Assembly: GCA_014695195.1 (NCBI GenBank) | Contig: JACJNW010000028.1 | Coordinates: 124,001 to 188,000, forward strand | Direction: 5' to 3' | DNA: 64,000 bases | DNA from: Cyanobacteria bacterium FACHB-DQ100 | Lineage (GTDB): Bacteria; Cyanobacteriota; Cyanobacteriia; Leptolyngbyales; Leptolyngbyaceae | In this document: positions 1 to 64,000 of the stretch, in pieces | Position numbering within the stretch: the stretch's first letter is position 1 | Layout: every line of letters starts with the position of its first letter | Made by a program: the position numbers and the translations under genes | Notes under the pieces: generated by a model | What the model saw: the letters and a program-made list of their open reading frames with translations, nothing else | The model's database searches: none | What the model was told of the DNA's origin: nothing

Positions 1-1
1 G

Positions 2-3000
2 GATAACGATTACATTGGCATAGCCACACCGGAAACTCTCACTTTTGCGCCCGGTGAAGTTGAGAAACAATTCTCAGTTGTCGTTCGCGGCGACACGAAA
101 TTCGAGCCGAATGAAACCTTCTTTGCCGAGTTAATCAACCCTACAAATGCAGACTTGTCCTCAGTCAATCGAGCGCGAGGCGTGATTAACAACGATGATG
201 CTCGACCGACGATCAGTATCGGTAACGTTGTGGTTTCAGAAGGCAATGTCGAGGGTACTTTCACAAACGCAACGTTTACCGTCTCGCTATCAAACTCCAG
301 CAGTGAAGCGATCAGCGTCAATTACACAACCGTTGACGAAACTGCACAAGCAGCAGACAACGATTATGAAACCGCAGCAGGAAGGCTGACGTTTGCACCC
401 GGAGTCACCAGTCAGCAAATTACGGTTCGAGTTCGAGGCGATCGTAAATTTGAACCTGATGAATCCTTCTCAATCCAACTTTCATCGCCGACAAACGCTG
501 ATTTGTTCACTGCTATCAATCAAGGGATCGGAACCATTCTTGGCGATGACTTCCGACCAACCATGTCGATCGACGATGCCACCCCAGTTTTAGAAGGCAA
601 CGTGGGCGCAACTCCCGTCCGTTTCACCGTCCGCCTATCCAACGCCAGCAGCGAAGTTGTCACCACAAAATACGCCACTAAAAATGGAACTGCAAACAGT
701 ACCGATTACGCTGGCGTTACCACACCGACCACACTCACGTTTGCACCGGGACAAACAGAACAGACGATTACTGTGCAAGCGATCAGCGATGTATTTTATG
801 AACTCGATGAAGCCTTCACCGTTGAACTCAGCGATTCATCAAACGCTCAAATCACAGACGGTAGTGCCACTGCAACCATTCAGAACGATGATCCACTGCC
901 GAAACTGTCGATCGCGGCCGTAGCAACCAGCAACCCCGAAGGTAACAGCGGGATTACTCCGTTTACGTTTGAAGTGAGTCTGAGCGAAGCAAGCCCCACT
1001 CCGATTACCGTAAATTACACCACGGTAGACGGAAGCGCGACCCTCGCAAACAACGATTACGTAAAAGCTGCAGACACACTTACCTTTGCACCCGGCGAAA
1101 CGAAAAAAACCGTTATCGTCAATATCTTAGGAGATGCACTATTTGAAGGAAATGAAACGTTCCAGGTTTCACTCAGTAATCCAACAAATGCCACACTTCA
1201 AACCAATGTCGCCACCGCCACGATCGTAGAGGACGACACACCGCCGACCATGAATAACAATAGCCCTTACGACATCTTCTGGCGGAATCAATTCACAGGG
1301 CAGAATCTGCTGTGGCAACCTGCGGGATCGCTGCTCGATCGAGAACTTTCCCTGGCAACGATTCCTGATCCCCGCTGGAAAGTGGTCGGAACAGCAGACT
1401 TTAATGGCGATGGGGCAGGTGATTTGCTCTGGCGGAACAGCACCACCGGAGATAATGCCATCTGGTGTATGAATGCCGATCTGGTCATTCAGGGTAGCTT
1501 CTTGCCAACGATCGCCGGAGCTTGGCAAATCACAGGCATCGGAGACTTTAACCGCGATCGTAAAGCCGATATCCTTTGGCGCAATCCTCAAACGGGTGAG
1601 AACGCGATCTGGTTTATGCGCGATACCGTTGTCAACACCGGAACGTTCATCTTCAAAGTCAGTGACCCAAGCTGGAAAGTTTCGCAGGTGGCTGATTTTA
1701 ATAACGATGGCAGTTCCGATATTGTCTGGACAAACTCCAGCACAGGAGAAGTTGCACTCTGGCTGATGGATGGCGCGACGATTAAGGAGGATCGTTTAGA
1801 GAAGGTTAGCAACTTGGCGTGGCGGATTGTGGCAGCAGGTGATATTAACCGTGATGGTTTTGTCGATCTGCTCTGGCGCAACGATCGCACTGGTGAAAAT
1901 GCAATGTGGCTCATGCGAAATGGTCAGGTTGAGCGCGGAGCATTCCTCCCATCCGTTCCTCCAACCAATTGGCAGATTGAAAGCCTGTTCGATTTCAACG
2001 GCGATCAAAGCCTCGACATTCTCTGGCGCAATGGCACGACGCAAGAAACGGTCATCTGGTTCCTGAATCAAGATCAAGTTGGCACCACCGCTTATCTACC
2101 AAACTTGCCCGATCGCAATTGGTCAATTCAAGCAGTGAGTCGATTCAGCAATCAAAGCAAGGGCGAAATCATGATGCGGAACTCTCAAACCGGAGAAAAC
2201 CGCATCTGGCGCATCAGTCTCGACTGGTTCGATCGCTCCACTGTCCTCGATCCGCAGATCGATCGCGATTGGCAAGTTCAAGGAACGGCGGACTTCGATC
2301 GCAATGGGAGCGCTGATATTCTCTGGCGCAATCTCAGGACTCGCGAACTCTCAGTCTGGCTGACTCAAAACGGTCAGGTGCGCGATAAAGTCACGATTCC
2401 TGCCGGATTTGACATTCCGATCGACTGGGTGATTCAGGGCATCGGCGACTTTAGCGGCGATGGCAGTCCGGATCTGATTTGGCGCAATCGACGCACCGGG
2501 GAGACGGCAATGTGGCTACTCAACGGCACTCAGGTTACCTCTGGACTCTTCTTGCCGAAAGTAGATACCAGCTGGCAAATTCAAGATGTGGCGGATATGA
2601 ATGCTGATCGCAATCTCGATTTAATCTGGCGCAATCCGGCCACTGGACAGACTGCAATCTGGCTGTTCGATCGCACTGATGTTACTCGCGGCATTTTTCT
2701 GCCTGCGATTAGTCCCAACTGGCAGATCAAAGGATTTGCAGACTTTAATCGCGACGGTCAAACCGATCTGGTCTGGCGCGATGATAGTACCGGGGAAATA
2801 GCGCTGTGGTTTATGAACGCAGGACAGGTTAGTCGTGGTGTGTTCCTGCCGTCCGCCCCAACAAACTGGGATCTGATCGGGGTGGGTGACTTTAACCGCG
2901 ATAATCAGTTCGACTTACTGTGGCGCGATCGAGGATCAGGCTCGAATGCGGTGTGGTACCTGGTGAATAATTCCGTTACCTTCGCCACTTACGTTCCATC

Positions 3001-3046
3001 CTTGACGGATCTGGGTTGGCAACTAGAAGGCATCGACGACTTCTAG
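2..3046 (+). CDS. Calx-beta / FG-GAP (VCBS) repeat protein, 5' end outside window
   Basis: The open frame runs in from the left edge without a start, so the N-terminus is missing; a TTG at 155 is internal. The visible part first has about four Calx-beta domains (the first incomplete), each with the pattern NYTTVDGSA...DY...LTFAPGET...V.I.GD..FE..E.F...LSNPTNA. It then has about 12 FG-GAP/VCBS-like repeats of roughly 50 residues with the core DFNGDG..DLLWRN..TGE.AIW (for example near bases 1400, 1850 and 2750). Calx-beta domains bind Ca2+, and the D-x-N-x-D-x loops in the FG-GAP repeats are also Ca2+-type loops. Such proteins are usually secreted or cell-surface and act in adhesion or matrix formation; that role is inferred. 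One repeat near base 2150 has lost the acidic loop. The stop TAG at 3044 is clear. Confidence 0.9.
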   Translation, partial: DNDYIGIATPETLTFAPGEVEKQFSVVVRGDTKFEPNETFFAELINPTNADLSSVNRARGVINNDDARPTISIGNVVVSEGNVEGTFTNATFTVSLSNSSSEAISVNYTTVDETAQAADNDYETAAGRLTFAPGVTSQQITVRVRGDRKFEPDESFSIQLSSPTNADLFTAINQGIGTILGDDFRPTMSIDDATPVLEGNVGATPVRFTVRLSNASSEVVTTKYATKNGTANSTDYAGVTTPTTLTFAPGQTEQTITVQAISDVFYELDEAFTVELSDSSNAQITDGSATATIQNDDPLPKLSIAAVATSNPEGNSGITPFTFEVSLSEASPTPITVNYTTVDGSATLANNDYVKAADTLTFAPGETKKTVIVNILGDALFEGNETFQVSLSNPTNATLQTNVATATIVEDDTPPTMNNNSPYDIFWRNQFTGQNLLWQPAGSLLDRELSLATIPDPRWKVVGTADFNGDGAGDLLWRNSTTGDNAIWCMNADLVIQGSFLPTIAGAWQITGIGDFNRDRKADILWRNPQTGENAIWFMRDTVVNTGTFIFKVSDPSWKVSQVADFNNDGSSDIVWTNSSTGEVALWLMDGATIKEDRLEKVSNLAWRIVAAGDINRDGFVDLLWRNDRTGENAMWLMRNGQVERGAFLPSVPPTNWQIESLFDFNGDQSLDILWRNGTTQETVIWFLNQDQVGTTAYLPNLPDRNWSIQAVSRFSNQSKGEIMMRNSQTGENRIWRISLDWFDRSTVLDPQIDRDWQVQGTADFDRNGSADILWRNLRTRELSVWLTQNGQVRDKVTIPAGFDIPIDWVIQGIGDFSGDGSPDLIWRNRRTGETAMWLLNGTQVTSGLFLPKVDTSWQIQDVADMNADRNLDLIWRNPATGQTAIWLFDRTDVTRGIFLPAISPNWQIKGFADFNRDGQTDLVWRDDSTGEIALWFMNAGQVSRGVFLPSAPTNWDLIGVGDFNRDNQFDLLWRDRGSGSNAVWYLVNNSVTFATYVPSLTDLGWQLEGIDDF

Positions 3047-3096
3047 TTCACGCTTCTTATGGTAAGATTTTCGCGTCTAATTGCGAGAATCAGATC

Positions 3097-3447
3097 ATGC
3101 GGGCAGATACGGAATTCGGTGGTACGACGGGATTAATGGATGTAGAAGCGGTACAAAAGACGCTCAATCGATCGCGAGCGTCGGTGTACCGCTATGCCAA
3201 CACTGATCTAGAGTTGCTTAATCCGCCGTTTGACCCAAAGCGCCTGAATCCAGAGTTGCGCCAATCACCCAACGATCCGCTGATGTTTCACTCAAATGAA
3301 GTTGCGCGGTTTGCCAAAGAGGTGCTGAAAATTAAGCAGGTGACGATCGAAGTTCAAGAACCCCAACCGAATCGGACTCAGGAAGTGCTAGAGGCGATTT
3401 TGGTGGAACTGCAAAGTATTCATGCGTTATTAAAAACGCGATCGTAG
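3097..3447 (+). CDS. small putative DNA-binding (helix-turn-helix-like) protein
   Basis: A 116-residue protein beginning MRADTEFGGTTG. The frame is open upstream to 3016 but that would overlap the preceding gene, so the ATG at 3097 is preferred. The N-terminal half (MDVEAVQKTLNRSRASVYRY) looks like a helix-turn-helix in which a helix is followed by an S-R-A-S-V-Y-R-Y recognition-like helix, as in excisionase or MerR-type domains. The C-terminal third is a predicted helix (NRTQEVLEAILVELQSIHALL) that could form a coiled coil for dimerisation. I do not recognise a named family; a DNA-binding role is inferred. It lies 50 bases downstream of the repeat protein and ends 3 bases before the convergent membrane protein gene. 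Confidence 0.7.
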   Translation: MRADTEFGGTTGLMDVEAVQKTLNRSRASVYRYANTDLELLNPPFDPKRLNPELRQSPNDPLMFHSNEVARFAKEVLKIKQVTIEVQEPQPNRTQEVLEAILVELQSIHALLKTRS

Positions 3448-3450
3448 CAG

Positions 3451-4359
3451 CTAGCCTTTTCTAGTTTGGTCGAGGGTTTCTTCTTTGACTAAAACGGCGT
3501 GACTCGAAGGCTCGATCGGTCTTCCCCGGTATTTGGAATAAACTTGCGTGAATTCTGCACCTAGCAGCAGAATTTGCGCGGAGTAAAATACCCAAAGCAA
3601 CACAACGACCAACGATCCCGCCGCACCGTAGGTTGAACCAACGCTACTGTTACCGAGATAAAGACCGATCAAGAATTTACCAATGTTAAACAGTAAAGCG
3701 GTAACAGCAGACCCAACCCAAAGATTCTTCCACGGAACCTTTACATCTGGTAAAAACTTATAGATTGCTGCAAACAATAGAGTCGTTAACGCAAATGTGA
3801 TCACAAAATTAAGCACTTGTCCAACGTGAAGCGCCTCAGGAAGAAGACCACCAAAATAAGCGCTTACGCCTGAGAATACTGCCGACAATATTAACGAAAC
3901 CAGCAGTAGAAATCCAATTACTAATACCATCGCGAAAGACAGAAATCGAGCTTGAACAAAGCTCTTTACGGCTCGTCCTGGTTTCGGTTTGACTTCCCAA
4001 ATGGTGTTGAGTGCCGTTTGCAACTGTCCGAATACACCTGACGCGCCGAAAATCAGAACTCCGATCCCGATCAGCGTCGCAATGCCTCCTCCTGATCCGG
4101 GTCTACTCGCGTTCTGAATCATCGATTGAATGAATTCTGCACCTTGCCTACCGACCAGTCCCTGAATTTGCCGCACGATCTCCCCCTGCGCGGCTTCTTC
4201 ACCATAAACCGCACCGACGATCGCGATCGCAATAATCAACAACGGTGCTAGCGAAAACATGGTGTAATAGGCCAATGCCGCTGCGAGTAATGGCACATTA
4301 TCTTCGTTCCATTCGGTGATCGTATCGCGCACCAAACGCACAATCGTTTTAAATCTCAT
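3451..4359 (-). CDS. YihY/virulence factor BrkB family membrane protein
   Basis: The 302-residue protein has the BrkB/YihY signature: an N-terminal amphipathic segment (IVRLVRDTITEWNEDNVPLLAAALAYYTMFSLAPLL, split here in reading) followed by about six hydrophobic spans, a G-rich loop, and the IWEVKPKPGR loop typical of the family. The length is normal. The family is widespread, sits in the cytoplasmic membrane, and has no firmly established biochemical role; the old RNase BN name for YihY is incorrect. It is a single gene facing left, convergent with the small DNA-binding gene, with its own upstream region shared with the stress membrane protein on the other side. Confidence 0.9.
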   Translation of the reverse strand: MRFKTIVRLVRDTITEWNEDNVPLLAAALAYYTMFSLAPLLIIAIAIVGAVYGEEAAQGEIVRQIQGLVGRQGAEFIQSMIQNASRPGSGGGIATLIGIGVLIFGASGVFGQLQTALNTIWEVKPKPGRAVKSFVQARFLSFAMVLVIGFLLLVSLILSAVFSGVSAYFGGLLPEALHVGQVLNFVITFALTTLLFAAIYKFLPDVKVPWKNLWVGSAVTALLFNIGKFLIGLYLGNSSVGSTYGAAGSLVVVLLWVFYSAQILLLGAEFTQVYSKYRGRPIEPSSHAVLVKEETLDQTRKG

Positions 4360-4668
4360 CGCCGTAGAGTATAGAGTTTTAGAATAGCCTTAACAGCAAG
4401 ACCCTACTGCAAAATTTGATCGCACGGCATCGCTCACAAGTGAGAAGAAGCTTCTGTCTTTTGAGGGAGGAGCGATCGCAAAGATTGTCTAGCTTGTGTG
4501 CACTGCGAATCTAACTTCAGAGCGGTACCCGCACGATCACTTCCCTGTTAGTTTAAGCACATGAAATACAGCTCTGAGAAATCAGATTTGAAACATCGAA
4601 CTGATTGTTTCTAGAAATCTTAGGGTGAAGCTACTATTTTCAATTAACTAATCGGTAAGGAGATTACT
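4360..4668. promoter_or_regulatory. divergent intergenic region between brkB-like and glsB-like genes
   Basis: About 309 bases without a gene. It must hold both start regions. I see a HIP1 octamer near 4472 and a good ribosome-binding site (AAGGAG, 4657-4662) seven bases before the ATG at 4669. No convincing operator or promoter consensus is assigned. Confidence 0.4.
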
Positions 4669-4938
4669 ATGAACATTCTAGCGTGGGTTGTTTTAGGATT
4701 ATTGGCAGGCGCGATCGCAAAAGCAATCTATCCCGGACATCAAGGCGGCGGACTGCTCGGCACTATGATTTTGGGAATTGTCGGTGCATTCATCGGCGGA
4801 ACGGTAGCGACGCTGCTTGAAACGGGAACGCTGGCGATCGGTGCAGCCTCCTTGAGCATTCCAGGCGTGTTTGTTGCCGTGTTGGGCGCAATTTTGGCAA
4901 TCTTCATCTACAACAAACTGTCCCGTCGGGCTTACTAA
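4669..4938 (+). CDS. GlsB/YeaQ/YmgE family stress-response membrane protein
   Basis: An 89-residue, very hydrophobic protein with three membrane spans and the family pattern: MNILAWVVLGLLAGAIAK, then a glycine-rich loop (PGHQGGGLLGTMILGIVGAFIG), then a final span ending in a short basic tail. This is the transglycosylase-associated/GlsB family of small inner-membrane proteins linked to envelope or general stress; the exact function is unknown. The start is supported by AAGGAG seven bases upstream. A strong intrinsic terminator follows about 50 bases after the stop, so the gene is probably a single transcription unit. Confidence 0.92.
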   Translation: MNILAWVVLGLLAGAIAKAIYPGHQGGGLLGTMILGIVGAFIGGTVATLLETGTLAIGAASLSIPGVFVAVLGAILAIFIYNKLSRRAY

Positions 4939-4989
4939 CAATTCGGGCGATTTGCGTTTTGGGTTCAGATTGTGGTTCTGTCAGTCGAG

Positions 4990-5024
4990 CGGTGATTTGA
5001 AGCGATTCAAGTCACCGTTTTTTT
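4990..5024 (+). terminator. intrinsic terminator after the stress membrane protein gene
   Basis: A 12-bp stem CGGTGATTTGAA / TTCAAGTCACCG (one T-G wobble) with a GCGA tetraloop is followed directly by seven T residues. It lies about 50 bases after the stop at 4938 and matches a textbook rho-independent terminator on the plus strand. Confidence 0.85.
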
Positions 5025-5050
5025 CAAGGAATCTACCAGAGTCAAACAGA

Positions 5051-5088
5051 ATCGGGCGATCGTAGCCCTGAGTCTACAACCGCCCGAT
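5051..5088. repeat. inverted repeat between convergent genes
   Basis: Eight-base arms ATCGGGCG (5051-5058) and CGCCCGAT (5081-5088) flank a 22-base loop, just after the ABC permease gene that ends at 5108 on the minus strand. It may help end transcription from the minus strand, but there is no T-run. Confidence 0.4.
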
Positions 5089-5107
5089 CGCATTCTGATT
5101 AAAAGTT

Positions 5108-5983
5108 CTACGCTAATCGACGCTTCATCAACGGTTGAACTGCAACCAGCGCGATTGCACATAGTCCAACTAGAATCAGCAATGCTCCACCAAGGGTTAC
5201 ATTTCCAAAGGGTGCTTGCATGATCACACTACCAAAGCTCCAGTCCGGGTGAAGATAGAGGTAACGAATTGGCTCGATCGCATAGCTCAAGGGATTCAGC
5301 GTGGCGACGACTTGCAACCACTTCGGCATAAACGACAACGGAACGAGAGCCGTACTTGCAAATAGCAGCGGTAGATTCGTGACAAAGATCACCGCAAGCA
5401 GTTCAATATGTCCCGGTAGCGCAAACGCCAATCCTAAACTTAAGGCTGTGACCGCAACCACTAACAGCAACACGATCAGCGCAACCAACGCAAGCCCGAT
5501 CGCATTCGGCAATCCTGCCCCTAAGAATGCACTCGTTGCGACGATCGCTGCCGTTTGAATCAAGCTCAGTGTTGTAATAAAGATCGCCGATGCCATGACG
5601 ATCGAAAACCTCGAAACCAAGGGAGCCACAAGCAAGCGATTGAGGAATCCGAACTCTCGATCGAACATCACCGGAAGCCCAGCATTGAGCGCTCCACCAA
5701 ATGCGGTAAAGACAATCACGCCAGCCCCTAAGAACTGACCATAATTCACCTGATCGCCAAACAATCCTTTGGGTGCATTTTGAAATAGCGCACCAAACAG
5801 AACCAGCCACATCAACGGTTGGATAATTCCTGCCAGCAGTGTAGAGGGGCGGCGCTGGAGTTGAATAAACAACCGTCTAGTCATTGCCGCAGTTTCTTGC
5901 ACAAACTCGCCAAACGGATTCGAGGGCGCGATCGTTCGGCGAGGTTCCAGTGCAGTTTTCGGAGGGGTAATGGTCGTACTCAT
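5108..5983 (-). CDS. ABC-2 type exporter permease (DrrB-like)
   Basis: A 291-residue membrane protein with six predicted spans. The cytoplasmic N-terminus (FGEFVQETAAMTRRLFIQLQRRP) leads into the first span, and the central PVMFDREFGFLNRLLVAPL segment is the conserved ABC-2/DrrB motif that follows span two. The gene starts 37 bases after the ATPase gene on the same strand, so the two form one ABC exporter. Substrates of this class include drugs, lipids and polysaccharide precursors; nothing here fixes the substrate. In cyanobacteria similar pairs are called daunorubicin-resistance or multidrug transporters by homology only. Confidence 0.93.
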   Translation of the reverse strand: MSTTITPPKTALEPRRTIAPSNPFGEFVQETAAMTRRLFIQLQRRPSTLLAGIIQPLMWLVLFGALFQNAPKGLFGDQVNYGQFLGAGVIVFTAFGGALNAGLPVMFDREFGFLNRLLVAPLVSRFSIVMASAIFITTLSLIQTAAIVATSAFLGAGLPNAIGLALVALIVLLLVVAVTALSLGLAFALPGHIELLAVIFVTNLPLLFASTALVPLSFMPKWLQVVATLNPLSYAIEPIRYLYLHPDWSFGSVIMQAPFGNVTLGGALLILVGLCAIALVAVQPLMKRRLA

Positions 5984-6020
5984 AGTTAAAGTGTGAATGA
6001 CATTCAGAATGGGTTGGCGG

Positions 6021-7040
6021 CTATCTCATACTTTGCTTGCGTTCTGCTTTCGGGTCGCGACTTCCAGCGGCAGCAAGTTCGGCATCTATGAGTGTGCGTC
6101 CGGTTGCTGCAAGATACACATCGTCTAGACTTGGGCGAGATTGAGCGATGCCAAAGGTGGGAAGTCCGGCTTGAGTTAGAGCTTGCTGAACGCTGGTTAA
6201 AGCCTCGCTATTTGGCGTTACGACTAAGTTTAGCGAATTGCCCTGCGCTCCGTTAATAATGACTTCTTGAACCATTGGCAGTGATTCGAGTAGTGATCGC
6301 GCTTTTTCCGCTTCGCCGATCGGCGAAAATTCTCGAATTCGTAAGGTGATCCGCTCTCCCCCGACTTGATCTTTGAGCTCAGAAGGCGTCCCTGCTGAGA
6401 TCACCACGCCGCGATCGATAATGGCAACGCGATCGGCAAGGGCATCAATTTCTTCTAGATAATGGCTGGTGATTAAAACGGTTGTGCCTTGTTCGCGCAG
6501 TTGCCGCAGGAAATTCCACACTACAACTCGGCTTTCGATATCAAGTCCAACCGTCGGCTCATCGAGAACGAGAACATCAGGTTGATGCAGGAGACCTGCA
6601 GCCAGATCGAGCCGCTTTTTTAAGCCGCCGGAATATGTACCGCTCTTTTTATCCGCCCATTCATCGAGTCCCAGCACGTCCAGAACTTCAGCAATTCGAG
6701 ACTTAATCGCGGCTTTGGGCAAGTGATAGAGCGCGGCTTGAAGTTCAAGCAGCTCACGACCTGTGAGAACTTTATCGATCGCGACTTCTTGCGCCACATA
6801 GCCCAATCGCTGACGGGCGGCGCGGGGATTGTCGATCGCGCTAATGCCCGAAACTTCGATTTTGCCTGCATCGGGTTCTGTCAGCGTACATAAACAGCGC
6901 AAGGTTGTGGTTTTGCCTGCCCCATTGGGTCCCAAAAGCCCGAAAATCTCGCCAGGTCGAACCTCCAGCGAAACATCTTTAACGGCTTCGAGCGATCCAT
7001 AGCGCTTTTGTAACTTTTCAATTAGCACCGCAGGAGTCAT
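6021..7040 (-). CDS. ABC exporter ATP-binding subunit (DrrA-like)
   Basis: A 339-residue ABC ATPase. It has Walker A (GPNGAGKTTTLR), a Q-loop (YVAQE), an ABC signature (YSGGLKKRLDLA), Walker B with catalytic Glu (VLVLDEPT) and the H-loop (TSHYLEE). The C-terminal 110 residues match the extra domain of DrrA-type subunits (DUF4162 region, ...SRPSLDDVYLAATGRT). A strong ribosome-binding site (GGAGGAG) precedes the ATG at 7040. It is the first gene of a two-gene unit with the permease downstream. Confidence 0.95.
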   Translation of the reverse strand: MTPAVLIEKLQKRYGSLEAVKDVSLEVRPGEIFGLLGPNGAGKTTTLRCLCTLTEPDAGKIEVSGISAIDNPRAARQRLGYVAQEVAIDKVLTGRELLELQAALYHLPKAAIKSRIAEVLDVLGLDEWADKKSGTYSGGLKKRLDLAAGLLHQPDVLVLDEPTVGLDIESRVVVWNFLRQLREQGTTVLITSHYLEEIDALADRVAIIDRGVVISAGTPSELKDQVGGERITLRIREFSPIGEAEKARSLLESLPMVQEVIINGAQGNSLNLVVTPNSEALTSVQQALTQAGLPTFGIAQSRPSLDDVYLAATGRTLIDAELAAAGSRDPKAERKQSMR

Positions 7041-7137
7041 CCGCTCCTCCTTTTTTGATACAAATCTTTAAGATGTCTCTTCTCTATTCTAGGAACTGTG
7101 AGGCTAGATTTCTCATGATTTGGAGATATTTAATGAT

Positions 7138-7872
7138 TCAACTGACGCGCAAACTATTTGCCAGTGTGGATGCCGCCCCTAAAACTCGATCGCCCCCCGC
7201 ATTCGTCGCCGCAATCAACACGAGTAAAATACTGTCATTCGCTTGCCGCGCTAAAATCACACCGCCGACGGGTTGCGTGTTTCCGGCGATCGTTAAGTTC
7301 CCCGTCCAATCGATCTGCACTCCACCAGAAATCGATCGCACCTGTCCGGTTTGAAAATTTTCGCCTTGTCGAAACGCATTCTGAGCGGCGGTGACAAGCG
7401 CCTCATTCGGCACAACCCCGCCCACAATGCCAAGCTGTGATTGCGGTTGAGCCAGCACCGTGTAGGCTAAATGGCCGTCTGGCGCTTCAATCAGTACCGT
7501 TCCCGCTAGGGGACTCACTTTGTAATCTTTGAGAATGGCAACGACAAACCGATTGTTCGGGTCTTTGTAATCACCGCTTACCGGAAGAGTGGGAGCGCTC
7601 GGAGCCGCAGGTAAAGACGGCGGAGCAGTCGGCACGATCGGGACAACAGGTGGCGTTGCGATCGGAGAGGCGATTGGCGAGGGCGAGGGAGACGGAGAAG
7701 CGGTCGGAATCGGTGGACGATTTGCAGGCAAAGAGGGATCGACCGGAATCGGGGCAACCGGAACTCCGACCGCTCCAGTCGGACTGGGTGCGGGAGTCTG
7801 AGCCATGCTCGAAATCGCGCTAAATCCAAAAACTGCGATCGCGAAACAGCCAATTAGCCAGCGTCGTTTCAT
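7138..7872 (-). CDS. exported protein with proline-rich linker, function unknown
   Basis: A 244-residue protein with a clear signal peptide (MKRRWLIGCFAIAVFGFSA, likely cut after SSMA-Q), then about 75 residues rich in Pro, Ser and Ala (repeated SPSPSP), then a compact C-terminal domain from about residue 100 (DPNNRFVVAILKDYKV to the end). That domain has no catalytic motif I recognise. The gene starts 4 bases after the nucleoside transporter gene stop, so they are probably co-transcribed. A periplasmic or thylakoid-lumen location is inferred. Confidence 0.8.
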   Translation of the reverse strand: MKRRWLIGCFAIAVFGFSAISSMAQTPAPSPTGAVGVPVAPIPVDPSLPANRPPIPTASPSPSPSPIASPIATPPVVPIVPTAPPSLPAAPSAPTLPVSGDYKDPNNRFVVAILKDYKVSPLAGTVLIEAPDGHLAYTVLAQPQSQLGIVGGVVPNEALVTAAQNAFRQGENFQTGQVRSISGGVQIDWTGNLTIAGNTQPVGGVILARQANDSILLVLIAATNAGGDRVLGAASTLANSLRVS

Positions 7873-7876
7873 TGTT

Positions 7877-9334
7877 CTACCCCCTTAAAACCGACGGATT
7901 ACCAAAGTAAAAGACTCCTGCCACACATCCGATCATTAAAGTGGCTAGGGTTGCCGCCCAGAGTGCCTTCCAGCCCAAACTTGCCAGATCCTTACGGCGC
8001 GATGGAATCAAGCTGGAAAAGCCACCGACAAAGATTCCGACCGAGGGCAAGTGAGCGAATCCTGCTAGACAGTAGCTAATGATCAGTAGCGCCCGATCGC
8101 TCAGCGCTCCCTGACTGGCTAATACGCCTAATTGCTGATAAGACGGGATTTCCGTTTCCAATAATCGCCGTCCAATTAAAACCGATGCCTGCCAAATCTC
8201 GTTCCAGTTTGTAGAAACGCCCGTGAGAAACGTGAGCGGTACAAACAGCGCACCGACAATATTTTGCAGCGTCACGATTTGGAAAATCAAACCAATGCGT
8301 CTGACTGCCGGATTATTACTCACTGCAAGCCCAGCCAAATTCGAGAAAAACAGATTCACGAGCGCAACCAATCCGAGAATCGCGATCAACAAAGCCGCGA
8401 TCGAAATTGCCAATTTCACACCATCCATTGCGCCCACGATAATGCTTTCCATCGCCCCGGCTGGACGCTCTTGAGCGAAGCGAGCAGGCTCGCCTGTGCC
8501 AGAGGCAGCGTTCTCCGCATCTTCTTCTGGCAAAGCGCCTAAAGTCTTCGGAACTTCTGTTTCAGGAACCAGTAATTTAGAAATCACGAAACAGGCAGGA
8601 ATTGCCATTAGTGATGCTGAGACTAAGTGTCCTGTGATGTTTGGGAATACTGGACGTAATAACCCTGCATATAGAGCGAGAACGGTAGAGGCAATGCTAC
8701 CGTAACAGGCTGTAAGAATCGCACAAAGCTCGCTACGAGTCATGCTAGCGAGATAAGGTCGAATCACTAATGCAGATTCGATTCCCACAAAAATATTCGT
8801 CGCACCGCTTAATGCTTCTGCACCACTGAGATTCATCGATCGCCGAAAGACCTTGGCAAAGAATTTAACAATTGGTTGAATCACGCCCAAGTAATACAGC
8901 AGTGACATCAGTGCAGAAAAGAAAATTACCGAAGGCAATGCCCGAAAGGCAAACGTATAGCCTAAATTCAGGCTTTCAGGACTGAGACGATCGCCCGCAA
9001 CCGGAACATAAGCCGGAGTCACTGCCCGCGCAATCCAGCGTCCCGCTAAAATTGGTCCTGGCGTTGCGTTTGGATCTGGAACCAGCAGCGATCCAAACAA
9101 AAATTTTGCGCCCGCTTCGGTGGCATCTAAAACCGCATTAATACTGTTACTAATCACGCTAATTACAAAGCGCGTTATCGGAAATGTAAACACCAGCAAC
9201 CCAATTAGCAGTTGCAGCGCAATTCCCCAGAGAATCACCTTCCACTGAATCACACGACGATTTTCAGAACCGAGCCATGCAATGCCGCACAGCACAAAGA
9301 TTCCAGCAAAAGATAAGAAATTTAACCAAGACAT
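7877..9334 (-). CDS. concentrative nucleoside transporter (CNT/NupC family)
   Basis: A 485-residue multi-span protein with CNT hallmarks: N-terminal spans, a central gate region, SGATNIFVGIESALVIRPYL (GQ/EAP-like loop region), and C-terminal motifs with NLFFSNLAG and SYCLAGFAHLPSVGIFVGG. CNT proteins import nucleosides with Na+ or H+. It has a longer-than-usual hydrophilic loop (about residues 262-295) that includes PEEDAENAASGTGEP. The start ATG overlaps the stop of the upstream glycosyltransferase by one base (TAATG), which indicates translational coupling. Why it sits with glycosyltransferases is unclear. Confidence 0.9.
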   Translation of the reverse strand: MSWLNFLSFAGIFVLCGIAWLGSENRRVIQWKVILWGIALQLLIGLLVFTFPITRFVISVISNSINAVLDATEAGAKFLFGSLLVPDPNATPGPILAGRWIARAVTPAYVPVAGDRLSPESLNLGYTFAFRALPSVIFFSALMSLLYYLGVIQPIVKFFAKVFRRSMNLSGAEALSGATNIFVGIESALVIRPYLASMTRSELCAILTACYGSIASTVLALYAGLLRPVFPNITGHLVSASLMAIPACFVISKLLVPETEVPKTLGALPEEDAENAASGTGEPARFAQERPAGAMESIIVGAMDGVKLAISIAALLIAILGLVALVNLFFSNLAGLAVSNNPAVRRIGLIFQIVTLQNIVGALFVPLTFLTGVSTNWNEIWQASVLIGRRLLETEIPSYQQLGVLASQGALSDRALLIISYCLAGFAHLPSVGIFVGGFSSLIPSRRKDLASLGWKALWAATLATLMIGCVAGVFYFGNPSVLRG

Positions 9335-10188
9335 TATTGATATCGACCTAGCTGATCATTGAATCGAATTTTAAGTAAATCCAGAAGCATTTTAATCGAG
9401 TCCTGGATCAAATTAACTTTTGACAGTTTTTTCTGATGCTTGTCGGAGACTTTTGCCGGAATTTCTCCGATCGAATATCCCCAATTTTCGGCTAAATAAA
9501 TTAGCTCCACATCAAACGAAAATCCGGTTAATGTTTGAAAAAAAAATAGTTTCTTGGCAACCGATTTCCGAAAGCCTTTTAGTCCCGCCTGCATATCACT
9601 GTATTGCAGATCGAGAATCCTACGCGACAGGAAGTTAAAGATCTTGCCCGCAATTTTGCGGTTGAGTTTCACATCTTTCTCATTGCCCCGGGCGAGGCTG
9701 CGATTGCCGATCGCAACATCATAAGTTTGTAGTTTCTCAACTAAGCGATCTAAATGTGCTAAAGAATACGCCAGATCACTGTCTAGAAAACAAATCAAAT
9801 CGCCATCGGCATACTCGACACCGCGCCGAATGGCGTAACCTTTTCCCGCATTCGGGTAGTAAGAAAGCAACTGAATCTGCCGCGTTTTTGCGAGATGAAT
9901 TCCCGCCGTAATAATTTCCTTGGTGCGATCGCTTGACCCGTCATTCACGAAAATAAATGTAAAGTTCGGATGGGTTTCTAGGTAGCGCAGAATTGCTTCA
10001 AAGGTGTGACGGATACAGGCTTGCTCGTTATAAACCGGGAGAATAATCGAAACTTGCCCGATCGCATTCAAGCGGGTGGAAGTCGGTTTTTGCCAGGTTT
10101 GAGCTTGGCTGGCTGTCGCTTGGGAACGGGACTGGCGTTGGCTCTTGAGTTGCACCCAACTCTCGATCGAGTTCCAAGGTTTCTTCAT
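9334..10188 (-). CDS. glycosyltransferase family 2, dolichyl-phosphate sugar synthase-like
   Basis: A 284-residue GT-A fold enzyme from the ATG at 10188, which has AGGGA eight bases upstream; the frame is open to a TTG at 10236 but that start is weak. Motifs: nucleotide-binding VSIILPVYNEQ, FVNDGSSDRT, the DXD-like FLDSDLAYS, and GLKGFRKSVAKKLF with a later QTLTGFSFDVEL, all typical of DPM1/DPG-type polyprenyl-phosphate sugar synthases. No C-terminal membrane spans are visible. It would transfer a sugar from a nucleotide donor to a lipid or other acceptor. It lies between the methyltransferase-glycosyltransferase fusion and the nucleoside transporter. Confidence 0.88.
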   Translation of the reverse strand: MKKPWNSIESWVQLKSQRQSRSQATASQAQTWQKPTSTRLNAIGQVSIILPVYNEQACIRHTFEAILRYLETHPNFTFIFVNDGSSDRTKEIITAGIHLAKTRQIQLLSYYPNAGKGYAIRRGVEYADGDLICFLDSDLAYSLAHLDRLVEKLQTYDVAIGNRSLARGNEKDVKLNRKIAGKIFNFLSRRILDLQYSDMQAGLKGFRKSVAKKLFFFQTLTGFSFDVELIYLAENWGYSIGEIPAKVSDKHQKKLSKVNLIQDSIKMLLDLLKIRFNDQLGRYQ

Positions 10189-10278
10189 TCGATTTTCCCT
10201 AATCGTCACGCCATACACCGAGAAAGCAAACTTCAATTACCATACAGGATTCAGAGCAGGCGGACGAGTGCCAAACTC

Positions 10279-11757
10279 CTAAAAAAACTTAATCTTTCGA
10301 GAAGCGTAAAGACACATTCGGAATAGAATCAGCCCTTCGCGAACGTGAGCAATATTTGATTCTCCGTAGCTTCGAGGTTGATAGCGCACAGGCACATCGA
10401 CAAGATGTAGCCCTAATTTTGTAGCACCAAATAAAAGATCGAAGTCACCAAACGGATCAAAATCGCCAAAATAGCTTCTGCCTGCGGCAATCTTCTCGTA
10501 ATCACTGCGCCGCAATACTTTTGTTCCGCACAGCGTATCTTTGATCGATTGCCCCAACAGAAACGAAAACATCAAGCTGAAAAACTTATTTGCCCAGTTA
10601 TTCAACCAGGGCATCGCTTTGCCCGATCGCGGATACACTAGGCGCGATCCATTGACAAACTCCCCGCGATCGCTAGCAATCACTTCGTAAAAATGCGGCA
10701 GATCTTCAGGTTGCACCGTCAAATCCGCATCCAGAATCATTAAAATATCGCCCGTCGCCTTGGCAAATCCCAACCGCACCGCATCCGCCTTCCCCTTCCC
10801 GGTCTGCTGAAACGCCTTGATCGTAAAGCGGGGATGCCCTTCCTGCACCACGCGCTGAATCTCATCCCAGGTGCCATCCCGCGAATGCCCCTCGACAAAA
10901 ATCACCTCGGTCTGACTGCCCAACTGCGGCAACCGCTCGATCGCGCCTTGAATATTTCCCGCTTCATTGCGAGCAGGCACAATCACTGAACAAGAATACG
11001 CTTCTGAATCCGGCGCAAACTGCGGTTTTGCCACAATGTAATGGGTCAAACAAAAGTGATTCAAAATCGGCAAATGTGCCAGCACCCGATTACAAAACGG
11101 TGCGATCAGGGGAATCGGTTTCGGACACAAGAAACGACGACTCGATCGCAGCGGCAAATACCCTGTAATTTGAAGCAAATTTGATACATCGGTCATCGAG
11201 AGCCAGCTTTGTGGCGGCTGCGGGCGGCGCTGACCGATTTTTTCGGCAAAGTGCAATAGAGGCTGCCACAAAAAATTATGAAACGTCAGAATCAAGCGAG
11301 TGCGACGGTGGCAAAATGGCTGCAAATTTGCCAAGACTTGCTGCACATCACTCAAATGTCCTAATACGCCTGAAAGCACGATGAAATCAAACTGCATTTC
11401 CGGCAACTCTTCGGGCATTAGCGTCTCAGCGTCTAAACAGTAAAACTGCAACTGTGGATGCTTTTGTGAATACTTTGCCTGAGCAATTTCTACCATCGAT
11501 CGAGAAAAATCAATTCCGATTCCCACGGCTGGATCGAGCGCAGCAAGCAAGCTTCCTGTTCCACAGCCAATTTCTAAAACACGGCTACCCCGTGGAATCA
11601 GAAACTGGTGTAAACGATCGAGATCTTGATAGTAATAGCGGTTGCGTTGATTCCAGGAATCGAGATCAGCAGCAATGCGATCGAAATACGATCGTACCTG
11701 CGTTTTGAACGCATTTTTCGCGCTCGATTCTGACGATTTCATAACAGAATAAGTCAT
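10279..11757 (-). CDS. bifunctional SAM methyltransferase - glycosyltransferase family 2
   Basis: About 492 residues. The N-terminal half is a class I methyltransferase: VLEIGCGTGSLLAAL (SAM motif I), GIDFSRSMVEIA, FDFIVLSGVLGHL. From about residue 255 a GT2 domain begins (CSVIVPARNEAGNI, FVEGHSRDGTWDEI, LMILDADLTVQPEDL, then GDFDPFGDFDLLFGATKLG). The start ATG at 11757 has GAAGGA six bases upstream; a GTG at 11778 is an alternative. The domain order implies one polypeptide that methylates and glycosylates the same glycolipid or polysaccharide, or acts sequentially. It is the first of four minus-strand genes. Confidence 0.88.
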   Translation of the reverse strand: MTYSVMKSSESSAKNAFKTQVRSYFDRIAADLDSWNQRNRYYYQDLDRLHQFLIPRGSRVLEIGCGTGSLLAALDPAVGIGIDFSRSMVEIAQAKYSQKHPQLQFYCLDAETLMPEELPEMQFDFIVLSGVLGHLSDVQQVLANLQPFCHRRTRLILTFHNFLWQPLLHFAEKIGQRRPQPPQSWLSMTDVSNLLQITGYLPLRSSRRFLCPKPIPLIAPFCNRVLAHLPILNHFCLTHYIVAKPQFAPDSEAYSCSVIVPARNEAGNIQGAIERLPQLGSQTEVIFVEGHSRDGTWDEIQRVVQEGHPRFTIKAFQQTGKGKADAVRLGFAKATGDILMILDADLTVQPEDLPHFYEVIASDRGEFVNGSRLVYPRSGKAMPWLNNWANKFFSLMFSFLLGQSIKDTLCGTKVLRRSDYEKIAAGRSYFGDFDPFGDFDLLFGATKLGLHLVDVPVRYQPRSYGESNIAHVREGLILFRMCLYASRKIKFF

Positions 11758-12035
11758 CCGCATTCCTTCATTGATCACAGCTTCGAGGGTGCATATTGAT
11801 AATTTCAGTCGATCTATTCTCTCATATTGATTAATAAAGTCTTAACGGATGCTCCAATCCGTACAATTCGCCGTATTGTAATCATTAGTTGTTTTCGTTC
11901 TCCGGGATAAGTGCGATCGTTGCACTAGCTTTGTCGCTGCCGTTCCCATCCGTATCCGTTATCCGAATTCCGTTGCATCGGTCTTTTTGGACTGCAACGG
12001 TGTAAAGAAGTTTTTGCTACCAGAGTCACAGAAAT
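11758..12035. promoter_or_regulatory. divergent region upstream of the PstS-DUF4912 gene
   Basis: The stretch contains an inverted repeat CCGTTGCA (11970-11977) / TGCAACGG (11993-12000), a likely leader hairpin 36 bases before the ATG at 12036. Two TTAA cores 11 bases apart (11831 and 11842) resemble part of a Pho box, whose 8-base units are spaced with an 11-base period. Only two poor units are present, so a Pho box is a weak inference. Confidence 0.35.
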
Positions 12036-14480
12036 ATGGTGCATAAAAATTACTCCTCCACAGTTGGTCTGACGCTGCTGTTAACTACAGCGACGGTTGT
12101 AGATGTCCAGTGGGTTCGAGCGCAGTCGCCTGCATTTCAACTTCCGGCTTCTGTTGCCCAAGGAACCAACGTTCGCGTCGATGGCTCTAGCAGCATGGCA
12201 GCCGTCAACACGGTTCTGAAGCAGCGCTTTGAACAGCAATTCCCTGGAACAAAAGTCAGTCTTGCTGCCAACGGCGCATCCACTGGCATTCAATCGGTGC
12301 TCAACGGCAAAACCGATATCGCCGCGATCGCCCGTCCCCTCACCGAAGCCGAAAAAGCTCAGGGCTTAAAATCCGTCCTGATGGGACGCGACAAAATTGC
12401 AATCCTTGTCGGCGCAAATAACCCGTTCGCAAAAAGCTTAACGATTAACCAGTTTGCGAGAATCTTCCGTGGCGAAGTCAAGAACTGGTCACAAGTTGGC
12501 GGACAGAACACCCCAATTAAGTTCGTTGATCGTCCTGATGGCAGCGACACGCGCCAAGCATTCAAAGAGTATCCCGCCTTTAAGCAAGGGAAATTTACAA
12601 CTGGCACAACCGCGCTCAAACTCAAACAAGACACGATTCAAGCCGTCGCTGCCAACTTGGGTAATAACGGCATCAGCTACGCGACCGCGAACCAGCTCAA
12701 AAACCGACCTGGCGTGAGAGCGATCGCAATGGACGGCGTAAAACCAACCGATGCGCGCTACCCCTTTTCTCAATCGCTCTACTATGTCTACAAAGATGGC
12801 GCGAATCCAGCCGTTCAAGCGTTTCTAGGATTGGCGACCAGTGCTCCTGGACAAACGGCGATCGCGAAAGCTGGAGTTGCAGAGAAGAACCCTGGCGAAA
12901 AGTCTGCCACGACCGGAGCGGCTTCTTCAGGCAGTCGTGAAGGCGACGGCAATCCTCTCGCTTTCCTCTTTCCTCGCGAAAATACCGCCGGAACCACTCC
13001 TGAGACTGGACTACCGCACTGGCTCTGGTGGCTGCTCCCGATCAGCTCAGGAGCCGCCTTGCTCTGGATGTTGGCGAGAGGTCGTCGCCCTCGCCCTGCC
13101 GCAACCCGCGATCGCTTGAGTCCGCCCGATCAAGCGCGTAACGAAACTGGCTCCTTTACTCCGCCTCCTTATTCAAGCGACCCGGACGCACCCTCTGTGA
13201 ACGGCGCACCCTATGTTGAAGGCGGCTTTGATCCGCTGCACAACGCCAACGGCATGTCAGCGCCTTCGTTGGGAGAAGCACCCTCCAGGCAGCCGAGCAA
13301 TTTTGATTTCGCTCCAAAGGATACAACCGATCGTGCCTTTGGCAACTTGAGCGCAGATTCACTGGCGCTGGGTGCAGGAGCAGCCACCTGGGCGGCGTTC
13401 AGCAACCGCCCCAACCAGAGCCGCGTGGTACTCAAGTCCCGTAGTTCTCAAGAAGTCGAAGCCTTTTGGGACATCCCCAACGATGAACGACAAGCGGCGC
13501 GGCAGCAGGGCGGCGAAAAATTAGCCCTGCGGCTCTACGATGTCACGAATATCGATTTGTCTCATCAATCCGCGCACAGCGTTCAGCAGATTGACTGTGA
13601 CGAACTTACCCAGCGTCAACGCTTGCCGATCGGGCTGAGCGATCGCGATTATCTCGTCGAAATTGGCTATCTCACGGGCTACAATCAGTGGCTTAGCCTC
13701 GCGAGATCGACTCACGTACGCGTTCCCGCTGCTAATCCTGGCTCGGTCAGAAGCACCACTGTAACTAGCAGTGATGCCATTGCTCCAGATGCCGTAGACT
13801 CAGCGAAAGCCGTGTTGTCAGACGATCGCGATATTGAAAATACAGCGGTCGAGCCTGCAACGACTGAATTCCCAACTGAAGCACCGCAACCCTCCACCGA
13901 GTCCCCAAGCTGGTTGCAACAGATGACCGATCGAATCGCGGACACCGCTAGCAACGTGACTCAAGCAGGCGGAGCCGCCGCCACTGGAGCAGGAACTGCC
14001 GCTTGGTCTTTCATTTCTGGTCGGCATCAGGCAGACGCGCCACGGACAGCAGCGCCTCCCCCAGAAACCGCATCATTCACAACCGACACTACCCCTGAGA
14101 GCAACCTCAGCGATTCGTTTATCACAGGTGAGACGATCGCACCTGCGGTGCAGCCAGAAAAGAATGAAGGTCGGCTGATTCTCACGCCGCGCAATTCTCG
14201 CTGGGCTTATGCAACTTGGGATTTACCCCGATCGCTGCGCTCCCGCATTAATCTCACGGGCAGTGAGAACCTGGTGTTACGGCTTTATGATGTTACCGAG
14301 AGCGGCGCGAGTCTGCCTGAGCGCTACGAGCAGCTTGACATCGACGACATGGCGCTGAGTTGCGATGTGCCGATTCCGATGAGCGATCGCACCTACGTTG
14401 CCGAAGTCGGCTATGTCGATGTGAATCAGCAATGGACTCGACTGGCACGATCGACTCCAGCCCACGTCTCAGCTAACTAG
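12036..14480 (+). CDS. PstS-like substrate-binding domain fused to two DUF4912 domains
   Basis: An 814-residue protein. Residues 1-30 form a signal peptide (LTLLLTTATVVDVQWVRAQ). Residues 40-280 are a phosphate-binding PstS-like domain: VRVDGSSSMAAVNTVLKQRF, GASTGIQSVLNGKTDIAAIARPLTE and VDRPDGSDTRQAFKE match the family. A single span (PHWLWWLLPISSGAALLWML) lies at about 326-347, followed by Arg-rich residues that fit a cytoplasmic side. Two DUF4912 domains follow, at about 463-565 and 713-810, each with LRLYDVT, a W.LP element, YVAEVGYV/YLVEIGYL and WTRLARS. This suggests a transmembrane ligand sensor or anchored binding protein rather than an importer component; that role is inferred. DUF4912 has no known function. 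Confidence 0.9.
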   Translation: MVHKNYSSTVGLTLLLTTATVVDVQWVRAQSPAFQLPASVAQGTNVRVDGSSSMAAVNTVLKQRFEQQFPGTKVSLAANGASTGIQSVLNGKTDIAAIARPLTEAEKAQGLKSVLMGRDKIAILVGANNPFAKSLTINQFARIFRGEVKNWSQVGGQNTPIKFVDRPDGSDTRQAFKEYPAFKQGKFTTGTTALKLKQDTIQAVAANLGNNGISYATANQLKNRPGVRAIAMDGVKPTDARYPFSQSLYYVYKDGANPAVQAFLGLATSAPGQTAIAKAGVAEKNPGEKSATTGAASSGSREGDGNPLAFLFPRENTAGTTPETGLPHWLWWLLPISSGAALLWMLARGRRPRPAATRDRLSPPDQARNETGSFTPPPYSSDPDAPSVNGAPYVEGGFDPLHNANGMSAPSLGEAPSRQPSNFDFAPKDTTDRAFGNLSADSLALGAGAATWAAFSNRPNQSRVVLKSRSSQEVEAFWDIPNDERQAARQQGGEKLALRLYDVTNIDLSHQSAHSVQQIDCDELTQRQRLPIGLSDRDYLVEIGYLTGYNQWLSLARSTHVRVPAANPGSVRSTTVTSSDAIAPDAVDSAKAVLSDDRDIENTAVEPATTEFPTEAPQPSTESPSWLQQMTDRIADTASNVTQAGGAAATGAGTAAWSFISGRHQADAPRTAAPPPETASFTTDTTPESNLSDSFITGETIAPAVQPEKNEGRLILTPRNSRWAYATWDLPRSLRSRINLTGSENLVLRLYDVTESGASLPERYEQLDIDDMALSCDVPIPMSDRTYVAEVGYVDVNQQWTRLARSTPAHVSAN

Positions 14481-14486
14481 AGTCAT

Positions 14487-14523
14487 AAAAAAAGCGGTGA
14501 GGGTTATGCCCCACCGCTTTTTT
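14487..14523 (+). terminator. bidirectional intrinsic terminator
   Basis: A stem AAAAAAGCGGTG / CACCGCTTTTTT with a 12-base loop stands between convergent genes (stop at 14480 on plus; stop at 14536 on minus). The A-run/T-run symmetry lets it work on both strands. Confidence 0.85.
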
Positions 14524-14535
14524 AGTATCGCAATC

Positions 14536-15297
14536 CTATCGCGCCCAGTAAATCACTTTCTTCTCCAGCAAAACAAAGAAGCAGTAAAGCAATACCCCCA
14601 TTAACGCCAAAATTAGTAGCGCTGCAAATGCAAGTGGGACATTGAAATCTGCGGTGGCTTGAACAATCAAAAATCCTAAGCCCGCATTAGAAGCCACAGA
14701 TTCAGAAATCACCGTACCGATAAACGCGAACGATGCCGCAATTTTCAGCGATGCAAAGATGTACGGCAAAGTGTGGGGCCATCCCACCTTCTGGAAGGTT
14801 TCGACCTGAGTTGCGCCCAATGCCCGTAAAACATCTTTCATCTCCGGTTCAACCGTATCTAGGCCTAAAGCGACGTTGACCGCGATCGGGAAAAACGCCA
14901 GCAAAAACGCCGTTAACGTTGCTGGTATTTCATTCGCCCCAAACCAAATCGCTAATAAAGGAACTAACGCTGCTTTCGGAATCGTGTTGAATGCAACCAG
15001 AAGCGGGTATAGAGTGAGATAAGCTACTTTTGAGTAGCCGATGATAAATCCTAAAACGACTCCCACTCCGACCGCAATCACAAATCCCAGCATGGTCGTC
15101 CAAAGTGTCCGCGTTGCGTTTGCAAGCAACTGAGGCGCAAAGTTGATCAGCGCATTCAAAATATTGGTGGGTGCAGGTAGGTTAAACGGCGGGATTTTAA
15201 AGATAATCACCGCCAACTCCCAAACCACAAACAGTAGAATGGTTGCAACAAAAGGAAGTACAAAGCCAGCGGACTTTGACTTAAAGAATTTTTCCAT
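14536..15297 (-). CDS. ABC importer permease, NitT/TauT (SsuC-like) family
   Basis: A 253-residue permease with about six spans and the cytoplasmic EAA-like loop (GLDTVEPEMKDVLRALGATQVETFQKVGWPHTLPYIFASLKIA), which docks the ATPase. It has the length and sequence style of SsuC, TauC and ThiX permeases. The gene order binding protein, ATPase, permease on one strand (17316 down to 14536) is a standard importer operon. The substrate could be a sulfonate, nitrate-like ion, hydroxymethylpyrimidine or another small compound; the sequence does not decide. Confidence 0.93.
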   Translation of the reverse strand: MEKFFKSKSAGFVLPFVATILLFVVWELAVIIFKIPPFNLPAPTNILNALINFAPQLLANATRTLWTTMLGFVIAVGVGVVLGFIIGYSKVAYLTLYPLLVAFNTIPKAALVPLLAIWFGANEIPATLTAFLLAFFPIAVNVALGLDTVEPEMKDVLRALGATQVETFQKVGWPHTLPYIFASLKIAASFAFIGTVISESVASNAGLGFLIVQATADFNVPLAFAALLILALMGVLLYCFFVLLEKKVIYWAR

Positions 15298-15305
15298 AAT
15301 GAATC

Positions 15306-16136
15306 CTAGCTGTGGTGAATGTGCTTACGAATGTTGGCGAAGTAGTGATTAAACTCGTCGCTCAGTTCCATCTCCAGCGTTCTCGGACGCGGAAGATTAA
15401 TCTTGACTTGGTAAATAATTGAACTGGGACGCGGCCCCATGACGTAAACCGTATCCGACAGAAAAATGGCTTCACGTAGATCGTGCGTGATCAAAATGCC
15501 GACGCACTTCACTCGCATCCAAAGGCTTTGCAGCATTCCCCACATTTCCTCACGGGTAAACGCATCCAGCGCTCCAAACGGTTCATCCAGCAGCAGAATC
15601 TCTGGACTGTGAATCAACGATCGACACAGCGATGCCCGCTGTCGCATTCCTCCAGACAACTGCCACGGATACTGCTTCTGAAAATCTTGCAGCCGCACGG
15701 TTGAGAGGAGATCCTGCGCCATGCGAATATATTCTGCTTTGCGCTGGCGAAAGTTCTTTTTATACGGCTCAGCAATCTCTAAGGGCAGCATCACATTGTC
15801 GATCGTATTGCGCCACGGCAGCATCACTGGATTCTGAAACGCAATCCCAGTATTCCGCAGTGGTTTTTTGATCGGCGTTCCCCGATAGCGAATTTCGCCG
15901 ATCGGAGCCGGACTCAGCCCCGACACCATCCGCAAAATCGAGGTCTTACCGCAACCGCTCGGCCCCACAAACGACACAAACTCGCCTGGGTGAATCGATA
16001 GGTTCACTTCCTGAATAATCCGGCGCATTGAGCCTTCAAACGGATACTCTAACCCTACGTTGTCAAACTCTAACAGCGGCTGTCCATCGGCTGAATCAGA
16101 GCTGATCGATCGAGAATCGGTGCGGGGCTGAACCAT
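15306..16136 (-). CDS. ABC importer ATP-binding protein, NitT/TauT family
   Basis: About 276 residues from ATG 16136 (a GTG at 16181 would add a hydrophobic lead and is less likely). Walker A GPSGCGKTSILR, Q-loop FQNPVML, signature LSGGMRQRASLCRSL, Walker B LLLDEPFGALDAFT and H-loop ITHDLREAIFLSD are all intact, and match the SsuB/TauB-type. It is 8 bases from the permease gene and belongs to the same operon. Confidence 0.95.
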   Translation of the reverse strand: MVQPRTDSRSISSDSADGQPLLEFDNVGLEYPFEGSMRRIIQEVNLSIHPGEFVSFVGPSGCGKTSILRMVSGLSPAPIGEIRYRGTPIKKPLRNTGIAFQNPVMLPWRNTIDNVMLPLEIAEPYKKNFRQRKAEYIRMAQDLLSTVRLQDFQKQYPWQLSGGMRQRASLCRSLIHSPEILLLDEPFGALDAFTREEMWGMLQSLWMRVKCVGILITHDLREAIFLSDTVYVMGPRPSSIIYQVKINLPRPRTLEMELSDEFNHYFANIRKHIHHS

Positions 16137-16203
16137 AGCTGTAAGAAAGTGTAAGGTGGATAAAAGCAAAAGGCTAAGCACAAGGCTCAGCCTACCGGTC
16201 GGT

Positions 16204-17316
16204 TTAGGTTAGTGGTTTGCGATCGGTCGGGACGGTTCGCTGTTCCTTCGGCGGTAAGAACTTATCGGTAAAGATATCGGCAACCGCAGGCGTTGTCTTC
16301 AGCCCGAATCCTTCAGCCGTCTGTTTCAGCGTTTTTTCAAGTCGTGCGGGGTCGGCGGCTCCTAAGCCGTTCTGCTCCACTTCAGGGCTTAACAACATGC
16401 GATCGAGCGCAACCTGCAAGCGCACTCTCTCAGCTTCGCGATCCATCAGCTTCGAGTCATCGGATGCCATCACTGCGTCAAGTGCTGCGCTCGGATCTCT
16501 TAACGTATCTTGAAGCCCACGCATATAGGCTCTGACAAATGCCTTGATCGTGTCAGGATTTTGCTCGACAAAGCTTGCTTTTGCCAGAATGGTGTTGCCG
16601 TAGAATTCAAGCCCGTTGTCGTTGTAGTAGAACACATTAATATCGTCTAGCTTCTTACCCCCTTTGAGCAATCCAGGCAGAGCCGAGGTTGCAAATCCGC
16701 TAATCGCATCGACTTGCCCTTGCAGCAAAAAGCTTTCTCGCAGTCTTGGCTCCATTGTTGTCCACTCTACCGAGTTCGGATCAATTCCGACTTGCTTGGC
16801 AAACACTGGGAACAACTTGCGGGGGCCATCGCCTGCGGGCGCACCAAGTTTCTTGGCTGTGAGGTCTTTGGGAGAAGCAATGCCTTTATCTTTGAGTGCC
16901 AAGATTGCAAATGGTGCTCGATTCTGCGTCACTGCAACTGCCATTATCTTGTCATTTGGGTTCTTCTCATTAAACTCCAGCGCGTTATACATATCGCTGA
17001 AGGACAAATCAAATTTTCCAGTGCCCAGTTTGCTAATGGTGTCGGCGTTGCCGAATCCGCGCTCATAGGTAACATTCAAGCCCTCTTTAGCAAAGTATCC
17101 ATTTTTCATCGCCAAAATCAGCGGCGCATCTAAGCTTTGTTTCAAGAATGAAAGTTGCACTCGGACGTTTTTTAGGTCTTGAGTATTTGCCACAGGACTC
17201 GATGCCGAGCCGCCAGCGGCAGTTGTGGTTGGTGTTTGTTGAGAACATCCGCCAAACAAAACCACTGCGGCGGCAATGAGTGACAAACTGGATAGTTGCT
17301 TTGATACTTTCTTCAC
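16204..17316 (-). CDS. ABC importer substrate-binding protein (NMT1/THI5-like)
   Basis: A 370-residue lipoprotein: the signal ends in a lipobox (VLFGGC, Cys at about 24), followed by a Ser/Thr/Ala-rich linker. The mature part has the NMT1/THI5-like pattern VRVQLSFLKQSLDAPLILA...GYFAKEGLNVTYERGFG and DLSFSDMYNALEF. The GTG start at 17316 has GGAG eight bases upstream. This family binds hydroxymethylpyrimidine, sulfonates, taurine, nitrate or riboflavin-like ligands; the ligand here is unknown. It opens an importer operon and is divergent from an outer-membrane porin. Confidence 0.92.
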   Translation of the reverse strand: MKKVSKQLSSLSLIAAAVVLFGGCSQQTPTTTAAGGSASSPVANTQDLKNVRVQLSFLKQSLDAPLILAMKNGYFAKEGLNVTYERGFGNADTISKLGTGKFDLSFSDMYNALEFNEKNPNDKIMAVAVTQNRAPFAILALKDKGIASPKDLTAKKLGAPAGDGPRKLFPVFAKQVGIDPNSVEWTTMEPRLRESFLLQGQVDAISGFATSALPGLLKGGKKLDDINVFYYNDNGLEFYGNTILAKASFVEQNPDTIKAFVRAYMRGLQDTLRDPSAALDAVMASDDSKLMDREAERVRLQVALDRMLLSPEVEQNGLGAADPARLEKTLKQTAEGFGLKTTPAVADIFTDKFLPPKEQRTVPTDRKPLT

Positions 17317-17802
17317 AGTGTTTCTCCAAGAGCAGCGATCGTCGATAGGTTCGCGATCAACAAAAGAGGGGCATTGAGTTTGAAAAGCAACGCTTCAGCC
17401 GACCGCTCCAAGTCAATATCAAAACGGTGGATGCAGCGCCAAAGTACAATATGGGGCAGTAGCTCAACCCCTTGATGTAACGCTGTATACAGAATACATC
17501 ACTTCTTTGCAGGGTGTTATCTCGATACGATGTACCATGCTTCTTGTCTTTCAAGACACCTGCTTAAACTTTTCTTAAGAGCAGGAAAACTCCGGTTTCA
17601 AAACTCTTATGCAAAGACTATTTGCTGCATCAAGCTGCATCGATACTTTGATTCAAGCCTTTCAGCGACTTCCTACACGGAGGTTTATAGAGTTTACTCT
17701 CAACGCTGTAGAGGTATAGCAGATGACAGAAGGTTAGATCAACCTCGCAGTATCTGTAGATGTGTTTGTATACGGCATACTGCCCAGTGTGAAGAGGAGT
17801 GA
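17317..17802. promoter_or_regulatory. divergent control region between ABC importer and porin
   Basis: About 485 bases without a gene. Two related 15-base elements occur: TGTATACAGAATACA (17484-17498, arms TGTAT/ATACA) and TGTATACGGCATACT (17767-17781). They agree at 12 of 15 positions and share GTATnCnGnATAC symmetry. The second lies only about 20 bases from the porin start, and the first is about 170 bases upstream of the importer start. They look like sites for one dimeric regulator, possibly GntR-like. The NtcA spacing GTA-N8-TAC is not met (the gap is seven). Confidence 0.5.
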
Positions 17803-19716
17803 GTGAACCCTATGCGTAAGCGGCTTTTGTTAGCTTCTGCTGCTGCATTGGCGGCAAATTTCGGGCTGGTGTCTATTGCGGTGGCTGAACCTGCGATCAA
17901 GGAGAAAGCAGAGCAAGATGAACTCAGCAGCTTGAAGGTCAAAGAAAATTTAAAATCTGCTGAGCCCTCTGCAAATGTGGAAAGCCCCAGCATCGAGTCA
18001 ATTTCTACTCAGTTAAACTTATCCCCCAGTCAGCCCGCCAGTGGAATGCAGCGCGTAGGAACCGTCGCGGAACTGAGCGCACCGGAGCCGAAGCGCGTTA
18101 CTCCTAATATGAGTCAAGTGACTTCCGTTTCGCAGCTATCGGATGTGCGACCAACCGACTGGGCATTTCAAGCATTGCAATCTCTAGTTGAGCGCTATGG
18201 GTGTATCGCTGGGTATCCAGACCGAACCTTTCGCGGCAATCGAGCCACCACTCGCTACGAATTTGCCGCCGGATTGAATGCGTGTCTCAATCGAATCAAC
18301 GAGCTGATCGCCGCTTCGACCGCTGACCTGGTAAAGAAAGAAGACCTCAACACACTGCAAAAGCTGCAAGAACAATTTGCCACAGAGTTAGCAGCCCTGC
18401 GCGGACGAGTGGATGCCCTAGAAGCCAGAGCCACAACCCTCGAACGGCAGCAATTCTCAACCACCACAAAGCTAACCGGAAACGTCTTTTTTAACTTAAC
18501 TGGGGCTTTTCCTACAGGCGATATCACCGCAGAGCGTAACCCCGCGACTCCTGGAAATGCGATCGCGCCCCCGGTTCGCCAAGGTGGAGCGCGAATTCCC
18601 TCAAGAGTGCTGCGTGGGCAGCCGAATATTACCTTCAGCTACTATGCGTTTTTGAACCTCAACACCTCGTTCACAGGACGAGATCAGTTAGTCACACAGC
18701 TCGTCTCTGGAAACGGCAACTCTCCAGCAAACCAGCTTGTCTCTGCCGGATTTTTTAACTCCTGGGGAACTCCCTTTCTCGATCAGACCGGAGTGCTGAC
18801 CACCGGATCGGTTTCAGTGCGTGAACTCTTCTACTCGTTTCCAGTCAATAACAGCGTTCGCATTGCTTTCGGGCCACGCTTGAATTTTTATCGCTACTTT
18901 GATCAAAACCGCTTTACCTTTTTTCTCACTGGTGCAGGCAGCTTTAACTCAAATGGCAGTACCCTCTCGAACGCAGTCGATCGAGGTTCCGGTGCCGTTG
19001 TAATTTGGAATATTACGCCCCAACTCCGCTTCACGACCGCATATCTTGGAGAAAACACCGAGTTTCTCAACCCCGCCGCCGGATTCAACACCTCAAGCGA
19101 TCCAGCGCGAGGACTGTTCCGCGCCACAAACACGATTAGTGCAGAACTCGCCTACTCACCCACACCGAGCTTCAACTTCCGATTCTTATATACTCGATCG
19201 AACCTCAATCCCACCGCTGCTGGATTTATCGGGGGTTCGCCCGGCGAACCTGTGCCTTACGGCTATGTGGATGATGGATTTGGTGGAGCCTTGCAAGAGT
19301 CGGCATCGGATGCGTTTATTGCCAATTTTGACTGGTTGATCACACCCAGATTTGGCGTGTTTGGGCGCTACTCCTACGGGCGTACCGATGTGAATCCGGT
19401 CAACCCAGTCAGAGCAGGTGGAGATGTGCGAGTGCAATCCTTCCAGGTGGGTTTAGGATTTCCCGACTTGGGTAAAAAAGGTGCCTTGGGTGTCATTTCC
19501 TTCGTAATGCCATACGACTATATCGGCGGGCGTGAGTTTCTGCTCTCTGGTGGCGGCGATGGGGGAACGCAGTATGACTTAGAACTGTCTTATTTCTATC
19601 CCCTCAGTCCGAACGTCGCGATCGTGCCTTCGTTCTACACCATTTTCAACGCCAATAACTTTAACAGCAATTCCACTGTGTTTATTGGCAATATTCGGAC
19701 GCAGTTTACCTTCTAG
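17803..19716 (+). CDS. iron-uptake/OprB-type outer-membrane porin with SLH domain
   Basis: A 637-residue cyanobacterial porin. It has a signal peptide (RKRLLLASAAALAANFGLVS, cut near AVA-EP), a linker, one S-layer homology domain (about 110-165: VSQLSDVRPTDWAFQALQSL to RYEFAAGLN), a coiled coil (about 170-215: LNTLQKLQEQFATELAALRG), then a beta-rich barrel ending in a C-terminal Phe (TQFTF). This is the 'iron uptake porin' family (SomA/Slr1908-like). The GTG at 17803 is only three bases after AGGAG; the ATG at 17812 is 12 bases after it, so the start is uncertain. Being divergent from the importer suggests it lets the same solute cross the outer membrane. Confidence 0.92.
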   Translation: MNPMRKRLLLASAAALAANFGLVSIAVAEPAIKEKAEQDELSSLKVKENLKSAEPSANVESPSIESISTQLNLSPSQPASGMQRVGTVAELSAPEPKRVTPNMSQVTSVSQLSDVRPTDWAFQALQSLVERYGCIAGYPDRTFRGNRATTRYEFAAGLNACLNRINELIAASTADLVKKEDLNTLQKLQEQFATELAALRGRVDALEARATTLERQQFSTTTKLTGNVFFNLTGAFPTGDITAERNPATPGNAIAPPVRQGGARIPSRVLRGQPNITFSYYAFLNLNTSFTGRDQLVTQLVSGNGNSPANQLVSAGFFNSWGTPFLDQTGVLTTGSVSVRELFYSFPVNNSVRIAFGPRLNFYRYFDQNRFTFFLTGAGSFNSNGSTLSNAVDRGSGAVVIWNITPQLRFTTAYLGENTEFLNPAAGFNTSSDPARGLFRATNTISAELAYSPTPSFNFRFLYTRSNLNPTAAGFIGGSPGEPVPYGYVDDGFGGALQESASDAFIANFDWLITPRFGVFGRYSYGRTDVNPVNPVRAGGDVRVQSFQVGLGFPDLGKKGALGVISFVMPYDYIGGREFLLSGGGDGGTQYDLELSYFYPLSPNVAIVPSFYTIFNANNFNSNSTVFIGNIRTQFTF

Positions 19717-20137
19717 TGCTGCTGTCATTTCGGCAGTTTCCCCTTCTGATTTCCTAGAGCACCAGGAGGGGTTTTCCTGCGAGTTCTTTCTCTGGGCAGT
19801 ATGCGAGCGAAGCAGTGCTTCTCGCAATTTTATTCTTCAAGAAGACCAGAACAGCGGGTATCTCTGCCGGACATTAATGTAATTTTGCTCAAATGTATTT
19901 TTCACTAGAATTGAATTTTTTAAAGAAGCCGAAATATCAGCCGCATTCACAAATCACTGTGTAACATTCACAAATCAAATTCAAGATTAATCACATAATT
20001 CTTATCTCTGCCTTTAGGTAGATGCAAATTGAATCCTCCTCTGTCTTTCGGATGTTTCGTTTAACGGGAGTAAGTTTATTGCGGCGCTTGGGAAACCTAT
20101 ATAGAGAAAGCTTTGGGTATATGGTAAGACCCTGAAT
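19717..20137. other. intergenic region after the porin gene
   Basis: About 420 bases between two plus-strand genes. It holds a possible terminator: GCGA-gc-GAAGCA / TGCTTC-TCGC (19803-19825) followed by an AT-rich stretch. The rest (19860-20100) is AT-rich and probably contains the promoter for the phototaxis cluster, but I cannot assign promoter boxes. Confidence 0.35.
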
Positions 20138-21379
20138 ATGGGGAAGTCAGGTATGTTAGTTGATGATTCTTCAACCGATTCTCCTAGCGGTTTGCTTGGC
20201 ATTCGCAGCCGAATGCACTTTAGTGGACGGTTAGATGTTTTTGGTAGTGGGCAACAGTGGAGTCTATACCTCTATATGGGGCGATTAATCTGGGCAACGG
20301 GTGGGCCACATCCTCACCGTCGCTGGCATCGCTATCTCACCCAGCATTGTCCCCACCTCAGTCCTAGCGCGATCGCGCTTCCCTCCACCACAGATACGCT
20401 CTGTCAGGACTATCAAGCTTTGAATATCCTGGCAAAATGCCAGCAAATCAATCCAGAACAAGCGGTTGCGCTGATCCGCAGCACCGTCAAAGAAATCCTA
20501 TTCGACATCATTCAGCAGGAAGAAACCCGACCCGTCACCTTCAAAACCGATGCTCAAGACATGCCAGAAGCATCGTTGGCACTGCTCAACGCTGAACATC
20601 TTCTCAATGAAGTGCAGCAACAATGGAATACTTGGCGATCGCTGGGATTTGCAGATCATTCTCCCAACCTTGCACCTGTTCTGCGCCATCCGGAGCAACT
20701 GCAAGAACACACCCCAGAAAAACTCTATAAAATGCTCATTTCGCTCATCGATGGTCGGCGGACTCTGCGGGATCTGGCAATGTTGACCAAGCAAGACTTG
20801 CTGCAATTCATGCGCGTGCTTGTGCCCCTGTACCGCAAAGGACTGGTTGCCCTGATCCAAATTCCCGATCTGGCGCTTCCGGGAACAGCCCAACCGAGTA
20901 CACCAACTTCTGGCTCTATCCAATCCAACCCCTCTAGCAACAGCGCACCCCAAAAAAGCCAACCCCAGCGGATTATCTCCTCACCGCCGATCGCAGGCTC
21001 AAACCGCGCCCCGCTAATCGCCTGCATCGACGACAGCAAGAGAGAATGCCAGCTCATGGAGCGCATTCTTACAGAGGCAGGCTATCAGTTTGTCGGCATC
21101 CAAGACTCGATTCAAGCATTGCCCGTCCTGCTGGAGAAAAAACCTGGCTTAATTTTTCTGGATTTGGTCATGCCGATTGCCAACGGATACGAGATTTGTG
21201 CTCAAGTTCGTCGGGTTTCTGCCTTTAAAGATATCCCGATTGTTATTTTGACGGGCAGTGACGGAATCATAGATCGAGTCCGGGCAAAGTTTGTCGGGGC
21301 ATCAGGATTTTTAGCCAAGCCAGTTGATGCCGATCGGGTGTTAACCGTGGCGCGAAAAGCCCTGCCGATTGATAGTTAA
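20138..21379 (+). CDS. pixG: PATAN-domain response regulator (PixG/PatA-like)
   Basis: A 413-residue protein. An N-terminal PATAN (PatA N-terminal) domain of about 250 residues begins with GLLGIRSRMHFSGRLDVF and includes LYLYMGRLIWATGG. A low-complexity Ser/Pro/Gln linker follows (about 255-285). The C-terminal receiver domain (about 288-410) has IACIDDSKRE, phospho-acceptor Asp in IFLDLVMP, Thr in ILTGSD and Lys in FLAKPVD. It heads a six-gene chemotaxis-type cluster in the order G-H-I-J-L-CheW, as for cyanobacterial pix/tax1 loci; the gene name is by synteny. In Synechocystis the pixG product is part of the phototaxis pathway that acts on type IV pili. Confidence 0.9.
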   Translation: MGKSGMLVDDSSTDSPSGLLGIRSRMHFSGRLDVFGSGQQWSLYLYMGRLIWATGGPHPHRRWHRYLTQHCPHLSPSAIALPSTTDTLCQDYQALNILAKCQQINPEQAVALIRSTVKEILFDIIQQEETRPVTFKTDAQDMPEASLALLNAEHLLNEVQQQWNTWRSLGFADHSPNLAPVLRHPEQLQEHTPEKLYKMLISLIDGRRTLRDLAMLTKQDLLQFMRVLVPLYRKGLVALIQIPDLALPGTAQPSTPTSGSIQSNPSSNSAPQKSQPQRIISSPPIAGSNRAPLIACIDDSKRECQLMERILTEAGYQFVGIQDSIQALPVLLEKKPGLIFLDLVMPIANGYEICAQVRRVSAFKDIPIVILTGSDGIIDRVRAKFVGASGFLAKPVDADRVLTVARKALPIDS

Positions 21380-21395
21380 CGATGCGGAGAAGCGA

Positions 21396-21761
21396 ATGAA
21401 AACGGTACTGCTAGTTGAAGATAGTGTGACTGAGATGCAGCTTTTGACGGTTTACCTGCAAAGGGCGGGACTGACCGTAGTGAGCGCTCAAAGCGGTGAA
21501 GAAGCCCAAACCAAACTGACGGCTCAAACTCCTGATTTAATTGTGCTAGATGTGATCTTGCCTGGACAAAGCGGGTTTGAACTCTGCCGCGAACTCAAGT
21601 CCGACCCTAAAACGAAGCAAATTCCTGTCGTGATTTGTTCAACCAAAGATACTGAAGTCGATATGATCTGGGGCAACCTGCTCGGCGCAAATGCCTATCT
21701 TCCCAAACCCGTTAATCCCGCTACACTGCTCAGCACGATTCGCGATCTCAAGGTAATTTAA
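21396..21761 (+). CDS. pixH: CheY-like response regulator (PixH-like)
   Basis: A 121-residue single receiver domain starting MKTVLLVEDS (ATG 21396, with GGAG six bases upstream; the frame is open to 21369). It has the acidic pair ED, phospho-acceptor Asp in IVLDVILPG, the switch Ser/Thr near VVICSTKD and Lys in YLPKPVN. No output domain. It follows the PATAN regulator by 16 bases. In related loci this protein is the phosphate sink or motor-side regulator for phototaxis. Confidence 0.92.
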   Translation: MKTVLLVEDSVTEMQLLTVYLQRAGLTVVSAQSGEEAQTKLTAQTPDLIVLDVILPGQSGFELCRELKSDPKTKQIPVVICSTKDTEVDMIWGNLLGANAYLPKPVNPATLLSTIRDLKVI

Positions 21762-21775
21762 CGGAGGCGCACAGT

Positions 21776-22345
21776 ATGGTTGGTATGGCTGCTCCTTTGG
21801 AATGGGCACCATTGCGTGTCCCACAGCCTGCTTCGATCGCCAGCCTGGAATCGTTGCTGAATCCACCTGTCGAGATCAAACCGCTTGAGAAATTTTTGCG
21901 GTTTCACCTGAACCAATCTCACTCGATGCTGCTACCGCTAGAAGACATCATTGCCGTACAGGCCATTTCAATTCTGGATGTCTTGCCTGTACCGCAAATG
22001 AGCGCTTGTGTGTTGGGATTGTCAAACTGGCGCGGCGAAGCGCTTTGGCTTGTCGATCTGCTTTACCAGCTTGGATTCGACGAGATCTTACAGCCCGCAC
22101 AATCCCTGACTATCTTGAACGCGATCGTCGTGCAGTTCCAAGGCAAATGGCTCGGTTTAACGGTTCAAGCGATCGGTGAAATTGAAGAACATGATCCAGA
22201 GAAACTGGTGCATCCCTCTCCGGATCTGTTTGCTCAGCCCCTCGCTGCTTTTATCAAGGGATATTTTGGGCATGACCATAGCATTGTCTTAAGCACTGCT
22301 GCCATTTTGCAAGATCCAGCTTTACATTCACAGGCTTCAATCTAA
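21776..22345 (+). CDS. pixI: CheW-like coupling protein (PixI-like)
   Basis: A 189-residue protein with one CheW domain (about 45-185): [41 protein letters not shown] and [17 protein letters not shown]. CheW proteins link receptors to the CheA kinase. GGAGG lies eight bases before the ATG. The gene is 15 bases after the CheY-like gene and 31 bases before the receptor gene. Confidence 0.92.
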
Positions 22346-22376
22346 CTTTTCTACCCCTAGCCTCCGGAGTCTTTCT

Positions 22377-25300
22377 ATGTCTGCATCGCATCGTTCTGAA
22401 CCTACCCTGGATTTGTCTTCCATGTTTTCCGCAGAACCCACGCTCGAAGAATTTACAGCTTTCCTCTCAGAGACTCCCGTTGAGGTGAATGGGATGAGCG
22501 GTAGAAATGCTGCGATCGAGCCTGCGCCAACCCCCGAATCCGTCGCTACCTACACAAACGGCAATGGCGCAAGTCAAACCAACTCAGAGGAGACAGGACG
22601 CGATCTCCAACAAGTTGTAACGGCGCTGACGGGATTGAAATCGGAACTCAAGCGGGCAGGACTCCTTGAGAAACCTAACATTCAAAATTTATTTCGCCAG
22701 GTTGCAGAATTTGCGGCGGTTCAGCCCAAGCAGCAGGGCGGGGTAAGAGAACTGCGCGATCACCGCAAGCAGCTTACGACGATCGCGGCTCAGATGCGCC
22801 TGATCACTGACATAGACGCTTTAATGAAGGTCTTTGTCAAAGTTGCCCGCGAAACCCTGCAAGCCGATCGCGCCCTAATCTATCGGTTTAACGCTCAAGA
22901 CACAGGATCGATCATTGCCGAATCGGTAGTGCGAGGATGGACACCCGCGCTAGGAGCAACCCCTTCACTGACTTGTTTTTGTTTTGATCAGCCCGAAGAC
23001 TATGTGACGCATCAAGTGGTCGTTGTTGAAGATGTCAATCGTGTCGATTTGATGCCGTACCAACATCAACTGCTCGAACAACTGCAAGTCAAAGCAAGTC
23101 TAAGCTTACCGATTCGGGTGTCGGGTCAAGCTTGGGGTTTACTGATTCTGCAACAATGTTCCCGCTCCAGGGTGTGGCAAGAAGTTGAGATTAACCTCCT
23201 GCACCAGCTTTGTTTGGAACTCACGATCAATCTACAGCAGTCAGAGTTTTCCTCAAAGCTGACGCAGCAAAATGAAGCGGAAAAAGCGATCTTCAAAGTA
23301 ATCGATCGCATTCGTCGATCGCTTGATCTCGACACTGTATTTCGGACGACCACCCAAGAAATCCGTCAGCTTCTCAAAGTCGATCGCGTCAGCCTTTATC
23401 GCTTTGAACCGGACTGGAGCGGTGAATTTGTGGCAGAATCGACTGCTCCGGGTTGGACTTCGCTGCTTCAAGAACAAATCGATAGTCCCATCCTCAAACA
23501 GAACATCAGTGAATGTAGCGCTAAGCAGCTAGGCAATAGTTCAGCCCGCACTACCGATACCTATCTCCAGCAAACGCAGGGCGGCAAGTTGTCGAATCCC
23601 ACTGCTTTTCGAGCCGTAAGCGATATCTATGAGGCGGGCTTCTCACCTTGCTACATTGAGATGCTAGAACGCTATCAAGCAAGAGCTTATGTGATTGTCC
23701 CCATCTTGCAGAATCAGAAGCTTTGGGGCTTGTTGGCGGCGTATCAGAATTCGGCTTCTCGCGATTGGCAAGATGCAGAAATTTCGCTGATGTCCCGGTT
23801 GGGATTACAGTTAGGCGTGGCGATTCAACAAGCACAAAATCTTCAACAGCTACGATCGCAGACCGAGCAACTTGCAAAAGTATCTGAGCGTGAACGCGCT
23901 GCGGCACGAGTGATTGATAAGATTCGTACATCGCTCGATCTCAATACAATCTTTAAAACTGCAACTCAAGAAGTTCGACAGTTTCTCAACACCGATCGCG
24001 TCTGTGTGTATCGGTTCAGCCCGGATTGGAGTGGTGAATTTGTTGCAGAATCGGTTGTACCAGGCTGGATTTCACTGATGGAAGAGCAGCTTGAGAACGC
24101 CGTCTTCAAAGAAAACGCCAGCGACTGTGATATCAAAACAATAGGTAGAGCCAAATCGATCGACACCTATTTACAACAAACTCAAGGGGGTGCATACGCA
24201 AAAGGCACAAACTTTAGAGCCGTTTCGGATATCTACAAAGCTGGATTTTCGCCGTGTTATCTCGGTGTGCTAGAACGCTACCAAGCAAAAGCCTACATCA
24301 TTGTTCCGATCATGCAAGGAGAAAAGCTGTGGGGCTTGCTAGCAGCCTATCAAAATTCAGGAGTCCGGCACTGGGATGATTCTGAAGTTAGCTTGATGAT
24401 TCAGATTGGAACTCAGCTAGGGGTGGCGATTCAGCAAGCAGAATATTTAAAGCAGGTTGAAGCTCAAACGGAACAACTGAAAAAAGCAGCAGCACGGGAA
24501 CGCAACTTCATTCGTGTGATCGACCAAGTGAATAAGTCGGTGCTGGAGCGGATTCGCCAATCGAGCGACATTGAGACAATCTTTGGACAGACCACTCAGC
24601 AGATTCGACAATTTTTGCAAACCGATCGCATCGCAATTTATCGCTTTAATGAGGACTGGGGCGGTGTATTTGTCTCAGAATCGATTACACCAGGCTGGTC
24701 GCGGTTAGTTGGGGCTGATTTTCAAACAACTTGGGATGACACGCATTTGCAGGAGACTCAGGGCGGACGATACCGCAACAATGAAAGCATTGCAGTCGAT
24801 GATATCTATAAAGCGGGGCACTTGCCGTGTCACACCGAGAAGCTGGAACAATTTCAAGTTAAGGCGTACATGATTGTGCCCATTTTTGCAGGGCAGAAGC
24901 TTTGGGGACTAATGGGGGCGTATCAGAATAACGCTCCACGTCATTGGGAAGAGTCAGAGATTAATTTGCTGGCTCAACTTGGGGCACAGCTAGGGGTCGC
25001 AATTCAGCAGTCTGAGTATCTCTCGCAGATTCAACGGCAAGCTGAACGGGAAAAAATTCTGTCAAAGATCAGCGATCGCATTCGCCAGCCGATCGATTTG
25101 GAGCATCAGTCCTCGGATGTCAATTCGATTTTTCAGGCGATCACTCAGGATATTCGGCAATTTCTTAAAGTCGATCGAGCTGCTCTCTATCGCTTTAATC
25201 CAGACTGGAGCGGTGATTTTGTCTATGAATCGGTATCCGCAGGATGGAGCAAGCTGGTTGGCAGCGAGATTGGAACAAACGTGCAAGATACTCATCTGCG

Positions 25301-26627
25301 CGACACCAAAGGCGGGCGATACCGCAACCGGGAGAGCTTAGCGATCGATGATATTTACAATGCAGGTCACGATCCTTGCCACGTTGAGCTTTTAGAGAAG
25401 TTTGAGGCGCGGGCATATGTCCTGGTTCCCGTTTTTAGCAAACAAGAACTCTGGGGAATTCTAGCGGTTTACCAGAATAACGGCCCTCGTCAATGGGAAG
25501 ACGCAGATGTCGCCTTACTCAATCAGATTGCTGGGCAGCTTGGCGTGGTACTAGAGCAAGTTAACTCCCTCGAAAGGCTGAGAATCCAGTCTGAACAACT
25601 TGCCGAAGCAGCACAGCGCGAGAAAATGGCAAAAGAACAACTGCAAACCCAAGTCATTCAACTTCTGACCGCAGTGAGACCTGTGTTCTCTGGGGATTTA
25701 ACGGTTCGGGTTCCAGTCGTTGAGAACGAAGTGGGAACGATCGCCGACGCTTACAACAACACCATTCAAAGCTTACGCAAAATCGTGACTCAGGTGCAGA
25801 CTTCTGCAACTCAGGTGACGAACACCTCTCATAGCAGCAGCACTGCGATTGCAAAGCTGACTGAACAAGCCGAGGAACAGCTACAGGAAGTGACACGCGC
25901 GCTCGATCAGCTTCAAGCGATGGTGAGTTCAACGCAAGCAGTCGCGGCAAATGCTCGACAGGTTGAAACGGCACTCCAGCAAGCCAACCAAACTGTGCGA
26001 TCGGGCGATGCAGCGATGAACCGCACGGTTGATAGCATTCTGGCGATTCGAGAGACGGTAGCGGAAACGAGCAAGAAAATTAAGCGCCTGAGTGAATCCT
26101 CGCAGAAGATCTCGAAAGTGGTGAGTTTGATTAGCAATTTCACGACGCAAACGCAGTTACTCGCATTAAACGCTTCGATCGAGGCAACCCGCGCTGGTGA
26201 GTACGGGCGAGGCTTTACGGTGGTGGCAGATGAAGTGCGATCGCTGGCGCGACAATCGGCTGAGGCAACCCGCGAAATCGAAAAACTATCGCAGGAGATT
26301 CAGTCTGAAACAAGCGCGGTCGCAACTGCAATGGACACAGGAATTCAGCAAGTCGTCAACGGAACTGGACTCGTTAACGAGACTCGCCAACAGTTAAACG
26401 AGATCATCAACGCGACTGCGCAGATTAGTCAATTGGTCTACGCAATCACCGAGGCAACGCAAGCGCAAACTCAACAATCGAAATTAGTGACGCAGGCGAT
26501 GACAGATGTGGCAGATTTAGCAAATAAGAATTCTGAACAGTCGAATCAAATCTCGACCTCGTTCCAGGAGTTGCTAAACACAGCTCAGCAGCTCCAAGTC
26601 AGCGTGACACAGTTCAAGGTGAGTTAG
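22377..26627 (+). CDS. pixJ: five-GAF cyanobacteriochrome chemoreceptor (PixJ/PtxD-like)
   Basis: A 1416-residue receptor without transmembrane spans. After a disordered N-terminus there are five GAF domains (roughly 145-285, 305-490, 510-700, 725-895, 905-1085), a HAMP-like segment (about 1105-1155, [17 protein letters not shown]) and an MCP signalling domain with the hairpin motif [23 protein letters not shown]1 lacks a bilin cysteine. GAF2-GAF5 have it at Cys425 and Cys627 (PCY) and Cys818 and Cys1001 (PCH), each after IY.AG. GAF4 and GAF5 have DTHLQ/RxTxGG, the red/green cyanobacteriochrome style; GAF2 and GAF3 have [10 protein letters not shown] plus an insertion with an additional Cys (380 and 584). 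A phototaxis photoreceptor role is inferred from cysteines, family and gene neighbours. Confidence 0.93.
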
Positions 26628-26713
26628 GGAGTGGGGGATAGAGTGCAGATGCCGCACGCTATCCCTTTAACGCTAGTTCGACGGATTTTTTCGTTTCGTT
26701 GATGCTCAGTCGT

Positions 26714-26818
26714 GCCCCCTAAATTCCCCATTTTGGGGAACTCTGAAGGTCGGAGAACTCCCCCAGATTTGGGAATGGCTTTGCTCTAAGTTCCCCATGA
26801 ATGGGGGATTTAGGGGGC
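26714..26818. repeat. palindromic MITE-like repeat
   Basis: A 105-base element with near-perfect terminal inverted repeats: GCCCCCTAAATTCCCCATT at the left and AATGGGGGATTTAGGGGGC at the right (one mismatch). Inside are further short GGGGAA/CCCC repeats. This CCCCCTAAATCCCCC type of palindrome is widespread in cyanobacterial genomes (general knowledge). It occupies most of the 281-base gap between the receptor gene and the CheA gene. I saw no second copy in this window and no clear target-site duplication. Confidence 0.8.
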
Positions 26819-26908
26819 GACCCGCAGATTCAAACGCAGCCAAAAACTTTTGTCGAACTCACTTCCCTTTAGCATTCTGTTGCCCAACTTTAGTGCTTTG
26901 AGTTCCCT

Positions 26909-29900
26909 ATGATGTCTGATGCTAAACTCCGTGAACAAACTTACTCGTACTTTCTGACAGAAGCGCAGGATTTACTGCAGTCGATCGAGCAACATTTATT
27001 CTCGCTGCGTCAAGATCGCTCTGCCGCTAAAGTGCATGAACTGATGAGAGCGGCTCACACGCTCAAAGGAGCCGCCGCCAGCGTTGAATTTGAGAGTGTC
27101 AAAACGATCGCGCACTCGTTTGAAGATGTTTTTAAGGCGTTGTTTAAGCCGGAGGTCACGATCGATGCAGGGCTAGAAGCTTTGCTATATGAAGGGTACG
27201 ACTGTCTACGAATGCCCATAACGGCAGCGATCGCGGGAGTGAGTTGTCAAGAAGCAGAGGTACTAAATCGAGCAGAGGCAATTTTTTCTCAGATTCGCAA
27301 AAAGCTGGGTCGGCATTTTGATGCAGATGCTGCGATACCAACCTCGGCAGAGTTGGGGTTTGATCTCGTTCAGTCGATGTTTGAAACTGGAGTACAGGAA
27401 CGGCTTGAGCAATTAGAAAGTGTACTCGCAGCAGGAAACTCAACCGCGATCGCCGAAACCCTACAAACGCAGGCAGAAGTATTTTTAGGATTAGCAGAAT
27501 CGCTCAGTTTAAAGGGATTTGGCGCGATCGCTCAAACAGCTTTAACCGCACTCAAACGCCAACCCGATCGAGTGCAGGACATTGCTAAAGCGGCACTGAG
27601 CGATTTTCGCCAAGGACAGAGTGCGGTTCTCAGCGGCGATCGAGTTTCAGGCGGTGAAGTGTCAACTGCACTCAAGCAGTTTGCAGGACTGAGCCAGAAG
27701 CCGAATGACTCTGTCCCCAGCGCTTGGACAAGATTAAAGCGGTTTCTCCGACGATCGCTGCTCAATCCTCCCACAGTCAAACCCGAACCTTCTCAAAATA
27801 TTCCTGAGTCAAATGACCTCTTTACCGTTGATCCTGCCTTTGAACAACTTGCCACCGAGTTTGCGGCACAGGCCGAACTTCAGGATTTAGGCTTTCAGGA
27901 TTTGAACTTCCAGGATTCAAACCTCCAGGATTCAAGTTCAAACATGGAATTCTGGGACGCAGAACCCGCTCTAAACGATGCGTCAAACCATGCTGCCCTA
28001 ACCGTTTCTCCGCCTGTGGTAGCGGCTCCCCCGCAGTCCGTTGCTCAAAAAGCCACGCTCTCAGATACCATTCGGGTTGACCTAGCCAATTTAGAGTCGC
28101 TGAACTTGATTACCAGTGAACTCCTGATCTATCAGAATCAGCAATTGCTTCAAGATGAACAGTTGCAAGTGATGCTGGTCGATTTGGTCGATCGGCTGAA
28201 TCGGCATCAGCAGATGCTATCGCAGTTGAAAGACTGGGCATCTATTGCTCCGGAGCGCTTCGCTAGAGGAGGTCATTCTCTCGCAACAAACAGCGATTTG
28301 AAGCAGAAATTCGATCCGCTTGAACTCGATCGATACAATGAGTTTTATGTGCGCCTACAGAGAGCTGTGACAGAAGCAGAGCAGCTTGAAACCGTAGCAG
28401 AAGCGATCGGATTCCTAGCGCGAGAGTCTCGATTGACGCGGGGTAAGCAAGGGCGGCTGTTATCCAATCTACGGGATGATTTGATCACGGTTCGGATGAT
28501 GCCGATCGGTACCATTTTCAATCGCTTGCCTGCTGTAGTGCAACAACTAAGCGAAACTTATGGCAAAACCGTGAACTTGCGGTTAGCTGGAACCGAAGTA
28601 ATGGTCGATAAAGCCCTTGCAGAAAAGCTTTATGATCCATTGCTGCACTTAGTTCGCAATGCGTTTGATCATGGAGTCGAGCCTGATTCACTGCGATCGC
28701 AGCAAGGAAAATCGATCGGTGAAATCGAAGTTCGTGCTTATCAGCAAGGCAATCGGACGGTGATCGAAGTCAAGGATAATGGGCGCGGCTTAGATTTACA
28801 AAAAATTTGTCAGCGTGGATTTGAACAAGGACGACTGCCTTCTTGCTACGTCGATCGCTGCTCCGAATCTGAACTTCTAAACCTGCTGTTTGAGCCTGGT
28901 TTTTCGACGGCTGAGCAAGTCACAGACTTGTCCGGGCGGGGCGTTGGACTGGATGTGGTGCGATCGCAAATTCAAGCGATGCGCGGCACTGTGACGATTA
29001 CCTCAGAACCCAACCAAGGGACAACTTTTTCATTGCAATTGCCGCTCACCCTGATCAGCGCGAGACTGCTGGTATGCCAAGCAGGACACGCAATCTACGG
29101 CATGATCTCTGAGGACGTAATCCGAATCGTGTCGCCCAGTAGCGCAGAGGTCGAACAACTGGGACAGCAGCGCGTTTTACATTGGCGCTATGAAGACGAG
29201 AAACAAACTGTTCCAATTCATTCACTCTCTGATGCTGTAACTTACACGAACCGATTAATCAGCCTCCAAGCGGCGCTACATTCAACTGAGGAGCTTAGAA
29301 CTGTTCCGGCGCTGACCTCATCGATTCTGATTTGCAGGCATCAGAATACTTGGGTTGGGATCGAGGTCGATCGCGTACTTGGAGAACAAGAACTGGTACT
29401 ACGACCTGTGGGAAATACGCTCACACCACCCAGCTACATCTATGGCTGTAGTGTTCTAGGCGATGGTCGATCGCTCTTGGCGATCGATGCGGTCGCATTA
29501 GTCGAGCGAAATCAAGCGAGGTCTAACGCTGTCCCAACTCAATCTACACTCATTGCAAAAACCGTATTAGTCGTTGATGATTCGCTCACGGTGCGGCAAA
29601 CCGTTGCAGCAACACTCAACCGCGCAGGATATCAAGTGATTCAAGCACAAGATGGATTAGAGGCGATCGCGCAGCTACAGCAGCATCCTGAGATTCAACT
29701 GATTACCTGTGACATTGAAATGCCGCGTCTCAATGGCTTTGAATTTCTCAAGCGGTACAAGCAAGCGTCCCAGGCTCCAGTCGTCATGCTCACCTCTCGC
29801 ACCAGCGAAAAACATCAGCAGTTGGCAAAGCAGCTCGGCGCGGCAGCCTATCTCACTAAGCCGTATGACCAGGGTGAATTACTTCAGCTAGTCGAACAGT

Positions 29901-29926
29901 TGATCAACGCAAAGGTGGTGCAGTAA
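26909..29926 (+). CDS. pixL: hybrid CheA histidine kinase with receiver domain (PixL-like)
   Basis: A 1005-residue CheA. Hpt domain: phospho-acceptor His50 in RAAHTLKGAAAS. A long variable linker follows (about 130-380). Then the dimerisation region, an ATP-binding domain with N-box LVRNAFDHGVE and glycine loops NGRGLD and LSGRGVGLDVV, a CheW-like domain (about 705-865) and a C-terminal receiver with Asp in ITCDIEMP, Thr in MLTSRTS and Lys in YLTKPYD. ATG at 26909 (tandem ATGATG). It phosphorylates its own receiver and the CheY-like proteins of the cluster. The linker has a 15-bp tandem repeat (27881-27940). Confidence 0.94.
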   Translation: MMSDAKLREQTYSYFLTEAQDLLQSIEQHLFSLRQDRSAAKVHELMRAAHTLKGAAASVEFESVKTIAHSFEDVFKALFKPEVTIDAGLEALLYEGYDCLRMPITAAIAGVSCQEAEVLNRAEAIFSQIRKKLGRHFDADAAIPTSAELGFDLVQSMFETGVQERLEQLESVLAAGNSTAIAETLQTQAEVFLGLAESLSLKGFGAIAQTALTALKRQPDRVQDIAKAALSDFRQGQSAVLSGDRVSGGEVSTALKQFAGLSQKPNDSVPSAWTRLKRFLRRSLLNPPTVKPEPSQNIPESNDLFTVDPAFEQLATEFAAQAELQDLGFQDLNFQDSNLQDSSSNMEFWDAEPALNDASNHAALTVSPPVVAAPPQSVAQKATLSDTIRVDLANLESLNLITSELLIYQNQQLLQDEQLQVMLVDLVDRLNRHQQMLSQLKDWASIAPERFARGGHSLATNSDLKQKFDPLELDRYNEFYVRLQRAVTEAEQLETVAEAIGFLARESRLTRGKQGRLLSNLRDDLITVRMMPIGTIFNRLPAVVQQLSETYGKTVNLRLAGTEVMVDKALAEKLYDPLLHLVRNAFDHGVEPDSLRSQQGKSIGEIEVRAYQQGNRTVIEVKDNGRGLDLQKICQRGFEQGRLPSCYVDRCSESELLNLLFEPGFSTAEQVTDLSGRGVGLDVVRSQIQAMRGTVTITSEPNQGTTFSLQLPLTLISARLLVCQAGHAIYGMISEDVIRIVSPSSAEVEQLGQQRVLHWRYEDEKQTVPIHSLSDAVTYTNRLISLQAALHSTEELRTVPALTSSILICRHQNTWVGIEVDRVLGEQELVLRPVGNTLTPPSYIYGCSVLGDGRSLLAIDAVALVERNQARSNAVPTQSTLIAKTVLVVDDSLTVRQTVAATLNRAGYQVIQAQDGLEAIAQLQQHPEIQLITCDIEMPRLNGFEFLKRYKQASQAPVVMLTSRTSEKHQQLAKQLGAAAYLTKPYDQGELLQLVEQLINAKVVQ
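27881..27940 (+). repeat. 15-bp tandem repeat (x4) inside the CheA gene
   Basis: Four in-frame 15-base units start at 27881, 27896, 27911 and 27926; each begins CAGGATT. They encode five-residue units QDLGF, QDLNF, QDSNL and QDSSS. The repeat is in the variable linker between the Hpt and kinase core, where length change should be tolerated. Confidence 0.85.
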
Positions 29927-29930
29927 GTCT

Positions 29931-30401
29931 ATGAACACTTCTCAAACTCTGAACCAGAAACAAACGGTTCGATTGATAATTTTTGCGATCGCAGGCTATC
30001 GATTCGGTTTACCGCTCCATCGCATTTTACGGGTTGTCAACTGTCCAGATGACTTGCGATCGCGCCCCGTAGAACCGCTTGAACTTTTTCCAGTGGGACA
30101 GCAGACGCTTTCGGTGCTGAATCTGCGATCGCAATTAGGTCTAGCTTCAACAGATCAGGCAGGTGACTTCTTGGTCATTGCGAAAATCAAAGCAGAACTC
30201 TGTGCAATTCGAGTGGATGCACCGCCGGATTTGATCGAAGTGGATGCTACCGCGATTCGACAGTTACCCGCGCCTTATCGCCAAGGTCATCCTCTCAGTA
30301 TCGCCAGTCAAGTCGTCGTATTGCCCCAAGGAAAAGCAACACTCGCAGTCTTTCTGCTGGAAATTGAGCGGTTGTTTGCCTGCTTAGGCGCAAGTCGTTG
30401 A
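29931..30401 (+). CDS. second CheW-like coupling protein
   Basis: A 156-residue CheW domain protein: VRLIIFAIAGYRFGLPLHRILRVV, a central LNLRSQLGL and VQAP-like residues, ending in VFLLEIERLF. It starts 4 bases after the CheA stop, so the two are translationally close. A CheW at the end of the cluster beside the earlier CheW (21776) suggests either two receptor classes or different coupling to the kinase. Its fold is CheW-like but divergent from the first copy. Confidence 0.85.
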   Translation: MNTSQTLNQKQTVRLIIFAIAGYRFGLPLHRILRVVNCPDDLRSRPVEPLELFPVGQQTLSVLNLRSQLGLASTDQAGDFLVIAKIKAELCAIRVDAPPDLIEVDATAIRQLPAPYRQGHPLSIASQVVVLPQGKATLAVFLLEIERLFACLGASR

Positions 30402-30403
30402 AC

Positions 30404-30646
30404 TCAGAAGCGGCACTTCCAGCAGTCCTCTAACCAATCGACTAACACCTGACGTGGAATGATGGCTTGTCTCATCACGCTCCACAGTTGGACGAGCGCG
30501 ATCGTGCTTTCGATATGAACGATTAGGGGTTGATGGGCAGCACAAGAACAGGAAATTTCGAGTTCGCAGAGGCGACGATACACTTGCCAGCGATCGCAGC
30601 CTTTGATCGTAAACAGGAACCCAGAGGATGCAGGATCTAAATTCAT
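30404..30646 (-). CDS. small conserved cyanobacterial protein (Asr1405/Asl0597-like)
   Basis: An 80-residue protein with MNLDPASSGFLFTIKGCDRW, QVYRRLCELEISCSCAAHQP and IALVQLWSVMRQ, ending in WLEDCW. The pattern G-C-D-R-W-Q-V-Y-R-R-L and L-W-S-V is one I recall from the Asr1405/Asl0597 family of small cyanobacterial proteins, of unknown function. The start ATG at 30646 is reasonable. It is convergent with the second CheW gene, with two bases between the stops. Confidence 0.75.
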   Translation of the reverse strand: MNLDPASSGFLFTIKGCDRWQVYRRLCELEISCSCAAHQPLIVHIESTIALVQLWSVMRQAIIPRQVLVDWLEDCWKCRF

Positions 30647-30680
30647 TCGCGGTTTTTCAATCAGGAATCTTTTTCAATAG

Positions 30681-31034
30681 TTACGAGATACAGGGTCTCA
30701 AAAATGCTGCAAGCTGCACACTTTTGTAAGGATATTGCCCAATGGCTGGAGTCTGTTTATCTATCTCAGGAGAATCGGGTGGGTCATCTGACTCTGTTTG
30801 CTTTACCCAATTGATGATGGCGTTATGACTGATCCCGGTGACGTGACCGATCGCCCTGAACCCGATGCCATCGCGATACATTTTCAAGCAAATCTGTTTG
30901 GCATCTTCTGAATAGCCTCGTGCTGAGCGCGATTCAACGAACTGACGACCACAATTTTTACATCGATAGTTTTGTTTACCGCGACAGTGCCCGTTTTTAT
31001 TGATATGAGTAGAACCACATTGAGGGCAATTCAT
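30681..31034 (-). pseudogene. truncated IS1-like transposase (InsA-type N-terminal part)
   Basis: About 117 residues starting MNCPQCGSTHINKNG. It has two CxxC pairs (CPQC, CKNC) of a zinc ribbon and a following helix-turn-helix (YSEDAKQICLKMYRDGIGFR, GISHNAIINWVKQ), as in IS1-family InsA and the N-terminus of IS1-like cyanobacterial transposases. The catalytic DDE part that should follow (E-L-D-E-L-x-T-F-V type) is absent; the reading ends in an unrelated tail after TPAIGQ. No terminal inverted repeats were identified. It is a remnant and not expected to move. Confidence 0.8.
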
Positions 31035-31308
31035 TACTTCAGTGTGCAACGTTATCTTTTACAGGGCTAATGTGCAGGGAAACAGTAATTTTGATGATTT
31101 GAATAAAACAAGATAATTTCTCATTTAGTATAAGGAATCGTTTAAAGCGATACCGTTTCGAACTTGCGTTTCATTGGAAAGTATGAGTCAATCGTGGGTA
31201 AGTAAGCCGCTCCTGTCTTTGCTGGTAATGTCCAGAAGAGGCAGACTGCATTCCTTTTGAGGCGTTGTGGTTGGTGTACCGAATTTTCTCATTGATCAGG
31301 AGAATAGA

Positions 31309-31839
31309 ATGTCTGAAACTCAAGTTCTAATGCGTCCTTTTGGTCAGATTGTTGATAATCCAATTTCTCTAGAGCGCACGGTGACTGAACCTGTTTGTGA
31401 AGGGTTGAATGCGCTGTTGGCTAGTTTTCAAGCATTGTATTTGCAGTATCAAAAGCATCATTTTGTGGTCGAAGGGGCTGAATTTTACTCTTTACATCAA
31501 TTTTTTCAGGAAAGTTACGAAGCGGTTCAGACACACGCCCACGAAATCGGTGAGCGGCTAGAAGGGTTGGGCGGCGTTCCGGTTGCGAGTTTCTCGAAGC
31601 TCGCTGAGCTGTGCTGCTTTGCGCCTGAGCCAGATGGAGCTTATAGCTGTCGATCAATGCTGGAGCATGATTTAGTGGGTGAGCAAGCGGTAATCGATCT
31701 GCTGCGTCGGCAAGCGGCTCAAGCGGAAAGCGTGGGCGATCGTGCAACGCGCTACCTGCTCGAAAAAATCTTGCTGACAACTGAAGACCGAGCCTTTCAC
31801 ATCTCTCACTTCCTCGCACCTGATAGCTTAAAGCGTTAG
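31309..31839 (+). CDS. dps: Dps-family ferritin-like protein (DpsA type)
   Basis: A 176-residue Dps protein, starting at the ATG 31309 (AGGAG eight bases upstream; the frame opens earlier at 31267). It has the family pattern: [20 protein letters not shown] (first ferroxidase ligands, the His-rich KHH), then the second helix [14 protein letters not shown]. The usual Asp of HxxDxxAER is His here, with Glu four residues later, giving a His-type ferroxidase centre as described for Thermosynechococcus DpsA. Dps proteins form 12-mers that store iron and protect DNA from peroxide. It is a single gene. Confidence 0.92.
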
Positions 31840-32126
31840 AGTGCTTGTTACGTTGGCTGTGTGTATTCCTCCTTGAATATCCATAATTTCGCGCAATTAA
31901 CAAGTTGCGGTTCTACCGTCCAACGTGCCGCCTCTTCTCTATCGTTCGAGTAGGGATTGCAATTCCGTTACTCAAATGACAGGGAAGAGATTTTTTTGCG
32001 CTGTTGCAAATTCCTCTCAAGAAGAGAGAATAGGCTAATTGAGAACAAACGTCAAGACTTGTTTGAATAAAATTTGATCGCAAGCTAGAAGCCGTGACGA
32101 ACTAGCTAAAGCCGCGATCGCGGGAC
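31840..32126. other. intergenic region between dps and the HpsE-like gene
   Basis: About 287 bases between convergent genes. It has a small hairpin CTCTC-AAGAA-GAGAG near 32015 and several HIP1-type palindromes near 32115. No gene or clear terminator was assigned. Confidence 0.3.
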
Positions 32127-33077
32127 TTACTTTCCCTGCGTCAGAAGTCGTGTCCAGATGTGGAACGGGCTAAGAAATCTACCGATTAGAAATTGCAACT
32201 CGCAAGCAGCAACCAGATCTTTAGAGCCGCGATGCTTCAGTTTGTGAGACACGATTTTTCGGAGATCGTTAAGCAGCAACAGTGGGAAGACCAAAGGACG
32301 CTGCCAAACCGGATAACCGAGCATTCGGAAGCGATGCTGGCTTAGTCCCGTTGATTTGAGAAACTTTAGTAAATATGCGGCTTCTAATCGCCACTTTGGA
32401 ATGTAGTGATAGATGTGCATCTCTGGGTTGTACCATACTTCCCAACCTACATTCCTCATGTGGTGAAGCGCTTCAATATCCTCCCCTTTGGTCGCTAATG
32501 ATCCCTTGACCGGCCCCTGAAAAATCAAATTTTCTGGGACATGATCAAGCCATGCTTGCTTACGAATGGTTAATCCAGCGCCGGGGGGTAAGCCTTTTTT
32601 GTAGGTGTCGAAGTGAAGCAGGTTTTTGCGTTCGATGATTGGAAAGTACAACGCAATTCGACGGATATTTTGTGGAGGTTCAACTTCAAAGATGCCGTGA
32701 ATCTGGCTTCCATAAGCTCCTACTTTTGGGTTAGCCCGTCCAAAAGCGGATGCAGTGGCGACCCAATCCTCCGCAGGAAGATTATCATCATCGAGAAAGC
32801 CGATGAAAGCGCCTTTTGCTTCTTGAATTGCACGCCGGCGAGCGATCGCGGCTCCCTGTTTTCGCTCAAGCACGTACCGCAGATCACAGGTTTTCCACTT
32901 TGACTGGTAGGCTTGCACAACTTCAGCGGTGTTGTCAGTGCTATTGTTATCGACAATCAGAACTTCCCAGCGGATTGATTCTGTATTTTGTTGCGATTGA
33001 AGCTTGTCGAGTAAGGCAGGGAGGCGATCGGCGGCATTAAACGCCCGAATTGCAACAGTAAAATCCAGTGGTAGCAT
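32127..33077 (-). CDS. hormogonium polysaccharide glycosyltransferase, HpsE-like (GT2)
   Basis: A 316-residue GT2 enzyme from ATG 33077 (TTG at 33089 is possible). Motifs: FTVAIRAFNAADRLPALLDK, LIVDNNSTDNTAEV, the DXD-like FLDDDNLPA, and GLPPGAGLTIRKQAW with KGEDIEALHHMRNVGW for the acceptor site. It resembles the HpsE family needed for the extracellular polysaccharide used in hormogonium gliding. Genes close by do not form an hps cluster here, so the role is inferred from sequence only. No signal peptide or membrane spans. Confidence 0.85.
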   Translation of the reverse strand: MLPLDFTVAIRAFNAADRLPALLDKLQSQQNTESIRWEVLIVDNNSTDNTAEVVQAYQSKWKTCDLRYVLERKQGAAIARRRAIQEAKGAFIGFLDDDNLPAEDWVATASAFGRANPKVGAYGSQIHGIFEVEPPQNIRRIALYFPIIERKNLLHFDTYKKGLPPGAGLTIRKQAWLDHVPENLIFQGPVKGSLATKGEDIEALHHMRNVGWEVWYNPEMHIYHYIPKWRLEAAYLLKFLKSTGLSQHRFRMLGYPVWQRPLVFPLLLLNDLRKIVSHKLKHRGSKDLVAACELQFLIGRFLSPFHIWTRLLTQGK

Positions 33078-33196
33078 ACGGAGAGGCAAAATACAGGGAC
33101 AAAGTGGATGTCTCCATAATGTGCCCAGAAGCAGTATAAAAAATAGGACTCGATCGAACTTCGCGATGGAGTCCTATGCTTCTTTAATTAAGAGAT

Positions 33197-33568
33197 TTAG
33201 CCAGCAAAAATTGCAGTTTTCGCTTGCTTGTTCAGCAGGACTTGTCCTTTACCGTCCATACTAAAATCTTGTCCAGGCTGATAGCCCTGCGTAATCAAAC
33301 GGCGATAAATCGTAACAGATGTAATTCGGCGAATTTCTCGCATTACATAGCCGGGAATTACATTCTCAACCGCCCAGCAGAATGCTAATTGGTCTGTCCA
33401 CACTAAGCGCTCCAAGCTGACGATCACCATTCCTGCAACCTCTCGAAGAGTGAGGCGGCTTCTAAGGTTTGCGATCACGGCTTTGCCAATCTCAGTGTTA
33501 CGAGTTGCAAATGCACAGGTAAGTCTGCTCAATTCTTGTTCGAGGTCTAAGCTGGTAGTGTCGTACAC
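33197..33568 (-). CDS. conserved hypothetical protein; 5' end lies in a tandem duplication
   Basis: A 123-residue soluble protein starting with GTG at 33568 (GGGAGAAG about ten bases upstream). It has two mainly helical halves, with LEQELSRLTCAFATRN, LTLREVAGMVIVSLERLVW and a C-terminal YRRLITQGYQPGQDFSM, ending NKQAKTAIFAG. I do not recognise a family or motif. Its first 103 bases are copied in the downstream repeat at 33933-34035. It is a single gene, on the opposite side of the HpsE-like gene. Confidence 0.65.
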   Translation of the reverse strand: MYDTTSLDLEQELSRLTCAFATRNTEIGKAVIANLRSRLTLREVAGMVIVSLERLVWTDQLAFCWAVENVIPGYVMREIRRITSVTIYRRLITQGYQPGQDFSMDGKGQVLLNKQAKTAIFAG

Positions 33569-33932
33569 GGATTATTTCTTCTCCCAAAGATTCAGCAATG
33601 TGTCGTTACAACAAAGGTAAGTTTGTAAGAGTATATCCTGGGATAGATTTACGATGCTAGATAAATAACTAGCGTAACAAAACTTAACATTATTTGCTAC
33701 CTTCAGGGCCTCATGCAGTACGGCAAAGCATTAGGTTTCTATGGACAGAAAGGCGTAAAACACTACGCGCTAAAAGCGGGTAAGTTTGGGGGATATTGCG
33801 TTCAATCCAGTCAGCACCGCACCGAAAATGGTTTCACCCCTATCGAAGTTTGACGGCTAGAGCGCTCGCCAGAACACTTCAATTCCCAACCCTGTCACCA
33901 ATAGAAACGACAATCCCAACACTCCAGCCAGG
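33466..33932. repeat. tandem duplication, copy 1 (467 bp)
   Basis: The unit 33466-33932 is repeated exactly, as far as I can read, at 33933-34399. Both copies start with GGTTTGCGATC, an 11-base stretch that also occurs at 34400-34410, just after copy 2. This is the microhomology expected at a duplication junction. The unit contains the start of the 33197 gene, its whole upstream region, and the last 76 bases of the CPBP gene. Confidence 0.95.
33857..33932 (-). pseudogene. duplicated 3' fragment of the CPBP protease gene
   Basis: These 76 bases equal the 3' end of the CPBP gene (34324-34399) and are part of copy 1. Reading from the copy-2 gene fragment into this piece gives 179 bases from start to stop, not a multiple of three, so no in-frame fusion protein is formed. 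Confidence 0.9.
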
Positions 33933-34035
33933 GGTTTGCGATCACGGCTTTGCCAATCTCAGTGTTACGAGTTGCAAATGCACAGGTAAGTCTGCTCAAT
34001 TCTTGTTCGAGGTCTAAGCTGGTAGTGTCGTACAC
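33933..34035 (-). pseudogene. duplicated 5' fragment of the 33197 gene
   Basis: These 103 bases equal the start of the gene at 33466-33568, including its GTG start at 34035 and ribosome-binding site. The reading frame is cut at the duplication junction. Confidence 0.9.
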
Positions 34036-34399
34036 GGATTATTTCTTCTCCCAAAGATTCAGCAATGTGTCGTTACAACAAAGGTAAGTTTGTAAGAGTA
34101 TATCCTGGGATAGATTTACGATGCTAGATAAATAACTAGCGTAACAAAACTTAACATTATTTGCTACCTTCAGGGCCTCATGCAGTACGGCAAAGCATTA
34201 GGTTTCTATGGACAGAAAGGCGTAAAACACTACGCGCTAAAAGCGGGTAAGTTTGGGGGATATTGCGTTCAATCCAGTCAGCACCGCACCGAAAATGGTT
34301 TCACCCCTATCGAAGTTTGACGGCTAGAGCGCTCGCCAGAACACTTCAATTCCCAACCCTGTCACCAATAGAAACGACAATCCCAACACTCCAGCCAGG
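33933..34399. repeat. tandem duplication, copy 2 (467 bp)
   Basis: Second unit of the 467-base duplication. It ends at the GGTTTGCGATC stretch (34400-34410) that begins the unique remainder of the CPBP gene. Both copies look identical, so the event is recent, or it is an assembly artefact. Confidence 0.95.
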
Positions 34400-35172
34400 G
34401 GTTTGCGATCGATCCCCGTTAACCACTCTGGGGCAGTTTCGTCATAGCTCAAAATCTCTGCTGCATCTAAACTCGCAATCATCCACACCCAGCCTGCATG
34501 AAGTCCCCAGGGTAGACCAATGCTGTTCTGGTTTTGAACGAACGCTAAGCACAGCACAACGCCCATTAGCGTTAGTCCCGGCAGTTGTGGGATATTTTCT
34601 TTGCCTTCCCAAATCAGGTGTAGGACTGCAAAAATCAGGCTGGAGACGATCGCGCCCCACCAGAAATCAGAGGCGATTTGACCAAAGAAGAATCCTCGAA
34701 ACACCAATTCTTCGGTAAATCCAATCCAGAGTGCAAGTAACAGCGTCGGTAAACTTGCCGTGAGCCATTTTCGCCAGCTCTCAGGGTTCCAATGAATCCA
34801 ACCGATCGCAGTTTGTACACCGAATAAAACCAGAATTCCGATCGCTCCGATGCCCAATCCGAGTGCAGTCGAAGTCAAAAGATCAGTATTCAAACTGATA
34901 CCAAATGTAGAAAAGGGAACTCGCTTTAGCGCGGCAATTTTCCACAAAATTGGTGGCGCAAGCAGGTAAAGTGAAGCAACCAACGGCAATTTTTGTTGCA
35001 GTTCTAGCGGCGCGAAAGGTCTCCACTTCACAAAGAACGCAATAGGGATCGCGATCGGCAACCACACCAATCCCCAAATCAGAAAAAAGAATCCTATCTG
35101 AATAAATGCAGGCGCTTGTGAAAGACTCTTAACAAACGCAGTTGCATCGATCAAGATAGGAAACAAGTTCAT
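34324..35172 (-). CDS. CPBP family intramembrane endopeptidase (Rce1/CAAX-like)
   Basis: A 282-residue membrane protein from ATG 35172 (a TTG at 35184 is also open). About seven spans. The catalytic motif is EELVFRGFFFG (EExxxR), then FAVLH (FxxxH) and HAGWVWM with the third conserved His. These are the ABI/CPBP family motifs of glutamic-type intramembrane proteases. Substrates are unknown; in bacteria the family is often tied to bacteriocin immunity or pheromone processing. Its last 76 bases are duplicated nearby. Confidence 0.92.
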   Translation of the reverse strand: MNLFPILIDATAFVKSLSQAPAFIQIGFFFLIWGLVWLPIAIPIAFFVKWRPFAPLELQQKLPLVASLYLLAPPILWKIAALKRVPFSTFGISLNTDLLTSTALGLGIGAIGILVLFGVQTAIGWIHWNPESWRKWLTASLPTLLLALWIGFTEELVFRGFFFGQIASDFWWGAIVSSLIFAVLHLIWEGKENIPQLPGLTLMGVVLCLAFVQNQNSIGLPWGLHAGWVWMIASLDAAEILSYDETAPEWLTGIDRKPLAGVLGLSFLLVTGLGIEVFWRAL

Positions 35173-35210
35173 AATCAAACCCAATTGAAATGAAGTTGGA
35201 GGAAGAGCAA

Positions 35211-35624
35211 TTAATTTGCCTCTCCTTCATCAACTGCACCATTTTTACTTGCTTTATCGCCATCAAGCTGAATCAAGTGAATGTGCTTATAGCCGAGTTT
35301 AATTTCAAACTCATCGCCAGGCTTTAGACCCATTGCTTTTGTATAAGCGGCTCCAATGACAATTTGCCCATTTTGATGAACACTGACGCGATACGTGGGT
35401 TCGCGTCCTCGACCATCTTTGGTGCCTTCTGGATCGAGAGGAAGCCCTTTCGCGACCAGCAAAGCATCGTAGAAATCGGTCAAATTGACTCGCGTTTGAT
35501 TGTTCTTCGTAACGGTGTAGTAGCCACATCGCTTTGCCGTTTCTCGACGGGGCAGATGTGACAATTCTTTTACTTTTTGAAGTAGCGCCTTCCCAGTTAA
35601 TGGGGCGGTTGCAGGTTCACTCAT
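35211..35624 (-). CDS. cyAbrB-type transcriptional regulator
   Basis: A 137-residue protein with N-terminal LTGKALLQKVKELSHLPRRE, VTKNNQTRVNLTDFYDALL, then GRGREPTYRVSVHQNGQIVI and the C-terminal AbrB-like domain (KPGDEFEIKLGYKHIHLIQL). This is the cyanobacterial AbrB family with the C-terminal swapped-hairpin DNA-binding domain; members regulate nitrogen, carbon and hydrogenase genes. It is 38 bases from the CPBP gene on the same strand. Confidence 0.95.
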   Translation of the reverse strand: MSEPATAPLTGKALLQKVKELSHLPRRETAKRCGYYTVTKNNQTRVNLTDFYDALLVAKGLPLDPEGTKDGRGREPTYRVSVHQNGQIVIGAAYTKAMGLKPGDEFEIKLGYKHIHLIQLDGDKASKNGAVDEGEAN

Positions 35625-36041
35625 CTGCTACAGAATATCCCTTCGATTTCTGAAATGGGTATTAGCGTCAATCTTAAATGTTTGACTTAGTAAAATATAT
35701 CCTCAAATGTTTGTTTTTGAACAGCGACCTGAAATAATTCGTTCTGGTATTAATCTTTTTGATTCATTCTTACAGTTGATCTGTGCCGTGCTTCTCGATC
35801 GTAATGAATTAAAGCATTCAGAAGACTAAACAATTCATTCTTCCCAATGTCAGAAAACAACTAGAGTTATCCCGCAGAAACTGTTCAGGTGTATCGAAGT
35901 TTTAAACAGAAATCTGAAACGGAAAACAAGTTTAATGCGATCACACCTGCCTTTAACGGCGGTGTTAAACTAGGTTTGGATCAGCCGTCTGTAAGCGTTC
36001 TGATTTGTGTCGCTCTTGGTTGTTTTTGCGAGGTTGGCAGA
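35625..36041. promoter_or_regulatory. divergent region between cyAbrB and sdhB genes
   Basis: About 417 bases. It is AT-rich near 35690-35760 and carries both start regions. The frame of sdhB is open from 35889, but this part is not convincing as coding. No recognised operator. Confidence 0.35.
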
Positions 36042-37031
36042 ATGCAAGTCGTCTTTAAGATTGTCCGGCAGCATCAGAATGCCGCTCCACGGGTGGAATC
36101 ATACTCGCTAGAAGTTGAGCCTGGAAATACAATTCTCGACTGCCTTAACCGAATTAAATGGGAGCAAGATGGAACGCTTGCTTATCGAAAAAACTGCCGC
36201 AATACGATTTGTGGAAGCTGTTCGATGCGAATTAATGGACGATCGGCGCTCGCTTGCAAAGAGAATGTCGGCAGTGAAGTGGCTCGATTTTCCCCGGATG
36301 CAGAAGTTCCAGAAATCACGATCGCGCCGATGGGAAATATGCCCGTGATCAAAGATTTGGTTGTGGATATGTCGAGCTTCTGGGCAAACTTGAAAGCGGT
36401 TGATCCGTATGTGAGTACGGCAGCCCGTCAAGTGCCAGAGCGCGAGTTTCTCCAGTCTCCAGAAGAGCGCGACAAGCTGAATCAGACCGGCAATTGTATC
36501 CTGTGTGGGGCATGCTATTCGGAATGTAATGCGCGAGAAGTGAACCCGAATTTTGTCGGGCCTCATGCCCTAGCCAAAGCGTATCGAATGGTGGCAGATT
36601 CTCGCGACGATCGCACCGTTGATCGCCTAGAGCGATACAACGAAGGAACAAGCGGTGTTTGGGGCTGTACGCGCTGTTATTTCTGCAATGCAGTTTGTCC
36701 GATGGAAGTTGCGCCAATGGATCAAATCGGCAAGATTAAAAACGCAATTTTAGACAGCGAAACAGTTCAAGAAAGTCGATCGATTCGTCATCGCAGAACG
36801 CTAATTAATCTGGTCAAACAAGGCGGTTGGGTTGATGAACGGCTGTTTGGCTTAAAAGTAGTTGCCAATAACTTCAGGGACTTACCCGGATTATTGAGTC
36901 TTGCACCGCTCGGATTGCGAATGCTCCAGCGACGGAAGTTTCCGCTTGGATTTGAAAAGTCGGAAGGAACGAAAACGATACGATCGCTGATTGAATCTGT
37001 CCAAGCATTTGAAGCACAATCAAGAAGCTGA
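36042..37031 (+). CDS. sdhB: succinate dehydrogenase/fumarate reductase iron-sulfur subunit
   Basis: A 329-residue protein from ATG 36042, which has GAGG upstream; an open frame starting at 35889 is probably not used. The N-terminal 2Fe-2S site is CRNTICGSCSMRINGRSALAC. The 4Fe-4S and 3Fe-4S ligands are CILCGACYSECN and CTRCYFCNAVCP. It oxidises succinate with SdhA and passes electrons towards quinone. SdhA is encoded 9 kb away (45639-47366) on the other strand, and no sdhC/D was found. A C-terminal extension after the FeS motifs is long for the family. Confidence 0.95.
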   Translation: MQVVFKIVRQHQNAAPRVESYSLEVEPGNTILDCLNRIKWEQDGTLAYRKNCRNTICGSCSMRINGRSALACKENVGSEVARFSPDAEVPEITIAPMGNMPVIKDLVVDMSSFWANLKAVDPYVSTAARQVPEREFLQSPEERDKLNQTGNCILCGACYSECNAREVNPNFVGPHALAKAYRMVADSRDDRTVDRLERYNEGTSGVWGCTRCYFCNAVCPMEVAPMDQIGKIKNAILDSETVQESRSIRHRRTLINLVKQGGWVDERLFGLKVVANNFRDLPGLLSLAPLGLRMLQRRKFPLGFEKSEGTKTIRSLIESVQAFEAQSRS

Positions 37032-37046
37032 GTTACAAACTAAACC

Positions 37047-37220
37047 ATGACTGCTGAAACTCCCAAACCTGAAGTCCAAACCCCTGAAGAACAGCCAGCT
37101 TTCGGTTGGACACGCTATGCCGAATTGATTAATGGACGCTTTGCCATGATCGGGTTTGTTGCCCTGCTGATTTTGCAGTTTGTGACTCGTCAGGACTTCT
37201 TTACCTGGCTTGGCTTTTAA
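37047..37220 (+). CDS. high-light-inducible protein (Hli/SCP), chlorophyll-binding
   Basis: A 57-residue protein starting MTAETPKPEVQTPEEQ. It has the Hli core FGWTRYAELINGRFAMIGF, whose E-x-x-N-G-R-x-A-M-x-G-F motif holds chlorophyll, then a hydrophobic single span (VALLILQFVTRQD) and a short tail. It begins 15 bases after the sdhB stop, so it may be read through from it. Hli proteins sit in the thylakoid membrane and dissipate excess light energy. I see no strong ribosome-binding site. Confidence 0.93.
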   Translation: MTAETPKPEVQTPEEQPAFGWTRYAELINGRFAMIGFVALLILQFVTRQDFFTWLGF

Positions 37221-37238
37221 AGGTCAAGGCATTAAAAA

Positions 37239-37261
37239 AGGAGCGTTACATCAACGCTCCT
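37239..37261 (-). terminator. intrinsic terminator for the ycf66 gene
   Basis: The stem AGGAGCGTT / AACGCTCCT has a five-base loop. On the minus strand the second arm is followed directly by six T residues (37233-37238 region), which fits a terminator for the gene ending at 37284. On the plus strand it may also act after hli, with a weaker T-run. Confidence 0.85.
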
Positions 37262-37283
37262 CACTCTTTCTAATTCAGTTCAG

Positions 37284-37979
37284 CTACTCGCCCCATCCAT
37301 CCTTGCGATTTGAATCGATCGGGCGGTATTCCACATACCCAGCATCATCGGGCTGGTTAATATCTTCGATCGCATTATTGCGACGCGGACGAGCCGTATT
37401 TCTCGGAGAATTGCGACGAGTCGGACGGCTACCCAAATCCTCACGATCGCTAGAAGCTTCATTCCGGCTGCGCGTATTGCGGCGCTCCGCAGGGCCTAAG
37501 CGTGGCTCATCAGCGCGAGTAGGACGGGAACGAGCAGGACGATCGTCAAACTCATCGTCACGCTGCGGTCTTCTGCGACCTTCTCGAAGGGGTGTCCGGG
37601 TTTCGCGATTTGCGAAGCTCACCGTGTATTCATCTTCCTCAAATGCAGCACGATACTCTGGTGCGACCGGACGCTCAGTATCCACGATCGGAGTCGTGCG
37701 TTTTGCTTGCTCGGTCGAAATCTGCCGCAGCCTTAAATTCTCAAACACAAAATAAACAGCCGCCCCAGTCAGAAGCACCTGCCCAAACTGCATAATCGGG
37801 TCAAATCGCCAGCCGTAAAAAATCAAAATCAAACCGCAGAGCAAACCGACTGCCGAGAAGAAAATATCGGTATCACGGGCAATCTGCGGACGAAACGATC
37901 GGACTGCATAGAGCGCAGTTCCGCCCACCGCCAGGATGATCCCAGAGATACTTGCTAAATTGAACTGAAAATTAACCAT
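37284..37979 (-). CDS. ycf66: Ycf66 family protein
   Basis: A 231-residue protein with two to three N-terminal membrane spans (ASISGIILAVGGTALYAVRS, AVGLLCGLILIFYGWRFDP, GQVLLTGAAVYFVFENLRLR), then a long Arg/Asp-rich, disordered tail. The GWRFDPI motif is typical of Ycf66, found in cyanobacteria and some plastids, of unknown function. It follows psbX on the same strand (171 bases apart), a common synteny in cyanobacteria. Confidence 0.9.
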   Translation of the reverse strand: MVNFQFNLASISGIILAVGGTALYAVRSFRPQIARDTDIFFSAVGLLCGLILIFYGWRFDPIMQFGQVLLTGAAVYFVFENLRLRQISTEQAKRTTPIVDTERPVAPEYRAAFEEDEYTVSFANRETRTPLREGRRRPQRDDEFDDRPARSRPTRADEPRLGPAERRNTRSRNEASSDREDLGSRPTRRNSPRNTARPRRNNAIEDINQPDDAGYVEYRPIDSNRKDGWGE

Positions 37980-38150
37980 GTCCGGTCTCCAAGGATAAGT
38001 CCTATGTTAGCGGCTTCCTTCCAATTTCTCCACGAAAATCCCGCTTTGGATCAGCAAAAACCTCAGTCTGATCCGCAAGCGTCCAGTCTCTGAGGTTTGA
38101 CTCTAATATAACGGGTCGAATCAAATTGATCAGCAAGTGCGATCGCACCC

Positions 38151-38270
38151 TTAGGAACGTTGAATTTTATCTTTTTGGCTGACAAAAATGAGAAAGGCGG
38201 TAGCAGGAACTACCACAATCACAACGCCTGCAAGCAGGCTGAGTAGAAAATTCATCAAAGAAGGAGTCAT
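38151..38270 (-). CDS. psbX: photosystem II protein PsbX
   Basis: A 39-residue protein, too short for most gene finders: [20 protein letters not shown] followed by a second hydrophobic stretch and the conserved ending [11 protein letters not shown]. These match PsbX, a one-span subunit at the edge of photosystem II near PsbE/F and PsbJ, tied to the QB side. GGAGTCAT precedes the opposite strand; the ATG is at 38270 and TAA at 38151. Confidence 0.93.
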
Positions 38271-38420
38271 ATCGCTTTGTCCTTATCAACAACACGCAAG
38301 TCTTCATAATTTTAATAGTTCGTCATCTATTTGTATAGCGGGGAGATCAAGAGTTGCGATCGCCGCATCCGAAGGGCGCTTCTCGATAAAATAAAGTTAC
38401 AAAGCTTAAGGATTAGGTTT

Positions 38421-38705
38421 ATGGATGTGACCACGATCGCGCTTGCCGCTCTTAGTATTTTGCTTGGTGCGATGACGTTTCTGTTTATTTTCAGAATCGT
38501 CCTGACTTGGTATCCCCAAGTAGAGCTACAAAAGTTTCCGTTTAATTTGGTGATGATTCCAACCGAGCCATTTTTAGCGCCGACCCGGAAGATGATTCAG
38601 CCGTTGGGTGGCGTGGATATTACTCCTATCTTGTGGGTGGGAATTTTTAGCTTGCTGCGTGAATTGTTGCTAGGTCAGCAAGGCATTTTGACCATGATGT
38701 TTTAG
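38421..38705 (+). CDS. YggT family (Ycf19-like) membrane protein
   Basis: A 94-residue protein from ATG 38421 (an upstream open frame to 38331 is unlikely). Two hydrophobic spans with a loop of IVLTWYPQVELQKFPFNLVM and PTEPFLAPTRKMIQP, the YggT/Ycf19 pattern. In plastids the Ycf19/CCB3 relatives act in cytochrome b6f haem attachment; in cyanobacteria a role in cell division or photosynthetic membrane is reported but not settled. Confidence 0.92.
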   Translation: MDVTTIALAALSILLGAMTFLFIFRIVLTWYPQVELQKFPFNLVMIPTEPFLAPTRKMIQPLGGVDITPILWVGIFSLLRELLLGQQGILTMMF

Positions 38706-38718
38706 TCATACGGCTGAG

Positions 38719-38743
38719 CCGCCCTGAACCGGAGTTCGGGCGG
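38719..38743. terminator. hairpin between convergent yggT and accC genes
   Basis: The stem CCGCCC-GAAC / GTTC-GGGCGG with a CGGA loop and one T bulge sits 14 bases after the YggT stop and 21 bases before the AccC stop. There is no T-run, so it is a candidate terminator only. Confidence 0.5.
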
Positions 38744-38763
38744 ATAGCGTATTCAATGCTCTA

Positions 38764-40119
38764 TCAATCTTTGGGTGGCATCATGACTTTATCTACGAAG
38801 TTGGTATAAATGTCGCCTCTCTGAAATTCTGGGGTTTCCAGAATTCGCTGATGAAAGTTAATCGTCGTGGGTAAGCCTGTGACGGCGCATTCTCTAAGAG
38901 CGCGTTTCATGCGCAAAATCGCAGAGGGTCGATCGCTGCCCCACACGATCAATTTGCCGATGAGCGAATCGTAATAAGGCGGAATTTCGTAATCGGTATA
39001 CACATGCGAGTCCATCCGAACGCCTGGCCCGCTTGGAGGGAGGTACCCGCTAATGCGTCCGGGACTAGGGCGGAAATTGTGATCGGGATCTTCAGCGTTG
39101 ATCCGGCATTCGATCGCGTGTCCCCGCAGTTCAATTTCTTCTTGAGTAAAGCGCAGGGGTTCACCTTGAGCAATGCGAATCTGTTCCGCAATCAAATCAA
39201 TTCCTGTGATCATTTCTGTGACCGGATGTTCCACCTGAATCCGGGTGTTCATTTCCATAAAATAGAAGTCACCGGAACGATCAAGCAAAAATTCCACGGT
39301 GCCTGCGCCGACATAGTTGATTGACTTAGCAGCCGCGATCGCCGCCGCTCCCATACGAACGCGCAACTCTGGTGTAATCGCCGAGCTTGGGGCTTCTTCT
39401 AATAATTTCTGGTGTCGCCGTTGGATCGAACATTCGCGCTCTCCCAGATGCACCACGTTGCCGTAAGTGTCGGCAAGAATCTGAAACTCGATGTGGCGCG
39501 GATTTTGCACAAATTTTTCAACATACACCCCTGCATTACCGAACGCCGCTTCGGCTTCTCCTTGCGCTGCGTGAAATAGCTTGTTAAGTTCATCGTCGCT
39601 AGGAACCAGCCGCATTCCTCGTCCGCCACCGCCAGCCGTTGCCTTGATAATCACAGGATAGCCGATCGCTCTTGCAATCTCGCGCGCTTCGTCTTCGCTC
39701 TGAACTAGACCCTTGCTTCCCGGAACTGTAGGAACTCCTACACGCTGCATGGTTTTCTTTGCAGTAGATTTGTCTCCCATCGCTCGAATTGAGTCTGGAG
39801 AAGGCCCAATAAACGAAATCTGATGGTCGGCACAAATCTCAGCAAATCGAGCGTTTTCTGCCAAAAAACCGTAGCCCGGATGAATCGCAGTAGCGTTACG
39901 AGTTAGAGCAGCCGCAATAATATTGGGAATGTTGAGATAACTTTTACTGCTAGCAGGTTCGCCAATGCAAACAGCTTCGTCGGCTAACTGAACGTGAAGC
40001 GAGTTGCGATCGATCGTCGAATGCACGGCAACAGTCGCAATTCCCAATTCTTCACAGGTGCGAATAATTCTTAGGGCAATTTCCCCCCGATTTGCAATCA
40101 AAATTTTTGAAAAGCGCAT
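38764..40119 (-). CDS. accC: acetyl-CoA carboxylase biotin carboxylase subunit
   Basis: A 451-residue protein from ATG 40119 starting [18 protein letters not shown], which is the typical N-terminus; the frame is open 69 bases further but that is not needed. ATP-grasp motifs: [23 protein letters not shown], the catalytic region QKLLEEAPS and [15 protein letters not shown]. It carboxylates the biotin on BCCP for fatty-acid synthesis. The accB gene is not next to it. Downstream is the convergent YggT gene. Confidence 0.96.
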
Positions 40120-40191
40120 ATCAATTAGCCTAGATCCCGTAAATTGTAGGATAAAGCCAATGGGGGTGCGTTGCGTAGATTTTTGCAAGGT

Positions 40192-40881
40192 TCAAGGACA
40201 ATCGCAGGCTGGAATCTGCTGCATCACCGCAGGGGCAAGCGCTGACCACAAGGGTGTATTAATGCTTGCAGCGTCGAGCGCTTCGGCTGACCAAGTGTTA
40301 CAAGTGCGTAATGCAGAGTAGTCTCCGAGCGCGGCATAAAATCCATCGGTGGTCGCGGCTCCGGGCTTGATGTAGATTAGTTTGTTCTGAGCGTCTCGCG
40401 CAAAGGAGTTCTCAATAAATCGGACAAAGCTGAGGTATTGTTCGCGATCGAGTCCCACGCATCTTGTGCCTTCCGGTCGAGTCGCGTAGCCTTGAACATA
40501 CATCACCGAAGCGTTTCCGGGTTTAAACAAAACCCTACCAATGTCTAATACATTCATCTGTGACCAGTCAGGGACTTCGGTGTACCAGATGCGATCGCCC
40601 CAGCCCATTTTGAGATAGCGATAGTTTTCGTTGGTATCGCTGCCAATTTGCTTCAGATTAAGAAATTGCCGCCAGTCGTAAACGCCATTATCAACCTGCA
40701 TAAGCAAGTTAACGTGCATCGCATCGCCTTCTACAAAAATGCGATAAGGCTGATCTTCGCAGTTGGCAGACGGAGTCCAGCGGCGGGGGGTAAAGTAGCC
40801 GATCGTTAACCCTGCTGCCAGTAACAAAACTCCACACAATATGCCCTTACTGAAGCGAACAAACGCAGTACGATACTTCAT
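40192..40881 (-). CDS. DUF2459 family protein
   Basis: A 229-residue protein with an N-terminal signal or anchor (FSKGILCGVLLLAAGLTIGYF). The body has HVNLLMQVDNGVYDW, GWGDRIWYTEVPDW and the Cys-rich ending CDCP. The H-x-N-L-L-x-x-V and G-W-G-D motifs match DUF2459 (TIGR02117-like) proteins, often near urease genes in other bacteria; function unknown. It precedes accC on the same strand with 72 bases between. It is divergent from the Uma2 gene. Confidence 0.82.
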   Translation of the reverse strand: MKYRTAFVRFSKGILCGVLLLAAGLTIGYFTPRRWTPSANCEDQPYRIFVEGDAMHVNLLMQVDNGVYDWRQFLNLKQIGSDTNENYRYLKMGWGDRIWYTEVPDWSQMNVLDIGRVLFKPGNASVMYVQGYATRPEGTRCVGLDREQYLSFVRFIENSFARDAQNKLIYIKPGAATTDGFYAALGDYSALRTCNTWSAEALDAASINTPLWSALAPAVMQQIPACDCP

Positions 40882-40901
40882 GAGACTTGAGGATAAACAC
40901 T

Positions 40902-41552
40902 ATGGGCAGAAAACCAACTCCCACTGAAAAAAGAGTGACGCTATCGGGGGTGAGTTGGCAATCGTTTGAGGCACTGCTAGTCGAATTGGGGCAGAGCCGC
41001 ACGGCACGTTTAACCTACGACCGTGGCAAGCTGGAGATGATGACTCCACTTGAAGAACACGATCGCTGTCTGCGGCTGATCGAGTCGTTGATTTTGGTTC
41101 TATCAGACGAACTGTATCTCAAAGTTTATGCGATCGGTTCTGTCCTGCTGACACTTCCTGATCTGGGTCGCGCTATTCAACCGGATGCAACTTATTCGCT
41201 CCAAGAAGTGCGGCTTCAGAAACGGGCAGAACTGGATCTGACTCAAGCCAATCCGCCAGATTTAGCGATCGAAGTGTCAATCGGCAGAGGATCACTCGAT
41301 CGTGAGTCGATTTATGCTTCGATAGGCGTACCAGAGATTTGGCGTTACACTACGACCGTCGGCGATGATGTGCTGAAGGGAGAGTTGCAAATTTATCAGC
41401 TTCAGGGCGATCAGTACACCGCGACTACGCACAGTAAGTTATTTCCTGCCTTACCTGGAAGTCGAGTGCAGGAGTTTTTAGAGCAAAGTGATACGATCGG
41501 CTTAGCTCAAGCGCTAATCGTGCTGCGAGAATGGAGCAAAGAGCAACTTTAG
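40902..41552 (+). CDS. Uma2 family endonuclease-like protein
   Basis: A 216-residue PD-(D/E)XK-fold protein, starting from ATG 40902 with GAGG upstream. Motifs: FEALLVELGQSRTARLTYDRGKLEMM (split), MTPLEEHD, the PD motif in IQPDATYSL, and LAIEVSIGRGSLDRESIYAS with IGVPEIWRYTT. The variant SIYAxxGVPEIWR is common in cyanobacteria. Uma2 proteins occur in large numbers in cyanobacterial genomes, and their function is unproven; nuclease activity is inferred from the fold. Confidence 0.9.
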   Translation: MGRKPTPTEKRVTLSGVSWQSFEALLVELGQSRTARLTYDRGKLEMMTPLEEHDRCLRLIESLILVLSDELYLKVYAIGSVLLTLPDLGRAIQPDATYSLQEVRLQKRAELDLTQANPPDLAIEVSIGRGSLDRESIYASIGVPEIWRYTTTVGDDVLKGELQIYQLQGDQYTATTHSKLFPALPGSRVQEFLEQSDTIGLAQALIVLREWSKEQL

Positions 41553-41575
41553 CCGCAATCAAGCCGCAAATAGAT

Positions 41576-42688
41576 TCAAGACTTTAAGGCTTCAATAATC
41601 TTGATGTTGGCTTTGGGAAATGGAAATTCAGGAAGTTCATCGACGGTCACCCAGCGAATTTCTTCGCACTCGATCGGCTGAGGTTCTCCAGAGACATAGC
41701 GGCAATGATGCACATTTAGGGTCACTCGAAAATGAGTGTAAGTGTGATCGACGGTGATTAAATGCTCGCCCACTTCGATCTCGATGCTTAGTTCTTCTTG
41801 GATTTCGCGTTTGATACACTGTTCGATCGTTTCTCCGGGTTCAACTTTGCCGCCCGGAAATTCCCAAAGTCCACCAAGTAAGCCTTCTGCTTTGCGACGA
41901 TCGATCAAAATTCGCTGCTCATTCCAAATCACCGCAACTCCGATCATCTTATGCGGAAGCGGCGCACGAGTTTCTGACATAGGAAGCTCCGTCTGAACTC
42001 CTCGATTGTACGCCTCACAGCGCGATCGCCACGGGCAAATTAGGCAAGCCGGATTTTTCGGGGTGCAAACCGTTGCGCCTAAGTCCATCAACGCCTGATT
42101 AAAGTCGCGCCCGTTTTCAGGATCGATCAGCGCTTCGGACATCTCCCAAAGTTGCGACATTGCCCGACTTGGTGGAACTTCCAGCGCAATCAGTCGGGCT
42201 AAAACTCGTTTAACATTGCCATCCAGGATTGGCAAAGGCCGGTTGAAGGCTGCGCTGAGAATTCCGCCTGCGGTGGTGCGTCCAATTCCCGGCAGTTTTA
42301 GCACCGTTTCCAAATCGGTTGGAAACTGTCCTTGCTGTTCGCGTAAAACTTGTTGGGCTGCGCGATGAAAGTTGCGGGCGCGAGCATAATATCCCAAACC
42401 TTCCCACGCTTTCAGAACGGTTTGCAGATCTGCATTGGCGAAAGATTCGATCGTCGGAAACTGTTTCATCCAGCGATCGAAATACGGAATCACCGTTTTT
42501 ACCTGAGTTTGCTGAAGCATGATCTCAGAAACCCAGATTGCATAGGGATCACGAATCTCGCGCCAAGGCAACGATCGCCCCGATTCGGCATACCAACTCA
42601 GCAGCGACGATCGCAGTTCAGAAATAGCAAAACTCGGCAGAGGAATAATCCCTGCCGAGAAAACACGGTGCGATCGCTTATTCAGCAT
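41576..42688 (-). CDS. mutY: A/G-specific adenine glycosylase MutY
   Basis: A 370-residue protein from ATG 42688, which overlaps the stop of the upstream gene (ATGCTGAATAA); the open frame extends to 42712. HhH-GPD motif: LPWREIRDPYAIWVSEIMLQ, catalytic Glu in SEIMLQQTQV, LPGIGRTTAGGILSAAF and Asp in LDGNVKRVLAR. The 4Fe-4S ligands are C-x6-C-x2-C-x5-C (CTPKNPACLICPWRSRC). A C-terminal NUDIX-like domain (8-oxoG recognition) has GLLGGLWEFPGGKVEPGE. It removes A mispaired with 8-oxoG. It is translationally coupled to the DUF760 gene. Confidence 0.95.
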   Translation of the reverse strand: MLNKRSHRVFSAGIIPLPSFAISELRSSLLSWYAESGRSLPWREIRDPYAIWVSEIMLQQTQVKTVIPYFDRWMKQFPTIESFANADLQTVLKAWEGLGYYARARNFHRAAQQVLREQQGQFPTDLETVLKLPGIGRTTAGGILSAAFNRPLPILDGNVKRVLARLIALEVPPSRAMSQLWEMSEALIDPENGRDFNQALMDLGATVCTPKNPACLICPWRSRCEAYNRGVQTELPMSETRAPLPHKMIGVAVIWNEQRILIDRRKAEGLLGGLWEFPGGKVEPGETIEQCIKREIQEELSIEIEVGEHLITVDHTYTHFRVTLNVHHCRYVSGEPQPIECEEIRWVTVDELPEFPFPKANIKIIEALKS

Positions 42689-43007
42689 CAAGTGACGCAA
42701 GCGACTTCTCAAACGCTAAGCGCTGTTCTGCGCTCTTAAGGAAATAGCCGCTCATCATCGCCGAAGCCAACAGGCGGCCCAAAGCTTCGCGACTTGTAGT
42801 AATCGTCACTTCAAAATTCTCAGGCGGAAGACCACCCAACAATCCGATAATATTGCGCTCCATCACTTGCAGAACTTCCGGCGATGAAGGCTTTGAAAGT
42901 TGAGCGATCGTTTCAGGGTCAAGCGACTGCACATACTGTAAGAACTTACCGTTCGCTTCGCCGACTCCACCGATAAACTCAGGAAGTTGATTGGATGTCT
43001 CGTTCAC
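42678..43007 (-). CDS. DUF760 domain-containing protein
   Basis: A 109-residue protein starting from GTG 43007, about ten bases after a GAGG-like site. It contains FLQYVQSLDPETIAQLSKP, VMERNIIGLLGGLPPENFEV and TSREALGRLLASAMMSGYFL, which match the cyanobacterial/plastid DUF760 family. The function is unknown. Its stop codon overlaps the start region of mutY, so the two are co-translated. Confidence 0.9.
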   Translation of the reverse strand: MNETSNQLPEFIGGVGEANGKFLQYVQSLDPETIAQLSKPSSPEVLQVMERNIIGLLGGLPPENFEVTITTSREALGRLLASAMMSGYFLKSAEQRLAFEKSLASLDAE

Positions 43008-43365
43008 GATCTTCTACCTCACAACTGAGGATTGATTCAATAAACATACTGTAACAAACGTTAAAGACCCGCACAGTCGTTAGAACCGTACCGCCCAAGT
43101 TCGGAAATAATCCCTAGAAGACTGGTGAAGCTTTCATGAAGATCACATCCATCCTCTGGTAGAGAAGGTAGAATTGCAGAGTATGAAGTCGCGCAACTGT
43201 ATCAAAAAACACCTAGACAGTATTAATATTGTTTATGGATAACAGTTCATTCAGAAAAATCCGCTAAACTTTATTTATACGGTGAAGTCAATTCACTGTT
43301 CCCTGGGTTAACTAGGAAAGAATCAGGGCTTCCTGCTAATCCGTGTCGAATTGGTTAAATTCTAT
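43008..43365. other. intergenic region upstream of the small membrane protein
   Basis: About 358 bases between divergent units. It includes inverted sequences around TGAAGCTTTCA near 43121-43137 and AT-rich tracts, but no gene or regulatory box is assigned. Confidence 0.3.
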
Positions 43366-43545
43366 ATGCACATCGGGAGTGAGACGACCGTTCCGGAACG
43401 ATCGACCCCAGTTTCTACAAGTGTTATTGCAAACCTTGTTGGGGCAGCGATCGCGCTGATTACGCTTGTTCTACCACTGTTTGTAATCGCCCATTACGCG
43501 CCGGAAAGTCCACCAACACCGAGTCCCACCCGAATGAGCAATTAA
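43366..43545 (+). CDS. small single-span membrane protein, unknown function
   Basis: A 59-residue protein from ATG 43366 (frame open to 43351). It has an N-terminal region with ERSTPVSTSVIANLVG, one hydrophobic span (AAIALITLVLPLFVIAHY) and a short Pro-rich tail. Similar short proteins occur in many cyanobacteria (general impression); function unknown. The coding nature is supported by the plausible membrane span but is not certain. Confidence 0.6.
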   Translation: MHIGSETTVPERSTPVSTSVIANLVGAAIALITLVLPLFVIAHYAPESPPTPSPTRMSN

Positions 43546-43679
43546 ACTCAGAGAAGATCGGTTCATACGACTTGCTTGAGAAAGCTTTCATCAGGCAGAA
43601 TGAATTAACCTACCTTTAATCCGTGGAATCGCTAAGATCGTCCCCATATAAGATAGGAGTTCATTCTGAGGCTGATCAC

Positions 43680-44324
43680 ATGACATCTTATGCAACCTCG
43701 TCCGCTAGAGCCGACATGAGCGAGTTACGCCGCTTGAAAACCCTCCTGCCTCCAGAACTACAAAGCTGGGTGACGATCGAGACGACAACTGCTGTCAATC
43801 CCCCCTTGATTACCAGCGAAGAAATTGGTCGCGACGAGGTGGAGATTCAAATCGATATGCCGAAATGGGATCAGCTGGCGATCGACCAGCGAAATCTTCT
43901 GTTCTGGCATGAAGTTGCTCGGATTCAAGCAGACACAATTCCCAAGGACGGTTGGGAAATGGCAGCCCTGGCGATCGGGTTGGGTGGCGCAGTCGGTGAA
44001 CTCTGGGTTCAAGACGGTCTGCTGTTGCTGCTAGCGATGGGGTTATCTGGGTTTGCAGGCTGGAGACTGTACCAGAAGAATAATAGCGAGAAGACGGTCA
44101 AGGAAGCGATCGAAGCGGATGAACGAGCGATTCAGCTAGCGACTCGGTTTGGTTATACCCTGCCAAATGCTTATAAGAGCTTGGGTAGTGCGCTGAAGAC
44201 TTTGATTGACCAAACTCCGAAGAAGAAATTACGATCGCGCTATCAAGCCCGACTTGATGCTCTGAAGAAGAGCGCAGCAAAAGCCAAAGCAAAAATGCGA
44301 TCGGCGGCTCCCTCGGATTTCTAA
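43680..44324 (+). CDS. DUF3318 domain-containing protein
   Basis: A 214-residue protein from ATG 43680 (GAGG upstream; open to 43623). N-terminal ELRRLKTLLPPELQSWVTIE, then LAIDQRNLLFWHEVARIQAD, two hydrophobic spans (GWEMAALAIGLGGAVGEL and LLLLLAMGLSGFAGW) and a basic helical tail (RSRYQARLDALKKSAAKAKAK). This fits the cyanobacterial DUF3318 family of unknown function. A terminator follows the stop. Confidence 0.9.
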   Translation: MTSYATSSARADMSELRRLKTLLPPELQSWVTIETTTAVNPPLITSEEIGRDEVEIQIDMPKWDQLAIDQRNLLFWHEVARIQADTIPKDGWEMAALAIGLGGAVGELWVQDGLLLLLAMGLSGFAGWRLYQKNNSEKTVKEAIEADERAIQLATRFGYTLPNAYKSLGSALKTLIDQTPKKKLRSRYQARLDALKKSAAKAKAKMRSAAPSDF

Positions 44325-44343
44325 TTCAACCGCTTTAAGTATC

Positions 44344-44386
44344 AACGGATGTAACAGGTGTTGACCAAGCGTTACATCCGTTTTTT
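44344..44386 (+). terminator. intrinsic terminator after the DUF3318 gene
   Basis: The stem AACGGATGTAAC / GTTACATCCGTT is followed by a T-run (44379-44386). The loop is 15 bases. It lies 20 bases after the stop at 44324. Confidence 0.85.
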
Positions 44387-44446
44387 GCTGCGATCGGTAT
44401 GATGGATCGCGAGGCGTTCTGAAGTACGTCAGCTTGAGGAGATAGC

Positions 44447-45526
44447 ATGGCTTTTAATATCAATGCGCTTAATTTACCTGTCATTCAGCGTGGCTCAACC
44501 GGATCAATCGTGGGTGCATGGCAGCGATTTTTACAAGATCAAAATTACCCGATCGGGGCGGTTGACAATGGCTTCGGCAGTGTCACCGATAGAGTGACAA
44601 AAGATTATCAGCAAAAAAATGGACTGGTTGCAGATGGAGTTGTCGGTCGGGGAACTTACACCAAAGCCTTATCTCAAGGATTTATTTTTCGCGTTGCTAA
44701 CCTGACAGCAGCAATGTTGCTGAGCTACTTAAACTATGGTGGGGCAGAAGTTCGAGATTTACAGGTTGCGCTGAACGTGATTGGGCGATTGAATCCGCCG
44801 TTAACGATCGATGGCAATTTTGGTCTTGGCAGTACCAAAGGCATGGCGGAAGCATACAAGATTCTCGATGTGAATTTTCGCCCGCGCTTGGATGCCCAGC
44901 TTTCAAACGCAACCAAGCAAAAACTTGGAGCCGATTATGCACCCGGATTGGCACTTCTCACCGAGTATGCGCGACGACAAAGAGTGCGATTGAGCGGGGC
45001 ACAGTGGGTGAGATTTTTTCCGGCGAGTCGATCGATCGATGATTTGGCTTCTCCATTCCGCCAGAGAGTCCGAGCGTTTGAGAAAGCTTTGCGGGATGCA
45101 GGTGCTTCGATCGAGGTGACAAATACCTATCGCCCACCTCAGCGCGCTTACATGATGCACTATGCGGTGCAGTTAAACAATCGCAACATTGCTCCGTGGG
45201 ATGTTCCGCCCATGATTGGAATGGATATTGATTGGGTGCATTACACGGATGCAGCCTCTTATCAAGCGGCGCGAGATATGGTGAATGCGTTTGATATTGG
45301 AGGCAATCCGGCGGCGCTAGTGTCTCGACATACACAAGCCTTGGCGATCGATTGGATTATCACTTGGAAGCCGCCGATGCAAATTCGGGATGGAAATGGT
45401 CGAACGGTGACGATCGGGACTCCGGCTGAAGGCAATGATAATGCTAATTTGTGGGATGTGGGTGCAAGTTATGGCGTGTACAAGCTAGAGTACGATCCGC
45501 CTCATTGGTCGGTGGATGGATATTGA
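44447..45526 (+). CDS. peptidoglycan-binding protein with M15-like peptidase domain
   Basis: A 359-residue protein. Two peptidoglycan-binding-1 repeats come first (about 10-80: GSTGSIVGAWQRFLQDQNYP, NGFGSVTDRVTKDYQQKNGL; about 90-150: LQVALNVIGRLNPPLTIDGNFGLG). The C-terminal half has SRHTQALAIDW (S-x-H-x-x-x-x-A-x-D) and a late PPHWSVDGY, which fit a D-Ala-D-Ala carboxypeptidase/VanY-like M15 zinc site. No signal peptide is visible. GGAG precedes the ATG. It may act as a cell-wall hydrolase or phage-like lysin; it is a single gene flanked by terminators. Confidence 0.85.
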   Translation: MAFNINALNLPVIQRGSTGSIVGAWQRFLQDQNYPIGAVDNGFGSVTDRVTKDYQQKNGLVADGVVGRGTYTKALSQGFIFRVANLTAAMLLSYLNYGGAEVRDLQVALNVIGRLNPPLTIDGNFGLGSTKGMAEAYKILDVNFRPRLDAQLSNATKQKLGADYAPGLALLTEYARRQRVRLSGAQWVRFFPASRSIDDLASPFRQRVRAFEKALRDAGASIEVTNTYRPPQRAYMMHYAVQLNNRNIAPWDVPPMIGMDIDWVHYTDAASYQAARDMVNAFDIGGNPAALVSRHTQALAIDWIITWKPPMQIRDGNGRTVTIGTPAEGNDNANLWDVGASYGVYKLEYDPPHWSVDGY

Positions 45527-45638
45527 GAATTGGGGTAAGCGATTTCCTGTTTCCAGGATGCCGTAACGCTCGATCGAGCAGCATCGGAAATTCGGGCGAA
45601 CTTGACCTGCTATTTATCCAGATGTTTTGTCCAGATGT

Positions 45639-47366
45639 TTAATACTTCCGCTCTTGAGGTTCAAACTGATTGAGGACAACAGGCATATAGTTAATATCAA
45701 TGCCAGCCGTAGAATAGTACGCCAATGTATGTTTCAAGAAGTTAGGGTCATCACGCTGAGCATAGTCCTCACGGCAATGTGACCCTCGACTTTCTTTGCG
45801 GTTGATTGCAGAAAATAGAATCATTTCACCCACTACGAACAACGATCGCAGTTCCAACGCTTCAATCAATTCTGTGTTCCAAACGGTTCCACGATCGTCG
45901 AGCCGAATTTGACTGTATTTCTGCTGCAATTCCCGCAGTTTGATTAGTCCTGACTGCATCACGTCTTCGGTACGGAACACACCGCAATGCTCGGTCATAC
46001 AGTCTTGATACGCTTGACGAATTTCTTGAATGCGGTATTGTCCTGACTGCTCAAACAAAGCTTGAATCTGTTGTTTCGCATCTTGAGTATAGCGATCGAC
46101 GTTCAAATCCGGTAGCTTGCGATTTTGGACAAATTGAGCGATCGTGGCCCCAGTTCTACGCCCATAGACTACACATTCTAGTAGCGAATTACTACCCAAC
46201 CGGTTCGCACCATGCACCGATACACAGGACGTTTCCCCTGCTGCGAAGAATCCATCGACAAACTCATCGGCTCCTGCCCGAACCTGTCCATCTGTGTTCA
46301 CGGGAATGCCACCCATACAGTAATGCACCGTTGGACGCACAGGCATCGGTTGAGTCACCGCATCGACTCCAACTAAGCGATGCGCTTCTTCCCAACAGAA
46401 CGGAACGCGGCTCATAATTTTCTCTTTGCCCATGTGCCGCAAATCGAGATAGACATAAGCGCCGCCCGCACTGCCATCCGGGTTAATGCCGCGTCCCGCT
46501 CGAATTTCAGAGACGATCGCTCGTGAGGTAATATCACGCGGCGCAAGCTCCATTCGGCTCGGAGCATACCGCGACATAAACCGCTCTCCCTCACTGTTAA
46601 TCAGATACGCGCCCTCACCCCGCACCGCTTCCGAAATCAACACACCGACCGGATACAATCCTGTCGGATGAAACTGCACGAATTCCATATCTTCGAGCGG
46701 TAGACCTGCCATTGCAGTCATCGCTAATCCGTCACCCGTCGAAGCGTAATCGTTGGAAGTGGTGTTATAAACGCGCCCATATCCACCTGTCGCGAACATG
46801 ACCGCTTTTGCTCGAACTATCTCGATCTGTCCATCGAGCAAGTGATACATGACTACACCTTTTGCCTGTCCATCTTCAAGGATCAGACGCATTACGTACC
46901 ATTCTTCGTAGATCTTGACTCCGTACTTCATCAAGTTGCAGATCAACTCATGCAGAATCGCGTGCCCAGTTTTATCTGCGGCGTAACAGGTGCGATTGTG
47001 AGAATGTCCACCAAAAGCCCGTTGGGCAATGCGACCATCGGGAAGGCGAGAGAATAACACTCCCATGTGTTCGAGATCAATCACCACATCGGGAGCTTCT
47101 TGCGTCAGAATGGCGACCGCATCTTGATCGGCGAGATAATCTGAGCCTTTGACCGTATCGAAGGCGTGAGCTTCCCAAGAATCGGTTTCATCGACGTTTT
47201 TGAGTGAAGCCGCCATGCCGCCTTGAGCCGCGACGGAGTGCGATCGAATCGGGTGAGTTTTAGCAACTACAGCAACGCTCAAACCCGGATTCGTGCGGAC
47301 AATCTCTAAGGCGGCACGACATCCCGCCAGCCCACCGCCAACAATAATGACATCGTGATCAATCAT
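45639..47366 (-). CDS. sdhA: succinate dehydrogenase/fumarate reductase flavoprotein
   Basis: A 575-residue protein. FAD-binding [14 protein letters not shown], the FAD-anchoring His region [13 protein letters not shown], substrate region [13 protein letters not shown] and [10 protein letters not shown], and later HYCMGGIPV and [17 protein letters not shown]. It oxidises succinate to fumarate. sdhB is at 36042 on the other strand, so the subunits are not co-transcribed. No membrane-anchor genes are nearby. Confidence 0.96.
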
Positions 47367-47435
47367 GGTCGCTCATCGGGGAATGTTTCGCATTTCCCAT
47401 TGTGACGCGAATTGTGGGGCGAATGTGTGATTCTG

Positions 47436-47999
47436 TTAGTTTTTAACAGTTCTCTTTACAAACCAAGCTGCCACAGAGAGGGCGATCGCACCGATCGCGA
47501 CAGGAAGTATCCAATTAGTTTGGGATTGAGGTGCGGGTGAGGCTTGTGGAGCTTGAGCGACGGGACTCGATTGTGGAGCGGCTCCAGCTTGAACGGTGAC
47601 ATCGTAGGCGAATTTGAAGGCGTTGAATTCGTTGTTCGCTTTCGGTGCGCCACTGATTTCTAGGGTGTAAATTCCCGCTTTGGGAAAAGTAATTTCTGCG
47701 CCTGGGATTCCTTTGTATTGTTCGGCGGAGATCGCTTTTAACGCAGGTTGAGCAATTGTTTGATTGTTCGATCGCACCGTTAGCTGACAGTTACAACGAT
47801 CGAGCGGAATCACTTCACCGCCAGCTTTTGTTAATGCAAACCAAGCTTGTGAAACTTCTCCGGCTCTCGGATTGTGGTTCGGTTCAATGTGAAAATTGGA
47901 GGCGACATTGCCCTCGGTTTTGACATTGTGAGCGAGAGCAGGTGAAGCAAATAGTAAAAAAGGAATGAGATAAACCGATTTATTTTTTAGGTGCAACAT
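47436..47999 (-). CDS. exported/membrane-anchored domain protein, unknown
   Basis: A 187-residue protein with a signal peptide (VYLIPFLLFASPALA-HN), a beta-rich domain (about 22-135, with DRCNCQLTVRSNNQTI and ITFPKAGIYTLEISG), a Pro/Gln/Ala linker, and a C-terminal membrane span (TNWILPVAIGAIALSVAAWF) with a basic end. The domain resembles YtkA/FixH- or copper-related beta proteins in style only. It overlaps the next gene by 20 bases (start at 47999, stop of next gene at 47980), so the two are coupled. Probably a periplasmic partner of the SafE-type protein. Confidence 0.8.
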   Translation of the reverse strand: MLHLKNKSVYLIPFLLFASPALAHNVKTEGNVASNFHIEPNHNPRAGEVSQAWFALTKAGGEVIPLDRCNCQLTVRSNNQTIAQPALKAISAEQYKGIPGAEITFPKAGIYTLEISGAPKANNEFNAFKFAYDVTVQAGAAPQSSPVAQAPQASPAPQSQTNWILPVAIGAIALSVAAWFVKRTVKN

Positions 48000-49188
48000 A
48001 CCATTTTTCCAACGAGAGCAGCGACCAGAAGAAGTGCGATCGCATCAACAATACGCTAATCACTGAAAAGAGAAGAACACCAACTCTAAAACGATTACCA
48101 AAGTCAACGCTAATTTCGCCTAAGTAATTTGAGCCAGATAAACTCGTATGAATCGCAGCTAGAACCAAAGCTGGAACACTCAACAAATGGATTTTTCGCC
48201 AAATTGCACCGAGTTTAGAAACCGCTTGATTAAAGCTTGTGAATGCTGCAGGCAACATTAACCCAAATGCTGAAATTCCCGACCACATTCCTGCTTGTTG
48301 AGTTGGTAGCAGAAACGCGATCGCGTTTAAGTTCCAGTTAAACGTATGGTCGAGATAATGTCCGATATGGGCACAAGACAACACAAACGCCCCTACTCCT
48401 AACGCTCGTCGATACTGCAACGGAGCCGCCCAAATTCGGCTAATCGGTCGCGCAATCAGCGCTAACATTAGGCAAATCAGAGCTGCATGTCCGGTGTAAT
48501 CGACCATATCGCTGCTTCTGAGTAATGTCAAAAGACCGATCGTCAAAGTCACCCAACCGCCCAATTTGAACAACTGGCTTCTACGATCGCGACTCAATGC
48601 CGACGCGAATAATCCGGTACTAACCATCATGGGCGCAGTTCCCAACCCGAACGCCAACATCGTCAAAGCACCTTCAGCCACAGTTCCGGTTTCAGCCGCT
48701 TTAATTTGGGCAGCGTAGAGAAAGCCACAAGGAATCAAGCCCCAGATCATTCCCAGCAGTGCAGGAGTCCATCCATTGTTCGATCGCGCCAATTCCGACA
48801 TCAGCGAATTAAAGCGATCGTGTAATTTCCCCTGAATCGGATGCAAAATCGGCACACGCGGTAGCCAACTCGCATTAATATTCGACAACCCAAACCAAAT
48901 TAAAAGCAATCCGGTAACGATCGCCAATCCTCGTCTCAGTCCACTATCGATCCCCGCAAGTTGTCCACCTGCAATTAGCACCGATCCCAGCGCTCCGATC
49001 GTTGCTCCCACGATCGTGTAACTCAAGACTCTACCAAAATTCAGCAGTAGATTAAACCGAATTTGCTGCCATCTGGAACCGCGTTCGCGAGATAGCGAAA
49101 ATGCCACGGTCAACGGGCTACACATCCCCAAACAATGACCGAAGCTGCCTAAAAATCCGACACTCGCAATCAACAGTAAATCAAGCAT
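47980..49188 (-). CDS. SafE/UreH-like transporter fused to a ferric-reductase-like domain
   Basis: A 402-residue membrane protein with about 11 spans. The first half has the TauE/SafE/UreH-like and CcdA-like motif GHCLGMCSP and IPCGFLYAAQI, with the Cys residues that in UreH/CcdA/CopZ relatives serve metal or thiol functions. The second half (about 235-400) has the haem-type His pairs CAHIGHYLDH and IHLLSVPALVLAAIHT, seen in ferric-reductase-like membrane domains such as YedZ/MsrQ. The fusion suggests electron or metal transfer across the membrane. The preceding exported protein overlaps its end. Confidence 0.85.
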   Translation of the reverse strand: MLDLLLIASVGFLGSFGHCLGMCSPLTVAFSLSRERGSRWQQIRFNLLLNFGRVLSYTIVGATIGALGSVLIAGGQLAGIDSGLRRGLAIVTGLLLIWFGLSNINASWLPRVPILHPIQGKLHDRFNSLMSELARSNNGWTPALLGMIWGLIPCGFLYAAQIKAAETGTVAEGALTMLAFGLGTAPMMVSTGLFASALSRDRRSQLFKLGGWVTLTIGLLTLLRSSDMVDYTGHAALICLMLALIARPISRIWAAPLQYRRALGVGAFVLSCAHIGHYLDHTFNWNLNAIAFLLPTQQAGMWSGISAFGLMLPAAFTSFNQAVSKLGAIWRKIHLLSVPALVLAAIHTSLSGSNYLGEISVDFGNRFRVGVLLFSVISVLLMRSHFFWSLLSLEKWYVAPKK

Positions 49189-49202
49189 TTTTTCATGCTA
49201 TC

Positions 49203-49976
49203 TCATGCGAAGCGCACAGGTAAGCCATCTTGAAACGCTAGCAATTCTCCCGGCTCGATCGTTGTCCACACTTCGTTATCGGTTAACGGAGTCGTCGCGA
49301 TCACGGCAACACGATCGCTCTTGTTCGTCAATTCCTGAAAATCCACCGTTAAATCCGCATCAATTAGATGTGCGGCTGCAAACGGAGCTTGCCGCACAAT
49401 GTAGCAAAGCTTGGTTGAACAATGCACAAAAAAAGTTTCACCGTCTGAAAATAGATAGTTAAACGTGCCATATTTTGCGATCTGATCCGTGACCGATCGC
49501 AGCACCGGATACAACTCGGTTGAACTCGGTTTCTCGATCGGAAAGGTCTGCCGCAACGTATTCAAAATTAAACAAAACGCCCGTTCACTATCGGTTTGTC
49601 CCACAGGGCGATATATTCCGTCGGCTTCTGGCTCGAAGTTTGGCAAATCTCCGTTGTGTGCGAATACCCAATAGCGCCCCCATAATTCTCGCTGGAACGG
49701 ATGGCAATTCTCTAACGCCACTCGACCGAAAGTGGCTTTACGAATATGAGCAATCACATGAGTCGAATGAATCGGATATTTACGAACTAACTCAGCTACC
49801 GGAGACGCGATCGCAGGCTTGATATCGATGAACGATCGCACTCCCGCTCCTTCAAAAAACGCAATCCCCCAGCCGTCCTGATGCTCATCGGTTCGACCGC
49901 CCCGCGCAGAAAATCCCTCAAACGAGAAGCAGATATCTGTGGGAACATTGCAATTCATTCCGAGTAATTGACACAT
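49203..49976 (-). CDS. class II glutamine amidotransferase (YafJ-like)
   Basis: A 257-residue protein with the N-terminal nucleophile Cys2 (MCQLLGMNCN). It has GRTDEHQDGWGIAFF, VIAHIRKATFG and FAHNGDLPNF, with Asn/Gly of the oxyanion region, as in Ntn-type glutaminases of the YafJ/EgtC family. Acceptor unknown. It is 14 bases upstream of the SafE-like gene on the same strand. Confidence 0.92.
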   Translation of the reverse strand: MCQLLGMNCNVPTDICFSFEGFSARGGRTDEHQDGWGIAFFEGAGVRSFIDIKPAIASPVAELVRKYPIHSTHVIAHIRKATFGRVALENCHPFQRELWGRYWVFAHNGDLPNFEPEADGIYRPVGQTDSERAFCLILNTLRQTFPIEKPSSTELYPVLRSVTDQIAKYGTFNYLFSDGETFFVHCSTKLCYIVRQAPFAAAHLIDADLTVDFQELTNKSDRVAVIATTPLTDNEVWTTIEPGELLAFQDGLPVRFA

Positions 49977-50085
49977 ACCTCGCGTTCAGAATCCCCGTAA
50001 AGTTGTTGGAATAGCACAGCGGTTTGCGATGCAATCGAGCTAGATAGTGTCTCAAGCGCGTGGCAAGTTAAGTTCGGACTGTGCT

Positions 50086-53000
50086 TCAACGATAAAGCCA
50101 AACGCGCAGCAATGACAATAATTGCTCAGTATCAACAGGCTTCGTAATGTAATCAGATGCGCCTGCTTCGATACATTTTTCTCGATCGCCCTGCATTGCT
50201 TTTGCAGTGAGCGCAATGATCGGCAGGGATTTAAATTGCGGTTGTTCTCGAATGGCGCGGGTTGTCTCATAACCATCCATTTCTGGCATCATAATATCCA
50301 TCAGAACGACATTTGTATCGGGATGGGCTTGCAGCGTTTCAATGCCTTCGCGCCCATTCTCAGCGTAGAACACTTCCATCTGCTGACGCTCTAGCAAGCT
50401 TGTCAACGCAAAAATGTTCCGCATATCATCATCGATAATCAAGACTCTCTTGTTTCCTAAGACAGAATCGGCTTGATGCAGGTCTTCGAGGATTTGGCGT
50501 TTGGGCTGCGGTAGGTTCGCTTGCACACGGTGGAGAAACAGTGCAGTTTCATCAAGTAAGCGTTCGGGCGATCGTACATCTTTGATGATGATTGTCTCTG
50601 CAAGGCGTTTTAGCTGCGTCTCTTCTGGGCGGGTTAGTTCTTTGCCGGTGTAGATGATGATGGGAATTTTAGATAAAGCATCGTCTTGCTTGATCTGTTC
50701 GATGAGATCGAAACCGCTCATATCCGGGAGTCCCAAATCCATTACAACACAGTCAATTTGCTGTGAGTGTAATGTTGATAACGCATCTTTTGCTGTGTAA
50801 GCAGCAATGCTATTGACATCTCCGTTGCCAATCAGATCAATGATGCTTTGAGCTTGTACGGTGTCATCTTCAATGATTAGCAAGTTTTTAACGCGCCGAT
50901 CGATAAAGCTTTGAATCTCACCGAACAATTGAGTTAAGTCGTCAGAAGAAACAGGCTTTTGCAGATAAGCGATCGCGCCCAATTGCAATCCGCGTTGGCG
51001 CTGGTCGTCGCTCGATAGAATGTGAACCGGAATATGACGCAGTTCTGGATCACGCTTTAAGCGATCGAGGACTGCCCAGCCGTCCATATCGGGCAAATGT
51101 AAATCTAGTAGAATTGCACGCGGTTTGAATTGTTGTGCCAGCGCCAATCCCGATTGACTCCTCAAGGCTGCAAGTACCTTAAAGCCCTGCCGTCGTGCAA
51201 TATCTGTGAGAATTTTAACGAAGTTCACATCGTCTTCGATGATCAGTAGCACACGATCTCCCCCGTGAATCGAAGCACGATCGTCTGGAACTTCTGAAGT
51301 CAGATTGAGCGTTGGTGCAGGACGAGACACCGGAGGAGTAACGGTCTCTGGAGTCGTCGCAATTGGATCTTGAGTTTGAGGAAGGTAGAGTGTGAAGGTA
51401 CTCCCGCGATCGGGTTCACTGGTCACTTCAATAAAGCCACCCAGTCGATAGGCTAACTCTCGACTAATCGACAGTCCTAAGCCTGTCCCCCCAAACTTAC
51501 GGCTTGTTGTGCCATCAACCTGCTGAAATGCTTCAAAAATTAGCTGCTGCTTCTCACGCGGAATGCCAATCCCGGTATCCTGCACTGCAAAAAAAACTTT
51601 TTGATCCTGAGTTGAACCAATCCGAACGGTGACGCTTCCTTGTTCCGTGAATTTGAAAGCATTGGCGAGTAGATTCTTGAGAATCTGCTGAAGACGTTTG
51701 CTATCCGTTGAGATGACTTCTGGTGCTTGAGGATCACGCTCGATCGAGAACGCGAGTTCTTTACTGCTGGCAATCTGGCGGAAGGTGCGATCGAGACTCC
51801 GTTGCAGATCCGTGAGGTTAAGCGGTTCAATGTCGATCGCAATGGTTCCCGATTCAATCTTGGCAAGGTCGAGAATGTCATTGATCAACGTCAGCAAGTC
51901 ATTACCAGAAGAGTAGATTGTTTTGCTGTATTCCACCTGCTTGTCGGTTAAATTCTGGTCTGCGTTGTCACTGAGGATCTTTGCTAGAATCAGCAAACTG
52001 TTGAGTGGTGTTCTCAACTCATGCGACATATTCGCCAAGAACTCCGACTTATACCGGGATGAAACTTCTAACTGCTCTGCTTTTTCTTGCAGTGCCAGCA
52101 TCGCTTGATCAATCTCACCGTTTTTCTGTTCAACTTCGCGCTTTTGTGCAGCTAAGAGTTCTGCTTTTTCTTCAAGCTCCTCGTTAAGTTGCTGTAGCTC
52201 TTCGTTGGAGACTTTTAGCTCCTCTTGTTGTTCTTGCAGACGGAGTTCTGATTCTTCTAGAGCACGGGTTTGATCCTGAAGCTGTCGATTGCTTTGGTAA
52301 AGTTCTTCTTGCTGACTTCGCAGTTCTTCTGCCAAAGCTTGTGACTCTTTGAGTAACTGCTGCGTTTTTGCATCCGATGCGATCGCTTTTAACACAACCC
52401 CGATCGTTTGTGCTAATCGCTCTAATAAGGTGAGTTGAACCTCTGTGAATCGCTGAAATGATGCTAATTCGAGCACCGCAACGACTTCGTTTTCAAACAG
52501 CACGGGCAAAACAATCACATTGATTGGGCTTGCATCTCCTAAGCCCGATCGAATCCGAATGTAATCGCTTGGAACATCCGTTAAAAGAATGCGTTGCTTT
52601 TCTAGCGCACATTGTCCGACTAATCCCTCGCCTAAGTGAAACTGATTCGATAGCTGTTTGCGCTCTTGATACGCATAGCTACTTAACAGTTTGAGTACAG
52701 GTGGCGATAGTTCTGTATCCATCACGTAAAATGCGCCATGCCGAGATCCCACTAACGGAGCAAGGTGCGATAACATCAATCGCGACACCGTTTCTAAGCT
52801 CCGCTCTCCCTGAATCAAGTGGGAAAATTCTGCTAAGTTAGTCTGTAACCAAGTTTGGCGATCGCTCTTTTGCAAACTATCGCGCAAACTGTCTACCATT
52901 TGCCGCAAGGTGCGCGTTAGAATGCCAACTTCGTCTTGACGATCCAGCCTGGGCAGTTGTGCTGATAAGTCGCCGTCAGCAATTCTTTCAGCACTCCGTG

Positions 53001-53652
53001 AAACTTGGGTTAAAGGGGTTGAGATATGGCGATTGAGCAAAACACCCAAAATTGCCAGCAGCGTAAACGCAAGCGGCATCCCGATCGCAATGCTATCCAG
53101 TGTATTCTGTGCGGCAATATTGGCATTTCTGGATCGCTGATCCAGTAGCCTTTGTTCTCGCACTTTCATCTGATCGATGATTCGTCGAATCTGATCGGTA
53201 ACAGGCTTGCCGCGCCGTACACTATCATCTTGTATGACTGCTTGCAGCCCTCGCGCTCGTCTGAGGGCAATGCGCTCCTTCATCAGTTCGATGCGTTGAT
53301 CAACTAGACCCGCTAACTGCCTTATATCCTGTTGTTGAGTAGGATTATCTATGGTTAGCTGGCGAACATTTCCAATCCTTTGCTGAACCGTACTGATCGC
53401 GAGGTTGTAGGGCTGCAAATACGGTGTTTCACCAGTTAATAAATATCCCCGCTGTCCGTTTTCAGCTTCAACGATCAAGGATAGAATGTCTTCGAGTTCT
53501 CCTAAGACCTGATAAGTATGAGTGACCCAGCGTGAGGTTGCGATCAATTCACGGGTTCCACTGTATGAGGCAATTCCGATCGCTGCGAAAATGGAGAGTC
53601 CGAGTCCAAATGCCGCTCCGATCTTTGTCCCAATTCGCAAGCGCTTCAACAT
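50086..53652 (-). CDS. hybrid histidine kinase CHASE3-HAMP-GAF-HisKA-HATPase with three receivers
   Basis: A 1188-residue membrane sensor kinase. N-terminal span, CHASE3 domain (about 40-180: [20 protein letters not shown]), second span, HAMP (about 205-260), GAF (about 290-430), a long coiled coil (about 435-545), HisKA with His in [13 protein letters not shown], HATPase motifs ([31 protein letters not shown]) and three receivers with Asp in [16 protein letters not shown] and LMDIMMPE. The third receiver has the typical [14 protein letters not shown] start. It senses an unknown signal. It faces left and is followed by the amidotransferase gene. Confidence 0.94.
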
Positions 53653-53769
53653 TTTTTACCCAGTGCGATCGTGCATTCAGCGATCGATTGTCTGACGGTT
53701 AGAAGAATTGCCACATCTGACTTTGGGTAGAGAGGCGAGAGAGAATTGCTTGTCTCTCACCCCTTGTTT

Positions 53770-54177
53770 CTATTCTGGAACGAATTCTAAAGCAACACCA
53801 TTCATGCAATATCTCTGTCCGGTTGGACGAGGGCCGTCTTCAAACACATGACCTAAATGCCCACCGCACTTAGCACAGTGAACTTCAACGCGAGTCATGA
53901 AGAACGATCGATCAACTGTGGTCTCGATCGCGTTTTCTAAGGGTGCATAGAAGCTGGGCCAACCTGTACCGCTATTGAACTTAGTTTCAGATGAGAATAA
54001 TGGCGTTCCACAGCCTGCACAGGAGAAAGTACCCTTGCCGTATTCCTTATCGAGTGGGCTAGTTCCGGCTCGTTCTGTGCCGTGTTTGCGTAACACTCGA
54101 AACTGGTCTGGGGTGAGCGAAGCTTTCCATTCTTCTTCGGTTTTGTTGATTTCAAATGAATTGTTTTGAGTGTTCAT
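53770..54177 (-). CDS. msrB: peptide-methionine (R)-S-oxide reductase MsrB
   Basis: A 135-residue protein starting MNTQNNSFEIN. It has the two zinc CxxC pairs (CAGC, CAKC), GTGWPSFYAPL, GGHLGHVFEDGPRPTGQRY and the catalytic Cys in RYCMNGVALEF. It reduces methionine-R-sulfoxide in proteins using thioredoxin. It is close to the HtrA protease gene but divergent from it. Confidence 0.96.
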   Translation of the reverse strand: MNTQNNSFEINKTEEEWKASLTPDQFRVLRKHGTERAGTSPLDKEYGKGTFSCAGCGTPLFSSETKFNSGTGWPSFYAPLENAIETTVDRSFFMTRVEVHCAKCGGHLGHVFEDGPRPTGQRYCMNGVALEFVPE

Positions 54178-54295
54178 TACAGCAATGTTGTTTCTAGTGT
54201 TCTTAGTTTATTTTAACAAGTCCTCTAAATTTCCCTCGCAAGCATGAAGTCAGGAAAACGGCGATCGCGCTTGATTTGAGTGGTTTACTTCAAGT

Positions 54296-55393
54296 ATGGC
54301 TATGATCAAGCGACTTCTGGGATATGTCAGTGTGTTAGTGCTGAGTTTGGGATGGCTGCTGCCTGCTCAGGCGGCTCCGTTTGGGCAGGGCGATAACTTT
54401 GTCACAGCGGCGATCGATAAAGTTGAAGCGGCAGTGGTGCAGGTGAATGTGTCGCGCAACTTAGGCGGTGATGTGCCGGGTGCTTTAAGGCCGTTTTTGG
54501 GCAATCCGCAAGCCGGTTCTTCTTCAAGAGTGCTGCGGGGATTGGGATCAGGGTTTGTGATTGATCAAAACGGTAAGATTCTCACCAATTCGCACGTCGT
54601 TGATAATGCGGATACAGTCACCGTTTCATTTCAAGATGGACGCGTGCTAGAAGGCAAAGTGCTGGGTAAAGATCCGGTGACAGATGTAGCTGTGATTCAG
54701 GTGCAAGCTGAGAACTTACCTACGGTAACGCTGGGGAATTCTGATGAGGTACGGCAGGGACAATGGGCGATCGCGATCGGGAATCCATTGGGACTTCAAG
54801 AAACCGTAACGGTCGGGGTGATTAGCGGGACAGAGCGATCGAGCGTAGATATTGGTGTTCCCGATAAGCGGGTGGGATTCATCCAAACCGATGCAGCAAT
54901 TAATCCAGGGAACTCCGGCGGGCCGCTGTTAAATGCAAACGGTGATGTAATTGGAATCAATACGGCAATCATTCAGGGTACACAAGGATTGGGATTTGCC
55001 ATTCCGATTAACACAGCACAAAATGTAGCACAACAATTGATCGCAACAGGAACTGTGACGCATCCCTATATTGGAGTTCAGTTAGTTGCGCTTGATCCGA
55101 ATGTAAGAGACTTTATTAATCGCGCTCCCAACAGTCGCATGAAGGTTGAGGACGATCGCGGAATTCTGGTGGTTGGGGTCGGTCGTGGAACGCCTGCGGC
55201 AAAGGCAGGACTCAAAGCGGGAGACGTGATTCAAGCTGTGAATGATCAACCGATTCAAAACGTAAAAACGATTCAGCAATTGGTCGATCAAGCAGGAGTC
55301 GATGGCAGTTTGAGTGTCAACGTGAAGCGGAGCGATCGCACAGTTGCATTGACGATTTCACCGGAGCAATTACCTGCGGTTGAGGCACAATAA
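54296..55393 (+). CDS. HtrA/Deg-type serine protease with PDZ domain
   Basis: A 365-residue protein with a signal peptide (GYVSVLVLSLGWLLPAQAAP), trypsin-like domain with His in NSHVVDNAD, Asp in PVTDVAVIQV and Ser in NPGNSGGPLL, and one PDZ domain (about 255-355: GVGRGTPAAKAGLKAGDVIQ). The size and single PDZ fit the HhoA/HhoB/HtrA group of cyanobacteria. It degrades or chaperones damaged exported proteins in the periplasm or lumen. A palindromic repeat follows the stop. Confidence 0.95.
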   Translation: MAMIKRLLGYVSVLVLSLGWLLPAQAAPFGQGDNFVTAAIDKVEAAVVQVNVSRNLGGDVPGALRPFLGNPQAGSSSRVLRGLGSGFVIDQNGKILTNSHVVDNADTVTVSFQDGRVLEGKVLGKDPVTDVAVIQVQAENLPTVTLGNSDEVRQGQWAIAIGNPLGLQETVTVGVISGTERSSVDIGVPDKRVGFIQTDAAINPGNSGGPLLNANGDVIGINTAIIQGTQGLGFAIPINTAQNVAQQLIATGTVTHPYIGVQLVALDPNVRDFINRAPNSRMKVEDDRGILVVGVGRGTPAAKAGLKAGDVIQAVNDQPIQNVKTIQQLVDQAGVDGSLSVNVKRSDRTVALTISPEQLPAVEAQ

Positions 55394-55400
55394 AATTGAG

Positions 55401-55434
55401 TTGTAGCGACGCGATTAATCGCGTCGCCCTACAA
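55401..55434. repeat. palindromic cyanobacterial repeat after htrA
   Basis: A 34-base near-perfect palindrome: TTGTAG, then CGACGCGATTAATCGCGTCG, then CTACAA (two extra bases on one side). Its core is GACGCGATTAATCGCGTC. This is a common GTAG...CTAC dispersed palindrome of cyanobacteria. It begins 7 bases after the htrA stop and may also act as its terminator. Confidence 0.85.
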
Positions 55435-55495
55435 ATTCCGCAATGGTCATCAGGCGCAACATTCAGCCATCAAATTGGTATAAAAAGACTCCTGT

Positions 55496-55527
55496 AGAGC
55501 GATCGCTCACATTGCAGCGATCGCTCT
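55496..55527. repeat. perfect 12-bp inverted repeat with HIP1 core
   Basis: AGAGCGATCGCT (55496-55507) and AGCGATCGCTCT (55516-55527) flank an 8-base loop. The arms contain the HIP1 octamer GCGATCGC. A hairpin terminator-like structure is possible, but there is no T-run. Confidence 0.8.
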
Positions 55528-55645
55528 GAAATCTTGAATTCTATCTTGCTCAACAACTGCCTTAAACTTCTGCTGTAATTCGATCAGCTGCAAGAAGAAA
55601 TCCTAAACACTCTTCTTGTTTCGGAAGCTCAACACCGATAGTTTC

Positions 55646-56290
55646 TCATTCAGTCTTCAATTCTTGCTGTAGCCAGCCCAGAAAGTTCTTCGTTCTTGTA
55701 AAGCGTTGACTTACTCCAGCGTCTAATAGTGCTTGCTTAGCAGGATTCGGTTGACCAAATATCTCATCCTTCCAGAACGCTGCATCATTCGTCAATAAGA
55801 CTTTTTGCTCAGTGAAGTGTTGTCGAGCATGGTGCAGAATACATTGCAAAACTAAATTATCTCGACGCTGTTTCTGCTCTGGAAGAAACCGTTCATTCAG
55901 TCCACTGACTAAACTTTCAGGAGTCAAATGCACCATTTCAAATCGATTAGACATCGCTTGTACGGCTACCTGAAATCGTGCTTCAACATCATTCAGCAGA
56001 TTGCTATAACGCACCAAGGCATCATTCAAAACAGACACTAATACTTCGCTACCCTGTGCTGTTTTATCTCGTCGTGCCTCGCTCAATTGCTGATCCAGTG
56101 TTTTCCTAAAGCTTTCTCGTCTTTGTCGATCCTCTTCAAAAGCAACCAAAGCTTCCATATAACAAATACTAGGAATGCCAATTCTTACCGACTCGCACAG
56201 CGAATCTTGCAGCAGTTCTGTTGCCTCTGGATCTTGCCCTTTTGCAATCGCCAAAATTAAGTTCGTCTCAACGTACAGAATCAAGCTCAA
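55646..56290 (-). CDS. PIN-like domain protein
   Basis: A 214-residue protein starting from TTG 56290 (SLILYVETNLILAIAKGQDPE), which overlaps the previous gene by 23 bases. The opening pattern hydrophobic-E-T-N-hydrophobic fits PIN-like domains (V-E-T-N in place of D-x-N). A later acidic stretch (LTNDAAFWKDE, with the D of the third/fourth acidic positions) and VLQCILHHAR are consistent with it. A helical insert of about 60 residues includes QRRESFRKTLDQQL. A ribonuclease role is inferred. Its partner is the PD-(D/E)XK-like protein encoded upstream. Confidence 0.75.
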   Translation of the reverse strand: MSLILYVETNLILAIAKGQDPEATELLQDSLCESVRIGIPSICYMEALVAFEEDRQRRESFRKTLDQQLSEARRDKTAQGSEVLVSVLNDALVRYSNLLNDVEARFQVAVQAMSNRFEMVHLTPESLVSGLNERFLPEQKQRRDNLVLQCILHHARQHFTEQKVLLTNDAAFWKDEIFGQPNPAKQALLDAGVSQRFTRTKNFLGWLQQELKTE

Positions 56291-56708
56291 CCTCTTCTTC
56301 CGTCGTACCGTCTGCCAAGTGATGCAGCAACCCGATTTCTTCTATCGCAGCCGCCGCAGGAGGATTTGGAGATTTCCAATGATAGGCTAGGTCGCGCAAC
56401 CACGCTTCTACTAAAGTCGTTAAGTAACTCTCAAAAATTTGTTTTTGTCCAAACTTTGGCTCATAAAACCGCAACACATCCTCTGTGTTGAGCACTTGAA
56501 TTGGCTTTGATAGTTCTTGTCCATTCCATCGGAAAATCTGAATGTTTTCGCTATTAACCGTCATGCCAAAGGAAACGTTGCCATGATACTGACTGAGATA
56601 ATGCCTTAAATTCTCCTTTGAATCGCCTCCTAAGCCGCTTGTTTTCACTTCACCAACTAAGATGATGTTTCCGTCTTTATCTTTTGCTACAAAGTCGAAC
56701 TTGTCCAT
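56268..56708 (-). CDS. PD-(D/E)XK-like protein, partner of the PIN-like gene
   Basis: A 146-residue protein from ATG 56708 (AGGAG six bases before; an ATG lies two codons upstream). The N-terminal part KFDFVAKDKDGNIILVGEVK has the D-x(n)-E-x-K arrangement (D in FDFVAKD, E-V-K) of a PD-(D/E)XK nuclease or a related non-catalytic fold. It then has FGMTVNSENIQIFRWNG, a sequence style seen in restriction-type N-terminal domains. The C-terminal third is helical. It overlaps the PIN-like gene by 23 bases, so the pair is translationally coupled. Function unknown; a defence or toxin-antitoxin-type role is speculative. Confidence 0.75.
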   Translation of the reverse strand: MDKFDFVAKDKDGNIILVGEVKTSGLGGDSKENLRHYLSQYHGNVSFGMTVNSENIQIFRWNGQELSKPIQVLNTEDVLRFYEPKFGQKQIFESYLTTLVEAWLRDLAYHWKSPNPPAAAAIEEIGLLHHLADGTTEEEVELDSVR

Positions 56709-56922
56709 TGTCATCTCCTACCCTCATTCTTTGCTTTGGTCATCATCTTACATTTCCTAGCTCAATGAAGACCAAAAATAAACCAGCAGGTTCAACCCGA
56801 CTTGCTTTCACTTATTGATACCCTCACTCCGTTCTCGTCGTCGAGTTGCAACAAATTCACGCTCGTAGATCGTGAAAGTCAGCCCAAATAAGCTCACTCT
56901 CGGCATTAAGAGAGCTTCACCT

Positions 56923-58605
56923 CTAATCCAGCATTCGATCGACGCGATCGCGCAACATCAACCGAATCAGCGATCGGAGCAAAAACACTCCCGTCACTGC
57001 CGCGATTGCAAACGCAAAAACCGCGCCGCCGCTGATCTGACCAATCAGTAAAATGGCTCCAGTCAATCCCGCAAATCCTGAAATACACGCATAGAGCAGT
57101 GCTCTCACCGAAAGATTAAGCGTTTTCAAGGCGCGATCATGCTTCAGAGAATCGACCTGAACGCGGAATTCCCCTTCTTGAAGCCGGGTTTCGATCCGCT
57201 CGATCGCGCTCTGAGTTGGATTCGGTTTAGTCAATTGATACGCTAGAAAACTCTTCGCTTGCCGCGCTAACTCACCGACCCCACTCCCCTGCCGCGCTGG
57301 AAGCGTCGCTAAACTCTTCACAAACGGCTTTGCCGCAGACAACAAGTTATATTGCGGATCAAGATCCCGCGCCACCCCATCCAACGTAGTCAACGCCTTG
57401 ATAATAAAAGTCATTCTTGCAGGCAGTCGGAAGGGCTGCTGCTCAAACACGGCGTAAAGCTCATTGCGTAAGCTCTTGAAGGCTTGCATTTCAACGGGCT
57501 TATCCGCGAAGCGCTCGACCAGCACATTCACAATCCGCTTCACCGGGGTCATATCTGCCATCGGCTCAACCAAGCCCATATCGACTAGGGTACTCACCAC
57601 CTGATCCGTATCTTTCTTCAAGACAGCAAAAAAGGTCTGTACCATCTGGTTACGATTAATCGGCTGCACTTCCGCCATCATGCCGAAATCGTAAAAGATC
57701 AGCTTGCCGTCGTGGCTCACTGCCATATTGCCAGGATGCGGATCGGCTTGGAAAAAGCCATCTTGCAGCAATTGTTTTAAGTAGGCACAAATGCCCAAAT
57801 GGTTAATCTCGCGTGGATCAAGCCCAACAGCAAGCAACCCTTGACGGTCGTTCACCTTAATTCCCGGCACATATTCCATCGTTAACACGCGACGAGTCGT
57901 GTACTTCGGATAAATCCTTGGAACGACAATGCGATCGTGATTCGCAAAATTATGCCGAAAGCGATCAGCGTTCATCGCCTCCTGAATGTAGTCGATTTCC
58001 CGACCGAGAATTTCTGAAAACTCTGCATGAATCGCCTGAACGTCATAGTGTCGCGCACTGGGCGAGATGCGATCGATCCAGCGAATCAGTCGCCCGACAA
58101 TCTGAAAGTCCATCGCGAATAGCTGATCTAAGCCCGGTCGCTGTACCTTAACAACGACTTCTTCACCGGTATGCAGTCGCGCCCGATGCACTTGTCCTAA
58201 ACTAGCAGCCGCGATCGGAGCGCGATCGAACTCCTGATACAGCAGGTGCAACGGATAACCGAGTTCGGATTCGATAATCGAGATCGCCTGGTTTGAGTCA
58301 AATTCAGGCACTCGATCTTGAAGCTGTCCCAATGCCTTGACATACTCCAACGGCAGCAAGTCTGCCCGTGTTGAGAGCGACTGCCCAATTTTGATAAAGG
58401 TGGGTCCTAAATCTAACAGCGTCCCCACCAGCCACTGAGCGCGGCGATTGCGGTGATGCGCGGACTGCTTGGCAATCTGCCGATCCCACCACAGGTAAAA
58501 CGTCAACTTTGCAGCCGACACGGAAATATCCACTTGTCGCGCCAGTGGAGAAGAAAGTTGCCGTTGCCAGCGTAGGGATTTGGGAGGGACAGCAGTTTGT
58601 AACAT
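56923..58605 (-). CDS. ABC1/UbiB (AarF) family atypical kinase
   Basis: A 560-residue protein. Characteristic KxGQ motif in GPTFIKIGQSLSTR, ALGQLQDRVP, the Ala-rich nucleotide loop APIAAASLGQVHRA, VVVKVQRPG (conserved Lys), DPHPGNMAVSHDGKLIFYDFG (catalytic Asp and DFG) and two C-terminal membrane spans (ALLYACISGFAGLTGAILL and GGAVFAFAIAAVTGVFLL). Such proteins support isoprenoid quinone or tocopherol biosynthesis in bacteria and plastids; in cyanobacteria several paralogues exist. Substrate unknown. Confidence 0.94.
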   Translation of the reverse strand: MLQTAVPPKSLRWQRQLSSPLARQVDISVSAAKLTFYLWWDRQIAKQSAHHRNRRAQWLVGTLLDLGPTFIKIGQSLSTRADLLPLEYVKALGQLQDRVPEFDSNQAISIIESELGYPLHLLYQEFDRAPIAAASLGQVHRARLHTGEEVVVKVQRPGLDQLFAMDFQIVGRLIRWIDRISPSARHYDVQAIHAEFSEILGREIDYIQEAMNADRFRHNFANHDRIVVPRIYPKYTTRRVLTMEYVPGIKVNDRQGLLAVGLDPREINHLGICAYLKQLLQDGFFQADPHPGNMAVSHDGKLIFYDFGMMAEVQPINRNQMVQTFFAVLKKDTDQVVSTLVDMGLVEPMADMTPVKRIVNVLVERFADKPVEMQAFKSLRNELYAVFEQQPFRLPARMTFIIKALTTLDGVARDLDPQYNLLSAAKPFVKSLATLPARQGSGVGELARQAKSFLAYQLTKPNPTQSAIERIETRLQEGEFRVQVDSLKHDRALKTLNLSVRALLYACISGFAGLTGAILLIGQISGGAVFAFAIAAVTGVFLLRSLIRLMLRDRVDRMLD

Positions 58606-58696
58606 AACTTCAACCCATTATACCCATAGTGCCCGCACAAGCAGAAAAGCAATCCTGCCCGCTTTTCCAGATTCTAGACAGGAACGCGAAGAAAAG

Positions 58697-60769
58697 CTAC
58701 GCTCCAGCAATTTCTAAATTCTGCGGCAGCATGATCGTAAAGCAGGTTTCGTAAGATTGGGAGTCTGGAGCCGCCACGCTAATTGCCTCGATCGTGCCAT
58801 TGAGATGCTGTACTAGACTTTTAACCAGCGCTAGTCCCAATCCAGTTCCAGGCACGGCGTTTTGAGTCATCCCCTGACACCGACGAAATTTATCAAAGAT
58901 GTGCGGCAGTTCTTCCTCGGAAATGGGCGAACCCGTATTTGATAGAGAGAGCTTAATTTGCTGACCCGGCTCCAGCGTCACCTCTAGCCCAACTGTGCTA
59001 TTCGGCTCGGCGTATTTGCCTGCATTCGTCAGTAATTCCAGCAAAATTCGCTGAAAACTGGCTAAATCCGTATGAAAAACAGGCGATCGAGCAGGTAATT
59101 TCACATCCAGCGTCAATCCTTTTGCTGCCCAGCGTTGATTAAACGACTGCGACAACTCCTCGATGGCGTGTGGTAATTCGACCCGCTGAAGCTGAAAGGC
59201 AACCTGTTTAGTTTCTAGTTCCTGTAGCGCCAGTAGATCGTTGATCAAGCTAGTTTCTTGAGCACACTGCTGCTCCAGAATATTGAGATACTGATCGCGT
59301 CGCTCAGGAGTCAGCGTCGCCTGCCGCAACATCCGAATCGCCAGCATCATGCTCGTTAAGGGTGTCCGTAGCTCGTGGCTGAGCGTGCTGATGAACTCGT
59401 CCATCCGCTGATTCATTTCCCGTAGCTTCTCGATTTGTCTGCGGGTAATTTCGTAGAGTCGCGCTTGTAGCTCTAAACTTTGCTGAAGCTGCGCCGTTCG
59501 CTCTTCAACCAGCGATTCTACCTGACGTAGGGTTTCGGTCTGAATGATTGCTGCACTAATTTGAGCGCTCAAGAGTTCAACCAGCGCAATCTCTTCCGGG
59601 AGCCAATTGCGCGATCGACTCTGCTGAACGGCAATAAATCCAAGCAAGCGGTTTTTGCTTTCTAAAGGTACAAGCAGCAGTGCAGGCATTTTTGCCGGAT
59701 CGAAAATTGCGGCAACGCCCGCCGCTTCTCCCGTCGCGGTCGGAAATGCTGCAACATCTCTAAACACAAATGATTTTGCCGCACTTCGCAGTACAGCTTG
59801 GCAAACACCGCAATCGTTCACCCAAAACGACTGGCTCAACGGTGTCTCGGCTTCTAAGTCCAGGGGCTGCCGCCACTCGCTGTCAATCATGACGCGCATT
59901 TTCGGCACTCGATTGCTGTTCGATCGCAGACTCTGCCGTGGGTCCCAAAACTTCGCCCTCAGCACAAACGCTCGATCGATTTCAAGCGATTCGGCTAATC
60001 CTTCTAGCGCCAATTGCTGAACTTGCGGCAGATCCAAAGAATTCTGAATTGCCATTGTCACTCGGCGGAGCAGCGCTTGATATTGCGCTTGTTTTGCAAC
60101 TTTTTGTTGCAGCAGAATTTGTGAAATCGCGATCGCAACCTGGTCAGTAATCTGAGCTAAGGTGTCAATCTCAAGATCGCTCCACTGATGCGCCTGAGTC
60201 CACATCAAGCTCACAACACCATTGATCCGCCCTTGAAACCGAGTCGGCAGACTAACTACCGATCGAATTGGCAACGCTCTTGCAGCGTAATCAATTTCGC
60301 TCAGGGTCAAGTCGGAGATCAATAATCCTGCGCGTTCTAGAGTCGCAGATTCAAGGATTACGGAGTTTGACACAATCTCTTTCTGCTGGCTGGCTGTGAA
60401 CTGCGAGTGGGCAAACCAAGCCATGAGCGATCGATCCAAAGATTCAGACTGAATTGAAATCAAGCAAGCTTGTGCGCCATAAGCTTCACCTAACAGCGCC
60501 GCTACTTCAGATAAAACGGCATCGGGCTGAGTCGCACGACTGAGCGCCTGAACTAGCTTTCGTCCGATCGTGGCTTCCACTGTGGCGAGAGCCGATTGAA
60601 AGGCATGAGAATGCGACACAGTTTCGAGAGAATGGGTAGACGCTGAGGCAAGCCGATCCGAATCAATCCGAATCATCTCATCTCTTCTTGTAGTGTTGAC
60701 AACATCCATGACCTGCCCCACAATTTCCTGCGATTTTACTGTTTCCGATCGCGAAACTTTTGCTTGCAT
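58697..60769 (-). CDS. GAF-domain sensor histidine kinase, cytosolic
   Basis: A 690-residue protein without membrane spans. Two GAF domains (about 75-215 and 235-410), a coiled coil (about 420-460), HisKA with His in [15 protein letters not shown], and HATPase motifs (ELLTNAGKYAEP; PHIFDKFRRCQG; GTGLGLALV). The GAFs lack a bilin Cys motif. No receiver domain. It senses an unknown intracellular signal. It starts at ATG 60769, divergent from the HerA gene. Confidence 0.92.
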   Translation of the reverse strand: MQAKVSRSETVKSQEIVGQVMDVVNTTRRDEMIRIDSDRLASASTHSLETVSHSHAFQSALATVEATIGRKLVQALSRATQPDAVLSEVAALLGEAYGAQACLISIQSESLDRSLMAWFAHSQFTASQQKEIVSNSVILESATLERAGLLISDLTLSEIDYAARALPIRSVVSLPTRFQGRINGVVSLMWTQAHQWSDLEIDTLAQITDQVAIAISQILLQQKVAKQAQYQALLRRVTMAIQNSLDLPQVQQLALEGLAESLEIDRAFVLRAKFWDPRQSLRSNSNRVPKMRVMIDSEWRQPLDLEAETPLSQSFWVNDCGVCQAVLRSAAKSFVFRDVAAFPTATGEAAGVAAIFDPAKMPALLLVPLESKNRLLGFIAVQQSRSRNWLPEEIALVELLSAQISAAIIQTETLRQVESLVEERTAQLQQSLELQARLYEITRRQIEKLREMNQRMDEFISTLSHELRTPLTSMMLAIRMLRQATLTPERRDQYLNILEQQCAQETSLINDLLALQELETKQVAFQLQRVELPHAIEELSQSFNQRWAAKGLTLDVKLPARSPVFHTDLASFQRILLELLTNAGKYAEPNSTVGLEVTLEPGQQIKLSLSNTGSPISEEELPHIFDKFRRCQGMTQNAVPGTGLGLALVKSLVQHLNGTIEAISVAAPDSQSYETCFTIMLPQNLEIAGA

Positions 60770-61134
60770 CTTGTCACATGCCTGCTTGCGTCACGTTAGA
60801 GAAGGTTCCTTCACTAAGTTACCGTTGCTTAGTAAGGGAAACCGTGTTGCCCTGCATTGAAAAGGGAGATGGTCATTGCTTACCCCTGTCGCAATTCGCT
60901 TACTGCTTTATTGCACCATTGCTTTCAGATTACAATCTGAAGACTTTAACAGTATCCGTAAATTCCCCTGATTGCTCCCTCTAAATTGTTAAGTTCTCAA
61001 AACTCTATACGTGACGAAATCAAGCATAGATGAAGTGCGGGAGGTATTGTACCTGATGAATTGTGGATTTACGATTGATCTTCTCATTTTAATAGTACAC
61101 TTGAACGAAATTCGCACTGACTTTCTTCCCAACT
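60770..61134. promoter_or_regulatory. divergent region between the GAF kinase and HerA genes
   Basis: About 365 bases. A hairpin CCTT-x-ACTAAG / CTTAGT-x-AAGG at about 60808-60837 lies in the leader of the histidine kinase gene. The HerA side is AT-rich. No gene seen. Confidence 0.4.
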
Positions 61135-62820
61135 ATGAGCCTTAAGCCTGCTTCAAACCCGATGAGCGTTGTAGGTACAGTCAAGGGACCCGGTGAGAAC
61201 GGCAACCAGTACGTTTTCATCACTTCTGATAATCGCCATGTCCGAATCGGTGAATATGTCTATTACGAAGTTCGCGAGGCGGGAGCAGTCCGTAAGATCT
61301 TGGGGAAAATCTCCGATCGCCGGCTGATCGACCATTTGCCCGACCGCATTTTTGCGGATACCGAGATTAGCCCAGAGGCGATCGCGGCTTTGGTCGGATT
61401 TACCTACGACAACCCAGAGATTTATGAAGTGAGCGTGGATGTGATCGGATATTTCGATCCATCGCTTGGCTTTATGAATCCGCGAAAAAGTCCTGACCCC
61501 GGTGCAAAAGTGGTGTTGGCAGACGATGCCATGTTGCAGCAAATTCTCAATCGTCGGCAACCGCAAACGGTGGGATCAGCGCATATTGGGTCGCTGCTGC
61601 TGCGGGAAATGGGGGCAGTGCCGATCGCGCTTGATGTGAAAGAGCTTGTCAGTACCCATATGGCAATTCTGGCAGGAACAGGATCAGGAAAGTCTTATAC
61701 AGCAGGCGTTTTAATCGAAGAGCTGCTGTTACCGCACAATCGCGCTGCGGTTTTGATTTTTGATCCTCACGGAGAGTACGGAACCCTAGCAGAAATGCGG
61801 GGACATCCTGCGTTTGAGGCGGCAGATGGATACTCGCCAAAAGTCAAAGTCATGACTCCAGAGGAGGTGAGAATCCGCATCTCTTCGCTCGATTATTACG
61901 ATATTTTGGCGCTGCTGCCGGAAATGAGCGATCGACAACAAGCGATGCTGAGTAAAGCATTTCGGATTTTGCAACGTCACAAGCGCGGCGACTATCGCTG
62001 GGGAATTCAGGACTTGATTGCCGCCGTGCGAGAGGCGGATGTCCAAGTGGATGACGACGGCAACGAGAAAACCGGATCGTCGGCTCCCGCGCTGGAGTGG
62101 AAATTAGAGAAGATTGAGCGATCGAGCTACTTTCATACGCTAGAGCATACGGTTAGCCCAAAGGAGCTATTTGAACCGGGACAAGTCACAGTTCTTCAAA
62201 TGAACGAGATTAGCCAAGAAGAACAACAGGTCATTTGTGCAGCCGTGCTGCGGCAAGTAAATCACGCTCGAATGAGTACCGAGAAAGAGCTAATTTCACC
62301 TCAAGATGAAAATTTCTTACCTTATCCCGTGTTTATCCTGATTGAAGAAGCGCATCGTTTTGCGCCTGCCCATGAACCGTCTCGCTGTAAATCAGTGCTA
62401 CGAACGATTTTGAGCGAAGGGCGGAAGTTTGGGGTAGGCATGGGATTGATTACACAGCGCCCCGGAAAACTGGATGCGGATGTGCTATCCCAGTGCATGA
62501 GCCAGTTTTTGATGCGAATTGTGAATCCGGTCGATCAAGAAAGCTTGAAATATGGTGTAGAAGCAGCGGGAAGAGATTTACTCAAAGAATTACCCGCCTT
62601 GACCAAGGGACAGATTATTATTTCTGGAGCTTGTGTGAATACGCCTGTGTTATGTAAAGTTCGCCAGCGTTTAACCAAGCACGGCGGGGAAACCTTAGAT
62701 GCTCCGGCACTTTGGCAAAAGCACTTTGAGAGCCATCGGATTCAAGAACGTCAAATCGAGCTTGCTCCCGTTGCGGTTCCGCGTCGATCGCAGACTGTTC
62801 GCGGTAGAAGCATTGATTAA
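61135..62820 (+). CDS. HerA-like ATPase (HAS barrel, DUF87 type)
   Basis: A 561-residue ATPase. The N-terminal HAS-barrel-like region (about 1-120: FITSDNRHVRIGEYVYYEV) precedes Walker A AGTGSGKSYTAGVLIEEL (about 180). Walker B is VFILIEEAHRFAP (about 400), and KFGVGMGLITQRPGKLDADV carries the C-terminal sensor, with FLMRIVNPVDQE. This is the HerA-FtsK superfamily, hexameric DNA-translocating ATPases that usually pair with the NurA nuclease. No nurA gene is in the window. A DNA repair or DNA-processing role is inferred. Confidence 0.93.
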   Translation: MSLKPASNPMSVVGTVKGPGENGNQYVFITSDNRHVRIGEYVYYEVREAGAVRKILGKISDRRLIDHLPDRIFADTEISPEAIAALVGFTYDNPEIYEVSVDVIGYFDPSLGFMNPRKSPDPGAKVVLADDAMLQQILNRRQPQTVGSAHIGSLLLREMGAVPIALDVKELVSTHMAILAGTGSGKSYTAGVLIEELLLPHNRAAVLIFDPHGEYGTLAEMRGHPAFEAADGYSPKVKVMTPEEVRIRISSLDYYDILALLPEMSDRQQAMLSKAFRILQRHKRGDYRWGIQDLIAAVREADVQVDDDGNEKTGSSAPALEWKLEKIERSSYFHTLEHTVSPKELFEPGQVTVLQMNEISQEEQQVICAAVLRQVNHARMSTEKELISPQDENFLPYPVFILIEEAHRFAPAHEPSRCKSVLRTILSEGRKFGVGMGLITQRPGKLDADVLSQCMSQFLMRIVNPVDQESLKYGVEAAGRDLLKELPALTKGQIIISGACVNTPVLCKVRQRLTKHGGETLDAPALWQKHFESHRIQERQIELAPVAVPRRSQTVRGRSID

Positions 62821-62839
62821 TAGCGCAGCGAGCGTGGCT

Positions 62840-63679
62840 CTACTTCACGTTCTTTAACGCAATCTGTTGATTCTTACGGTAGAGGTCTGCGCGATTTCGC
62901 GCCACATCTGCACGCGGATGATTATCGGGCACTTGAGACATCAGCCGGGATGCTCCTCCCCACATTTCTGCGACCTGTTGCCATTGAACCGGAGTTTTTG
63001 CCTCTTTCGCGCTGTTTGCGGCTTGTTCTGCAACTCGCACCGCTGTTGCAAAGGAGTCACCATCCTGCTTCACGTTTGCAGTCCACTGGGGCGGCTTGGG
63101 TGAGACTTGCGGCTGCATCCGCGGGGTGGCAAAGAACTTACCTTGGCTCCAAGCATAAACTCCCCAACCTGTGAGCAAAATGCCTGCGCTGATCACGATA
63201 CCGCCGAAGATGCCTTTGGTGAATTGGCGTTTCTCGCGCACGGCTTGGGGTGAAAGCGTCCTTGGTAAGTCATCGCGATCGCTGAAGGCTTCTCGTAGAT
63301 CTTGCAGCATTCCCCGAATGAAATTTGGTCGCTTTAGAAGGATCTCTTGCGACCAGAGTAATTGTCCATCGGGATCGCGGTTGATTTCTTCAAACCAGAG
63401 CAGTTGCTGTTCTCGGACAATTCGGCTGTTAATGTTTACTCGTCGAATATGGCGGGGTGAAATCGATTCGAGAATTTTGCGGACGCGCTCAGTGAGCGCT
63501 GCGCGATCGAGCTGGTCGGAGGTGGCTGCCTCGCATAAAAGTTGTAGCACTCCATTGGCAAAGATAGCGCGAGTTCTCACGCCAGAGTCTGCCAATTTAT
63601 CATTCAGAATTTGAATGATCGCGGCGACGCTGCCTTGGTGGGCTTGCTTGTAGATATCATTGACCGCATTCACAATCAT
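62840..63679 (-). CDS. conserved single-span membrane protein
   Basis: A 279-residue protein. The N-terminal half is helical and charged (LTERVRKILESISPRHIRRVN, LLWFEEINRDPDGQLLWSQE), then one membrane span (GGIVISAGILLTGWGVYAW), then a C-terminal region with QVAEMWGGASRLMSQVPDNHP and repeated Ala/Lys-rich helices of TPR style. I do not recognise a family. It is convergent with the HerA gene, 19 bases apart. Looks conserved and folded but function unknown. Confidence 0.7.
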   Translation of the reverse strand: MIVNAVNDIYKQAHQGSVAAIIQILNDKLADSGVRTRAIFANGVLQLLCEAATSDQLDRAALTERVRKILESISPRHIRRVNINSRIVREQQLLWFEEINRDPDGQLLWSQEILLKRPNFIRGMLQDLREAFSDRDDLPRTLSPQAVREKRQFTKGIFGGIVISAGILLTGWGVYAWSQGKFFATPRMQPQVSPKPPQWTANVKQDGDSFATAVRVAEQAANSAKEAKTPVQWQQVAEMWGGASRLMSQVPDNHPRADVARNRADLYRKNQQIALKNVK

Positions 63680-63827
63680 GAGATGAGTAGTTAACGAGAA
63701 ACCCTGACTTGGAATTTACTACGTTAATATATCGCTTGTTTTGCATTTCAGGGCAAGTTTAACTGTCAGAAAAGGCAGATTCCTTAGCAAAAATTTGCTT
63801 TTTTACGAGAAATTGACCTCAGAATTT

Positions 63828-64000
63828 TTAATGTAAATGCCGAGAATCATTGAATCTACGAATCTGCCACAGATCGGTATTGAAACGATTTTGATTTTGC
63901 AGTTCCCAACGCGATCGATCAACCCAGAATTCAAACAGGGCAGTATTGTGGGCGCGTAATCTCCAGGATCTATCGCTTCCGAGTAATTGAGCGATTAAAT
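63828..64000 (-). CDS. C-terminal end of a gene leaving the window
   Basis: On the minus strand an open frame enters from the right edge and runs for about 56 codons, containing LFEFWVDRSRWELQNQ and TDLWQIRRFNDSR. It has no start in the window. The stop position is approximate, because one base near 63840 changes where the frame ends. The stretch is too short to assign a family. Confidence 0.35.
   Translation of the reverse strand, partial: LIAQLLGSDRSWRLRAHNTALFEFWVDRSRWELQNQNRFNTDLWQIRRFNDSRHLH

Follow-up and report, generated by a model that had tools for sequence, protein, structure and literature searches.

Tandem insert-Cys cyanobacteriochrome domains in a probable five-GAF PtxD-type phototaxis receptor of Cyanobacteria bacterium FACHB-DQ100

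In insert-Cys cyanobacteriochromes a second cysteine, carried on a loop, adds to C10, and DTYL replaces the DXCF motif; a CXXR/K motif is also present and is poorly conserved (PMC5240096). Both the CXXR/K motif and DTYL instead of DXCF are given as features of the type (PMC5240096; PMC5578081). Described members cover several photocycles: NpF2164g3 is violet/orange, NpF2164g2 and NpR1597g2 are near-UV/blue, and Mbr3854g4 and Mbl3738g2 are near-UV/green (PMC5240096). The loop of NpF2164g3 reportedly undergoes a light-dependent coil-to-helix change (PMC5240096), and in NpF2164g2 and NpR1597g2 the second bond is kept in both photostates (PMC5578081). NpF2164, also called PtxD, serves the hormogonia of Nostoc punctiforme as phototaxis receptor; it has seven GAF domains and an MCP domain, and its gene is clustered with those for CheY, CheW, and CheA (PMC5812497).

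We analyzed a window of 64,000 nucleotides from Cyanobacteria bacterium FACHB-DQ100, in which a gene at 22377..26627 on the forward strand encodes a PtxD/PixJ-type photoreceptor MCP of 1416 amino acids. It lies in a cluster read entirely from the forward strand: a DUF4388 and receiver response regulator of PixG/PatA-like type (20138..21379), a CheY-like response regulator (21369..21761), CheW (21776..22345), the MCP, a CheA-receiver hybrid kinase (26909..29926), and a second CheW-like protein (29931..30401). A photoreceptor MCP with multiple GAF domains thus adjoins CheY, CheW, and CheA homologues, as in a PtxD-type cluster, a type also defined by its requirement in positive phototaxis. For comparison we used loci from two Nostoc genomes (L149 and L150), taken as PtxD type from their architecture, cysteine number, and gene order. 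They encode proteins of 1748 and 1741 residues with seven GAFs, a Cys-less g1, and insert-Cys g2 and g3, whose loop motifs are CSVR and CNIK and whose canonical cysteines are both followed by Tyr. The g3 loop cysteine is at residue 549 and 542, respectively, versus the published C546, and the gene order is regulator-CheY-CheW-MCP-CheA. The first five cluster proteins of the window pair in the same order with those of L149, at 37, 60, 35, about 45 (MCP), and 40% identity.

The MCP has cysteines at residues 200, 202, 261, 279, 380, 425, 543, 584, 627, 818, and 1001. GAF4 and GAF5 each have a single canonical cysteine in a Cys-His pair (Cys818, 24828..24830; Cys1001, 25377..25379) and are red/green-like. 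GAF1 reads PYQH and is without the canonical cysteine; it contains TCFCFDQP at the DXCF position (aa 197-205; window 22965-22990). This segment is kept in five relatives (L009, L010, L011, L151, and L152), reads TCLCF in L013, and is not present in g1 of the Nostoc PtxD. It resembles the DXCIP group, where the bilin is attached by that DXCIP cysteine alone (PMC5578081), so GAF1, by analogy, may bind a bilin after all, despite the absent canonical cysteine. Two more GAF-containing histidine kinases are encoded in the window, at 50086-53652 and 58697-60769 (-), one of them a CHASE3-HAMP-GAF hybrid with three receivers.

GAF2 (aa 302-502, 23280..23882) and GAF3 (aa 506-704, 23892..24488) carry a loop of about 18-20 extra residues ahead of the Asp motif. 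In GAF2 the stretch from PGW to DTYL is 33 residues long (aa 361-393, 23457..23555) and holds Cys380 (codon TGT, 23514..23516) in the motif CSAK; DTYL follows at 23556..23567 in place of DXCF, and the canonical bilin cysteine, Cys425 (codon TGC, 23649..23651), is followed by Tyr. The corresponding stretch of GAF3 is 31 residues long (aa 565-595, 24069..24161), with Cys584 (codon TGT, 24126..24128) in CDIK, DTYL at 24162..24173, and Cys627 (codon TGT, 24255..24257), likewise followed by Tyr. Each domain therefore combines a canonical bilin cysteine, a loop cysteine in a CXXR/K setting, and a DTYL motif without the DXCF cysteine. The second cysteine lies 45 residues (GAF2) or 43 residues (GAF3) upstream of the canonical one, which bears out, residue by residue, the initial annotation of Cys380 and Cys584 in an insertion ahead of Cys425 and Cys627. 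Its statement that GAF4 and GAF5 lack both insertion and extra cysteine also held: only 13 residues separate the Trp of PGW from DTYL or DTHL in these two domains, and no cysteine was found in that stretch.

Some cysteine is expected in about 23% of 33-residue stretches of the MCP. In an alignment of GAF2 and GAF3 with 54 diverse relatives, which were chosen for having an insert cysteine and not for its column, the loop cysteine occupied one column in all sequences. The same column in both paralogues and 54 relatives, together with nearly fixed spacing, argues that these cysteines are not there by chance. An AlphaFold2 model of GAF2 built from 54 sequences had a mean pLDDT of 83.7 and the cyanobacteriochrome GAF fold; residues 80-92, directly after the loop cysteine (model residue 79), fell below 50. 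This low-confidence segment agrees with a mobile loop and with the coil-to-helix change of the NpF2164g3 loop, and the placement of the cysteine at the bilin is not given by the model. A predicted flexible loop whose position is not readable is what could be expected if the bilin were out of reach of the loop cysteine and GAF2 and GAF3 acted as single-Cys red/green sensors. We consider this very unlikely, given the invariant column over 54 diverse domains and the near-constant spacing, and given that the loop cysteine sets the dark-state color in all four relatives in which it was mutated. Two loop cysteines in adjoining domains of one chain might also have a purpose other than bilin attachment, for instance a disulphide or a redox switch linking GAF2 to GAF3. 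Many receptors, however, have a lone insert-Cys GAF with the same cysteine, so a partner cysteine is not required, and such a role is highly improbable. Attachment of the loop cysteines of both domains to the pigment, giving near-ultraviolet or violet absorption, is very probable.

When bacterial and archaeal genomes were scanned with an alignment of GAF2 and GAF3, 383 related places were returned, from which 80 loci were kept; of 292 genomes sampled from the phylum of the host, 58 gave strong matches. Two N-terminal peptide patterns, neither of which includes the loop or the Cys-Tyr pair, were used to fetch the relatives. From all fetched loci 497 GAF domains were extracted, and 155 were assigned to the insert-Cys set by a cysteine-containing loop 22 or more residues long plus the canonical cysteine. 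Within this set DTYL was exact in 126 of 155 domains, CXX[RK] was present in 120 of 155, and the distance from second to canonical cysteine was 41-56 residues in 152 of 155, mostly 43 or 45. Tyr followed the canonical cysteine in every insert-Cys domain (155/155, and 70/70 once thinned at 80% identity). Because relatives were ranked by likeness to GAF2 and GAF3, a bias towards Cys-Tyr is possible, and the comparison set consisted of non-seed domains from the same proteins: there Tyr followed in 36 of 79 domains with a DXCF-like cysteine and in 10 of 103 single-Cys domains. These counts rule out Cys-Tyr as an oddity, contrary to the initial annotation, which had regarded Tyr instead of His next to the canonical cysteine as an unusual combination. 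Tyr instead marks the insert-Cys subfamily. Nor is a tandem of such domains new, since PtxD g2 and g3 are already such a pair. GAF2 and GAF3 are a known sensor type in a species not previously looked at. Three or four insert-Cys GAFs per protein were seen in three loci (L110, L156, and L159), against two in PtxD. An insert-Cys cyanobacteriochrome closely similar to the Aliterella one turned up in a metagenome-assembled genome labelled Tatlockia (Pseudomonadota; L088, 6001-6609), where a cyanobacterial contig has probably been misbinned.

A tree of 109 domains placed GAF2 and GAF3 within one insert-Cys clade of 12 rows (support 99/96). Of the insert-Cys GAFs in Leptolyngbya-type relatives, the first clustered with GAF2 and the second with GAF3, which makes the pair older than the divergence of these genera. 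The g2 and g3 of Nostoc were placed elsewhere among the insert-Cys domains. One-to-one orthology of GAF2 with PtxD g2 and of GAF3 with g3 was rejected, as the window pair shares one clade with the Leptolyngbya-type relatives. The two window domains are more closely related to one another and to these relatives than to g2 and g3, and a one-to-one transfer of colors from PtxD is therefore not justified. Single-Cys red/green domains branched inside the insert-Cys set or next to it, but weakly supported. The published view derives insert-Cys types from red/green cyanobacteriochromes; at this support the reverse, with the loop cysteine lost on the path to red/green domains, is equally possible.

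Colors were approached through pocket positions I, III, and X (PMC5240096), which we mapped by alignment from the distances of published residues: they are Ser/Phe/Tyr in GAF2, Cys/Phe/Tyr in GAF3, and C672/F684/Y777 in UG1 (Mbr3854g4). Phe and Tyr at III and X, the beta2 and helix-4 positions, are common to GAF2, GAF3, UG1, and Nostoc g2-type domains; Nostoc g3-type domains have Phe at position X. A color rule for positions III and X, based on a small number of proteins, suggests near-UV dark states as the best guess for both domains, and a near-UV dark state with a blue or green photoproduct is tentatively favored over violet/orange. The broader assignment of the initial annotation, of GAF2 and GAF3 to dual-cysteine domains of the insert-Cys type, has good support from sequence, phylogeny, and characterized members, as does absorption in the near-UV to violet. 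As a sub-case, GAF2 and/or GAF3 could be UV/blue sensors that retain the loop thioether in both photostates and form no green or orange state. The loop motif and the Phe/Tyr pair are common to Nostoc g2 and to NpR1597g2-type domains (L039, 56% identical to GAF2), and thioether retention is published for NpF2164g2 and NpR1597g2 (PMC5578081). UG1 nevertheless combines the same pair with a labile thioether, and sequence alone cannot tell both behaviors apart; we give retention somewhat less than an even chance.

We consider it highly likely that the phototaxis receptor is of PtxD type and that GAF2 and GAF3 form a tandem of insert-Cys cyanobacteriochromes in it, with the photocycle set out below. 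The gene order, domains, both cysteines, loop, motifs, and kinship are features of the locus itself. A PcyA-type bilin reductase and a full heme oxygenase are each encoded once in the host genome, which presumably makes phycocyanobilin available. A second heme oxygenase gene (C6:75539-75959 of the host genome) is seemingly in two pieces, with matches in different open frames. Phycocyanobilin would be bound via Cys425 in GAF2 and Cys627 in GAF3. In the dark 15Z state Cys380 and Cys584 would add to C10 of the bilin and break conjugation, yielding the near-UV or violet form. Light would isomerize the C15=C16 bond, after which the loop thioether would be let go to give a green or orange photoproduct, or be kept in a UV/blue subtype. 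With GAF4 and GAF5 as single-Cys, probably red/green, domains, the receptor could weigh short- against long-wavelength light and signal from the MCP domain through CheW and CheA to CheY-like regulators, which would in turn bias motility by type IV pili. The adduct chemistry, photocycle, and phototaxis output proposed here are carried over by analogy from studied relatives.

We further hypothesized that the Tyr after the canonical cysteine acts in functional partnership with the loop thioether. In every insert-Cys domain it would take the place of the His that contacts the bilin, and Cys-Tyr and loop cysteine would thus form an obligatory pair for near-UV sensing; GAF2 and GAF3 would also differ in the stability of the second bond and provide two short-wavelength channels in one receptor. 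This proposal is speculative and, on balance, doubtful. As a sequence mark of the insert-Cys type, Cys-Tyr is reliable and helps to predict near-UV sensors from genomes. With this locus the PtxD phototaxis receptor gains a compact five-GAF version that has two probable short-wavelength domains; the understanding of how insert-Cys domains work is unchanged by it.

Among solved structures, the best fold match of GAF2 was the red/green AnPixJg2 (PDB 3w2z; 46% identity, E 3e-19), which, unlike GAF2, is without an insertion loop and has a single cysteine in a Cys-His rather than a Cys-Tyr pair. TePixJ (PDB 4glq and 3vv4; DXCF blue/green) is likewise a phototaxis-type MCP. It differs in that its second cysteine lies inside the DXCF motif, and it is only 26% identical. 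That second cysteine adds to C10, as proposed for GAF2 and GAF3. UG1 of Microcoleus B353 (near-UV/green), compared by its published residues, shares with both window domains the insert cysteine, DTYL, Phe at beta2, and Tyr at helix 4, and, with GAF3 but not GAF2, the Cys at the beta1 notch; its cysteine and DTYL are 26 residues apart (C713 to D739), versus 14 and 12 in GAF2 and GAF3. The likeness to PtxD (NpF2164) covers both the protein and its gene cluster: an MCP with a Cys-less first GAF, insert-Cys g2 and g3, and then single-Cys GAFs, as seen in L149 and L150, encoded in the order regulator-CheY-CheW-MCP-CheA (PMC5812497, PMC5240096; L149/L150). PtxD has seven GAFs, whereas the window MCP has five; GAF2 and GAF3 are about 48-53% identical to Nostoc g2 and g3 and group apart from them in the tree. 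A five-GAF form of the PtxD receptor is the most fitting description of the window MCP.
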